From Arctopsyche grandis (lineage: Eukaryota > Arthropoda > Insecta > Trichoptera > Hydropsychidae): 64,000 nt of DNA. Location: the NCBI RefSeq assembly GCF_051622035.1, contig NC_135356.1:25140839-25204838 (forward strand), written 5' to 3'. Below the pieces are notes generated by a model, which was not told where the DNA came from, did no database searches, and saw only the letters and a program-made list of their open reading frames with translations. Position numbers and translations under genes: made by a program. Shown in pieces: positions 1 to 64,000 of the stretch (positions are counted from its first letter, which is position 1; each line of letters begins with the position of its first letter).

Positions 1-178
<178 letters not shown>

Positions 179-497
179 GTACATATGTATATTATAAATA
201 CACGAAATCGGTGGATAGAAATATGTACGATTTCAATTTTATATCATAACAGTTCGAGTGTATTTATAAAAAAAAACAAATTGCACGTTATAAAAATAGT
301 CATCTTGGTCCTGTACCCGATAGAATTTAGATGCTTTCATAATATTTATTTTTTTAGCAAGTACATTTTGGCACAATAAAATCTATAACACACACGGTTA
401 TAGATTCATTTTGCGACATTTTTCAACATCTAAATAAACGAAAACAAACTTCTTCATTTACCTATTACACCATTTCATATTAAATCTGATAAACTAT

Positions 498-503
<6 letters not shown>
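179..503. other. Downstream flank of PMCA, no gene seen
   Basis: AT-rich sequence with no recognisable domain, RNA gene or repeat beyond short A/T runs. It lies downstream of the minus-strand PMCA gene. Confidence 0.6.

Positions 504-572
<69 letters not shown>
504..572. repeat. (AT)n microsatellite
   Basis: About 69 bp of uninterrupted AT dinucleotides within ordinary AT-rich flank. Confidence 0.95.
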
Positions 573-577
<5 letters not shown>

Positions 578-1727
578 ATTCGTCTCAAAAATAAATAAAA
601 AACAAAGGAACGATTCATTTAAATTGTCATATAAATAAATAAAAAGGGAGACTAGAAAATAATTGTAATTATGACATTTTACATGATATTAGAGTATCTA
701 AACGTTTTCCATACATAAGTTTCCTTATCGCTTTACTTAACCATTCGTAATCGAAGAATTATAAAATATTTTACTCTCTTAATAATTTTATCACATTGAC
801 TTGCGCTAAATGGGCAATTATTTAATTATAATTTCATTTTTTTAACGCGGCTTTGTTGCCGCAAAACTGCATTTAGTAAATTTTAAAATCGTCATAACAA
901 GTGACCAAATACCGTGTACATATATGAATAATAGCATACCATTTGATATCGATATGATTTAGTGCTCATTTGCATCAATATTTTTTATACGAAAAGATTT
1001 GACAGAACTGTTAGACAATTATTTATGTCAAATATTTTTTTATAAAATTCATCGACGATGAAATTTAAATAAATAGTTTTTTTTTGATAAAAGACGTACT
1101 AGAAAATATTCATTTAAAAGGTACTTTTTCTGGTCCGAAAAGAAGACCCCTTTTAAGAGAGAAGGGGTGTAAATTCTAAATAATTATATCAAGTAATATT
1201 TATGAAATTATCACACATGTATAGGGACACATAGGGACAGAGCAATAAGAATAAAGATATACAAAAATACAATCTTCAGATAAAAAGAGCATAAAAATCT
1301 AGTATTTTTTTTTCGTCATTATTATTGGATAATAAACGCTTTAAATAAAATGGACCATTGTTTCAGCCTCGTTAATACTGATTGTTGAAAACTGAATTTA
1401 ATTACATATATATATATATATAGAAGATGATTTTTTTTTCCATCGCGACTTTGATTTGACGATTGATTGCGAGATCATGATCTCACCGTTTTTAATTATT
1501 TTATACCTGTATACATACATATATTCATACATACATATATTATGCATGACGGTAAATGTTTAAAAAAAAGGAAAATAACAAACAAACACAAACATCGCAC
1601 TTCCAATACAAAACAGGCCGAAGTCAAAAAATGTTTAAGTTCAGTCAAGTGTATAATAATAAACTTCGATTTTAAAGATAGCCTGTTTTGCATCGGATTT
1701 TGAATGCAAGGTGCTTTGGTTACTGTT
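573..1727. other. PMCA 3' flank, nothing recognised
   Basis: AT-rich sequence with T runs (for example near 1311-1321 and 1430-1440) and short TA repeats near 1406-1422. A weaker ATTAAA-type poly(A) signal on the minus strand is at 1491-1496. No coding potential is seen on either strand. Confidence 0.6.
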
Positions 1728-1733
1728 TTTATT
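1728..1733 (-). promoter_or_regulatory. Candidate PMCA polyadenylation signal AATAAA
   Basis: On the minus strand AATAAA lies about 195 nt after the PMCA stop codon at 1929-1931. It is the only canonical AATAAA on that strand between 1000 and 1928, which would give a short 3' UTR of roughly 0.2 kb. A variant ATTAAA at 1491-1496 could serve a longer form. Confidence 0.5.
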
Positions 1734-1928
1734 TCATACATATATACATACATATGTTGATAAAGAAAATCATTGAGCAATGAACATTTACCGCCTCATA
1801 GATTATATGTTTATGTACAGGTATGATAGATAGAAACATACTCAGCCTTAGCGAGAACGAGTGTGAAGTCTGTTTGAGTGTTTCAAATGTATTTTGGATA
1901 TATTATCTATGTATAATGCGTGCAATGC

Positions 1929-4900
1929 TTATATTCTGGTCTCGTACATGGGTTTCGGCAGGAAAGAGCTTCCATGTGCTGACATATTCAACCTGGTGGG
2001 CGGTAGGAGCGCGTGATTAGGTGATTGCTGCGATCCCCTGGCATGTGAATCATCATCAAGATAAACGCCAACATGACTGCGAGAGCTGCGCAAGCTATTG
2101 AGACTGTGCACCGAATGTTTATCCTCGATGTTAGACCTGAAGGCTCTGATCACTCGCATCTGGGTCCGCAGACGGCTCAGACCCCTCATCCACAGGATCC
2201 GGCCTACTGATGTCTTCTCGGACTCCTCGCTGAAACTGTTCTCGCCTTGACCGTCATTATAATCCGTTGACATCCCCATTCCCCAAGACATGCTATGCGG
2301 CATCTTATTCGTCGGAATGCACGTGATGATTTGGCCCCATACCAGAGTACCTATTCCGAAGAACACGCACCACATCCACTGATCAAAGGTTAGTGACTTA
2401 GTGGCAAAAGCGACCTGGCCGTATTGGATGATGAGCACCTGAGCTACGCATGTTATTATCCAGATAGAATAGAAAATCGGATTTGTCAATAAGCCCTTGA
2501 AGATGTTCCTCTCTCCGTGAATCTTCCTTGCGTTCAGCTCGTTAAAAAGTGTCATTATGACGAACGTATTGAATATAATAGTGAAGTGTTGAGTAGGTGC
2601 GGATCCATAGGCTAAACCGCGTCCAGATTGGATATCAAAGAATTTGTCTCCGAAAAACAACAGTGTGAAGATAACAGTCAGTTGATAGAAAGCCTGTCCT
2701 AAGATATTCTTCATCATGGTACGTGAAATCAAGGGCTTAGTCCTGCCGTAAGGTTTGCGCAATAGTAATTCGAGAGTAGGCATTTCAGTCGCCAAAGCTA
2801 AAGAAGCTAAGGTGTCCATAATAAGATTAACCCAGAGCATCTGTACGGCCTTTAATGGACTGTCTTGAATGGCACAAGCTCCGACAAAAGCTACAACAAC
2901 GGCTACAACGTTGACGGTTAACTGGAACTGCAGAAACTTGGCAATACTATCATAAACATTTCTGCCCCACATTACAGCTTTAACGATACTGCTAAAATTA
3001 TCGTCGGTTAAGATTATGTCAGAAGCTTCTTTAGCGACATCAGTGCCTGCTATACCCATAGCGAATCCAACATCTGCCCTCTTGAGGGCTGGTCCATCAT
3101 TAGTGCCGTCTCCAGTAACTGCGACCACTTCCCTGTTAGGAGAAAGCTTGCTGTTGATGATACCATCAACCAGTGAGTACTTATCAGTAGGAGATGAACG
3201 AGCCAGTACTCTTAGCCTTGGCCAAATCTTATCTATCAAAGCCTGTTGAATGTTGCCTTGACTGTCACGTATGCGTCGATTGAACTCCTTGCCTTCCAAT
3301 ACCAAAAAATCATCAGCAGGTTGGATGATACCACACTTGATAGCGATTGATCTAGCGGTGTTTATATTATCTCCAGTGATCATCCTCACTGTGATCCCAG
3401 CAATTTGACATTGACGTATAGCCTCGGGAACTTCAGCTCTAACCGGATCTTCAATTCCAACCACGCAAAGGCAAGTCATATTCTTAGTGATGTTCTCCTC
3501 GTCCTCCCAATTCGGTACGACATCCCCTCGAAAGTCTTTGTAGGCTAATGCAATTGTGCGAAGTCCATTGCTGGCCATGGGATCAATCACCTGATTTAGC
3601 ATCCTTTCCAACATGTCCGGCGTCAGCTTCTCTTTTTTTCCATTGTGTCCGTAGATGTATCCGCACTTTTTCATCACTATTTCAGAAGCGCCTTTCATGT
3701 ACAGTCGATAGCCACCGCCAATTTTCGGTATAACAGTGCTCATGGATTTGCGCACGGAGTTGAACGTGTATACTCTTACGAACGATTCTTCGGGGATGCC
3801 GTCCCTAATGGCCTGGTAATCTTTCCCTAGCGAGTTGACGAATCCCAAGAGAGCACACTCGGTCTTGTTTCCAATCTGCGTCGGCAATTCGAACGAATCT
3901 CTAGGATAAATGGTTTTCGAAGTGTATGCCGAATTCACCGATATTCCCTCGACTATGAGTCTGGCGACCTGTCTTGGTAGATCTTCATATATCGGATCGG
4001 ATTTTCTGAGCTTTTCGCATATGTAAGATTCGACTACAGTCATCCGATTGGTGGTCAAAGTGCCCGTTTTGTCGGAGCAGATGGCCGTAGCATTTCCCAT
4101 AGTCTCGCAAGCGTCCAAATGTCGCACCAAGTTGTTGTCCAACATCATTTTCTTGACGGAGTAGGCCAAAGAAAGAGTAACGGCGAGGGGCAATCCTTCA
4201 GGTACGGCAACAACCAAAACTGTAACACCGATGATGAAATGTTGAACGAAGATGTTTATATAGAAGTGCCTCCACCTTTTTTGTTCGATGACGAAAGTTG
4301 TCATACAGAACTGAATGATCAAAATAACGACTGTGAACACGGCGATAGACGAGCCTGCATATCCTATTTGAATTGCCAATTTCGTCAATTTTGCCTGTAG
4401 TACTGACTTTTCTTTTTTGTTGGAGTTTTCAGATGGTTTATCACTGCCGATTATTGGTTTTTCTTCTTCACAGGCGGTAGGAGATGTGGCGCCACTGTTG
4501 CCGTTTCCACCGTCATCGCTAGAGCTGTTTCTCTTCTTTCGTCTCGCATTCTTCTTAGCTTTTTTTTTTCCACCTTTCTTATCCAGAGTAGCACCCAAAA
4601 GCGTTAATATAATTCCAGATTGAGAGTTCATCCCGACAGCTGTTACTAACATCTTTCCACTACCTTCCATGACATGTGTGCCGGAAAGCAACATCGGATC
4701 GACGGTATCGCCCTTCTTTACATGATCAGACTCGCCAGTTAATGTAGATTCGTCTACTTGAAGATCGTTGCTTTGTATAAGAACCCCATCAGCTGGAAGC
4801 AAATCTCCATACTTGACCTGGCATATATCGCCCACTAGTATTTCGGCTACCGGAAGTTGGTTCAGCTCCCCCTTGCGTATTACGGAGAACTTGTGCTCCC

Positions 4901-5393
4901 CCTCGATTCTAATTTGCAGTCCACGGAATTGTTTCTCTTTGGTGTAATCATTAGAAGCGGTGACGATGACGACAACGACGACTGAGGCGAGAATGGCAGC
5001 GCCTTCGATCCAACCGTGGTGTGCTTCATCATCCTCTACATCGGATTGTTTGTCATAAAGCTGATAGAGACACAATCCGAGTGAAACTGCAGAAGCAGCC
5101 TGAAGGATGACTAGAGTGATATCATGAAGAGCCTCCCATGCAAGACTAAAAAAAGATTTAGACGGCTTACGTGGTATTACGTTGGAGCCGAACGTCTCCT
5201 TTCTATGTGCAATGTCAGCAGACGAACCGCTGAGACCATCAGTCGGTGATGTATATAGCTTCTCACACATTTCGTGAACACCTCCATAACCGCTCACCTT
5301 TAACGATCCCTCGGCCCCCCTGTTCTCCATCAACTCCTTCAGCTGCTTCAGTGTGATGCCATACTTAGCTGGACGCCCGTTTACGGTCGCCAT
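1929..5393 (-). CDS. PMCA: Plasma-membrane calcium-transporting ATPase, coding region in a single exon
   Basis: A P2B-type ATPase expected to pump cytosolic Ca2+ out across the plasma membrane using ATP. The full length of 1154 aa fits the family. Visible in order: N-terminal cytoplasmic region; M1-M2 (about 89-146); actuator domain with TGES (219-222); Lys- and Ser-rich linker (about 270-335); M3-M4 with PEGLP (398-402; Glu399 a Ca2+ ligand); phosphorylation motif DKTGTLT with Asp441; KGAS (567-570) in the nucleotide domain; [12 protein letters not shown] hinge (760-771); M5-M10 with Asn856 and Asp860 in M6 as the other Ca2+-site residues; basic, amphipathic calmodulin-binding-like segment (about 1065-1088); C-terminal ETRI, which fits a class I PDZ ligand. 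The start is well fixed: an in-frame TGA lies five codons upstream (5406-5408) and the context is A at -3 and G at +4. Stop TAA is at 1929-1931. Odd: no intron interrupts the coding sequence, and the M1 position where I recall a conserved Glu in the family holds Gln98. It could be the main PMCA gene after intron loss or a retroposed paralogue. Confidence 0.97.
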
Positions 5394-5415
5394 TCTTGCA
5401 GGTGTTCACTTACCT
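5394..5415 (-). promoter_or_regulatory. 3' splice site and last 20 nt of the PMCA 5' UTR
   Basis: On the minus strand a pyrimidine-containing stretch ends in TTTTACAG (AG at 5414-5415) and is followed directly by GTAAGTGAACACC and then the ATG. The AG is a plausible acceptor, so the coding exon would start at 5413. The joint sequence CAG|GTAAGT is also a perfect donor consensus and resembles a recursive-splice (ratchet) site. An alternative acceptor (CTGCAAG just before AATGG) lacks a pyrimidine tract and looks weaker. Confidence 0.55.
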
Positions 5416-5691
5416 GTAAAAGTAAACTAATTAATATTCTGGCAATATTCATATTATCAAGAGTTTTTATCTTATTAACTGCTCCAGATAAAAATATCAT
5501 CGGTATACGGGCAGAAAACGTAAAGTCAAATATTTAATGTTTTGAATTTGAATTTTTTTGAATTTGTTAAGTCAAAAAATGTATAATGATTTAGGTCACA
5601 AAATAGAGACAACTGTTTTTCGAAAAAAAGCGATTGTTTCAAAACAAAGATTTTTGACTTAAAGCTTTGTGCCAGTATACCGACAATATAA

Positions 5692-5730
5692 TCTAACAAT
5701 GAGTATTGCTTTCTAACAATGAGTATTGCT
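5692..5730. repeat. Two-copy 20-bp tandem repeat
   Basis: The unit TCTAACAATGAGTATTGCT occurs twice in a row (5692-5710 and 5712-5730) with one T between the copies. Confidence 0.9.
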
Positions 5731-6978
5731 AGAAATGATGAATGGATTTTGAAGTTGGACGTTTAAAATTGTTATATAATATCTAATGTATGCAGAGCAA
5801 ATTAGATAGATCTTTCTAGACATTCACGTCTCATATTTTAATAAAATATAATTGTTTTATATTGTGGAATATCTATACTTTGATGTACTTTTAATAAAAT
5901 TTTATTAAGTCGAGTCAAAAGTCCGTCACACTTGATCAAACTCGTGACTCGAAATTGATTTGTACTGGGTGCGTTTGTGAATTACAGATAGGAGTTCAAT
6001 TGTGGTCTAATTGAAAGCTTTATTGATAAATATTTAATGAAATATTACTCAAAAAGGTATGTCCTAAAATATTTAATTAAAATTCTAGCAAAAACATAAT
6101 TACTTTTGTAAAAATTTTGATTAGAATATCCACCCCCGAATTCGGAATTTTTTATAAAAATTCAAAAAAGGTTTTTAAAGCAGATCTCTACTCGACCCCG
6201 CCATGATTTTAAACAATTATTAAATTTTAACTATTCATTCAGATATGAGAAACTGCCACAAATTGTCACAAAGTATTCATATTTTACGTTAAAATTGTAT
6301 CTTTATTTTGTCAATTGCTACACTGCTAATCAAATTTTAACTTTTTTTTGTATCACCATTGAAACGTAATTTTTCTGATATATTTTTTCACACTGAATAA
6401 AATATGATTATCAAATATATGTACTATATCAATCGTAAAATTTTTCTATACAAAATGCAATGGAAATTCAATAAGATAAAGTAAAAATTTAAAAATTGGT
6501 CGAGTTTTAACAAGGTTACTCTATACAACTGCAAATCTGACACACATATACTTAATAATAAATATAATAAATAAGAGGCAAACTTTTTCGTGAATTGTAA
6601 TCGTAAGTGAAACGTAAAGGAGGTATGCAAAAATCGAAGGGGAAACATGTGAAAATGAAGTGTGGTGTAGATTGGAAATGCTTTCATATATGTACATACA
6701 TACATATGTCGCTATGGTGGGTAAAAATCAATTTCAATTTAAACTGTACATATGTACATACATACAACCAATCCAATCTACTTGATTGGAGTGTATGATG
6801 TTTGCTTTTTTTGCAATCATCTTTCTCTTGACCACACCTCAAAAGTGTGATCTATAATTGTGAATTTATAATTGTCACAATGTTTTTTTAAGGCAGTGGT
6901 ATCATATTATCTTTTAAAGTTAAGAAGGAAACGATCATCCAATGGACATGAATGTGTGTATGTGTTTACGTTCGTATA
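5731..6978. other. Intronic AT-rich sequence, no gene
   Basis: No protein domain, RNA gene or clear repeat. Short TACATATGTA-like motifs occur near 6690 and 6750. Confidence 0.6.
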
Positions 6979-6999
6979 CATTTATATATATATATATAC

Positions 7000-7071
<72 letters not shown>
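6979..7071. repeat. (TA)n microsatellite
   Basis: Long TA tract interrupted by two ACATTT variants. Three overlapping short frames here are only Tyr-Ile repeats read from TATA sequence. Confidence 0.95.
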
Positions 7072-7073
<2 letters not shown>

Positions 7074-7637
7074 TTGTCAATTAATAAGATCAAACGAAAA
7101 CAAAATTATGAAATTAAACATTATCTTAACTTTTTACACCCCAGATTAATTAAATTTCGGGCTTTGCTCCCGTTAAAGAGATAATTGACAAAATGTAATA
7201 TTGTGTTTATAACCATCCACAAATTAAATCAACTCTCAACATCTCAAATGTTACTGTAATTTTACACCGTCATTGAAAATTTTAAAATTGTTCAAAGAAG
7301 ATGTTCTTCCAGTAATAATCTTTCCGTTTGACGTAAAAAACTGAGATCAGCCAACAGAAAATAAACATGCCGTTTCGTAGTTTACATGGAAAATCCGCAT
7401 CGAGGCAAGCAATTAACATTTTTGTGATTACTTCAAACGTATTTATCAAAGAGATACTAACACAGATATCCAACAATTGTACAGATTGCGATTTGTATTG
7501 AAATGATCAAAATTTCCTTGGAATCTCATCATATAATACGTACGAACATATTAAACATCTAAAAGCGAAATGGTAAACATACTTCAAACATGCGTACGTA
7601 CATACACAGGGCAAGATTCTCTCGGAACATTCAAGCC
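7072..7637. other. Intronic AT-rich sequence, no gene
   Basis: Nothing recognised on either strand. Confidence 0.6.
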
Positions 7638-10837
<3,200 letters not shown>

Positions 10838-10895
10838 GATTTTGAACCCAGCTCCGTGCCTGCAACCGAGCGATTAACATTTATTTACCTATCAC
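10838..10895 (-). repeat. Possible tRNA-derived SINE fragment
   Basis: On the minus strand a stretch reads like the A-box-to-B-box part of a tRNA-derived promoter and contains GGGTTCAAAATC, a weak B-box match. It is too short and decayed to be a tRNA gene. Confidence 0.25.
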
Positions 10896-12094
10896 AGATT
10901 AAATGAGTCCGACTATGATGAGTTTTGAATTATTAACGAGAATTCATATTTATATTGTATAGTATTTAAATATTTCAAAGAAAATATATAATCCACCTTC
11001 TATATTAAGCTGAGGCATTATTTCATACTTATTATTAATTATAAACAGGAGACTGGGAAAGTTTTACTACACGACTTGTACTAATTAATACCAGAAGCTA
11101 TGAAATAAGCTATGAAATGTTTTTTTGCAAAACGTACATTCTCGAAACCTCTCAAACAAAAACTCCCGTCAGATCCACGGACCGCTGATTAAAAACTCTC
11201 GTAGTATTAAATAGACAAAAATACTCGCGAAATGTCTTTGCCAACTGAATTTTTAGAATATTGTCTACACACATACCTAAATACGTATTTGAGGTTCTAA
11301 TATAATGTGAATTATATAACTGGGAGTCAGTAAAAGTATTAAAATATCGATGGTACCATTTGACTGACACCCAATTCCCTAAACCAGGTTTATAGACGTA
11401 ACTATGTACATAGTATATACTTTTGCAAATATTATCCCATACAAGTTGAATCCCCTTTGCATAATGTATTAACTTTTGTCTTATACCCTTTTTCCCTCAA
11501 ATCGAAAGCACATAAATATTAAATAATAGTGTCTGATCCTTGTTTATTGATTGTTGTATCGAAGACTCGGATTCTAGGAGAAAAAATAAAATACACAAAC
11601 TAAAAAGAAATAAAAGCAAACTGGGAAAACAAAGTGAAACTTTCTCTGAAATCGAGAAAGCCCAATCTCCCACAGATACTCGGATTTCTACAGTTTGAGA
11701 AGCTCACGCGGACAAACGAGCTTAATTGAAAAGCTTTAATTTAAATCCTGCCATTCTACATTCGCATACAGACATTATATATTATAATACGTACAGGCTA
11801 TTCACATTGACCGTCACCGGTATAAATACAGATATGTACATACATATAATATATAATATAACATATAATCGAGTCATACTTGCTTTGTAATTTGATTTAG
11901 TAGTATTCCCATAAATATATGTATCGGGATTATGTATGTATGTACATATTTAAGTGTTACGGCCCAATTTTATCCTTTAGAGACGTAGAATAAAAAGGGA
12001 ATATATTTGTAACCTAAACTGTTTAAGTTTATGAAGTTTTTCTTATGCGAAAGAAAGTTTTCGAAATTGCTTTCGTAACCCAAATAGCTTTGAT
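10896..12094. other. Intronic AT-rich sequence, no gene
   Basis: No recognisable gene. It contains isolated TATGTACATA patches near 11830 and 11935. Confidence 0.6.
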
Positions 12095-12139
12095 CATATT
12101 ATATTACGATGAGTTAAAAACTCATCGTAATATAATATG
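12095..12139. repeat. Perfect 21-bp inverted repeat with 3-nt loop
   Basis: Arms CATATTATATTACGATGAG(TT) and their exact reverse complement are separated by AAA. It is either a very recent palindrome or a hairpin-forming relic. No terminator role is implied in a eukaryote. Confidence 0.9.
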
Positions 12140-12549
12140 TATGATCACGAGGTTTCATTAAGTTTTTTTTTTTAATTACATCACCACATTTTGTGTGAAA
12201 CGATTTTAGATTTGACGTGAAAATTCAGATTATTCTTTCATTCGAGTAAAGCAGGAGTCGTAATTTTTTTGAGTTTCTCCATTTCTTCAATAGAAATATT
12301 CAACAATACCGTTCTGTTAAGAGTCCGTTATTAAAAACGTATAAAAGAACCTCAATAATTCTATGTAGAATTGATATTGAATTTATCCATGTACATATAC
12401 ATATGTAGATATTTATACTCTCATTCGATTTTTGTTATACAACCTTTTATGAGCTTTTTAATTCCGTTGTTATTCGATCAATATTTATAAAATAATTGTC
12501 AACATATAGAATATATGTATGTAAAAGTGTGGAATATCATTGATAGCAG

Positions 12550-13110
12550 CAGGGCTGTGGAGTCAGTTCAAAATGTACGACTCCGACTCAAATTTGAACG
12601 ATTTCAGTAAGATCGACTTTTCTTGCCAACGTATTAAATTGTTAATAACAACAAAATAATAATAATTTTCGAAATATAAAAATTAAAGGAATGAAAAAAA
12701 TTACTAAAAATTTACATGTAACCCAATTTATTGAATTATTAGTAATGAAATAGGTATAAATAAAAAGCAATTATGTACATTCATATTGTACATATGTGTA
12801 TTAATTTCATACACAAACAAATCAATTCAATAAAAAATGTATAAAACGGAGGAAACAATCGGTTTTGGCCACAACCGATCAAAATACGTGCAATTCAACG
12901 ATTTTAATTACATATAATGTACTTAATTTAATTTCATGATTTTTATAAAGAAATTATTGAATTTCAAAGTATTAGTGCATTTACTTCAATGCACTAATTG
13001 AAGACCCTGCTAAAACATACCGTAATACTATTAATTAAAAATAATATTAAAAAAAGGAGTCGGAGTCGGCTGATTTTTTACAAATCCAACTCCGACTCCG
13101 ATTCCGCTTG
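12550..13110. mobile_element. hAT-like non-autonomous element, degraded
   Basis: It begins with CAGGGCTGTGGAGTC, a terminus I recall from hAT-type elements of many animals. GACTCCGACTC-type motifs follow inside the left end, with the inverted counterpart GGAGTCGGAGTCGG and ACTCCGACTCCG near 13056-13103. The right terminus is eroded and no target duplication is visible. No transposase frame is present. Confidence 0.5.
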
Positions 13111-13502
13111 AAATGCTCCGTCAATTAATAAATTATACGATAAAATTTAAAATTAAACTAATTATATAATTGATAAAAAATAATTTACTAAATAACCTCA
13201 TTGAAAATATGACAAAAATTTTGTTGAATACCATTATAGAAATGGAGTTTGCCATTTGAGACACAAAGTTGACTCTCATAGTAATATAACTAAAAAATAC
13301 ATATAAAGTACATAATTTCAAAATACCTAAACTATTTTATGCCTAATAAAATCCGCTTTGAATAATTTTGTCACGATACTATTTTAATAGATAGCTCTAT
13401 CCTCAGCAATATCAAAATGCAAATGAAACTATGTCAACTTTAATTTACATATGTAGAATTTATTTCAAATATCAAATTAGTTGTATTTGTTGTTTTAAAC
13501 TG
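13111..13502. other. Intronic AT-rich sequence, no gene
   Basis: Nothing recognised. Confidence 0.6.
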
Positions 13503-14273
13503 TACAAACCAGAGAAATGTTATAATAATAACAGAAGTGGCTTTAGGCGTCATATTGTTGTCAAGTGACGATTGTCCACAGACAATCCCAAATAATTTTA
13601 GCATCAGTCATATTTGATGATTGGTGCTCGACGTACATATGTATGTCCGATAAAAACTTCTCTGGTCAAGGGCAACGGGCAAGTGCATTGTTAAAAATTG
13701 CACAACGCATTCAAAAACACACAATAAACAACATGGGATACATTTTTACAACTAAATTGATCATTTAAGTAACATTATTATTCAATTAACATCGTATATG
13801 AAAGTTTTCATGAAAGCGTCGGCATTCGGCAATAGCATACGCATACGCGCACAGAGAAATGTAATAATAATAGAAGGGCCCTTGCTAATAAATAATTGTT
13901 GTCAATATTACGCGGCACGTCTCTATAAATACGCTACAACGCACGGAATACAATCGGATCAATTTACTTATAAAAATGTATCCAATGTGGTTTATTGTGT
14001 GCTTTTGAATGCATTGTGCAATTTTTACCGATGCTTGCCCATCTTGCGAGTAATATAAACAAACAGAGAAGTTTTTATCGGTCATACGTCGAGCACCCAA
14101 GCATCAAATACGACTGATGCTAAAATTATTTAGAATTGTCTGTGGACAATCGTCACTTGACAACAATATGACGCCTAAAGCCACTTCTATTAATATAACA
14201 TATCTCTGTGCGCGTGCAATATTGCGTAGTTATGGAAACGGTACGCGTGCTTTTAACATTTCTCTGGTACAAA
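13503..14273. mobile_element. 759-bp foldback element with 6-bp target duplication
   Basis: The element (13509-14267) starts with CCAGAGAAATGTTA and ends with its exact reverse complement. It is flanked on both sides by TACAAA (13503-13508 and 14268-14273). Behind the termini lie long imperfect inverted arms of about 250 bp, for example the block around AGGCGTCATATTGTTGTC near 13547 and its complement near 14170. A third, diverged copy of the end motif lies inside near 13853. No transposase is encoded, so it is non-autonomous. The 6-bp duplication does not identify a superfamily for me. Confidence 0.8.
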
Positions 14274-14460
14274 CACTTTTTTACACCAGTCTAATGTCAA
14301 ATTAATTAATGACCACACATTGCATACGCCGACCGATATGTTTGCCAGCGTCGCACTGACACTTCATACATACATAAGTTCAAAGGCCTTTCATACATAC
14401 ATATGTAGGTTCGGAGTCTTGGAACGGGGTTAAAAACTAGTAAATTTATAATTGCCTCAT

Positions 14461-14840
14461 TAATCACTTTCGCCGACGATTCGTTTGACCGGAATCAATG
14501 ATGTATTTGCGGTCGGGAAGGCTCGGCCCTCCCTGGAGATAATGCGCTTTAATTTGGACCCGCGCGATTTGATTAATCGGCGCGAATGCTAAACTGAGCC
14601 GTGCGCGAGATGTAATGGATTCGATTTTGTCACGAGCGAACGCTCCAAAATGTCGCAGGTCGTCGTAATGCCGACATCGAACGGGCCAAAAGTTCAAAGT
14701 TCAAATCTTATTTTCAATTGATTCTATTATAAAAGGTTGCCGCTGGAGGCTGGGAGCGGCGCGAGACAGGGAAGACGACTACCGGGAAGGACCACCCACC
14801 CTAACACCTCTCAAACTTCACCCTCACCGGTCAAATACCC
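14461..14840. promoter_or_regulatory. Locally GC-richer segment, candidate regulatory element
   Basis: About 380 bp with clearly higher GC and many CpGs (for example CCGCGCGATTTGATTAATCG near 14560-14580 and GGGAGCGGCGCGAGACAGGG near 14751-14770) inside an otherwise AT-rich intron. A 77-codon minus-strand frame covers part of it but resembles no family. It could be a conserved enhancer, an unrecognised exon or an old repeat. Confidence 0.3.
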
Positions 14841-14999
14841 TTATTCTAATACAACCGTCGAGCTCTGAGCTGCTTTCCAGTTCAAATTTTATTTTTATTA
14901 TATATAAAGGATAGTGTTTTCCAAGCTGTGTGCTACACGCCCTTTGATTGCACATGAATGATTTGATACGAGGCCATCGTCTAATATGTAAATATATCA

Positions 15000-15118
15000 T
15001 TTTGAAAGAGACTTTGTATGTAACTATTGTTGATTTGTAAATCCGTGAAGCGTCGAACAAATGAATATTCAAATAAATTTAATTAAATGTTTTAGATTGG
15101 CCATGTTTAAGCGGTTTA
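15000..15118 (-). repeat. ACCCGGCTTCGCTC-family repeat, truncated copy
   Basis: It shares the block TTTAAGCGGTTTAT and the upstream A/T-rich body with the fuller copy at 15222-15415. It lacks the CCGAGCGAAGCCGGG core because a SINE 3' end abuts it at about 15117. Confidence 0.6.
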
Positions 15119-15205
15119 TTTATTTATTTATTTTTCTTTACATATACACCAGGAAGGCCTGACTGGTAACCCCAATGCGCCTTTCTGGCCAATTACAAAC
15201 ATTGC
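15117..15205 (-). mobile_element. SINE 3'-end fragment
   Basis: On the minus strand it reads AATTGGCCAGAAAGG, then AGGCCTTCCTGG, and finishes in an (AAAT)n tail at 15117-15133. The same 3' module ends the SINE near 57.45 kb (AATTGGCCAGGAAAG then CTTCCTGG). The tRNA-like head is missing. Confidence 0.6.
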
Positions 15206-15221
15206 ATGTATGCATTGACGT

Positions 15222-15415
15222 TGTATGTATGTATGTAAGTTTTGGGTTGTAGAATCCGTGACGTGAAATTTAATGAAAATACAAATAAATATTCAAATCG
15301 ATTTAAATAAAACAAAACTATTCAAATAAATTTAATAAAATGTTTACTATTAGACTGGTCGTGTTTAAGCGGTTTATATTACAAATACCGAGCGAAGCCG
15401 GGTAAAACTACTAGT
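15222..15415 (-). repeat. ACCCGGCTTCGCTC-family interspersed repeat
   Basis: This minus-strand copy ends in CCGAGCGAAGCCGGGTAAAAC. Further copies are at 17113, 21025, 49191 and 60678 with the same order: ACTAG, core, TATTTGTAATATAAAC, GCTTAAACATG, A/T-rich body. No terminal inverted repeat or coding sequence is seen, so the class is uncertain. Confidence 0.75.
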
Positions 15416-16027
15416 ATCTAATAAGCAAAAATACATACATATATCAAAATGATACGAGCAAAAGTTCTCAGATAATCTACCTACATGAGAAACGACAGAA
15501 AATTTTCCATCATATATATGTACATATGTACGTTTCATTTACATTCATCATTCATTTGAAACACTGAATAAAAACATTGTATTCGTATCTGGCCTTTTAA
15601 AGCGATCAGAACTATGTATGTAGATACATTTCATAGAATACTTCTGATGTGTATCGTAAAATCCAGGACATTTATGGACATATTTAGGTAGTTTTAAGAC
15701 TTCCACTACTTCAAAAAAATATTTTGTGCAACAATGTACATACATATGTACACATGTACGTGCAATGTTTTTTACTATCATTACATTTTTCGGTTTTGCT
15801 TTTGTGTTACACAAGAATGTACCCCGATGTTAAAAATATCAAAAAAGTTACCGATACTGTAATTGTATTATTGTTACTTTAAATTCAAAAAATAATTAGA
15901 CTAGTGCATACATATATACACATATTATATGAGTATTTGTAAAGCATTATTACAAATTCTATATTTTATTTTATGTCAATAATTAATGCCGATGCTAAAT
16001 AGCGCATCAAAGTTATACATATTATAT
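15416..16027. other. Intronic AT-rich sequence, no gene
   Basis: Nothing recognised apart from TACATATGTAC patches near 15520 and 15740. Confidence 0.6.
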
Positions 16028-16142
16028 TTTCACAGTAGCAAAAATATTAATTTCACAGTAGCAAAAATATTAATTTCACAGTAGCAAATATTTAATTTAG
16101 TTGGAAATCAATTTTTAAAGTACTCTCTCTCTCTCTCTCTCT
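16028..16142. repeat. 22-bp tandem repeat (three copies) and (CT)n
   Basis: TTTCACAGTAGCAAAAATAT with its flank is repeated three times at 16028-16098, the last copy slightly altered. A (CT)11 tract follows at 16121-16142. Confidence 0.9.
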
Positions 16143-17112
16143 ATTTATAGATATTTTAAATTGACGATACTTCAATAAAATAATCAAAATGGAAAATGGC
16201 CAATAAATATATGACGTAACTTTATACAGTATATATATGTAATATGTATGCATAATACAGTATATATACGTAATATGTATGCATAATATAGTTCATAGTA
16301 TTGTTTTTGGTAGACTATCAACAAAAAAAGTTTGCAAATTGATAATTGTATTGATGATTACACTAATTGAGTCGGAAAAAAATATCCATACATTCATATG
16401 TGCATATCAAATAAGCAAACAATAATAAATTAAAATTATATTCCTTCTATTTCGTTTTTCATATGTATGTATGTACATAGATATATAGAATTGATTATGC
16501 CCTCGTCAGCTTTTTACACACCAACGATCTTCCAAATACTTATTATTATTAAATCTAATCACATTTTGAGCCGTAACGATTTATAAAACAAGCTCGAAAG
16601 CTATTTTCAAGTCTTAATTAACAATATATTAATATATTAAATTAATCTACATATATAAAATATTTCAATCTGAAATATATCGACCTGCCTTACATAATCC
16701 GGCCGGGCCTCTTTATTATTTGTAATATTTAAATTAGGCAAATAATTCGTCAAACTTCAAGTGTACATTTAATTACACACAAATATTCAATAAACAAGTG
16801 CTTCAAAAATAATCCGATCATAAATAAAGCGTCAACGGATAAACTGGGTGTGGCACAGGACTATCTCGGAAACTTCATCGCTGACATAAATTTTGTAAAT
16901 GCATGCATGTAAAACACATCATCAGGTGCTAATATTATTATGCTGTTGTTCTTTCATCCCATATCGACGTTCAAACGACATTAAATTCTAACCTTGAACA
17001 CGTTTTAATTGCTTCCGTTATGTGAGTGTATCCTATCAAGAGTAACACGTAATGAAAGTGGAAAAAAGACATGTATATATGTATATTATTAAAAAAATAG
17101 ATTTTATGTATT
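16143..17112. other. Intronic AT-rich sequence, no gene
   Basis: No gene. It includes a short two-copy repeat of CAGTATATATNNGTAATATGTATGCATAATA-like sequence at 16225-16290. Confidence 0.6.
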
Positions 17113-17224
17113 ACTAGTTGTTTTACCCGGCTTCGCTAAGTATTTGTAATATAAACAGCTAAAACATGGTGAATCTAATAGTAAATATAAATAAAAATAG
17201 TCTCTTTCGAAATTATATATTAGA
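17113..17224 (+). repeat. ACCCGGCTTCGCTC-family interspersed repeat
   Basis: This plus-strand copy starts ACTAGTTGTTTTACCCGGCT, continues with TATTTGTAATATAAAC and AATCTAATAGTAA, and ends near TCTCTTTCGAAATTATATAT. Confidence 0.75.
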
Positions 17225-18159
17225 AGATAAAATGTAATACATTGTAGATGTAACTAGACAGAATATAATTAAGGTAGTGCGACTTAAAAGGTCTATATGG
17301 CAATTATCTCTACCTGTTATTTAATCTTAATAATGGAAAATACCACCACACAAAACCAATCTATCTGTATATGTAGATATGTATTATATATAAAATTCAA
17401 CGTTCCACTTGGGATCAATATTCATTAAGCTATGAATGGATTTAATCTGGGCTGGCAAATTACAATTGAATTTCAAGCTACTTTTCATATTCGCATTCAT
17501 GACATGAAAAATCGCTAGAAATGCTATTTTAAATTCTGTAATGATTGCTTTTATATCAATTGAACCTCAAAATTTAATTAAAATATTTTTGTGAAAGGCA
17601 CATTTTCCAGACCGAAAAAATTTTCCAGACTGAAATCCAGCCTATGTATATACATATGTATGTATGTATGTATGTACTCACCAAAAGCATAATTCATTCC
17701 TACTTTACTGTAAATAAGACTTGAGTTTTTTTTTATATTTAAAACATTATAAATACTAATAATAAGAAAAAATGTAGAACCAGTAACTATATGTAATGTA
17801 AATTGCGAACGAACTATGTATGAATAGACGTACTTATGTACATACTTAATGAATAATAAGAAACTTTTAAAAGACAATATTCTCACTTTGCATTATTTCC
17901 TCTCCAGAAGGAAAATAATATACCTCGTAAAAGCCTTTCTCGCGACAGCTTTATTACTTGGTGAATATTGTGCACAAATACAGTATGCATTTAGCGTGAT
18001 GAAGACTGCGACATTCGGAATTAAGTATGCATTAAAAATAAAAATGCACAACATAAAGAGTTGCATCACGTCGACAAATATAAAAGTTTCAATGCGATAG
18101 GATTAACGAAAGTCAAAAAAAAAAAATACACAGACACTAACCATTATTCAAAAATTCAG
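17225..18159. other. Intronic AT-rich sequence, no gene
   Basis: No recognisable gene. A (TATG)n/(TACA)n patch lies at 17645-17675. Confidence 0.6.
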
Positions 18160-18225
18160 ATCATATCTCTACTATGAGTGCAAATCAGCTAAAATCCCGA
18201 AGTGGCATTGTCTCGCGATCAAATG
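18160..18225 (+). other. Candidate small plus-strand exon with start codon
   Basis: A segment lies between an acceptor-like TTCAAAAATTCAG and a strong donor AAATG|GTAAGT. It carries ATG at 18174 and an open frame of 17 codons plus one base (MSANQLKSRSGIVSRSN), ending exactly at the donor. Composition is less AT-rich than the surroundings. It could be the first coding exon of an overlapping plus-strand gene nested in the PMCA intron, or chance. No downstream partner exon was found. Confidence 0.2.
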
Positions 18226-19346
<1,121 letters not shown>

Positions 19347-19489
19347 ACTCGAAAAATAATACGCCTTGAAGTTCCTCTAATAATTTTTAAAAGTAAAACA
19401 TGTCTATTGAATATTATCAAAATTATTAATTTTACAATCTCCTTTTAAATATATAAATTGGATATGATGTATTTTTCTATTTTGATATT

Positions 19490-19820
19490 CTTCGATTTAA
19501 GCCTCACGGGGATGTTTTGTGTTCACGGTTGGTTCTTGTACATACATATGTAAATACATACATACATACATATGTATTTTGCTGCTGAATGTTGATACTT
19601 GACTATTTTCATAATTTTTCTCCTTATATTTGAATATTATAATGTATGTATATTATATACATATGTTATATGACTAATTATCGCTTGAACTTTTGTTTTT
19701 TTTTATGAATTGAATGTATAAATATGTATTAATTCTTGTATAGTTAATTTATGTTTTTGACCATTGTGGAGCATTAAGAATGTCTGTAATGCCACAATGG
19801 TCCAAGCTTTAAAAAAATAA
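19490..19820 (+). mobile_element. LINE 3'-UTR fragment
   Basis: It shares GCCTCACGGGGATGTTTT, GGTTCTT and the terminal block GACCATTGTGG ... CACAATGGTCCAAGCTTTAA with copies at 41103-41400 and 41485-41818. The A-rich right end fits a non-LTR retrotransposon 3' tail. No coding part remains. Confidence 0.6.
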
Positions 19821-21024
19821 CGGGTACGATTTAGCGATGCATTTAGAAAAATAGCTTTACTATTTAGAACGAATCATTTGCGCATTGGAATAAAATACAC
19901 CCATTAAATAAAAATATTTCTGTTAAATAAAAAATGTTACATTGAGTAATATCTTATTCGTAGTATTAAATAAAGACAATGTTTCGATAATTGAATAATT
20001 AAAAAGCGCCCAGTTAAAAAGCATGAAATTATAAATGAAATATATGGTGCTTAATCATACGAGATGTCACGAAAGTCAATATATTCGAGATGCGCGTATA
20101 TGATGTGTTAATGCCCATTTCATTCATTTTAAGTTGCTATGTTGTTGCTTATAAACATACATATTATGTTCTAAAATTAACTTATCGAATACCCGCATTT
20201 GATATTAAAATTCTGATCTAATTAAAACAATGGATTTGTAGTTGTTGGAATGATTATTATTATTAAAATGGTTTTATTCTTATTTATTATTTTATTTTAA
20301 ATGTACAAATATTAAATTAAAGAAACATTTTTTTTTATATGTTCTTTCGTTTTAAATGCGCATTGAAATTGTCCCCTATGTAATAGCTAGACATAATGCT
20401 AGTCATAACAAATTTAAAAAAATGTATTCATTTAATATACAACCCCACTGTGTTCAATGGCATTTATTATTATGTAAATGGACGCCACTTATGTGATTTT
20501 CCGTTTCCATCATTCATACATATGTATATCTTAATCGCCTCGAGTATCATGTGAAATTTTCTTTTGAACTTATTAGATTTGAGCGCTACAAATTATATTA
20601 CATACATATTCATTCCTTTATTCTGTCATATTTAATATTTATGATATTTGTATTTATAACATATGGTACGTATGAATTTCGAAGAAAGTAAAGTCTCGAG
20701 TAATCACTTTACTTTATATTCTTTAAAATAAATATAATATATCTAATAAAACAAAATACATTATTTGTGATGGCTGATAATATATTCTGAAGTTTTCATT
20801 TCATAATGTATGTATGTAAGTACAGAGCAGTGATTTAGCATTCTTCTGCATATGTAATAATTCAATAACAATACAATCTTTACTTTTCCTTATTGGCTGA
20901 ACTGACATTACGATAACACATTCTGAAGTTTTCATTTCTTGATGTAAATGTAATGATTTAACATTTTTCTATATAATATGTACAACAATTTAATAACAAT
21001 ACGTGCTTTATTTTTCGTTGTTAA
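19821..21024. other. Intronic AT-rich sequence, no gene
   Basis: No gene. Two diverged copies of a short block (ATTCTGAAGTTTTCATTTC...) lie near 20780-20870 and 20920-21000, a local duplication of about 130 bp. Confidence 0.6.
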
Positions 21025-21243
21025 ATAATATATATAATTTCGAAAGAGATTTTGTAATATATGTATGTAAGTTTTGGTTCGTAAAATCCGTGACGTTAAA
21101 TTTAATAAAAAAAATAACAAATGAAAATTCAAATGAATTTAAATAAAATAAAACTATTCAAATAAATTTAATGAAATGTTTACTTTTAGATTAGCCATGT
21201 TTAAACGGCTTATATTACAAATACCGAGCGAAGCCGGGTAAAA
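21025..21243 (-). repeat. ACCCGGCTTCGCTC-family interspersed repeat
   Basis: This minus-strand copy has the fullest body of the family. It runs from TTTCGAAAGAGATTTTGTAA through GTAAAATCCGTGACG to CCGAGCGAAGCCGGGTAAAA. Confidence 0.75.
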
Positions 21244-23008
21244 GCAATAATTCTGAATAAATTACGATTCCTCTATTGAAAATCTACATATTTTGATAGT
21301 TCAAAATTGTAAAATGAAGCGATTGCTTTCACTTTTTTAAATATCATAAATGCATTTAAAAGTAAAACAAAAAGTTGTATTTTAGAATCGAATAATCGTT
21401 TCTCACTATGTATGTATGCATTTTCATTATACGTTATATATAATTTTATCGATGACATAATAAGGGTGAAATTCATCCACAATTGAAATTACATATGTAC
21501 ATATGTACATATGAAATTACATATGTACATATAAATACCTACATATGTACATGATATCATAATTTTGTATCTGTTTGTTTGTGTGTTTCATTTACAATGC
21601 TATATAAACGTTCTATCTAATTTATATTTATCGACAACAATCTAAAACAATATCATTAAAATAACAAAAACAAAAAATCACAAAACCGAATTCCAAAAGA
21701 AATTCTCACAATACAAATTTAATTCGCCCATTATTTCACATTCATCGTGCTTTTTTTCACTTTATTTTTAGAGATTTAAATTGCCTGCAAGTTCAAATCA
21801 TTGAAAAATTGGATCGTTCATCAATTTCAGGAATTAGGTTACTGTATTTTTTAGAGGCCGGCCCTTTTATGGACCCATTGAATGGTCATTTCAAGGAAAC
21901 AGTACCTTTTGAGAAATAACGTAACATATTGATTGTGTATTTAATGACGTTCTCAAAATATTACAAACCAAAAAATTAGGTCAAAGTTTTTAGCTTAGGC
22001 AGAAAGCAGAAAAAATACTTTTCTTTTATCTTTTGCACACAGTTTAGATCCTGAACTATCAGATCAAGTGGAGAATTTCGCAGCCATGTCATTGTTAAAA
22101 AACAATATCTGTGACGTTTATACACATTGATTGGCAATCAAGTATGGTCCTTTCACGAACAGGCCCTTTCATGGGTCCTCTATCCAATCTGTAACTAACG
22201 AGATGCACATCTAAATTCAAATTGCATTTTCATACAATTTCTCCAGCCTAATAATAGTTTCACCATCATGTAAATACATACATACATACATAGGTAGAAG
22301 GTGCCCTTTCAATAACCAAATTATCGAACCGCATTGATTGGCTTGCATGATTGCAAACCTGTGATTATCTCACCTTATCGATAATGTAACTATATACCAA
22401 ACATAATTACAAATACATATAATGAACCACCGGCAAATGCCACGAGTTCGTCGTAGTACTATATTGAGATTTGTATTATAACATAATTTCGTATGTGTTA
22501 CAATATTTTCTTCGAGTTGATAAAAGCATTGACGGCCAAGTAGCTTAAGAGTTTGATAATGAATAGATAAATTTGTTTGGCCACGATGCAGTTTATGTAT
22601 AATTACACACGATACCATTGTACTTGTCTCTACATTGTACTTGTGTATGAAGTAAATGTAAATGATGTTTTTGAACGCGTAATTATAATATTATAATTTG
22701 ATACGTACTTTTATGGTTTATAAAACCGCAAATTCAAAACAGGTGATCAGAATTTCTCAACACTTTTCAATTATTATTGTATGCCCATTGCTAAATTTAA
22801 AACACTGGAAACTTTTGATTATGTCGGGGCGAAACCACAACTATAATCAGGTTCGACAATTTGTGTTGTTCGAATTTAATCGAAAATATTTCCAAGAATA
22901 TTTAAATGTCCAATTTTAATTGAAAGGTGTCAATTTGAAACAAAAACCTTGTAAACATAGAATGAATTCAAGACGATAAACGATATATAATAATAATTAT
23001 TATTAGTT
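21244..23008. other. Intronic AT-rich sequence, no gene
   Basis: No gene. A cluster of ACATATGTAC motifs at 21490-21553 repeats a GAAATTACATATGTACATAT unit. Confidence 0.6.
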
Positions 23009-23050
23009 GTAGACTACAACGGTCCAAACTTTAAATAAATAAATAATCAT

Positions 23051-23120
<70 letters not shown>
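23009..23120 (+). repeat. LINE 3' tail fragment followed by (AT)n
   Basis: ACAACGGTCCAAACTTTAAA followed by (TAAA)n matches the extreme 3' end of the 19.8-kb and 41.8-kb LINE copies. A pure AT microsatellite follows at 23057-23120. Confidence 0.55.
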
Positions 23121-23121
<1 letters not shown>

Positions 23122-23239
23122 TAAATCAATAATTTAACGGCAGAATCATTTTATTTAATAAGCGGAAACTTATTAGAAAATTGCTACAGAATATAAAATA
23201 ATGTGTACACATTGAACAGTAAGAGTATACAGAGTATTA

Positions 23240-23690
23240 GGGCTAAAAGATTTTTAAGAAAAAACATAAAAAAAACTGAGTAAAAGTAAAAATATATAAA
23301 AAATATCGATGTACGAAATTTATTATTTCTATTAAACGTAAAAAAGTTTCAATCTAATACTGTTGAGCGGCTTAGGAGATAATTGAATTCAAAAGCTCAA
23401 AAAAAAAAAAGAGGACGCCTATAAGAGGAGCTACCACTTCCGGTCAACTTAAAAATTAAAAAAAAAACTTACCTAGTATCGATTAACATATCAATAACTG
23501 ATACTAAGTTTCGGTTCGATGGGACTAACGCGTTTCAAAAAGTTTTCAAAATTACAAACACACATTTTTCTAGACCACGTCAGTGATCGATTCCGAGTTG
23601 GAATCAGTCAAAATCTCTAGTTCGAATTTCCGCATGATCACAAAGCTTCATCTATCGTTACCACGTACATAGATAAAGTAAAAATGAAAC
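23240..23690 (+). repeat. Interspersed repeat R1, plus-strand copy
   Basis: It contains GGAGATAATTGAATTC, GAGGACGCCTATAAG, ACTGATACTAAGTTTCGG and AGTGATCGATTCCGAGT in order. The same order occurs inverted at 24530-25016 and directly at 42386-42700. No open frame or terminal structure identifies the class. Confidence 0.7.
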
Positions 23691-23929
23691 TCAGAATCCA
23701 ATTCGGTATTTTTATTAATTATATATGTATGTACATTTCAAACCTTTGAACTCACTTAAAAAAACCACACGTTGAAATATCAACGGACACAACACTGGCC
23801 ATCGAATATTGTGCGGTCTATTTTTATCCGAAAGTGGAACCGACCCAATCGACCATTAGCTAATACTATTCGGCTTGGTTAATCGAAGATTTTCAAATAA
23901 TATTAATACTTTTATGCGAAAGCACTTTT

Positions 23930-24115
23930 ACCTCCCACGCCCCCACACTCGACCATTCATTGTTTACATTCTGACGACGGGCTGGTGAGTTTCTGGAGGG
24001 GTGGGGGCTTGGGTGGGGGTGCACAAAATTCGTAGAGGGTGGTTGGGTGGGTCTAAATTTGGTCGAAACACCACGGACGCGCGCACTATCCAAAGCGCGC
24101 GGTTAACCCTTATCG
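23930..24115. promoter_or_regulatory. GC-richer segment, candidate regulatory element
   Basis: G-rich stretch (GGAGGGGTGGGGGCTTGGGT) plus CpG-rich GACGCGCGCACTATCC and AAGCGCGCGG, between two inverted R1 repeats. A forkhead-like TTGTTTAC lies near 23960. No protein is recognisable in the overlapping 66-codon minus frame. Confidence 0.25.
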
Positions 24116-25016
24116 CCACATCGTTCAATATTCAGATTTTATCGATTAGGCATTAGAACACTCAAACGCATTCCATTTATAAGTGTGTACATATGTTTCA
24201 ACCACGTCCGTACTCGTAAATCAAATAAATTTGTGCTTTTTTTTCAACTATGACTTTCGACGATGGAAATAAATGGTGTCTATTGTGCGCGAGCACTGTT
24301 TCGAGTAATTACTATTGCCTCGCAAGGAACAGTTATATTTACCAGAGTACATCAAAACAACTCAAAACAAACACGACACAAGTACGATAAAACGAGCATT
24401 TCACTCAGAGAGCGATTCACTTCACTGTATTTAATAAGTCGTTAATTAATTTGAATAGGAAATGATCGTCGATGCTGAAAATAAAGTTAGTTTGTTTGGT
24501 TTTAATTAACTAGCGTAGTAGACTTCGCTATGTCGAAAATTTTACCTTATCTATGAACGTAATAATAACAATATATGAAGTTTTGGAATTATGCAAAAAT
24601 TTTAACTCGAGATTTTGACTGATTCGGACTCAAAATCGATCACTGATCACGTTTTCATGATCTAGAAAAAAATATGTGTGTGTGTGTATTTGACTGTGTG
24701 TCTGTGAATTTTGGGAATTTTTTGAAAACCCTTCATCCTATCAAACTGAAACTAAGTATCGGTTACTGAAATTCTTATCGATACGACGTAAAATTTTTTC
24801 AAATTTTTAAGTTTAACGGAAATGGTACTTCCCTTATACGTGTCCTCGTTTTTTAAGTTTTTGAATTCAATCATCTCCCAAACCGCTAACCGAATCAGAC
24901 TGAATATTTTTTACATGTAGTGTATTACATGTAAAAAATAATCAGACTGAATATTTTTTACATGTAATAGAAATTATAAATTTTATACCTTAATATTTAG
25001 TACTTTTACTCTAGAG

Positions 25017-26526
25017 CAGCGGTTTCCAAACTGGGAGGCGCGCCTCCCAGGGGAGGCGCGGACTATTGCCAGGGGAGGCGCCAAAACTTTTTAATAAAAT
25101 ATTATTTTGCAAACACATTCTTGGGAAGACCACATCCATTGAAATTTTTAATATAATAGACAGTTTTGTTGAAGAAAACGACATAAAGTGAAATAATTGC
25201 GTTGTGAACGACATATAATAATAATTGGACTGTGTACCGACGGAGCTCACTCAATGTCCGGACACAAAGCAGGTCTTAAAGCATTGATCAAAAAGAAAGC
25301 ACCACATGCTATCTGGACACACTGTATGATTCTCAGAGCAGCTCTAATGTCAAAAAATATGAGCGAAGAACTGAACAGCATTTTTACAAAAGTTATAAAA
25401 ATTATAAACTACATTAAGAATAGTCCTTTGAGAGCAAAGCTGTTTGCAAAGCTGTGTGCTGATATGGAAGCCAATTATACCTCACTTTTGTATTATTGTG
25501 AAGTTCGCTGGTTATCTCGTGCAAAAATGATTCTAAAGGGTGTTTGAACTCAAAGAAGAAATAGCAACCTTTCTCGAAGAAAACCATCATGAAGAGGCAC
25601 ATTTGTGGACGAACGATAATTTTATTGTTAAACTTGCCTATTTGGTTGAAATTTTTGGAAAATTGAGCGGTTTAAATAATTCAATGCAGGGATCACAAAT
25701 ACACCCACTTGTTCAAAAAGACAAAGAAAAACTTTCATTAAAAAATTAAAGTTATGGAAATCAAATTTACAAAAGAATGGGTTGGATAGGTTTTCACTTT
25801 CCAAAGATTTCTGGGCCACAGCCAATATTGAAGCAAGTAAAAATATTTTTACCGACCACTTGGATGTTTTAGTGCTGCATTTTTCCAATTATTTCAAAGA
25901 ACTTGATTTCTTAAAGTTTTTGTGGATACAGAATCCATTTAACTACAATGAAGAAGACGAATTCGAGCTGACAACCATCGAAAAATAAAAATTGATAGAA
26001 TTATCATGCGATAGCTCACTAAAACAAAAGTTTCAAAATGAAACCATAATTAAATTTTGGATGAATCTTAGTGGAGAGTATGAATCTTGGTATTGCAAAG
26101 AAATGCAATTGCTGCTACCGTTCGTAACGTCTTATTTATGCGAAACGGGCTTTTCGTCACTAGCCGCAATGAAAATCAAATATTGAGCCAGGTTAATAGT
26201 CGAAAAGGAGTTACGAGTGGCACTCTCCATATTGCCCCCAAGATTTGATAAACTTTGTGCCAATAAACAACAGCATCCTTCGCATTCAATTTTGATGTGT
26301 TAGATGTAGTTTAATTAGTAATTTAATATAAAAATAAATATATGTACGTGTTCGTATAAATTTATGTTATAGCAAAACCAGTATTTTATTTTTAAATATT
26401 TTTAAAAGGTTTATTATTTAAAACGTGTCTATATTATTATATCTATTAAAAAATAAAAGGCAGGGAGGCGCGGAAAAAAAAATATTTTTTAGGGAGGCGT
26501 AGTAGCATAAAGTTTGGAAACCGCTG
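25017..26526 (+). mobile_element. hAT (Buster-like) DNA transposon, 1510 bp, internally decayed
   Basis: Perfect 16-bp terminal inverted repeats, CAGCGGTTTCCAAACT at 25017-25032 and its complement at 26511-26526. Both ends are flanked by an 8-bp target duplication CTCTAGAG (25009-25016 and 26527-26534). The centre TA fits the nnnTAnnn preference reported for Buster-type hATs. Subterminal GGGAGGCG motifs repeat at both ends. The interior holds the C-terminal part of a transposase and lacks the N-terminal zinc-finger region, so the element is an internally deleted, non-autonomous copy. Confidence 0.95.
25206..26186 (+). pseudogene. hAT/Buster transposase relic (ZBED5/SCAND3-like)
   Basis: Pieces in shifting frames are recognisable: CTDGAHSMSGH near 25230, APHAIWTH, YCEVRWLSRAKM near 25500, FELKEEIATFLEE near 25545, NFIVKLAYLVEIFGKLSGLN near 25620, LDFLKFLWIQNPFN near 25905, and the C-terminal LLPFVTSYLCETGFSSLAAMK near 26115-26180, which is the typical hAT dimerisation end. 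Frames change near 25545, 25750 and 25988, and stops occur at 25547, 25749 and 25988. The N-terminal third including a BED finger is absent. It cannot encode an active enzyme. Confidence 0.9.
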
Positions 26527-26779
26527 CTCTAGAGAATCGAGGTGTTTTATGTTTGTCTCAGAAACCTTTTAGTTTATTGAATTGAAATTTCATATCTAAA
26601 AGTTTAAGCTTAATAATACCAATATATATGATTTTATATTTATTTTTTATACTTTTTGAATATTTTTACCTCAACCGGAAGAAGTGCTTTTATGTTTTTT
26701 ATGGGGTGACCAGTGAAGACACTTTAGTAAATGTTTGTTAAAGTAAATAAATATAACTCGTACAAGTATCCTGATGGTT

Positions 26780-26915
26780 AGTGCGTCAGGACATTATTTG
26801 AAATCAATATATTTTTTTTAATATAATATTTAACGCTCCCTTGATACGATGAAAGTTTTCCACTAGGTCCATCGATGGAAATACAATATTCGCGTTTTTC
26901 ACTCCGGTCCAATGT
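26780..26915. repeat. Interspersed repeat R2, copy 1
   Basis: It shares ACATTATTTGAAATCAAT, CACTAGGTCCATCGATG and CCGGTCCAATGT with 32218-32335 in the same order and orientation. Confidence 0.55.
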
Positions 26916-27204
26916 ATGTACATATTTACATTTGAGTAAATACAAAATTTTCAATCGGTCTGTCAATTTAAATCACATAAACTCAAATAGAAATCACGAA
27001 TTACATACATACGTTCATATATCCACGGCCGCCGATCCACGATTTCCAATCCCGGGAAATGGAAAAATTAATTCCAGCCCTTATGACAAACTAAAAAAAA
27101 TACCTTTTAGATATATTTTTAATATGTGAAATATCTCTGAACTATTAGAAAAATACCTATGTATATATTGATTGCCATTTTTTTTTAAATATGTAATTGA
27201 ATAA

Positions 27205-27303
27205 GAAAGTATGATATCCAACACGGGGCCTCTCGAGTAGTCAGGGCCCTGGAATTTTACCCCAGCTACCCCTCCCCTCCCTCCACCCCCTCGTCGACCC
27301 TGC
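27205..27303 (-). repeat. GC-rich fragment, possible transposon end
   Basis: On the minus strand it begins CAGGGTCGACGAGGGGGTGG and contains AGGGCCCTGACTACTCGAGA. The abrupt GC-rich composition suggests the end of a DNA transposon or a retroelement piece, but no partner end or target duplication is seen. Confidence 0.3.
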
Positions 27304-28795
27304 ATATGTCCGAGATAAAATCTTTAATACTTCATCGATTGATTCGCCACGACGATATGTACATACATAAACGCAGAATCATCATGTTTAACGACACGAT
27401 ACAGATTTTGCATCAAAATATATGTATATTATTTGACCGTACTAGTAGCGCGCTATTACATATTAAGATAGTTTGAAAAGTTTGTCAAAAAAAAGACTAA
27501 AATCGATATTTCAGGAAAATTATTTTCTCATTCTCGTCATAGCATCCTTTGAGCATCCCGCTCGGCTCGTAGATTTTCCGATTTTATCATCTACCTACTC
27601 TGGAAAATAAGCTCTTACGAGACGAAACGAGATTCGATGACATTTTAAGAGATGCACTCAACAATCTGCCGATACGATATAGCGCCGTGGATATTTATAA
27701 TGATGTCCTCCATCTATTTGACATCAGGATTTAAATTCACCTTCGATACATGCACCAACACTTTAAAGTTCATAATCCAGATATAAATCTTTTCAACGCT
27801 GTTTCAGAATATTATCTATTTGGATTTGAATCTGCGTGGTCGTTAACTTCTTCAAATAAAATTTATTACGACACGGAAATCAAATGCGAGAGTTGTCGAT
27901 TAAGATGGACTGCCTTCGCGTTAATTTGGTTAAAATTTTGACACAAGTAAATATGTACGTATTTTGAGTAATATGTTCCTCATTAACAATAATATCATTT
28001 TATGGATCGCGATTCAAAATTTACCTTTTTTTTTTAATGATGTATGTATGTACCTATACAATGTTCATATCCATTAAAGGCTTGTTTAAAAAAATTCAAT
28101 AAATTGAACGTTTTAATTTAATGAAGTTTTTAAAGACGTTGAGAAAATCCTCTCACATCAGTATACATATATGTATGTATGTACATACATATATGCATAC
28201 ATATATATTTCTATAATATAGTTAAATTTCAATTCCTATGCATAATGAATGGTCTATTCTTCCGTTACTGTCGGATTAAGCTACCTATAAAAGACTCCGT
28301 CTAACTATTTCCAAACTATATTATATTGGAAGGGGATAGTCTATTGAGCTAGTTCGTTTTAATTTTATGTTTAGAATTACGTATAATATAATTTAGACAA
28401 CATGATTAAACCAGAATCATTATCCACCGTGTCATATTGACACGTAGCAATATTCCAATTAGTGATGGGATTGCTTCGATATTTAATCACATGTTATCGT
28501 TATTTAAAATATTATACGACATTTTTTTCGGAGAAGTAAAATTTAAATCGTTAGAGTTGATTTAATACATTAGTTAAATATAATGTATGCATTTATAGAA
28601 GTGCAGCGTGAAATTATCTTTACAGTGTATCGATTTTTTATTTGTAATGCATATGAACAAAAAAAAAATCAATTAACTTAATAGATGAAATAAGTATAAT
28701 TTAAGGTCGGAAAATTTCATCTACAATACAATATATGTACATACATACACATGCATGAAGTACCATTAGGTATATGTACGCCTACAAATACCATA
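27304..28795. other. Intronic sequence, no gene
   Basis: No supported gene. 27540-27760 is somewhat less AT-rich than average but has no recognisable domain. Confidence 0.6.
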
Positions 28796-28803
28796 CATAT
28801 TTA

Positions 28804-28872
<69 letters not shown>
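28796..28872. repeat. (AT)n microsatellite
   Basis: AT dinucleotide tract with ACAT/ATGT variants at both ends. Confidence 0.95.
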
Positions 28873-29804
28873 AAAATATAATACTCGCAAATTAAATATC
28901 AAACTATTGAACCGTTCACGTCATAGAGTGTATTTATTTTAAATGCACACATGTACATATGTATGTATGTATTCAACTTTTTTTAATTAGCCTTATTAAT
29001 TCATCGACGTTTCCATGTACATACATAGTATGAATACATATGTATGTATATCAAATTGAGGCTAAAAATGCTTCCATTTGACAAATATTAAACGAATATT
29101 ACGCCCAATAATAGTAGGCTAGCATTTTAGATTAATCCAAATCGATATCCATGCAATTTATTTTATTTTTAATAAACGACACGCCTTGGCCTTTTTCTGT
29201 AGACACACTTCGCCGAATATTATTCTGCGAAAAGTTCATCTGATATCGATACAGATCTGGCAAAACTTTACAGCGAGAATTCGACTTTTTCTCCGGAAAA
29301 TACGATGTACCGTAAAACGACCTTTTTTATTTATAACATAAAATCGATAAGTCGAAGCCACCCTCGAAAATTTGGGCATCAATTATGCCCTTGAATTAAA
29401 ATTCGATTCTCCGTACCACACTATTAAATATTACTATGCTACTTTATTCGCATCCGAAACGCGAAATGCTCTCGCAAGATTTAACATTACGGATAATTTA
29501 TTATTTAAAATAAACGAACATTTGATGGCGCCAGCGTAAATACGTAATTTTAATTGATATCGAAATTTAACTCTGAACTTTCATACATTTCGCATTTTTT
29601 CGATATCTAATACTAGAAAAAAAAACAAATCAAGTAATAAACGATTTTGCTAATGATTTAATTACAGTGAAGAAAAAGAGTTTGACAATTTGAATAAACT
29701 TAAACTGAGAAGCTGTTAATGCAGATAAAGAGCTAGCTACGAATTTATTTCGAAATTCTTCAATGTGTTTTATGATGGAGGTTTTACTTCTTGTCAAATC
29801 TTCA
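28873..29804. other. Intronic sequence, no gene
   Basis: No gene recognised. 29130-29560 is more balanced in composition and may be unique sequence. Confidence 0.6.
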
Positions 29805-30055
29805 ATATATGAAAGTGGCGGAAGTCCAATTTTCTGTCGAGTTGCAAATTACTAAGTTGCTAATTATTGACTAAGTTGCCAATTTGTTGGAACGTGTCAA
29901 TGAAATCAGATAAATTGGCAAACTCTGATAGGCATGGAAACGATCGACATGGAGTCACATATCCAAGAACTAGCTAGCAGCAACGGACCAGGGATTGAAC
30001 CCATGACCACTCAGTTGAAAGAATTACACGCTAACCACTGATTTATACCGCTTGC
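29805..30055 (-). mobile_element. tRNA-derived SINE
   Basis: Read on the minus strand it starts with a tRNA-like head: A-box-like AGTGGTTAGCGTG and B box GGTTCAATCCC about 30 nt later. It is followed by a unique body (CTATCAGAGTTTGCCAATTT ... CCAACAAATTGGCAACTTAG) also found at 57172-57500. The 3' (CCAGGAAGG) module is not obvious in this copy. Confidence 0.7.
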
Positions 30056-31580
30056 TTGTATCTATGTGTTTCTCGACAGAAAAATCGGTTCTCCTGGACA
30101 TGAACCTTCTAAAACAGATCAATGCTCCTTGTTATTATAGAAACTCAGCATACATATATACATATGAAGCAGAAAGCCTTGCAAGTATTTGAAAACGAAA
30201 GATAAATAAATGCTGTCAGTCAACCCGAAAGTTAAATAAAAGAAATCCCGTGCCACTGCACCAATTTATAAAAAGATTTTTCCAACTTCATTTTTCGGCC
30301 AACTATTTAAGCAAAGTATAATTTACCTTTTAAATCATTATCGTTGTTAAAACTCACCGACGACACTTATCAAAAATCCAAATTATGTACGAAAGACTCT
30401 TAAGAACTGGCTATATTGCTATATATATATATATACAGACAACCAACGAAATTATATTGTTACATATGTATGTAAAATAATTATTCATACTTGCATACGT
30501 AATATCTCAGGCCCTAATGATCACTGAACAATGCTTATGAAAGAACAACAATTCCTCTCCAAAATATAATACTCTCCATAAAGGCAACATAGTGTTTTCT
30601 TTTCAGGGTAAAATTGCAGTGATGGAAAACGGAGAGAATTTAAAGCATATCGGAGTAATAAGTGCACCATACAGAAACATACCAAGATCGGAATATTTGT
30701 ATGTAGTGAATAAATTTGCATCGCGTACATAACACAGGAAAAACTACATATAATATAAGTATATATATATACATTATATAATCCAACAATTCAGTTGGAC
30801 TTACGAGTCGTCTACGTTATTTTCTCGGTTTATGATTTTATGCGCTCGCTTGAGTGAAAATCGACAAATACACCTTGATATGTGTATTGCAAACAGTTTC
30901 TACATATACAATATATTACACATAATAAGAAGATGCAACATTCTCGAGTCAAATTGCATGCTTGAAGAAATCGCTGAGAACGTTATTTGCTTTGTGCATA
31001 CGTACATACATACGTATGTATGTACGTACGTATTTTTTCACATGCCAGACTGTAACACAACCAGTTACATACGTACGTATACATTTGTACTAATCTTAAA
31101 ATAAAATTCACGCCCCAAAATAAAATTCACATACAGATTTACCACGTGGTTCTATGACAGAACTACATATGTAGATATGTATTGTGTATGCTTGAACTCT
31201 TACTTCAAAATAAGATAAAAAATTTTAAAACCATAAACGCGTTTGAAAGACGTTTTTGGCGACGAACTGGCTAATTCTACTCGATTTATCTTCAAAAACA
31301 TTAAATATTTCATTTTTTACAATCTACGTAATCTGGTAATAGAATTTTTTTTCCGTCTTTAATGTAACTTATTAATTCATTCTATATAATAATCTTTTCA
31401 ACTTTTGATAATTATCTACGTATATATGTATATTTCTGTAGAAGTAAATAATAAAATATCGTTTTATGTAGAATATGCCAATTCCTATGAAATTTTTTAT
31501 AAATCTTTTTAAGCTTCTTTTCTCGCATTTTATAATTTCAATACGTATTTTTAACTTGTATTGTTCTTAATTTTGGACTG
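30056..31580. other. Intronic AT-rich sequence, no gene
   Basis: No gene. Palindromic TACATACGTATGTATGTACG patches lie near 31005-31035. Confidence 0.6.
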
Positions 31581-31759
31581 GTCTCAAGTAGATACATGGA
31601 AAAATAGAATGAAAATTTGTATGTATGTATGTACATATGTACATACATAAATACAAATCAGCCGGAGCGAAAAATGGACTTATTGGAAAACTTTTGTCGT
31701 ATCAAAGGAACGTTTAATAAAACTTTTCACCAATTTTAAACAATGTCCTGTGCCAATTA
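31581..31759 (+). repeat. Interspersed repeat R3, copy 1
   Basis: From GTCTCAAGTAGATACATGG to CAATGTCCTGTGCCAATTA it closely matches 34204-34359. The difference is mostly a shorter TATG/TACA tract in the second copy. Confidence 0.85.
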
Positions 31760-32077
31760 ATTTATCGCGACAAAAAGTAGGCTTTATTGATATTTTCGAG
31801 AAAAGTTTCGATTTTTTTATTATTTAAAAAAACACTAAACGCTTAATATTAATCTATTGAATTTTATTTTGGTCGATTATGAGTTTTAACTGATTAACGA
31901 GAATTGAAAGTCACCGTCGCAACGCTTCTCACGCTTCACCTATTTTGACGCCAAATGTCATGTTTAACGTCAAAACAGTTCATTTTGGCCTTCTTACATT
32001 TCATAAATTCTTAATATTTTTCAGAACTTTCTCTGTTCAAATTAAAGATTTAAAGATATAAAGATCAAATATTATAC

Positions 32078-32195
<118 letters not shown>

Positions 32196-32217
32196 TTACG
32201 AGATAAATCGATTGCTT

Positions 32218-32335
32218 GGAGGCCCAGAACATTATTTAAAATTAATGATTTTTTTTATTTAACTGTTCCTTTAATACTAGGTCCATTGATGAAAATCTGA
32301 AATTTAGTTTTTTCCTTCCGGCCCAATATTCGGTA
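32218..32335. repeat. Interspersed repeat R2, copy 2
   Basis: Diverged copy of 26780-26915, with GAACATTATTTAAAATTAAT, TACTAGGTCCATTGATG and CCGGCCCAATAT. Confidence 0.55.
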
Positions 32336-33738
32336 TTGATACCAATAGAATTCATTCTGATTAAATTCAGTGAATTCGCAATAATTTGAAATGAAAAATT
32401 AGTCTTTCTATAAAATTTTGATTTTTCAACTGAATTATCCACTATTTTATAATAAAATAGCAACTGAACCGACTGACTTTATGTTCTGGATAATGTAATG
32501 ACCTTAATAAGTGGAAACTTTTCTAATACACGAGAGTTTGAGTAACTCCACAGTTTCAATTTCCACTACGCCTCGATGTTCGCTCGTTCCATTTCAAAAC
32601 TTTCAATGACGAGCTGGATATATATATAATACATACATATAATATAGTATTATAATTTTAATTAATGGAAGTATGAAAACGCCAGCTCAAGTTGCTGCAA
32701 GTGCATACGTGTAACGAGCTAAGCTAGGATTATTTAATTTAAATTTATACTTGCAAACTTCATGAATAGCCCAAAGCACATTAGAAATCTAAAATATCAC
32801 CTAAGATAGGTACATACATTTAATCGTTCTTATAAACTTGACAGTGAAACTTTACCAATTACGAATTTTAAAATTCAGTTCCAATTTCTAATCATTTCCT
32901 ATGCATTATATTTGAAAATGCACGCCGTATGTACATATGTATGTATATGTATTCAGTTCACTAGACCTTCGAGGATACGCTTTGAATATTTATCGAAAAG
33001 TTTGTATCCAATAAACCAAACGTATCATCAACCGGAATACGTCGATAATTTGAACTAAACCTGAGAACATACATATGTACATTATATATGTATGTACATG
33101 TAATTGATTGTCCAATTATATTCTAGACATTTACAAATTAGCGAAACGTATGCACAGATGTGTGAGAGATTACACACATTGCGTTATCGGCAATTTCGTC
33201 AATTTATTTTCGAATAATACATTGTTATTCTACTCGAATAATACATACATACATTGTTTCATCGAAAAAGATTTTCGCTTCCGTATTCCTTTCCACTTCA
33301 TATGAACATAAAATCATAACATAATATGCTTTCAATCTAATATACGTGAGTAAATATCATTTCGAATATTTATGAATATTTTCGATGTGTGTTATGAAGC
33401 ATGCCATTCGTGAAGATAAGCGCAATGTAATTGTTGTCAAAATGAAATAACACCGTGTTGGTATTATTTAATATATCTATATCTGAATTTCGATCTATAC
33501 TAACGTGATTCACATTTGTGTGTATTTATGTTTGAATTGAATTATTTTTTTACTTCTTCTAAATTCACAAAATAAATTTCATAACTTCTATCATAAAACT
33601 TTTAATTATTGAAAAAAGTTAAAATTTTCAGCAAAAATTATATTGGTTGGAGCTTTTTTGATCGGTCATATTTAAAATCATCTGATGACTATTTTCCTTT
33701 AATATAATGCCATTTTGGCTTGATAGGTTACAAAAACT
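32336..33738. other. Intronic AT-rich sequence, no gene
   Basis: No gene recognised. Confidence 0.6.
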
Positions 33739-33932
33739 ATATGAGCCATTATATTTGAAAGGGGCATAGTTCCACTTTTTATCAATTCGAGAAATATCTC
33801 GCAAAACATTAAATATATTTTTTTAATTAAATATAATATTTAAAAACACTGGCGGCCTGCAATAGGTTTTTTCTGCTTTTCTGAGATTCTGGACATATTG
33901 AATTAAAAGAAACGATAACAATTTTTGAATTA
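33739..33932 (+). repeat. Interspersed repeat R4, copy 1
   Basis: It shares TATGAGCC, AGTTCCACTTTTTAT, GGCCTGCAAT, TTCTGCTTTTC and TTCTGGACATATTGAATTAA with 54677-54862 in the same order. Confidence 0.65.
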
Positions 33933-34004
33933 ACGCAAACAGAAATAGTGTTTCTGGAATTGAAAATTGGACTTGAAATTGGAACTGAAAATTGAAAGAG
34001 GGCT

Positions 34005-34877
34005 GAACCCCAGTGCCTGGTCCATACAAACGTATTAGACTTCTTCTTTCCTCAATTATGGCACCATGGAAATTATTTTTTAATATGCTATGGATATCCA
34101 CCATAGGCATGGCTCTATTTTCTTATTTTTTTTTGATTTTTGATTAATTTAATTTTATGATTAATCAAAATGTTGGATATCCATAAAATATTAAAAAAAT
34201 AACGTCTCAAGTAGATACATGGATAAATAGAATGAAAATTTGTATGTATGTATGTATTCAGCCAGAGCGAAAAATGGACTTATCGGAAAACTTTTGTCCT
34301 ATCAAAGGAACGTTAAATAAAAATTTTCATTGATTTTAAACAATGTCCTGTGCCAATTATACATAGGACATAGCATATTAAAAAATAATTTATCTAAAAA
34401 TAGTTTTGACTCATTGTTAAGAGGGCTGCACACCCGAAACCTTAATTTTGTTGCCGTTCCTTTCTTCGATATACATATATATTGAGTGAATGCGACAATA
34501 TATATCAATATATATATACGTATTTAAAATCGACAAAATCGAGGTTCTCCTATTTCCTCCTCCAAAACTGGACCAATTTTTAAAAAAATTTCATCATCGG
34601 TATGAGAAAGATATTTTCTGTGCAACTATGCGCATATTTTTTTAAAAATTGACCGTTAAATAAGCACGCTGGACTCTTTTCGTGGGTGTAAAAAAGATGT
34701 AATTTTATGGATGTTTGGCGGCTCCTAGCTCCTATAAAAAATAACTAATCAAAAAATAAAAGCACAGATGCATGCCAATGGTGGATATCCATAGCATCTT
34801 AAAAAGTAATTTCTCTAGTGCCATAATTGAGGAAGGGAGAAGTCTAATACGTTTGTATGGACAAGGCGCTGGGTTCC
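34005..34877. repeat. Inverted arms (about 105 bp each) enclosing an R3 repeat
   Basis: 34005-34110 (GTCCATACAAACGTATTAGA ... ATGGATATCCACCAT) recurs as its reverse complement at 34771-34877. Between the arms lies R3 copy 2 (34204-34359, direct relative to 31581-31759). The arms are imperfect and have no obvious target duplication. This could be a composite element or two separate insertions in opposite directions. Confidence 0.7.
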
Positions 34878-35280
34878 TTAATACATATAATGTTTGTTAT
34901 AATATCTAACTTACAACACCTTAAAGAAAATTATTTTCTTTGTTTCGAAAAGGAAATATGATACCGCTGACAGATTTAAATTTCAAAACGTGAGACGATA
35001 AAGACTATAGAGCGTCGTGAAATAAAACCAACGTGTTCGAATTGAAAATTTCACTCAAAATGGAAAGTTTTGCGTGCCATCAATTATTTCAAATATTTGA
35101 AATTACGTTAGGGAAAATCTTTAAATATTATATGAAATATCAAATACGGCCGAAACGAAATTGTCGAAAAATTTTAACGTGAAGTCGGGTAAGACCGGAT
35201 GAAAGCAAACTGGAACGTGTGATCGGGGAGGTCGCGTATAACATATTGAAAATCAGGGCTTAGCAAAAGGAAAAACTTAC

Positions 35281-35364
35281 ATGAAATCCAAAGATGTGGT
35301 GCTTCAGCACAGCTTTTAAAGCTGGCCCACCTCTACCGCCTCCACCTCAACCGCCGTACACCGT
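35281..35364 (-). other. Proposed internal 5'-UTR exon of PMCA (84 nt)
   Basis: On the minus strand it is bounded by the acceptor GGAATTGTTTCAG|ACGG and the donor TTTCAT|GTAAGT. It is GC-richer than the intron around it, has stops in all frames and contains no ATG, as expected for an untranslated leader exon. Joined to the coding exon at 5413 (which starts GTAAGTG) it would create ATG-TAA across the junction. Supported only by consensus and position. Confidence 0.45.
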
Positions 35365-35369
35365 CTGAA

Positions 35370-36936
35370 ACAATTCCAAATATTCAATATTATAATACAT
35401 TATATTCATTCGGTTTCATATTACATGATATACACACACACAACTCATCCAATTTATAATTTACAATTTACAATTCATATATTTGTTTATATGTATATAA
35501 ATATCGTTATATCAATGTTATATCATTAACTTTTTCTAATGTTTGTTATTTGATCATTTAATTTTTGAACGAAATTCCGGCCATGAGAAAAGATGATAAA
35601 ATCTCTGAAAATAAATCTATATACATACATACGTACATATGTACATACTACGGCGAGGTTGACTGCTTAATTTTTTTTGGAATAAGCGTAGGTTTGATTT
35701 ATTGGTTTATCATTAAGGAAAGGGCATATTCCTCACAAAACAATAAAATGAAACATTTGTTGTTGAAATTAAAGTTGCGTCACTATATGTATAATTGTTT
35801 TTCAGTAATTATCTATTCCAATTATTATGGTCCGTGACATTAAAACTTTTTAAATATCAATTATATGAAAAAAATATATATACATGTGTATCATAATTGA
35901 CTCGGCAATTTCGTTTCGTTTCGTTGTACCGTTTGAATTTTCTACACATACATACATGTTTGTTAAATGTACGTAGTCTTCAACATATTAAATATTCAAA
36001 TTTAATAAATAATGTTATACGTAAAATATAATAGTAATAAGCACATATGGTAAAATATCGAAGTATTACTTTTATATTTTCATTTTATTTAATGTTTTAC
36101 ATAAAGCGAAAAATTCATTAAAATTTACATATGATACTAAAAATTCTACTATTTGCTCTGACTTTCAGCTTCAAATAATAAAATATTTAATATGCTGAAA
36201 AAAAAATTACCTGCCGAGACAGAATGTTTCAGAATAAAAGGCCAAACGCTAAAAGATTAGTAATAAATATATACCCAATTTAATTTATACAATGGAAGTT
36301 TTTTTACTGTTACATTTATTCGAACGGTTTCGCTATAGTGTGATTCGCGCGGGGATGAAATCTGGGAATGGGGGTTGAGTGTCAAACTGTCATGTAGCCA
36401 GTAACGTTCTAAGGGTCCTAAAAGATAGCGTTGCAAAATTCGGCATACATCGGTGAAACGGTTTACAATTGTATAAGGAACAAACAAAGAAGCTTTTTCC
36501 TTTAACATTTATGATATTGCGGTTGTCAAAATAAATTATTGGTTATTTTTACAGGACACGTGTAAGCTCTGATATGTAGAAATTATTTATGACGCTTTAA
36601 AAATGCCAACTAGATTTTATACCGGTACATATTTGATTTAATTTAACCGTTATGTGATTCTGTCAGACATGTCCATTTATATAGACATGCATTAATAATG
36701 AATTATTTGAAGTAGTATTGATTTGTATGTTATAGTAAAAATCAGCAAATACGTTCATCATTTGAAGATGAATTTTCATTAGACATGAGACAAAACTGAA
36801 GAGTTTGACGTTATATTAAATGAAAGTTTCAAATATAATCAATTTTTGTTCTCAAAAAATCGTAAATAAAAGCTTTTGTTTTTTTTTTCAAATAAAATAC
36901 AGCCGCTTTTTTTTTAATTTGTGGGATAATTAATAT
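35370..36936. other. Intronic AT-rich sequence, no gene
   Basis: No gene recognised. Confidence 0.6.
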
Positions 36937-37126
36937 ATCGATGGCTTGGTGCACAGATATTGTATGTTCATTTTTGAATTTTCATCGAATTTTAAGTTTG
37001 TAGATGCAGGAATAATTCAGGTTTTTGCTTTCAAGGTAATTTTACGTGGTGTGCATAAATTACCTTGAAAGGAAATCTACACACTTAAAATTCGATACAA
37101 ATTAAAAAAGGGACCAAGCCATCGAT
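36937..37126. repeat. 190-bp hairpin-forming inverted repeat
   Basis: Outer arms ATCGATGGCTTGGT and ACCAAGCCATCGAT. Middle arms share CGAATTTTAAG and its complement. The inner stem CTTTCAAGGTAATTT is nearly perfect, with a loop of about 12 nt. It could be a small foldback MITE. No target duplication is visible. Confidence 0.85.
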
Positions 37127-38197
37127 ACGCAGTTTGTATAAATAAATATATATGTATATATATAATTTTAGTATTGTCAATTATAATACATGGTGTATGT
37201 CATTGTTTCCATTTGGACATATGTGTATGCATGACACTTACCGAGAAAAATCTTTCAATCAATTTTCGATCCACTCACAGCGACTCAATGTACTTGAAAT
37301 TTTTCAAAAACACTCATTTGCGATGAAAGATATAACATTTTGTCAAAATTTGAGGTCTCACCCTCTCAAAAATTAAATTAAAACGTCTTTGAATTCCTAT
37401 CGATATTGATAGAAGCTGTCTTGGAAAATAGTATCTGTTTATTTGGTTGCCATATCAATTAGTCAATATTCAATAGTGAATGATATGTTGTGTTTTCAAA
37501 TAATCGGTAGAAGTATAATTAAACATTTAAAACCACCAAAGTGTTTTACGCGATATTATTCTATTAAATATTAAAATAATCCCACACAGTGGTTTATGTA
37601 GTCCAAGCAATAAGCGCTTTTATCTTACGTATAATTTTAATATTATGTAATGTCACGTACATAAATTTAAATTAAAAATAAAATTTTATGACAATAGCTG
37701 CAGTTATTTACGAACGAGTCGATTTCATAATTTTCAATAAAAAAAAGACCCGGACGAAATGACCGTGCGATCATCGTAAAAGATTTTTCTATTTAATATT
37801 TCGCTTCCGGTAAAACGTCGTCGTAACAAAAAGTATAATCGACGCATAAAAGCTTTCCCTTGTATTGTGAATTTTTAACGATTTTCATACAAACACACAC
37901 ACCCATATGCGAGAATTTAATACGAGAGTAGGGAAACGATCGATCTTTAAATCTACGAAAAAGCTTTGAATCCCTATCGAAATCCACATCGCTGAAAGTG
38001 TTCGCGGGCAAAACAAACTACGAAAATTGAATGAGTCGGCTTATTACTTTCAAAAGATACAAATCTGATGTAGCCGACAAACAAATTAAATCATTTTGAA
38101 TTCCAACAAATAAAACACGCCCCCGGGAAATGATTCATTCGTATATGCATACATTTTAACTTAATTGAATGAGGTCAAACCCGATACTAGCCAAACC
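37127..38197. other. Intronic AT-rich sequence, no gene
   Basis: No gene recognised. Confidence 0.6.
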
Positions 38198-38588
38198 AGC
38201 AATTCCATGCAAAATCTCATTTATTCAACACAACACATGTTTCTGGAAACCATGAATATATTATAGGTAGATCGAGTACATAACAATTAGCACGAGGGAA
38301 TATACATATGTAGAGCAAGTTTCCACCACAGTACACAGAAGTCTGTTTAAGAAAAATTGATAATATAAATCCATTCGCTTGTTTCAAAGAAAACCAATTT
38401 TAAACCCTTCAGAGAATATTCTATGTCATTCAAATCGTACCATATACATTTAAATATCTTATTCAGCAATCCTTTTGCCGTTAATAATTTATATAAGAGT
38501 TTTGAGTAATCACTCTTAAATTATTAAATAAATTTAATTAGAAATAAGAGAATCCTTTCAGCACATAAAAACTGGCACTATTATACAT
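38198..38588 (+). repeat. 391-bp block duplicated at 55078-55472, copy 1
   Basis: From AGCAATTCCATGCAAAATCT to ACTGGCACTATTATACAT it matches the second copy almost base for base, in the same orientation about 17 kb away. It has no open frame, terminal repeats or tail, so it is either a recent duplication or two copies of an unclassified interspersed repeat. Confidence 0.9.
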
Positions 38589-39479
38589 CGATGTTTTTCC
38601 GATTAACTTTTTTAAAGCATTTAAAATTTCAGATAAATCATTTGCTTCAATCCATTCCCAATCTTATAAATTTATTTCCACGTTAGGAAAAACCTTTCTA
38701 CATGATCTAACTAGTGCTATAGCCTATAATTATAGGTTTCCAGAAATTGATCAAGTCATCGTCTTCCTCAACGAGAGTTTTGAGAACAGCACGGGAAAAC
38801 CGTTTCATATGACACCTTGGTTCATGGGTTGAATTCGACTTGAAACATAAGGCGGTAAAAATTGTCTTTGTTTTTAATATACTTTCAAATGTCGCAGCAG
38901 ATGCACATTAAATTAAAAAAAATATATAATTAATTTCAAGCATGGATAATCGGGTGTACACTGTATTAAAAACTTTAATAGCAATACTATTACTATTGAG
39001 TAGTCTAAGATGCTGTATATATTGTATGTATTATAATACATACAATACCTTATCAGAATTTGGCGATTTAATCTGCTTAGTAATCGAGATGGTCCCGTAC
39101 AAAATTTACATCACCAAATATTAATTCCAATCATCATAATTCCCTGCCTTAATTAATTCATTTCCACGGCCTCCAGGTAACAAAGGAACCCTTAGCACTT
39201 CATTACGTTGAAAACTGCTAAAAAGTTGATCGCGCTGAAATAGACAAAGCTACTTATATACAAACACAAGATTTATCATTGATGAATTCATATACGAAAA
39301 CATGCGAAATCGTGTAATCCGAATCTAAATCTAGAACATTATTTACATAGCATATAATAGCTCTAACTTATATTGTTAAGACGAAGTAGGCTTTCGCGTC
39401 TCTAGTGCTTTTGTGATCGATGCTAAATAAAAGCAGCAATCTTCCTATATACTTGCCCACCTAGGTACATATGTATATA
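38589..39479. other. Intronic AT-rich sequence, no gene
   Basis: No gene. A short palindrome, TGTATGTATTATAATACATACA, lies near 39024-39045. Confidence 0.6.
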
Positions 39480-39790
39480 CTAAAACGCGTAAGCAAATTT
39501 GAGGCCTGCGCATGTCTACCTTAAACTATTCAAACCCGGGCAATGAATTATGAGAGCTTTTTACACTCGCACGGGTCGGAATCGACGTGTCGAAGCGGTT
39601 CACGAATCGATTTCAGTACAAAGAGGTTGCAAATCGGTCAATTCCTGCTTAAAGCCTTCTCAAAAACTCAAAGGTCCATGGAAATGGGCTTAAAACCGTA
39701 ACAGCTCTCGAAGCTCGAATCCCGTGATTCGAGAAATAATTACTCGCATTAATTGGGCGTCCTAAAGAGAATCGCTGACTATGATATCTA
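39480..39790. promoter_or_regulatory. GC-richer intronic segment, candidate regulatory element
   Basis: Includes AAACCCGGGCAATGAATTAT, GCACGGGTCGGAATCGACGT and repeated TTCGAG/CTCGAA motifs near 39705-39735. It is markedly less AT-rich than its flanks and has no coding signal. Confidence 0.25.
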
Positions 39791-41102
39791 TACATCTGAA
39801 CAGTTTATATTTTTTTGGGCTCTGAGAATTTTATCAACACCCCTTTTTTATTAGCTAATGGGGAAGTTTTTTCAAATTAAAATTAATAAAAAAATACTTA
39901 AGAAGTTTAGTAAACCAAACAAAAGTTATAAATATGTCATTTATTTGTATTGAATCGACATTATCTCCCACTACACTACACATCTCTAATCAACGAATTT
40001 GCTACGAAGTTAAAGTTAGAAAGGTTAAACTGTAGTAGATTGTTATAGTTGATATCATACTTTTAAAGTAGTTCATAAAATGGTATTCGTAAATTTTGTA
40101 CACTTTTTTAAAATCACAATTAAAGGTTAAAAAAAACATTTTGGGTGTGTTGGGTATATTCAATTTGCCAAATCATAATTATTGACATAACTACACGTAT
40201 AGCTTGTTTTATTTTCTGTTATTGAACAAGCTTTCACTCATAGAACAAATACATATAAAACCTTGACGTTTACTATAATTTGAAAGGTCTCCAAAACAAT
40301 TTTTTGGTTTTATACAGTATTTTACGCAAATTTTCTAAGAGTCGAGCCCTCCTCCCCCCCCCCCCCCAAACCTTCCTACCTCCATAGAAAAGTAGATAGG
40401 CTCATTAAAAAAACATACATAAAAAACGAAATAAAAAAATGAATGAAAATATAAGAAAATATATTTTCCTGTATCGCATATTCTTACATTTTCAATTTTT
40501 CCCTCTTTTTTTACTTTTCTTGCATTTTCTTATGTAAACGACCTACCGTGCTATAAAGGTTAAGCTTTATTCTAATGCGCAAAGTTGAGTATCAAAATCA
40601 ACAGGCTCGGTTATAAATAATGGTTTTACTTTGGAGTTTTTCCTTTATATTGCTATGAAAAATATAGAAAAATCATATTTTTCTTATCAATATTTAGAAT
40701 TGTGTAATACTGCTAATATGATCCCTCACGGGCAATAATGAAAATATATATGTATAAATTGAAAATATTTTATTTTAATAAAATTTATACAGCATAAAAC
40801 AAGAACTAATATTGTTTTTTCTAGACCATTTTTTGACATAGTCCTAATTCGGAGATGGCAAATTTGTTTGCTTTGCTAATTCTGACATCTTACAAGAATT
40901 TCAGATTACAAATACATACATAATAGATATAATTGATAAGGGATGCCCATATATTCAAATCACATACACTCGTGTTTAGTGTTTCTGGGTTAGTTACGAT
41001 TCTGAGGATCCTACTCTATGATTTTTTTAGTGTTTTAAAGCAGACTACGGTCATATTTTTTCAGCTAAGTTTTCATAATGATTTATATACATATTTACTT
41101 AT
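39791..41102. other. Intronic AT-rich sequence, no gene
   Basis: No gene. A C run lies at 40353-40367. Confidence 0.6.
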
Positions 41103-41400
41103 TTAAGTTTAAGTTTGGACCATTGTAGCATTACATGAGTCCCTAATGCGACACAATAGTTGAAAAAAATACAGAGAGATGAGAAAAATACATTTATAAA
41201 TAATCATAAAAAACAATAGCATTATTATATTAGCAGAGAAAGTAAAAATATCAAATAACAAAATACATAGTAGGTAATGTCTTGCATCTACAGCCAGCAC
41301 TAGGATACCTATATTTATGTACCAGTTCTTTTTCGAATGGCTCCTATTCCAAGAGCTATTCGACATCTTAATGAAATCGTTGCTGCCGAGACTGAATGTG
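41103..41400 (-). mobile_element. LINE 3'-UTR copy, minus strand
   Basis: On the minus strand it ends GCATTACATGAGTC-type sequence, then the terminal GGTCCAAACTTAAA and an A/T tail at about 41103. It is the reverse-oriented relative of 41485-41818 (shared: GCTGGCTGTAGATGCAAG, CTAATGCG ... AATGGTCC). Confidence 0.6.
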
Positions 41401-41484
41401 ATATTTTCCACCTTAGCGAGCGTAAATTGTCGGATATTACTAGAGTAATATCCGACAATTTACGCTCACCAAGGTGGAAAATAT
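41401..41484. repeat. 84-bp near-perfect palindrome between head-to-head LINE copies
   Basis: Arms of 41 bp around a 2-nt centre (41442-41443) with only two mismatches. The core is TTGTCGGATATTACT and its complement. A second small perfect hairpin, ATAAATGGGTTAGAACCCATTTAT, follows at 41491-41514. Confidence 0.95.
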
Positions 41485-41818
41485 AAATGGATAAATGGGT
41501 TAGAACCCATTTATCTGGTAGTCTGCGCTCATCATTGTTTTCATGATTGATTGTGATATATGAGTGGAATTTTGATTTAATCTCTTCCATTTGGGCCTCA
41601 CAGGGATGTTTTTATTTGCATTTGGTTCTTATTTATTGGAACTGGCTGTAGGTGCAAGGCATTCCTTATGTGTATGTTTATATGTTTTGTTTTTGTCATG
41701 TCTAATTTCTTTAGTTATTATTTTGTTTCTTTTCTTTTCTGTTATATTTTTGACCATTGTGGCGCATTAGGAATTCCTGTAATGCTACAATGGTCCAAAC
41801 TTTCAATAAATAAATGTA
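41485..41818 (+). mobile_element. LINE 3' region, plus strand, with tail
   Basis: It contains GGGCCTCACAGGGATGTTTT, TTTTTGACCATTGTGGCGCA and CTACAATGGTCCAAACTTTC, followed by AATAAATAAATG. The minus frame across 41315-41590 is a decayed version of the same C-terminal module (RLPDKW-like) seen at 41920-41960. Confidence 0.6.
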
Positions 41819-42351
41819 TAAGAACCAGTCGCAAATACAAAACATCCCTGAAAGGCCTAAATAGAAAAGAGAAGATCCAAATTCCATTCATTCATCTCAT
41901 CCAATTTGAAAATAGTGTTGAGCGCAAGCTGCCAGACAAATATGTTAAAATAATCTCCGATAATCTACCACTTACTTACTGGCTCTTGGAATATAAGACC
42001 TGTGATAAAGAACTGTGATGGCAAAAGGACAACCATCAAATTATGATGTCTACAACACGCATAATTATTAGGGACATAAAATACCAACTGTTCCAGCAAC
42101 TGTGGGCATGACGTATTACCACGTAGAAATTGGAGAACAAAACGAATTAATGAGAAGTTTCTGAGAAGTTCAAGAGAATTATTCCCAAGCATGCCGAAAA
42201 GGAAAGATGTCGGATAGAGGTATGGGTTATACCCATACTCTTTCCTATATAGAAGACGATGAAATACATTTTGCACTTTCTCAATCACTAGAGAGTAATT
42301 GGCTTCATACCGATTCCACAGAATCGCATTACACTCTAGCTTGCTTCTCAC
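41819..42351 (-). pseudogene. LINE reverse-transcriptase C-terminal fragment
   Basis: On the minus strand, motifs typical of the C-terminal end of a Jockey/CR1-like LINE ORF2 are visible: RSKLECNAILWNRYE near 42345, IEKVQNVFHRLLYRKEYGY near 42270, and CCRHHNLMVVLLPSQ near 42030. The 3' UTR then begins (CTATTTAGGCCTTTCAGGGA) and is cut off where the inverted plus-strand copy ends. The endonuclease and catalytic RT motifs are absent. Confidence 0.75.
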
Positions 42352-42385
42352 AAGAGAGTGAATTCATATGAATAGTGATATGAAA

Positions 42386-42700
42386 ATAAAAAAAGAGGAC
42401 ACCTATAAGGGGAAGTACCTATAGGTGTCTATAATTTACGACACCTATAGGTGTATAATTTACGTAGTGTCGATAAGAATTTCATTAACCGATACTAAGT
42501 TTCCGTTTGATAGGACTAACGGTGTTCAAAAAATCCCCAAAATTCACAGAATTGTGAAAACACACACAGACACACATTTTTTCTAGATCATGAAAACGTG
42601 ATCAGTAATCGATTCCGAGTTCGAATCAGTCAAAATCTCGATTTCGAATTTTCGCATGATCACAAAACTTCATCTATTGTTACTACATATGTACGTACAA
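42386..42700 (+). repeat. Interspersed repeat R1, third copy
   Basis: AGAGGACACCTATAAGGGGA, ACCGATACTAAGTTTCCG, CATGAAAACGTGATCAGTAA and CGATTCCGAGTTCGAATCAG occur in the same order as in the 23.2-kb copy. It contains an extra internal duplication of CACCTATAGGTGT near 42417-42453. Confidence 0.75.
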
Positions 42701-45700
42701 AGTAATGGAAACATATTATACATTCGTATGTATGTTGACATGGATTTAAAAAATCAAAACTCACCCCAACGCTTTGGAGGAAAAATACGCGACTAACTTG
42801 ATCAATATTTTCCTTGTACGCTTTGATATAATTGACTCTATTATGTATAAACTAAAAATTTCCACAATTAATCAATGCTACTTAATGGCAAATACCAAAA
42901 TCTGATGAAAATCACGGCTCAAATTTATGCGAAATCCATTACAATATTACGTCAAAGCCGCACCACGATGCACCGTGTATCAACAAATAACCGTATTATA
43001 GGAAATTTGAAGTGAAATTTATTTTTGCAACATTTCAGTTTTGAATATAAATTGTTTTCGTTTTTAGCGGGGATAATATGAATTGTGAAAATCACATTTT
43101 CGGTTCGTTTGATCGGATGGTACGAACATGTCTATTCATATTATATACATATGTACATAAAATCCGTATAGTACGAAACATGCAATTATAATCACGCCCG
43201 TGAGCAAACGATACAACTAATCCCTTTTTTGTTTGATATGATGATGGCAAAGCGTAAATAACACCCAATCAAATAATACATACATACATACATACATATG
43301 TATACTATCGAAATTATACAGGCAGTTCGTGCTGTCACATATTACAAATTGCCATGTCGTGCTTACCAATTGCATATCTGTGTGCATACAATGTACTCCA
43401 ATTTCATCGTGGGTCGACTGTTGATGTTTGATTAATTATTCGAGGGTTAGTTCTGCATCCACACAAGTGATTTAATACCTTGAATCGACAAAATCAGTTG
43501 AAACTTTCGAATGGAATTTTTTTCTCTTTTATAACTTCAGCTTTCTAAATTTTATAAAAGTTTTTAAACATTTTCCATGTTGAAAAAATTTCAAAAGGGA
43601 ATTTATCACTCGATAGCTCCAATCATTCTTATTATATGTGTACATAATAAGAATGTAAATACATGTGTATTTTCATTTTTATTAAATTGAGAATATAAAA
43701 ATATCGTGTGAGATAAATACGGCCAAATTTCACATGTAATTTAGCAGAAAAATGTTCATTGAAATATCGTCGAGCGAAATATTTATTCCCAAAATAATAT
43801 GTTAACTGAAAAGTTTTCAATAAAAACGACCGTATATCTAGATGTAAATGAAAGAATTCAAATTATCTTTTTATAAAAAGGCAATAATTTGAAAAAACTC
43901 GAAAGTATATTTATATTAAGTGTTATAATAGTTTTAGAAAAACGTTCAATACGTATGTTAATAAATGATTTATTAATGAAGTTTAAAAAATTTTATATCG
44001 AAAAAATTTAATCGGAAATGAAGAGGCAATTTATCCAGATGACTTGATTTTATAGAAAAATATCGTTGCTATACTCTTATACTAGACATACATGTATAAT
44101 ATAGTAAACGTACATATATTCTAGCATTTGAATAGTGGTTGAGCCATTCTTTTGGCACAACAGCCAAAATGAAAAATTTTTAATTTTACATAATTGAAAT
44201 ATATGATTTTTGCATAATAAACCATGTATTGAGCCTGTTGTTTAATAAAAGACGACTAAGTTTAAGGAAATTGAAGAAATGCAATATGTAGTCATTCGCC
44301 ATTTCTAATGAAGTTTCCAAATTTGTATTGCACTAAATGTAATAAATGTATTCTGAGAATCTCCCCATTGTTCATAAAATAACCACATTTTAAACTATGC
44401 AGCTTGAATAGCTGTGTGTTAACTATTGTCGAGTTCGTCGGTGAAGTTTGCATTGAAAATCTATTTTAATCCATTTTTGCACAGAACAGACAATGGGGAG
44501 ATTCTCTCGACTACTCCCGTCCGTAACATAATTAAATAACAGAAAATTTTCATGTCAATGGCAGAGAATAAGTCGATTTCCTGATGATCCAATTCAGAGA
44601 GAGCAAAGAATTTTACAATAGCAGAAACAACTTCACATTGTCATATACATAAGATATATTTCTATATTCATACATACGTACATACATATACGCATACGTA
44701 TCCGAAATTTTTATACGTAAATGTCTATGTATACTCGGCGTCACCCATCACCGAATAATTTTAGCTTTCCCCTTAATATAACCCAAGATCGACAGTCCAA
44801 TTTGGAACAAAAGGAGTAATTAAATTAAAATAGTTCAAATTAGCTATGTATTACTAATCGTCCATATACTGGTTGGAAAATCTATATACATCAGTATTAT
44901 ATATGTATGTATGTACGTTTATATGACCGCTGTATAAATCCGCAGATTTTAGATTAGGGCTTCAAATTTATTAAACTCTCACACGGTATACTAAATTATG
45001 TAGGACTTCGGACGCGCTCGAAGCCCGGTTTGAAGGACTTCTATACAAAACGCCCGGGCAATGCCAGGCAAATGTGTTTGTCCAATCATGTAATTCCACA
45101 GTTTGTATTTTAAAAAATCATCGATGAAAATATATATGTATGTATGTATGTATATACCAACGAAAACTCGCCTAGCCGTCTATCTACACATGCATGATAT
45201 ACCTTATAGTATACATGTATCGAAGAAATTCACCATTAGTGCTATTATTATTAATTATTGATATTCGGATAAAGTGATTTCGAAACAAATCGTTCCGTTA
45301 TTTGTGCTCCCTATATACATACATACCTTTATATGTATATATGTATGTACGTATATAAAATAGCAATGGTGGTTGACAAGACGTCTAATTAAACCTTTCC
45401 CCGTCTCCGATTACGGATATACTCCAAAGCTGTCATCAAAAAGAACGATTTCCGTTTAAGCATCGCTTTAAAAAAAATGAATTATTATGCAATCGTAAAG
45501 ACACAAAAAAGAAAAATTCCACCCAGGCAGCTTTTTTCATAACAAGATCCACACATTGAGTAATCCTCTCTCATCCATATTTAATACATATGATGTAATA
45601 TTTTATGGCAAAAAATATAAAGCTTTAATTTACACAAAGCGAATAAACGAGAGAATCCGGAATATAACACTTTGAATTTAACGATATATGTATCTACTGA

Positions 45701-46204
45701 ATCCGTTTCAAGTTTATATTATTGAAATCAAATATACATACATACATACAAGTACTAAATAAACCGAATTTACTTTATTGAAGTTAACGTACCGAATTTT
45801 GGTTACTCGACGGGAACGTCAGGTCAAGAGCAATGAGTTTTCTCAGGAAAACGATTAGGGTAAAAAGGACAGAATTAGAAACGTGAATATGTACATATAT
45901 ACATATGTATGTACACGAAAACCCAAGTTAACCCTCTTCAATCACACGTCTCAATTATTAAAGTGGCTGAGGCATGTTCCACGTATGAGTGAAAGATAAT
46001 TTTGTTGACTGTATCAAAGAAAGAATAAATCAGTTATTCGGCACGAAAAGGGCAATTGATGACATTTTAATTAAGATACGATAGATTTATACACCAATGA
46101 TGCTCTACAAGTTTTGAGACTCTGACTCGAACAAAAGATGACGATGGAGAAAAATTGCTAATTGTTATTGCATGCCTGATAGCATTTAATTAGATGATAA
46201 AATA
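42701..46204. other. Intronic AT-rich sequence, no gene
   Basis: About 3.5 kb without a supported gene. Noted inside: a widely spaced inverted repeat, AGAATCTCCCCATTGTT (about 44357) versus ACAATGGGGAGATTCT (about 44490), and a CG-rich patch AACGCCCGGGCAATGCCAGG near 45049-45068. Confidence 0.6.
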
Positions 46205-46801
46205 GTAAATAATTATTTATATTTAGGTCAAATAAAAGAAATGTCCGGTAGTAAAGAAGAAGAAATAAAGAGACGTATGCAATTAGGATGGAGTGCATTT
46301 GGACGAATGAATGCTATTTTTAAATCAAAATACCACTCTGCCTGTAGAAAAAAATCTTCGATCAATGCGTTTTGCCAGTGATGACGTATGGATGTGAAAC
46401 TTGGTCATTAAACGCCAAGATACTAAACATAGTACAATGCACTCAACGAAGTATGGAACGCTGTAATGCTCGGCATAATGAGGAAAGACAAGAAGCGGAA
46501 CACGTGGGTGATAAGTATGGCAAGGGTAGTGGACATAGTGGATAGAGTAAAGATATTGAAATGGCAATGGGCGGGCAACATGGTTAGAAGAATGGACGAA
46601 AGGTGAACAAAAGAATTGCTAAAATGGTACTCAAGAGAATGCAAAAGGCTAAAAGGAAGACCGCAGGGAAGATAGGTAGACGAAATTAGAAAAATTTATG
46701 GGGCGAGATTGATGAGAGTTGCGCAAAACAGAGACGAGTGGAAGCATGTTGGAGAGGCCTTTATCCATCAGCGGATAGTGAGTGGCCGTAGATGATGATG
46801 A
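46205..46801 (+). pseudogene. RTE-like LINE 3' end, decayed
   Basis: Across shifting frames the C-terminal part of an RTE-type endonuclease/reverse-transcriptase protein can be read: YLGQIKEMSGSKEEEIKRRM near 46220, LPVMTYGCETWSLNA near 46375, TQRSMER, LKWQWAGNMVRRMDE near 46555, and LMRVAQNRDEWKHVGEAFIH near 46710. The copy ends with ATGATGATGACA, a (TGA)n-type 3' tail usual for this group. Several frameshifts and stops make it inactive. The reverse transcriptase catalytic domain is missing (5' truncated). Confidence 0.85.
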
Positions 46802-47721
46802 CATATAAAAAAATTGCAAATCGATACAATATTTTCTAGTATTTGAATACGATTTGATATGTACGCAATTCCTCAGCTTAGTGTTACTTGACTAAACCAT
46901 CACCTTTTCTAGAAACTAGATAAGATTCTACATACATATTATACATATGTATGTAAATTAAATAATAAAATCTGAAAATGTTAAGTATTTTTACACATTT
47001 CGTTTACTTTAAAAAGTAACGCTATTAGAATATAATACAAGAAGCCATGTGCGAGTGAACGACTTAATCTGCGGCTGAAAGTGCCCAAATAATCGAAAAA
47101 ATCAGACGAAAAATCAAAATCGAGCTAAGAAGAGGCTAGTAAAAATAAACCTAATTAAAAAATCCCTTTAATGAAATCCATATCAATAGTGATAGTGAGT
47201 TTTCTTTACATAAGCGCTCGAAATTTGTAACAATAGTTTTAATCATAACAGCGTTTTATAAAACAAATCGCTATATTAAAAACATTTCATAATAAAATAC
47301 CATTATTAAATAAATCATTAAAGTTTCATACATACGTATGTATGTATGTATGTATGTGCGAGTATATGGCATTACTATTTAATTAATAAACTAGTATGTT
47401 CAAAAGTCAATTTATGTATAATAATAACCAGTATCAGAAAATAATGCCATGAATATGAGAATATATTTAGTTTAAAAAGCTCGATGTTATAATCAAGCAA
47501 CGGCCGACTGATTCAATAAGATATTTTTTTAAAGCCGACACCAATCTCAAAAAAAAACACGTCATACATTATTCAAAATTCAATCACCACCTTATGTGAA
47601 ATTTCGATGATACGACTTACGTGTGTATTGTAAATACGTTTAAAATTAGAATATTTAATTTTCCATTTGAAAAAATGTGATGTGCGTTCGTGTATTTCCA
47701 TTGAATTAAATTTCAATCCAT
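46802..47721. other. Intronic AT-rich sequence, no gene
   Basis: No gene recognised. Confidence 0.6.
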
Positions 47722-48327
<606 letters not shown>

Positions 48328-48349
48328 CTTTCGAAGACGGTTGGAAAAG

Positions 48350-48890
48350 AGTCATGTGACTGTGGACAGTTTCGGAAAAGCGTATGGGAGGAGTGGAGGT
48401 GCGCGTTCATCTGATATGTTGGCACGTGTCTGATGAGAGGTGGGCCTCATCAGTGGCGTGCACATGGCTGGGCCGGCAGGGGGCGCGCGGGGCCCAACAG
48501 CCCTTGTGGAGGGCGCGCGCCCACCACCACCTGAAACTCTATTTCCAAAGGGGTGCCGGCGCCGGGTTGGCCACCTCTGCAGGTCTCTGTCCTCCCACAC
48601 CAAGAGACGGGGACGAAGAACCGGACCCGCGCACGCACGCGTACCCGTATTGAACCGCCCCACACACACACACCCCTCCACGTGTAGCGAACACCCATAC
48701 GCGTGTTGTATACCTATGAGATGTGAGGATACTTACGTTTTTTCCGGCACTTGAACTGATGGTTTGTTCGAAATTCCGGCTGGTAGATGGGAAGGCTGCG
48801 CGACCGGCCGTCGGCCCGTCCGCTGCCGTGTGAAAGCGCGCCGAATCGCTGGCGCTGGGAAAACTTTTCGCGCGCCGATTTGAGTATGAG
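48350..48890. promoter_or_regulatory. GC- and CpG-rich island, proposed PMCA promoter region
   Basis: The segment is GC-rich and dense in CpG (for example GGGCGCGCGGGGCCC near 48480 and GCGCGACCGGCCGTCGGCCC near 48799) within very AT-rich DNA. It has (CA)n at 48662-48672. Overlapping frames on both strands (up to 109 codons) are unrelated to known proteins and come from the lack of A/T stops. It sits over the proposed minus-strand first exon. Confidence 0.5.
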
Positions 48891-48941
48891 GCTGGATATA
48901 TCTATAAGTATAATATATAAAGTCCGATAAGTATTGAGACT
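48737..48941 (-). other. Proposed first (5'-UTR) exon of PMCA
   Basis: The minus strand, from an initiator-like TCAGTC (A at 48941) to the donor GGAAAAAAC|GTAAGTATCC, contains no ATG in about 205 nt. It is GC-rich in its second half. The donor is strong and in the right orientation for PMCA. The start is uncertain, and the link to PMCA rests on strand, splice consensus and the lack of another gene between. Confidence 0.4.
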
Positions 48942-48943
48942 GA
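48938..48943 (-). promoter_or_regulatory. Initiator-like motif TCAGTC
   Basis: Matches the arthropod initiator consensus TCA(G/T)T(C/T). No TATA box at -30 and no clear downstream promoter element were seen, so its use as a start site is a guess. Confidence 0.25.
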
Positions 48944-49190
48944 TCCGTTCGCAATATACCTGATTATTGTTTTGTGGTTTTTAGGCAATGCGTAAGTACC
49001 TATAAGTATGCTATATGTGTACTTTGAACATCGCTAAAACTTCGTTTTAGTTAAAAATGCAAAAAACTTTATGTGTTTAAATTTTATAAATTTGATTCGA
49101 ATGAATCGATTTGAAACCTTGCACGTATTTTTTCGAAGTCGAACTGAAGTTGCATTTTAAAATAATATCTACATACGTTACATTATTATA

Positions 49191-49277
49191 TACTAGCTGT
49201 ATTACCCGGCTTCGCTCAGTATTTATAATATAAACCGTTTAAACATGACTAATCTAATAGTAAACATTTTATTAAAA
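49191..49277 (+). repeat. ACCCGGCTTCGCTC-family interspersed repeat, joined to A-rich tract
   Basis: ACTAGCTGTATTACCCGGCT, TTTATAATATAAACCG, GACTAATCTAATAGTAAAC, then a run of 18 A at 49273-49290. The family body is cut short by the A tract, beyond which the GC-rich array starts. Confidence 0.7.
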
Positions 49278-49310
49278 AAAAAAAAAAAAAATCAAAAAAA
49301 AAATCTAAAA

Positions 49311-50760
49311 AATCTAAAATCCCCTCTGCGCCCCCTTAGCTATTGCCGTTTAGGGCTTCGCCCCTCTGCGCCCCCCTTAGCTAATGCCTTTAAGGGCTGC
49401 GCCCCTCTGCGCCCCCTGTGGCGCCACTGGCGGGGCCCCATGAGACTACACCCCTTGTGCCCATTGTGCATTGGTGCATCCATTGAATCGAAAAAAATCA
49501 AATCAGTGCCTATGAATCGAATGATGGCTGCGCCCCCCTGGGCCCCCTTCGGGGCCCCATGGGACTGAGTCCCATAAGGCTGCGCCCCCTTCGGGGCCCC
49601 ATGGAACTGAGCCCCATAAGGCTGCGCCCCCTTCGGGGCCCCATGCGGCTACGCCCCCTTCGGGGCCTCATGGGACCGAGCCCCATAAGGCTGCGCCCCC
49701 TTCGGAGCCCCATGCGGCTACGCCCCCTTCGGGGCCCCATGGGACCGAGCCCCATAAGGCTGCGCCCCCTTCGGAGCCCCATGTGGCTACGCCCCCTTCG
49801 GGGCCCCATGAGACTGCATTCCCCTCTGCCTGGGCCCCCTTCGGGGCCCCATGGGACTGAGTCCCATAAGGCTGCGCCCCCTTCGGGGCCCCATGGAACT
49901 GAGCCCCATAAGGCTGCGCCCCCTTCGGGGCCCCATGCGGCTACGCCCCCTTCGGGGCCTCATGGGACCGAGCCCCATAAGGCTGCGCCCCCTTCGGAGC
50001 CCCATGCGGCTACGCCCCCTTCGGGGCCCCATGGGACCGAGCCCCATAAGGCTGCGCCCCCTTCGGAGCCCCATGTGGCTACGCCCCCTTCGGGGCCCCA
50101 TGAGACTGCATTCCCCTCTGCCCCTTTGGGGCCCCATGTGGCTGAGCCCCATAAGACTGCGCCCCCTTCGGGGCCCCATGGGGCTACGCCCCTGCGGGGG
50201 TGAATCCATTGAATCGAAAAAAATCAAATCGGCGCCTATGAATCGAAAAAAAAATAAATCGAATCATTTGTTCGATGACGGCTGCGCCCCCCTGGGCCCC
50301 CTTCGGGACCCCATGCGGCTGCGCCCCCTTCGGGGCCCCATGAAGCTGCGCACCCTTCGAGGCCCCATTCGGCTGAGCCCCATAAGGCTGCGCCCCCTTC
50401 GGGGCCCCATGCGGCTACTCCCCCTTCGGAGCACCATAAGGCTGCGCCCCCTTCGGGGCCCCATGCGGCTACGCCCCCTTCGGGGCCTCATGGGACTGAG
50501 CCCCATATAGCTGCGCCCCCTTCGGGGCCCCATGCGGCTACGCCCCCTTTGGGGCCCCATGGGGCTGCGCCCCATGAGACTGCATCCCCCTCTACCCCCT
50601 TCGGTGGCTGAGCCCCATAAGACTGCGCCCCCTGTGGCGCCCCTGGCGGGGCCCCATGAAACTACAACCCTTGCGCCCCCGCGGGGGTGAATCCATTGAA
50701 AAAAATCAAATCGACGCCTATGAATCGAAAAAAAAAAAATCGAATCACGTGTTCGATGAC
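49311..50760. repeat. GC-rich minisatellite array with higher-order units
   Basis: Tandem variants of GGCTGCGCCCCCTTCGGGGC-CCCATG (about 25-30 bp), each carrying a small hairpin CCCCTTCGGGG. A near-identical 292-bp block is repeated in tandem (starts about 49559 and 49851). An AT-rich spacer with ATCCATTGAATCGAAAAAAA and CCTATGAATCGAA occurs three times (about 49476, 50202 and 50688) and divides the array into larger units. Long frames on both strands (up to 219 codons) are repeat translations such as MGPRRGRS, with no sign of a real protein. Confidence 0.95.
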
Positions 50761-51430
50761 TTCAGTGTAAAATAGATAATGTAGCTATTAGAATGTACAG
50801 TGAATAAAATTTATGAACAATAAAAAGATTGGTAATTTTTGGTGTTGGCCATTTTGTATTTTTGTATGGTTTGATTTAACCCGGCAAATCTGTTTGCGGA
50901 GCTTAAATTTTGCAATCAATTTTCGATTCATTTATTGTTTATATACATGGATTACCAATGACGATACATTAATCTAGGTAAATTTTAATTTACATAGATT
51001 CGGGTGGATCAAGCTGAAACTTTGCACATATGTATGTTATCAACGTATAATTGAAGATATCGAGCTGAAGTCGTCTCTGAAAAGATTTTTATATGTACAT
51101 AAATAGGTTTTTTGGGCTTTTTCCGTTATGATATATACGCTGAAAATTAAACGCATTTACAATCAAAAGATTACTATTTTTTAAAGTATCTTATTTGCCT
51201 TCGTTTGCAAAACAAATTGAAAGTGCGAATTGATTTAAATTTGGTGAGTTCGACGTTGCCAATTTTGTGTTTTTTGGTTTCCATATTTTTATTTAACCCG
51301 AAAGAGATTTCAAATTTTTAATCTACATATATAACTACATAGTCCGGTTTATTTTTTTCGAAATTTTACAAACTTTCGGCGACAATGCAAGATTGCATAA
51401 AAAATAATTTAACCCTGCCACCCCAAGCAA
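50761..51430. other. AT-rich sequence, no gene
   Basis: Nothing recognised on either strand. This lies upstream of the proposed proximal PMCA promoter. Confidence 0.55.
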
Positions 51431-52104
51431 TTACACTGTTCGGCACGAAAAATGGTTCAGAGACGAGATATGACTTTTCTTATAGATCTATGCTCAGTAA
51501 ACACGAATCTGGTAATAAAAAATGATGGTTGGCTTGAGATTCGGAGATATGTGTTTTTTAAATCGCGCGATTTTTCTATATCTTGGTATTGTTCGGTCGA
51601 TGTCTCAAAATCTGTCAATTTTCTGTTCAAAATAAATATTGGAATCTATAGTTGGGTATTTTATCTTCCATTTTTAGTACTTTCAGCTTTCAAATCTCTC
51701 TAAATAGTCGTCCAGTTCGAATCAAAAATCAAAAGTACGTATTTTGCTTGGGACTTTTTTCCCACTTTTAATACTATTTTATACGTAATTTTGACTTTCG
51801 ATTTGAACTGGACGACTACTTAGAGAGATTTGAAAGCTGAAAAGTACTACAAATGAAAGATAAAATACCCGACTATAAATGCCAATATTCATTTTGAATA
51901 TGAAATTGACAGATTTTGAGACATCGACCGAACAATACCAAGATATAGAAAAATCGCGCGATTTAAAAAACACATATATCTCTGAATCTCGAACCAATCA
52001 AAATTTTTATTAGCAGATTCGTATTCACTGGGCACATATCTATAAAAAAATTATATCTCGTCTCTGAACCAAAAAAAAAAGTCGTCATTTGTCGAACAGT
52101 GTTA
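51431..52104. mobile_element. 668-bp palindromic MITE with CACTG ends
   Basis: The element (51434-52101) starts CACTGTTCG and ends CGAACAGTG and is flanked by TTA on both sides (51431-51433, 52102-52104). The two halves are inverted copies of each other over about 300 bp, for example GTTCAGAGACGAGATAT near 51453 and its complement near 52049, and AGTCGTCCAGTTCGAATC versus its near-complement at 51800-51820, with a loop of only about 35 nt. CACTG ends with a 3-bp duplication recall CACTA/CMC or Harbinger-type elements. No transposase is present. Confidence 0.85.
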
Positions 52105-52499
52105 TTTACAAAATTTTTGCAACAAAAGTTATGTCGGATAAATGATGTATTTGCACTTGGTTTCCGGATATGTACGTATGTAAAATAATCACAAATTAGT
52201 AATGCATTATAAAAGTATAGGGAAATTATTTTTATCGCAGTCACGGAATGAAAAGTATTCACGGGATGAAAAACAGTCGCGGGATGAAAAATCATCGTTT
52301 TTAACAGTTGTACAAGTGGAAAAGAATTTCACCCGATAAGTATCGACGTAGGGAAAAAATAACGTCTGAAATTGATAGAACGCGTTATAAAGTGTTATTA
52401 ATCGAGGTCTGAAAAATAAAACTTTTTAAGCCATGTAAAATATGACTTACAAAGTTTAAATGTACACATATTTTTCCGATACATAAACTAAACTCTTAC

Positions 52500-53073
52500 C
52501 TGAGAATATTCGATGAATGTAGTTAGTTGTCTCGAATCGGGGATGAACTGGTGATGTGTTTTCTTGACTCTGGGATGAGCTGGTGATGGAGTTGTCTCGA
52601 ATCGGGGATGAACTGGTGATTTAGTTGTCTCGAATCGGGGATGAACTGGTGATGTGTTTTCTTGACTCCGGGATGAGCTGGTGATGGAGTTGTCTCGAAT
52701 CGGGGATGAACTGGTGATTTAGTTGTCTCGAATCGGGGATGAACTGGTGATGTAGTTTTCTCGAATCGGGGATAAACTGGTGATTTAGTTGTCTCGAATC
52801 GGGGATGAACTGGTGATGTAGTTTTCTCGAATCGGGGATGAAGTGGTAGATGAAGTTGTCTCGAATCGGGGATGAACTGGTGATTTAGTTGTCTCGAATC
52901 GGGGATGAGGTGGTAGATGTAGTTGTCTCGAATCGAGGATGAACTGGTGATGTAGTTGTCTCGAATCGGGGATCAAGTGGTAGATGTAGTCGTCTTGAAT
53001 AGGGGATGAAGTGGTGACGTAGTCTAGTAGTTCTCCGCTAGGTCTGCTCTCGATGAAAGCTGCCCGTGGAGTG
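52500..53073 (-). other. Candidate distal leader exon, TATA-driven
   Basis: On the minus strand the segment runs from about 31 nt after a TATAAAA box to a strong donor TTCTCAG|GTAAGAG. There is no ATG anywhere in the 574 nt, which is notable. Most of it is the 33-bp tandem repeat. It could be an alternative upstream first exon of PMCA, the first exon of an unknown minus-strand RNA, or part of an unrecognised retroelement. The three forward frames are almost free of stops because the repeat length is a multiple of three, but no start codon exists. Confidence 0.35.
52526..53021. repeat. 33-bp minisatellite, about 15 units
   Basis: Typical unit TTGTCTCGAATCGGGGATGA followed by ACTGGTGATGTAG. 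Units 2 and 5 share a variant (TCTTGACTC[T/C]GGGATGAGC), so units 1-3 and 4-6 form a repeated 99-bp block. Later units diverge (AAGTGGTAGATG). The array is fully direct with no spacers. Confidence 0.95.
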
Positions 53074-53097
53074 CGCCAGACGAACAACCCGATCGCC

Positions 53098-53104
53098 TTT
53101 TATA
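53098..53104 (-). promoter_or_regulatory. TATA box TATAAAA
   Basis: Minus-strand CCTATAAAAGGCGATCGG is a full TATA consensus followed by a GC-richer leader. It would place transcription start near 53073. No clear initiator motif was seen there. Confidence 0.4.
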
Positions 53105-53879
53105 GGAATCCGCGAATGACCAGTAACTTCCGTCAAACAAGTCGAAATAACTCCTCGTCAAATTTATACAAATGTAGTATACCCATCATAAGCAACAATC
53201 GATTAATAAAATCGCCAAAATATTTTAGGCAGTGTATGCAACCTTCAATTATAAACTACGCGGCGCCGTAATATATCAAAGTACATATATACGACACAAA
53301 AGAATTGCATGTACAGTTGTACAGTACGTAAGGTTTTTACAACCATCGGTCACTAATACCGTATCAATGTGCACGTATGTATTTGTTTCGTATGATTGTC
53401 GGACGATTCGTAAAGCCGATATTCATTATTATCGCTTTAATTTTTTTGACAAAACAAATTAATGTTATTGATTTCACAGCAAGCGATCTGAAAAAGATTC
53501 GTCTTTCCTGCCTTTAGATGGAGTGGTCTGAATGACACTAGTCCACGTTTAAGCCGCACTCGAATGGAGGTGAACAAAATTGAGAAGTCGTCAATGACTT
53601 TTAACGGCAAATTTTCCGTCCCCAGATAATCCCCATTGTTTCTGTCGCCGAGTAAATATACATAGAGGTTGAAGCCATACAATAATTACGATCAAAGCCG
53701 CGTTTAAGCCCGGATGGGTTGGGGAGGGGGGGGAGTTCCTTACAAGTTGTTTAAAATTGAGTCTGGAGATTGCTCTAGGTATAATGAGAAACGTTCGAAA
53801 CACTCTTGTAATTTATCGTATATTGAATGCAACGTGCATCCATGTATATATTACCTATAAGTGCATATTTAATCTACGA
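53105..53879. other. No gene recognised
   Basis: 53480-53760 is less AT-rich and holds two overlapping minus frames (81 and 70 codons) with no family resemblance and no splice context. Left unannotated as protein. Confidence 0.5.
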
Positions 53880-54008
53880 CTTTTACGCTAGTGTCAGGTA
53901 CAGACTTTTCCTTTTCGCCATTTCAATTATAATGTTTCCTATGTGGCGGTGGCAGCTTTAAAACCTCATCTTTAAACGAAGCGGTCGCGTCGCATTCGAA
54001 AGAAACAG
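53880..54008 (+). other. Candidate plus-strand leader exon end
   Basis: GC-richer plus-strand segment (TGTGGCGGTGGCAGCTTTAA, GAAGCGGTCGCGTCGCATTC) ending at AAGAAACA|GTAAGTATG, a good donor. It could be the first exon of a divergent gene lying to the right. The start is not defined. Confidence 0.15.
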
Positions 54009-54676
54009 TAAGTATGTAGATCAAATTTTTGTAATTTACTTAAAAAAAACTTAACGAGACGTACCTACATACTTCTTAATTTGAGAGTCTAAAGGGAAAA
54101 ATTCAGAAATAATAATTTATAATATGTATAGGTATATGTAAGTAACCAGAGAGTTTTTTCGTATTAATTCTTGCAAGATAATTATTAATCATTATAAAAA
54201 AAATCCTGCATTATAAAAATAGTACGGTGTAATATTAATATTAAAATTTTTTAAAGTATATTACACGCAAAACGGATTTCTTTTTATTATATTTTTACGT
54301 ATATTGCAACTTCCAATTATTAAGGTTGTGATGTTTTTGACGTGTATAAATAAATACCATCTTAAAAGGATATCGGAAAAAAAACCCTAGCCTTTTCCCT
54401 GCGCAAGTTTCTTTTATAATTGCTAAGGATATTAAATAAGAAGAATATTTTGTTTCTGACACTGATGTTTTAAACATATGCGTACTAATATTCTACATAC
54501 ATAGATAAAAATCCTACATTGCATTTTCTTTTTTATTTCCACGTAAGGGTTCCATCAAATTTCAACTACAATACACCTTCAAGAATTCAAAATATAACAC
54601 AAAACGCACGCCATATTAATCTGAAATAGTTGATTGAAAATGAAATTAGCAATAGAGAAAAACTTGTACATATGTA
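54009..54676. other. AT-rich sequence, no gene
   Basis: Nothing recognised. Confidence 0.6.
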
Positions 54677-54862
54677 TATGAGCCGTTATAATTAAAAGTG
54701 GCAAAAGTCCACTTTTCTTCACTTCATATCGCAATACATTAAATATAATGTTTTGCGTTTGACAATATTTAAAAATAGTAGCTGGCCTGTAATACGGTTA
54801 TTCTGCTTTTCCGACATTCTGGACATATCGAATTAAAATAAGTGATAAAAAATTGTGAATTA
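54677..54862 (+). repeat. Interspersed repeat R4, copy 2
   Basis: Same order as 33739-33932: TATGAGCC, AAAAGTCCACTTTTCTT, GGCCTGTAAT, TTCTGCTTTTCCGACATTCT, ATATCGAATTAAA. Confidence 0.65.
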
Positions 54863-55077
54863 AGTCAAGATAGTTAGATAGATAAAAACATATTTATTAC
54901 TTAACCTCGGGTTGAAACCTAAAGATTTAAAATTTGAGTTCGATACATCGAATGGTTTCGAAGAAAAACGAGAAAAACCTCGAAACTCAAGAGAAAAAGT
55001 ACTCCCGGTTGTTTCAGCACAAAGTTTCTGCTTCAGTTTCATCTCAACCCATTGAGTGGCTTAGGCTAAAAACAAAA

Positions 55078-55472
55078 AGCAATTCCATGCAAAATCTCAT
55101 TTATTCAACACAACACATGTTTGTGGAAACCATGAATATATTATAGGTAGATCGAGTACATAACAATTAGCACGAGGGAATATACATACAAATGTAGAAC
55201 AAGTTTCCACCACAGTACACAGAAGTTTGTTTAAGAAAAATTGATAATATAAATCCATTCGCTTGTTTCAAAGAAAACCAATTTTAAACCCTTCAGAGAA
55301 TATTTTATGTCATTCAAATCGTTCTATATACATTTAAATATATTATTCACCAATCCTTTTGCCGTTAATAATTTATATAAGAGTTTCGAGTAATCACTCT
55401 TAAATTATTAATTAAATTTAATTAGAAATAAGAGAATCCTTTCAGCACATAAAAACTGGCACTAATATACAT
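55078..55472 (+). repeat. 391-bp duplicated block, copy 2
   Basis: Near-identical to 38198-38588 with a handful of substitutions and a 4-bp insertion (CATACAAATG versus CATATG, near 55188). Flanking sequences differ on both sides. Confidence 0.9.
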
Positions 55473-56699
55473 GAGATCCATGAAATAATTAGATATTAAT
55501 TTATTAGATATTAATAGATATTATTTTTTATAAAAATTGATCACAAATCTACATATTAGATAAAGTGAAAAAGTATGAAAAGCTTCTATTGATTACATCA
55601 AAGCGCTCTTCGTTTTCTACATAATATATACATGCATATAATACATACATACATATGTAGGTGCGCATGTATACATGTGTGAATTTTGACCACATTTTCG
55701 AATCGTTAGCATTATAAATTTTGAAATCAAATAGTATATTATTATTATATAAATTGTATATCACGGTTGTGTAACCTGGTCTCCATGGAGTTGCGACTAC
55801 ATCATAATTTATCACATGCGACATATTAGGAATTCATTGAATTACTAGACCAAAAGCACACAACGTGTTGATGTAAACATTAACAATCTTCGTATATACT
55901 ATACATACGTCTTTATACTATACATACATTGTTACAACATTCTCCGTATCTTCATCATATAAAATCTACGGAAATAAATACAAAGGAAAATATTGAAATT
56001 GAATTAATCTTTCAGATTTTCGATATACAAAACTGACGAATAAATCAAATTGAAAATAATTCTCTTTCTTTTAAGACTAAAATATTCTATCATTACAAAA
56101 TTTTAATCGCAAATCGGCAATGCGTTTTCACTCTTTAAATGATATAAATTGCCACTTGTATTTTTTTAATGTACTTAATCATTTATTAAATGATACATGC
56201 ATGCAAAATGTTTATGTACATTCATATAATATTAGGGTACATCGAAAATAATAGTATAAAAATTATTTACACTGCGAAAATTGTAAATTTTAGTGACTTT
56301 CAAAGGATTTTTAAAAATTTAAGCTCAGTTTTAGTAGTTTATTTTTTTTAATTAACCTCGTCGTATAAACCGAACAATTTTAGATTAAAAAAAAAATCAT
56401 ATGGGATTTTTCTTCATATTGCTACATACGAAAAAAAATTTGTCGTGCCTTTGTCTGAAACGCATGTCCACATATTCATTTGAATTTTCAATTGGAATAG
56501 TCAGTTTTGGAGGAAAAATTGAAAAACCTCGAAACCCAATTGCAATGGTTAAAATCGGATTGAAAATATTGTTTTGCACTACCGTGAAAACATATCATGA
56601 AAAATAAACGGCTAAAGTTTTCCGTAAATGCATAAATGCATTTTCATAATTTATACAAATCCTTACTTTATTCAACGACTTAAGTACTACATATGTATA
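55473..56699. other. AT-rich sequence, no gene
   Basis: Nothing recognised. 56460-56560 shares a short block (GAAAAACCTCGAAAC) with 54970. Confidence 0.55.
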
Positions 56700-57070
56700 A
56701 TATATGTACATAGCTATACGGCGAACCATCCTTTATTTACGTTAATTTCAAAGACGACGCATTTTCACATCGCTTTTACCGCTAATATGCACTTTCTGGA
56801 ATAGACATAGTTCTGCGTCAAAGCCCTTTAACATGCATTGATATGAAAATGGCACAACAAAACCGTGGAATTACGCATTTCAATCGAGATATTTCGACTT
56901 GCTGCTTCTTAGTACCACGGTACGCTGATCAAAGCTTTTGAATTTTGCCATTGGCTTCGACTGAAAACTGACAACTAACTTGATCCAATTATCTGCAAGA
57001 GGAACGTGTGCATAATCAGTCGAAGTTTCAACCGCATACGCGAAATGAACTCACCTCAGGTGCATGCTTT
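56700..57070. promoter_or_regulatory. Balanced-composition segment, candidate regulatory element
   Basis: Less AT-rich than its flanks. It has a TCF-like GATCAAAG near 56927 and a minus-strand donor-like CACCTGAG|GTGAGTTC near 57050. No coding signal. Confidence 0.2.
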
Positions 57071-57171
57071 GAGATATCCCACGTTTGTATGTATGTATGT
57101 ACGTGCATGTAATATAATACCTCAACATATGTATGTATCATTCATATGTATTTAATATGTGTATGTACGTT

Positions 57172-57500
57172 AATAGTGGTTAGCATGCAATGATTTCAAT
57201 CCCTGCTGCTGCCCGACCTTGGATATGTGCTTGCAGTTCAATTTCCTATCAGGGATTGCCAATTTATGTGATTTTGATTCATTGAAACGGTTTCAACAAA
57301 TTGAAAACCTTGACCTATATTTCTCACAAGTTTCAAGTTGTTCAGCATTTCGAATTTATAAATATGCAAATTTATCAAATTTGACAAATTTATCCGAATG
57401 TCTCTATGATGCTCTGTAAAAATTGCCCTATAAATTGTTTATAATTGGCCAGGAAAGCACATAAGGCTTTACTTGTTAGACCTTCCTGGAATATAGTATA
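57172..57500 (+). mobile_element. tRNA-derived SINE
   Basis: Head AGTGGTTAGCATGCAATGAT (A box) with a shortened TTTCAATCCCTG (B-box remnant), then a body shared with 29805-30055 (CTATCAGGGATTGCCAATTT, TTTCAACAAATTG), and a 3' module AATTGGCCAGGAAAGCAC ... GACCTTCCTGG shared with 15117-15205. The 66-codon frame over it is not a gene. Confidence 0.75.
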
Positions 57501-57699
57501 TATTATTTTCATAATTGTATGTGATGTACCTACATATAATATGATATTTCTAGAGCTTTTACCTCTTTCATTTTAAAACATAATCAAAATACAAAATTAA
57601 TAAAAAGAAGTATAATCTTTTGGCTTATGAAAGAAAAAAATTCACAATGAAGAACACTCGAAATATTTAAAAAGAAACACAGTAAAAACAATTGGGAGT

Positions 57700-58400
57700 A
57701 CTTCAGCAATTTAACAATTACCAGTTTCAGCCTCTCTTCTTTATCGTTTGCCCAATGCTGAGCGTCGTGGTCAATGATGTAATCTCTAATTTGATGGACA
57801 ATCCACCTCCATTCCTTCCGTTTTTATTTTATTTTTTTATCTATCTATCTATTCTACGAAGTAGTTCATCCTCATTGCTGGGCAATAACATCGTGTCATC
57901 TTCGAATCTTATGTAAGAAATCTTTCTGCCGCGTTATTCCACCTTCCCATCCGTCGAGTACTCTTCTCATTATGTATTCCCCATAAAGTGCATACATACA
58001 TTCAAAATATCAAGAGATAGTATGCATCTCTATCGAAAACCTTGGACTTGAATTTATGCGAAAGAAACTCATATATTCTTACTGTTACCGTATTATGTAT
58101 ATATAAATTATTAATGAGTGTTATTACTTGTTATGGAACACCCATCTCTTCTCAGGCTTTTCATGGGCAGTTCCAATTGACAGCCCAAAGCTTTTATGTA
58201 ATCTTTGAAGCAAAGTATTACGGGAACCTTGAATTATCGACTTTTCTCGATTATTTTTCGTATATTCAAATTTTGTCCTCGTGTGCCTTTGCTTTATGTA
58301 AAGCCAACTTGCTCTTACGGCATTTGTCAATCAAGGTAGTATTTGAAATGTTGCCTTCAATATATAAAGCAATATTTTACTTGGATGAGAGATGAGTGAG
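57700..58400 (-). pseudogene. LINE reverse-transcriptase relic
   Basis: Read on the minus strand with frameshifts: RCILSLDILN near 58030 (cf. RGCILSP), YGEYIMRRVLDGWEGGITRQ near 57985-57930, and IRFEDDTMLLPSNEDELLRR near 57912-57855. The last carries the Asp-Asp pair of the RT active site (Phe-x-Asp-Asp form) with the usual hydrophobic follow-on. This is the palm region of an RTE/L1-like LINE. Stops and frameshifts are frequent, so it is inactive. Confidence 0.8.
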
Positions 58401-59228
58401 ACTGATCTGTAATTTTCACATTTCTTCGTATATCTCTTCTTATGAACGTTTTCAACCATAGACTCGAAAAACAAGACATTGATTGAAAATCAAAAAAAAA
58501 AAACGAAAAGCTCATAACTAATATGAAAGATTTATTCCGTGTGGATAAATATTTCACAAACAAACTCCTCAAGTCATTACCCATATTTTTAAATATGCGC
58601 AACCAAGTATAATTATCCCAAAACAAAACATTTATGACTTAGGCCACTAACATACTACATAATATAAATGGCTCGTATGCACCTATGTACATATATATAC
58701 ATATAGGTATTATATGTAGACGCGTGTATACACATCGGATCTTGACGTTAAATTTGTAACATAGATTTGTGCCTGTAAATGAAAGATTGGGTAATTACTA
58801 TTTCGAAAACTGCATGCACATGTACATATGTAACATATGCCTTAGTTTCACGTTCAAAGATGTATAAATCAAAGCATTTCAATTTTGCACGGAATACATG
58901 TGTATAATCTCGACTATCTCGAATACTACGTCATTACATTTATTACGTCGTGTCTGAAATTTGAATTGAATACTGTTTGCATGTTCTTGTTGACGGCACT
59001 ATATGAGATAACTTTGTCCACGCTTTAATGATCCCTAATATTTGCTTTCAATGGATTGATGCAGAGCGGATGCATGGGGTGGGAGAAAGGGAGTGTTCGC
59101 ATCCTTGGTTCATTAAAATTGATGCAACGTTTCCGCGTTGCAACTGCGATGGGAGGGAAAAGGGGTGAGAGTAAGGGGACGCGAGTCGATAGGACGCCAT
59201 CCCCATCCCCCCACATCAGTTTCATCTA
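58401..59228. other. No gene recognised
   Basis: AT-rich left part. 59040-59215 is G-rich (GGGAGAAAGGGAGTG, GATGGGAGGGAAAAGGGGTG) without coding signal. Confidence 0.55.
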
Positions 59229-59325
59229 ATGTTTTCAACGGTGCGAATTTCCGCGACGCGTTCACCCGTATAAAAGCTCATTGTTCTGTAATGAAGTTCA
59301 AAAGTTCAAAAGGCTATTTAAAAAT
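59229..59325 (+). repeat. Short repeat R5, plus-strand copy
   Basis: ATGTTTTCAACGGTGCGAAT, TTCCGCGACGCGTTCACCCG, TATAAAAGCTC and GTAATGAAG recur inverted at 60540-60637. Both copies keep a similar open frame (FTRIKA...SVMK). Confidence 0.75.
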
Positions 59326-60539
59326 ATTTGCAGTCATTTAAATCAAATTGTGCTGCAAACAAAAGCCTTATCTGTTGGCAGACAAATTTCTCATCATTAA
59401 AAAACAGCTACTACAAATTACTAAAAACATGTCTACCGATTTGTCAGACCAATGAATGCTGTAACTTTGAATCCCGAACCTATACAACATATTTTTATTT
59501 CAAATAAAGTTGAATATTTTTAAGCTTGTTCCTTTCTCCGTTTTAAAAGTGTATAGCTACCCAGTATCTCACGGCGCCTTAACTTGAACCGTAGACTAGA
59601 AAAATTTCCTAAAAAAAAAGCTATATTTTCCACCTTAATAACGCTCAAACAAGGTCAGGTAATTCGGGTATATCAAATGAACATTAAGTAACGTCACCCG
59701 TCTACTATTATTAAAAAAGGATATACGTCTCCTCATAATTGACATATTGGTGACAGTGAGTTCTAGCCATATTATATGCCACACAATACGGGTATAAAAT
59801 AACACTAACGAGACTATAATTTGACGACTTCTAAAGAAAACGTTTCTTTCAAATAATTGGCATCATTATATGATGTATATTACACTTTTTGTATTTCTAT
59901 TTCATAAATATACAATTCAATTAGTTGAGTATTGTATCATTTAATATGTATTACTATATTGTATACGTTCATATGTACGTACATACATATGTTTATATGT
60001 ACATATGTACGTACCAATCAATTTTTTAGTTCATTTATTATTACACTAAATGGTCACAATTACAGTCAATTACATTTTGAATATCTAATATGAATTTCCA
60101 AACATGATATATATTATAAAGAAGTCATAGTAACCAAAATACAATACAATTTATAATGTAAAAATAAACTTTGACAATTTTCGCACATTTTTTTCGTACT
60201 ATTTTCACTTAAATTTTCTTTTCTATTGAATAATTTTCTTATGCGCGCTCCTTGTAATTGAAAAAGCTCGTCTTCAACTAGAAAATGCAACATGCAAATG
60301 TCAATAATTTATCAAGGCATATCATTTTTCACGACAATACGACTTTTTAATCTAAAGGAATGGCAGGTACATATGTAAAAGCACTAGTACGTAATAAAAG
60401 TACGCTTTTGTACCGGACTAAGAACAATATATGGATTTAAAGAAACCCCAGGGTTTATGACATATATATGTACATATATAATTGCAAAATTCATGATATG
60501 CATATATAAAACTCTTATACAGCATAATGTGACTAAAAA
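59326..60539. other. AT-rich sequence, no gene
   Basis: Nothing recognised. A TACATATGTACGTAC patch lies near 59970-60015. Confidence 0.6.
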
Positions 60540-60637
60540 TATTATCAAATAATCGATTGAACGTTTGACCTTCATTACGGAATAACGAGCTTTTATACGG
60601 GTGAACGCGGCGCGGAAATTCGCATCGTTGAAAACAT
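60540..60637 (-). repeat. Short repeat R5, minus-strand copy
   Basis: Inverted counterpart of 59229-59325, with CGCGCCGCGTTCACCCGTAT and TATAAAAGCTCGTTATTC on the minus strand. Immediately followed at 60678 by an ACCCGGCTTCGCTC-family repeat. Confidence 0.75.
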
Positions 60638-60677
60638 TACATTCACATGTGTCGTATGTCATTAATTTGTATTGCAT

Positions 60678-60835
60678 ACTAGGTTTTACCGGGCTTCGCT
60701 CAGTATTTGTAATATAAACAGCTTAAACATGGCGAATCTAATAGTAATTATTCATTCGTTTTTTTATTAAATTTATTTGAATCAAGACCATATCGAACAT
60801 TACATACTTACAAAGTCTCTTTTGAAATTATATAT
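60678..60835 (+). repeat. ACCCGGCTTCGCTC-family interspersed repeat
   Basis: ACTAGGTTTTACCGGGCTTC (core altered to ACCGGGCTTCGCTC), TATTTGTAATATAAACAGC, ATGGCGAATCTAATAGTAA, ending near TCTCTTTTGAAATTATATAT. Confidence 0.75.
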
Positions 60836-61592
60836 CAGATATACGATTTTTTTTATTTCGCTAATATATACTTGTAGAATAAAAATTATTATGCTAGATT
60901 CAATACTATCTACAAAATGTACGAGTATATGGTATTTTTCTATTTAAGAAAAATAACAAGCACAATTGCAATTATGTAGTAGAATTTAATTAAACCCTTT
61001 GCTGATACGATGCTTTACAAAATCCTAGCGAAAAATGCTAACATTTATAATTTTTTTTTTTGAAGAAAATACACTTCGACTATAACATCTCAGTTAGTTA
61101 TAAATGTAGTTGAATATAAAATTTGGCATACTAATTAAATAAAATGTATCTACATATGTACATTTATAACGAGGCGATATCATTTTATAAAACTTTTGCA
61201 ATGGCACGACTCAAAGCCTTCGCTATGATACTATTCAAAAGCTTTATGATTCTATTCAAAAGCTTTTCCATGAAACATAAATATATTATACATTAGAATG
61301 AACCTATTCATACGTATAATAATATCGTAATTTGACCCAAGTATCTTTCGAGACGAAAACATGTTTGTTTCTTTGTGTAATATACGTACATAAAACCCAC
61401 ATTTTCAAATCACATTTTCAATACACCCCATATTACGTCATATTATAATACATGCACACACTTATGTACATATTTCTCCATTGTAAGCGTGAATAATACG
61501 GGCACTCGTGTTAACATTTTCATTTTTATCATTGACAGGTGGGAAAAGATAGCCAAAGCTCTCAGCCTTAATCTCCAAAGCTCTCAGCCTTA
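60836..61592. other. AT-rich sequence, no gene
   Basis: Nothing recognised. Confidence 0.6.
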
Positions 61593-62925
61593 GGGACACA
61601 CAGACGTATTTAAAAATACTCTTTCCATTAACGTAATACTAGATTTTCGTCGATTTTAATACTAGATTTTCGTCGTTTCTATTAGATTTTCGTAGATTTT
61701 CGTCGACACTACCTGGCCATACTAAAATTCGATTATTTTGCGTTGCCAGGTAATTTTTAATCGATTTTGGCGTTTGATATGAAGCACCCTCATGCATAAA
61801 GATGTAATTATGTGCATCTATGCCCTCAGGCACAACATACAAAATTGCAATACAAAAAATACACAGACGTATTTAAAATACTCTTTCCACTAACGTGATA
61901 CTAGATTTTCGTCGATTTTATTCAATTTTTTTATATACACATGATATATTTATCAATAATACTTACAAAGAAAAACTATAATTAACTTAAAATATTTAGT
62001 GGTCTCTCCCCTTTTTTTAAACAGCACTAATCTTCCGCGGCATACTCTTTATGCATGACTCTATTATTGTTTTTTTTATTTGTGAATTATTTTTCCACGT
62101 GTCTATTATTTTTTCTTTAAAATTATTCAACGTAGTATTAGGGCTATTATAAATAATATTTTTTAATAACCCCCAACCATTTTTTAATTGGATTTAAATC
62201 TTCCTGGACATACTAAAATTCAATTATTTTGCGTTGCCAGGTAATTTTTAATCGATTTTGGCGTTTGATATGAAGCACCGTCATGCATAAAGATGTAATT
62301 ATGTGCATCTATGCCCTCAGGCACAACATACAAAATTGCGATACGAAAAACACACGGACATATTTAAAAATACCCTTTCCACTAACGTGATACTAGATTT
62401 TCGTCGATTTTATTCATTTTTTTATATACACATGATGTATTTATCAATAATACTTACAAAGAAAAACTATAATTAACTTAAAATATTTAGTGGTCTCTCC
62501 CCTTTTTTTTAAACAGCACTAGTCTTCCGCGGCATACTCTTTATGCATGACTCTATTGTTGTTTTTTTTATTTGTGAATTATTTTTCCAGGTGTCTAGTA
62601 TTTTTTCTTTAAAATTATTCAACGTAGTATTAGGACTGTTATAAATAATATTTTTTAATACCCCCCAACAATTTTAAATTGGATTTAAATCTTCCTGGCC
62701 ATACTAAAATTCGATTATTTTGCGTGGCCAGGTAATTTTGAATCGATTTTGCCGTGTGACACGAAGCGCCCTCATGCATAAAGATGTAATTACATATGTC
62801 CATCCATGCCCTCAGGCACAAAATACAAAATTGCATTTGCCCCAACGTAACACCACAAATTAAACGGGTCCAGCTTCTTTCCGCTAATAACCGACCACAC
62901 CATCACATATGCACAGTGTATATGT
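61593..62925 (-). pseudogene. Tc1/mariner-like transposase relic with tandemly duplicated segment
   Basis: On the minus strand the C-terminal half of a Tc1-like DDE transposase is readable: MVWSVISGKKLDPFNLW near 62905-62855, FMHEGASCHTAKSIQNYL near 62785, VWPG, DLNPI...CWGVLKNIIYN near 62690-62640, and SCIKSMPRK near 62545 before a stop. A segment of about 490 bp including the GASCH motif is tandemly repeated, so the motif occurs three times (near 61790, 62285 and 62785). The catalytic Asp of the x-Asp-Gly-Ala motif is Glu in the first and third copies but Asp in the middle one. Terminal sequence ACTAGATTTTCGTCGATTTT is also repeated at 61638, 61659, 61902 and 62391. Frameshifts make it non-functional. 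Confidence 0.8.
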
Positions 62926-63850
62926 GATGAAATTGATCAAATTATTCTGCGTTCGGCGTGGTGTGTAACGTGCATTTCCAGCAGCTGTATCAAAATGGGT
63001 TTTTAAAATACTGTCTCCTCCCTCAATTCGATGCGCATAAAGTTGTTCAACATTTCCTTTGGTGCTATCTTTCCCACGAATTGCCAAATCATTTGTTCCA
63101 GAAAATAAGATTGTTGAAATAATAGGATACAGTTTCTTTCTGTTTTCTTCAATAGTTCGTTTTACAGAATTATCTATCTGACAAATAATATCCTTATTTG
63201 GATCTCTAGTGTTTGACGCGAAGTGTTCAGCATCTTGTTGAGACCCACGATGCCATGCTGAGCTGGTATGGTTTCTGGCACATTCATTAAAATCTTTGTA
63301 CTTAGTACAAGGAGTAGTAATGAAGTAACCTTGAATTCCTCTTTGAACTGGTTGCGGAAATAAATCACAGAAAATGCAAAAAGCACCTTTTAACCTAGGT
63401 GAATATCTAACCATGGAGTATACTGGGTTAGCCAATACTCCCCGAAACAACGTTTTCCACTTCCTGACATGTCGCCTTCAAAATCATATGACGGGTGAGG
63501 CTTGTATGGACCAGTTAGCAAACAATACTTAAGCTTAAGATCGATAGGAATCTTCGTAGTAGATTTTACATAGATTCCAATATTATAGGTTAACCTAGTA
63601 TCTCCACTTTCAAGCTTGTCAGGGTCTGGTTCTGGTGATAGCGTTGCTGCTGCAGATGAACAAGCAACAGCATCCGTTTTCCGTTTTTTACAGACAGTAA
63701 TTAACCTTCTGTCTCTCCACACTTTCTTTATGCTAACACGAAGTGATTTAAAATAAAAGTAACATTATTTGACTATTTTCAATCAGTCCAGGGGGGGGCA
63801 AGTGCCTCCCCTTGCCCCCCCCCCCCCTGCGGGCGCCCATGTATGCACTG
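62926..63850 (-). pseudogene. hAT transposon relic (ZMYM1/TTF-finger type) with 5' end
   Basis: Minus strand. A terminus-like CAGTGCATACATGGGCGCCC at 63831-63850, followed by G/C-rich subterminal sequence, fits a hAT 5' end. Inside are two frames joined by a frameshift near 63430: PIDLKLKYCLLTGPYKPHP and GKRCFGEYWL (63390-63600), then SPRLKGAFCIFCDLFPQPVQ, ECARNHTSSAWHRGSQQDAE and DLAIRGKDSTKGN (62940-63420). The Cys pair and His spacing match a TTF-type zinc finger of ZMYM1-like hAT proteins. The frame ends abruptly near 62926 where Tc1-like sequence begins, so the catalytic part is missing. Confidence 0.8.
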
Positions 63851-64000
63851 TGTTTTATTGTATGAAGGTCGTCTCATTATGAATTGGACAACATATCTCG
63901 TTATACTGAGGACCGTTTAGTAGAATGAATGAAAAATTAGTACGTACGAGATTATGTAATATTTTTGAGTAGAATGCATATAATAACCCTTTGTCTTCTC
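63851..64000. other. Window end, no gene
   Basis: AT-rich sequence outside the hAT terminus, nothing recognised. Confidence 0.6.

What the first reader, a model, noticed from the sequence alone, without database searches (positions are those of the whole stretch)
1929..5413. PMCA coding sequence without introns but with a spliced-looking leader
The sequence shows an intact 1154-codon PMCA frame in one exon, while the 5' leader has an acceptor next to the ATG, an 84-nt candidate exon 30 kb upstream and a candidate first exon 43 kb upstream. PMCA genes of animals are known to have many coding introns. Loss of every coding intron with retention of the 5'-most introns is what reverse-transcribed mRNA recombining back into its own locus would leave, because cDNA synthesis starts at the 3' end. 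The alternative is a retrogene that acquired new upstream exons.
Basis: partly seen in the sequence, partly recalled or inferred. Interest (0 to 1): 0.75.

Follow-up and report, generated by a model that had tools for sequence, protein, structure and literature searches.

The report
Ancient intronless calcium-pump retrogene in caddisfly
The window carries an intact, intron-free extra copy of the animal calcium pump gene PMCA in what appears to be the caddisfly Arctopsyche grandis; the usual many-intron gene sits on another contig, and the extra copy looks like an old, still-constrained retrogene rather than a gene that lost its introns in place.

Summary
The 1154-codon PMCA frame is real (1929-5393, minus strand) and intact, with catalytic, Ca-site and calmodulin-domain sequence in place. 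The genome (475.7 Mb) holds a second, canonical PMCA on contig C11. It matches P0043 (Arctopsyche grandis, Trichoptera) exactly over residues 1-1095 and is cut by 18 GT-AG coding introns, none of which is in the window copy. The copy is old: synonymous sites against the parent are saturated (fourfold identity 0.297, chance 0.271) while dN is 0.216. It keeps a tail motif that the 10 named canonical Trichoptera/Lepidoptera rows lack and groups with a second PMCA of the moth Eumeta (100/99; long branches). It probably predates the caddisfly-moth split. The leader is unproven: the 84-nt exon ranks 97th of 399 candidates, with one genome match, itself. New here: the acceptor beside the ATG abuts the strand's strongest donor (CAG|GTAAGT), a ratchet-point-like motif. 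Expression and splicing could not be tested.

The parts
1929..5393 (-). Intron-free PMCA (plasma membrane Ca2+-ATPase) coding sequence, 1154 codons plus stop
   Evidence: DKTGT at residue 441, TGES 219, PEGLP 398, KGAS 567, [11 protein letters not shown] 760, [15 protein letters not shown] 856
2079..2204 (-). Calmodulin-binding region and start of the tail ([22 protein letters not shown]...); the parent exon that ends in LQTQ stops inside it
   Evidence: Pfam ATP_Ca_trans_C residues 1064-1105; comparison with parent
1932..1943 (-). C-terminal ETRI (PDZ-ligand-like end; that role is recalled, not tested)
   Evidence: tails listed
5394..5413 (-). 20-nt stretch between the acceptor and the ATG (gtaagtgaacacctgcaaga)
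5407..5422 (-). Juxtaposed acceptor and donor, tttacag|gtaagtg: acceptor rank 5 of 2715, donor rank 1 of 3383 on the strand; only CAGGTAAGT in the window on either strand
5292..5300 (-). Donor-like site inside the CDS (aag|gtgagc, intron side beginning at 5297), 5th-ranked donor on the strand; with the acceptor at 5413 it forms the top-scoring candidate internal exon (116 nt)
35281..35364 (-). Candidate 84-nt 5' UTR exon, GC 0.54, one match in the genome (itself); rank 97 of 399 by splice score
48737..48900 (-). Candidate first exon in a GC-rich stretch (GC about 0.54); 3' end set by a GTAAGT donor at 48736, 5' end arbitrary
1728..1733 (-). AATAAA poly(A) signal about 195 nt after the stop codon

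Best explanation
The window copy is an old, still-constrained retrogene. A spliced PMCA mRNA was reverse transcribed and inserted elsewhere, most likely in the common ancestor of caddisflies and moths or earlier, while the many-intron parent stayed at its own locus. The copy kept a complete pump with calmodulin-binding domain and ETRI tail, then evolved roughly two to four times faster than the parent but under strong protein constraint. It most likely works as a second plasma-membrane Ca2+ exporter with only one C-terminal form, because it has no coding introns with which to make the alternative tail seen in other insects. It must have taken on a promoter; the likeliest candidate here is the GC-rich stretch near 48.7 kb, spliced across a long leader intron to the acceptor 20 nt before the ATG. 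Shown: intact frame, intron-free state, multi-exon paralogue, saturated synonymous sites, tree position. Inferred: species, retroposition as the mechanism, age, promoter, splicing, expression, function.
For: One place in the genome matches the window protein at 100%, and a second PMCA, split into many matches, lies on C11. P0043 residues 1-1095 match C11 exactly, in order, with 18 GT-AG introns; C11 has the same length (30775590) as the contig listed for P0043. Parent against window copy: 1074 aligned codons, 72.4% identical residues, dN 0.216, pS 0.841 (beyond correction), fourfold identity 0.297 of 333 sites against 0.271 by chance. Clade of window copy + P0003 + P0004 + Eumeta P0142: 100/99 with LG+G4, 99/97 with LG+C20. 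AU tests reject grouping the three copies with canonical Trichoptera (p 0.0005) and Eumeta with canonical Lepidoptera (p 0.0003), but not one large clade of all of them (p 0.37). The tail motif RSSRS is in the three copies and in 0 of the 10 named canonical Trichoptera/Lepidoptera rows printed. Private states of the three copies: Eumeta shares 5 of 17 comparable, the most of 185 rows; next best 4 of 20.
Against: No poly(A) tract after the coding sequence. An 18-nt direct pair flanks the frame (1621-1638 and 5569-5586, 17 of 18 alike); 0 of 100 shuffles reached it, but 31 of 200 real stretches of the window with the same spacing did, so it is no evidence of a target-site duplication. The clade and Eumeta are long branches and the tested groups were chosen after seeing a tree, so the AU values are generous; trees without Eumeta placed the clade elsewhere. 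Five shared private states is only just above the next row, and Eumeta itself lacks the RSSRS tail; only 86 of all 190 rows carry that motif, so it has been lost or spliced out elsewhere too. P0003 and P0004 come from unnamed contigs and may be transcripts, so their intron state is unknown. No expression evidence. DNA duplication followed by loss of all coding introns is not excluded. An acceptor close to the ATG in both copies is unexpected for a fully processed copy.
Confidence: 0.85

Rival explanations
1. In-place intron loss: reverse-transcribed PMCA mRNA recombined into a PMCA locus and removed all coding introns but left the 5' UTR introns. With the second copy known, this needs an earlier DNA duplication, then conversion of one duplicate.
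For: Both copies have an acceptor-like site just before the ATG (12 nt in the parent, 20 nt in the window copy), as expected if the leader intron was retained.
Against: A multi-exon canonical copy exists on another contig, so the window copy is not the only PMCA; two events are needed instead of one; leader exons are unproven and show no similarity above chance to the 25 kb around the parent.
Confidence: 0.1
2. Semi-processed retrocopy: an mRNA that still held the 3' end of its leader intron was copied, 5'-truncated and inserted, so the copy brought its own acceptor and could trap any upstream promoter and exon at once. (A special form of the best explanation.)
For: Acceptor-like site hugging the ATG in both genes; strong acceptor score at 5413 (rank 5 of 2715).
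Against: No recognisable similarity between the two upstream sequences, though none would survive saturated divergence; new acceptors arise easily.
Confidence: 0.12
3. Younger, caddisfly-only retrogene; its deep position and its link to Eumeta are long-branch artefacts.
For: Window row and Eumeta are long branches; only 5 of 17 private states are shared with Eumeta, next row 4 of 20; Eumeta lacks the RSSRS tail; without Eumeta the clade fell near flea and flies (83/93) or outside all other insects.
Against: AU test rejects the three copies with canonical Trichoptera (p 0.0005) and with canonical Trichoptera plus Lepidoptera without Eumeta (p 0.0035); the tail motif kept by the copies and by flea, sand fly and beetle is absent from the 10 named canonical Trichoptera/Lepidoptera rows, a trait that does not depend on branch length.
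Confidence: 0.2

Closest known systems
Canonical insect PMCA (ATP2B type, P2B ATPase), here P0043 on C11
   Same: Same domain order, catalytic and Ca-site motifs, calmodulin-binding region
   Different: 18 mapped coding introns in the canonical gene and alternative tails after LQTQ in other insects; the window copy has one coding exon, one tail, a loop of about 10 residues missing near residue 622, and faster evolution
Functional insect retrogenes, e.g. LWS2 opsin of noctuid moths (PMC5070202; abstract and outline seen)
   Same: Intron-free, intact frame, parent retained, less constrained than the parent
   Different: LWS2 arose within noctuids and has expression data; the PMCA copy is apparently far older and untested for expression
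Retrogenes that use distant CpG-rich sequence or gain exons (review PMC5408686; passages seen)
   Same: Candidate distant GC-rich first exon and long leader intron
   Different: Here the leader is only predicted, and CpG o/e at the candidate (about 1.2) is not above its AT-rich neighbours
Recursive splice sites (ratchet points) of Drosophila (PMC8605326; outline and introduction seen)
   Same: Juxtaposed acceptor and donor, with a further donor downstream (here 116 nt)
   Different: Those described lie mostly in long introns, few of them at expressed exons; this one lies 20 nt before a start codon, in what would be the last exon

Membership tests
PMCA (P2B calcium ATPase) | Family profile above its curated cut-off | tested here: met
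   TIGR01517 1079.7 bits, cut-off 507.05
PMCA (P2B calcium ATPase) | Phosphorylation, nucleotide, hinge and M4/M6 calcium-site motifs (which motif does what is recalled) | tested here: met
   [40 protein letters not shown] all present
PMCA (P2B calcium ATPase) | C-terminal calmodulin-binding domain sequence | tested here: met
   ATP_Ca_trans_C 39.9 bits, cut-off 22.9; binding itself not tested
PMCA (P2B calcium ATPase) | Ca2+ transport at the plasma membrane | not testable with these tools
   needs expression and a transport assay
Functional retrogene | Intron-free copy with an intron-bearing paralogue elsewhere in the genome | tested here: met
Functional retrogene | Intact frame under protein constraint | tested here: met
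   no internal stop; dN 0.216 with saturated synonymous sites
Functional retrogene | Poly(A) tract and target-site duplication (hallmarks of recent insertion) | tested here: inconclusive
   no A-run longer than 9 downstream; an 18-nt flanking pair, 17 of 18 alike, is matched by 31 of 200 real control pairs; such marks would be erased at this age
Functional retrogene | Transcription | not testable with these tools
   no reads available; P0003 and P0004 are relatives on unnamed contigs
In-place RNA-mediated intron loss | The gene without introns is the original locus, with no intron-bearing paralogue | tested here: not met
   intron-bearing PMCA on C11; synteny not testable
Recursive splice site (ratchet point) | Pyrimidine-rich tract + AG directly followed by a strong donor | tested here: met
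   tttacttttacag|gtaagt; 1 match on the minus strand, 0 on the plus, 0.05 expected per strand
Recursive splice site (ratchet point) | Intron removed in steps through the site | not testable with these tools
   no further exon downstream is known; needs nascent RNA or lariat reads

The most novel reading that the evidence does not exclude
The start-codon exon of this retrogene is a recursive-splicing exon: the leader splices to a ratchet point 20 nt before the ATG, which recreates a strong donor at once. With no downstream coding introns to mark the exon, the choice between keeping and re-using that donor would act as an on/off switch for the pump, on an acceptor possibly inherited from the parent's own leader intron.
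Probability: 0.08. Interest if true: 0.65.

Novelty: new member of a known kind. Interest (0 to 1): 0.45.

Why it matters
Animal PMCA genes are known (recalled; and here for one caddisfly) to be intron-rich, with alternative tails that tune calcium export. A full-length, single-exon, single-tail PMCA kept under constraint, probably since before the caddisfly-moth split, would be an old natural experiment in what the pump can do without alternative splicing. It would also mean that caddisflies and at least one moth share a second PMCA that did not surface for any other named moth in the best 120 of 7,984 scored proteins.

Tried and rejected
In-place intron loss as the main reading: set aside after the second PMCA was found. 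Artemia as the source organism (suggested by the top score of P0002): rejected, P0002 is a gene model with a repeated half that inflates its score. Lutzomyia P0122 as a clade member (third place): rejected for the same reason. Relics of other PMCA exons or of the alternative tail elsewhere in the window: none convincing by tblastn with 15 proteins (best stray E 0.29). tRNA and Rfam features: none found. Relatives' DNA in the viral and prokaryote collections: none. Transposon fragments by Pfam: 8 frames tried, no match to a transposon family. Target-site duplication: the 18-nt flanking pair beats 100 shuffles but not real control pairs (31 of 200). Papers: in the listings of searches (one found none) no title or abstract start that I saw reports an intron-free PMCA in insects; some of these listed only the best 12 of 32 or 132. 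Rows left out: P0002 and P0122 from the 188-row comparisons; P0002 was cut to its first 870 residues; trees used 38 of 121 rows, 35 of 168 and 29 of 190; core trees used 1022 columns (window residues 1-268 and 330-1083).

Full report
What is there. The minus strand of the window holds one open frame, 1929-5393, 1154 codons plus stop. It is a complete PMCA: Pfam Cation_ATPase_N, E1-E2_ATPase, Cation_ATPase, Cation_ATPase_C and ATP_Ca_trans_C all match in order; TIGR01517 (PMCA type) gives 1079.7 bits against a cut-off of 507.05; the best solved structures are PMCA1 and PMCA2. Catalytic and Ca-site motifs are present. About 65 stops would be expected in 1154 codons from the base composition, and the other two frames of the strand hold 80 and 74. 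So this is not a chance frame or a decayed copy.

Which genome. The tool gave no name. The genome has 475,669,232 bases and the window is C2:25140839-25204838. A second PMCA on C11 matches residues 1-1095 of P0043 exactly and in order, and C11 is 30,775,590 bases long, the same as the contig listed for P0043, 'plasma membrane calcium-transporting ATPase 3 [Arctopsyche grandis]'. I therefore take the genome to be Arctopsyche grandis, Trichoptera, Hydropsychidae (lineage). This is inference from two agreeing facts.

The parent. P0043 residues 1-1095 are spread over C11:24203350-24214188 in 19 pieces, with 18 GT-AG introns of 69 to about 4,040 bases. The last piece ends at LQTQ, where other insects switch between alternative tails (listed); the last 74 residues were not found by exact match in the 25 kb fetched, so a further intron there is inferred. 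Of the 18 introns, 17 map to a residue of the window copy and one falls in an alignment gap. The window frame is uninterrupted throughout.

Age and constraint. Parent and window copy share 72.4% of residues over 1074 aligned codons; dN is 0.216; pS is 0.841, beyond correction; fourfold sites agree in 0.297 of 333 cases against 0.271 expected by chance. The protein has been held while silent sites have turned over. The window copy still evolves faster than the parent: it differs from the canonical consensus at 269 of 1091 positions, the parent at 122 of 1088, and its path in the tree is about four times as long.

Where it belongs. In a search of 5.8 billion proteins the nearest in the 120 listed are P0003 (80%) and P0004 (75%), both from unnamed contigs, then insect PMCAs at about 65-71%. 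Those contigs may be transcripts, so they say nothing firm about introns; P0003's contig is 10.9 kb, longer than those of the other purely lgn PMCAs in that list. First trees, without Eumeta, put the three copies near flea and flies (83/93) or outside all other insects. In a tree of 29 rows the window copy, P0003 and P0004 group with P0142, a second PMCA of the moth Eumeta japonica, with 100/99 support under LG+G4 and 99/97 under LG+C20. AU tests reject the three copies as sisters of canonical Trichoptera (p 0.0005), the three with canonical Trichoptera and Lepidoptera without Eumeta (p 0.0035), and Eumeta with canonical Lepidoptera (p 0.0003); they do not reject one clade of all of these (p 0.37). 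The groups were chosen after seeing a tree, and long branches are in play, so I looked for evidence that does not depend on rate. The tail of the three copies keeps [14 protein letters not shown] and ends in HETRI or YETRI, much as in flea, sand fly and beetle; the 10 named canonical Trichoptera and Lepidoptera rows (two of one genus, two of one species) lack RSSRS and end in ETPI or ETTIF. The copy thus seems to have been made before the canonical gene changed in the common ancestor of the two orders. Against this: Eumeta's own tail lacks RSSRS, only 86 of all 190 rows carry the motif, and the private states that Eumeta shares with the three (5 of 17) are only slightly more than the next row of 185 (4 of 20). 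With Eumeta as the query, no other named moth came between it and the canonical genes among the 120 best of 7,984 scored.

The leader. The acceptor 20 nt before the ATG is strong (5th of 2715 AGs on the strand), but the same point is also the best donor on the strand (1st of 3383); the sequence reads tttacttttacag|gtaagtg. CAGGTAAGT occurs once in the window, both strands counted, and the longer ratchet pattern once where 0.05 per strand is expected. Another strong donor lies 116 nt further on, inside the coding sequence, giving the highest-scoring candidate internal exon on the strand. This is the layout described for recursive splice exons (introduction of PMC8605326), but those lie mostly in long introns, whereas here the start codon lies in the exon. 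The 84-nt exon ranks 97th of 399 by splice score, is GC-rich and has only itself as a match in the genome. The donor near 48.7 kb sits in a GC-rich stretch, which fits the known habit of retrogenes of using distant CpG-rich sequence (passage in PMC5408686); CpG o/e there is about 1.2, not above its AT-rich neighbours. Neither exon shows similarity above chance to the 25 kb around the parent. The splice matrices were written from memory.

The parent also has an acceptor-like site close to its ATG, 12 nt upstream (ttgtttttcag). An intron right before the start codon may therefore be a trait of the family that the copy inherited, either because it was made from a partly spliced RNA or by recombination. 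I keep this as a rival.

Marks of insertion. No poly(A) tract remains. An 18-nt direct pair flanks the frame (1621-1638 and 5569-5586, 17 of 18 alike). None of 100 shuffles reached it, but 31 of 200 real stretches of the window with the same spacing did, so I do not count it.

Verdict. The intron-free frame is confirmed, the in-place reading is not supported, the retrogene reading is. Function as a second calcium exporter with a single tail is inferred from intact motifs and constraint; expression, splicing and transport are untested.

Noticed in passing
L027 (C7:14615001-14622500) 2965-5982 minus: Another intron-free P-type ATPase in the same genome: a 1005-codon Na+/K+-ATPase alpha-like frame, above the TIGR01106 cut-off (1117.2 against 946.1 bits). 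An intron-bearing parent was not mapped.
   Followed up: partly
L028 (C2:36720001-36728000) 3126-6119 minus: A second intron-free Na+/K+-ATPase-like frame, 997 codons, below the TIGR01106 cut-off (748.6 bits); it reads GNNLND where the L027 frame reads GDGVND, so the pump may be altered or inactive.
   Followed up: partly
G000 contigs C56 (L029) and C86 (L030); C156 gave the same match as C86: Small contigs with long intron-free, AT-rich ATPase frames (943 and 1079 codons) that look microsporidian to me from memory; possibly contaminants or parasites in the assembly. Not tested.
   Followed up: no
window 3474-3533 (residues 621-640), minus: The copy and P0003 lack about 10 residues (VPGKAEINQVHID region) that P0004 and the rest keep: 88 of 90 readable rows keep them, 31 of 121 rows gave no readable segment.
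   Followed up: partly
window 49321-50600: GC-rich tandem repeats (units of 27, 42, 69 bases, GC up to 0.70) directly upstream of the GC-rich candidate promoter.
   Followed up: no
window 61712-62835 and 62639-63764: A 491-base tandem array (2.3 copies) and frames that resemble Tc1/mariner and hAT-type transposon pieces by eye (recalled motifs); three frames from 62642 to 63764 gave no transposon match in Pfam.
   Followed up: partly
P0142 (Eumeta japonica): The gene model lacks two internal stretches (after QIGYA and after MASDGL) that do not coincide with whole parental exons, as if introns had been predicted inside one long exon; DNA not available.
   Followed up: partly
P0002 (Artemia franciscana), P0122 (Lutzomyia longipalpis): Public PMCA gene models with a repeated part, which inflates their search scores.
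   Followed up: yes
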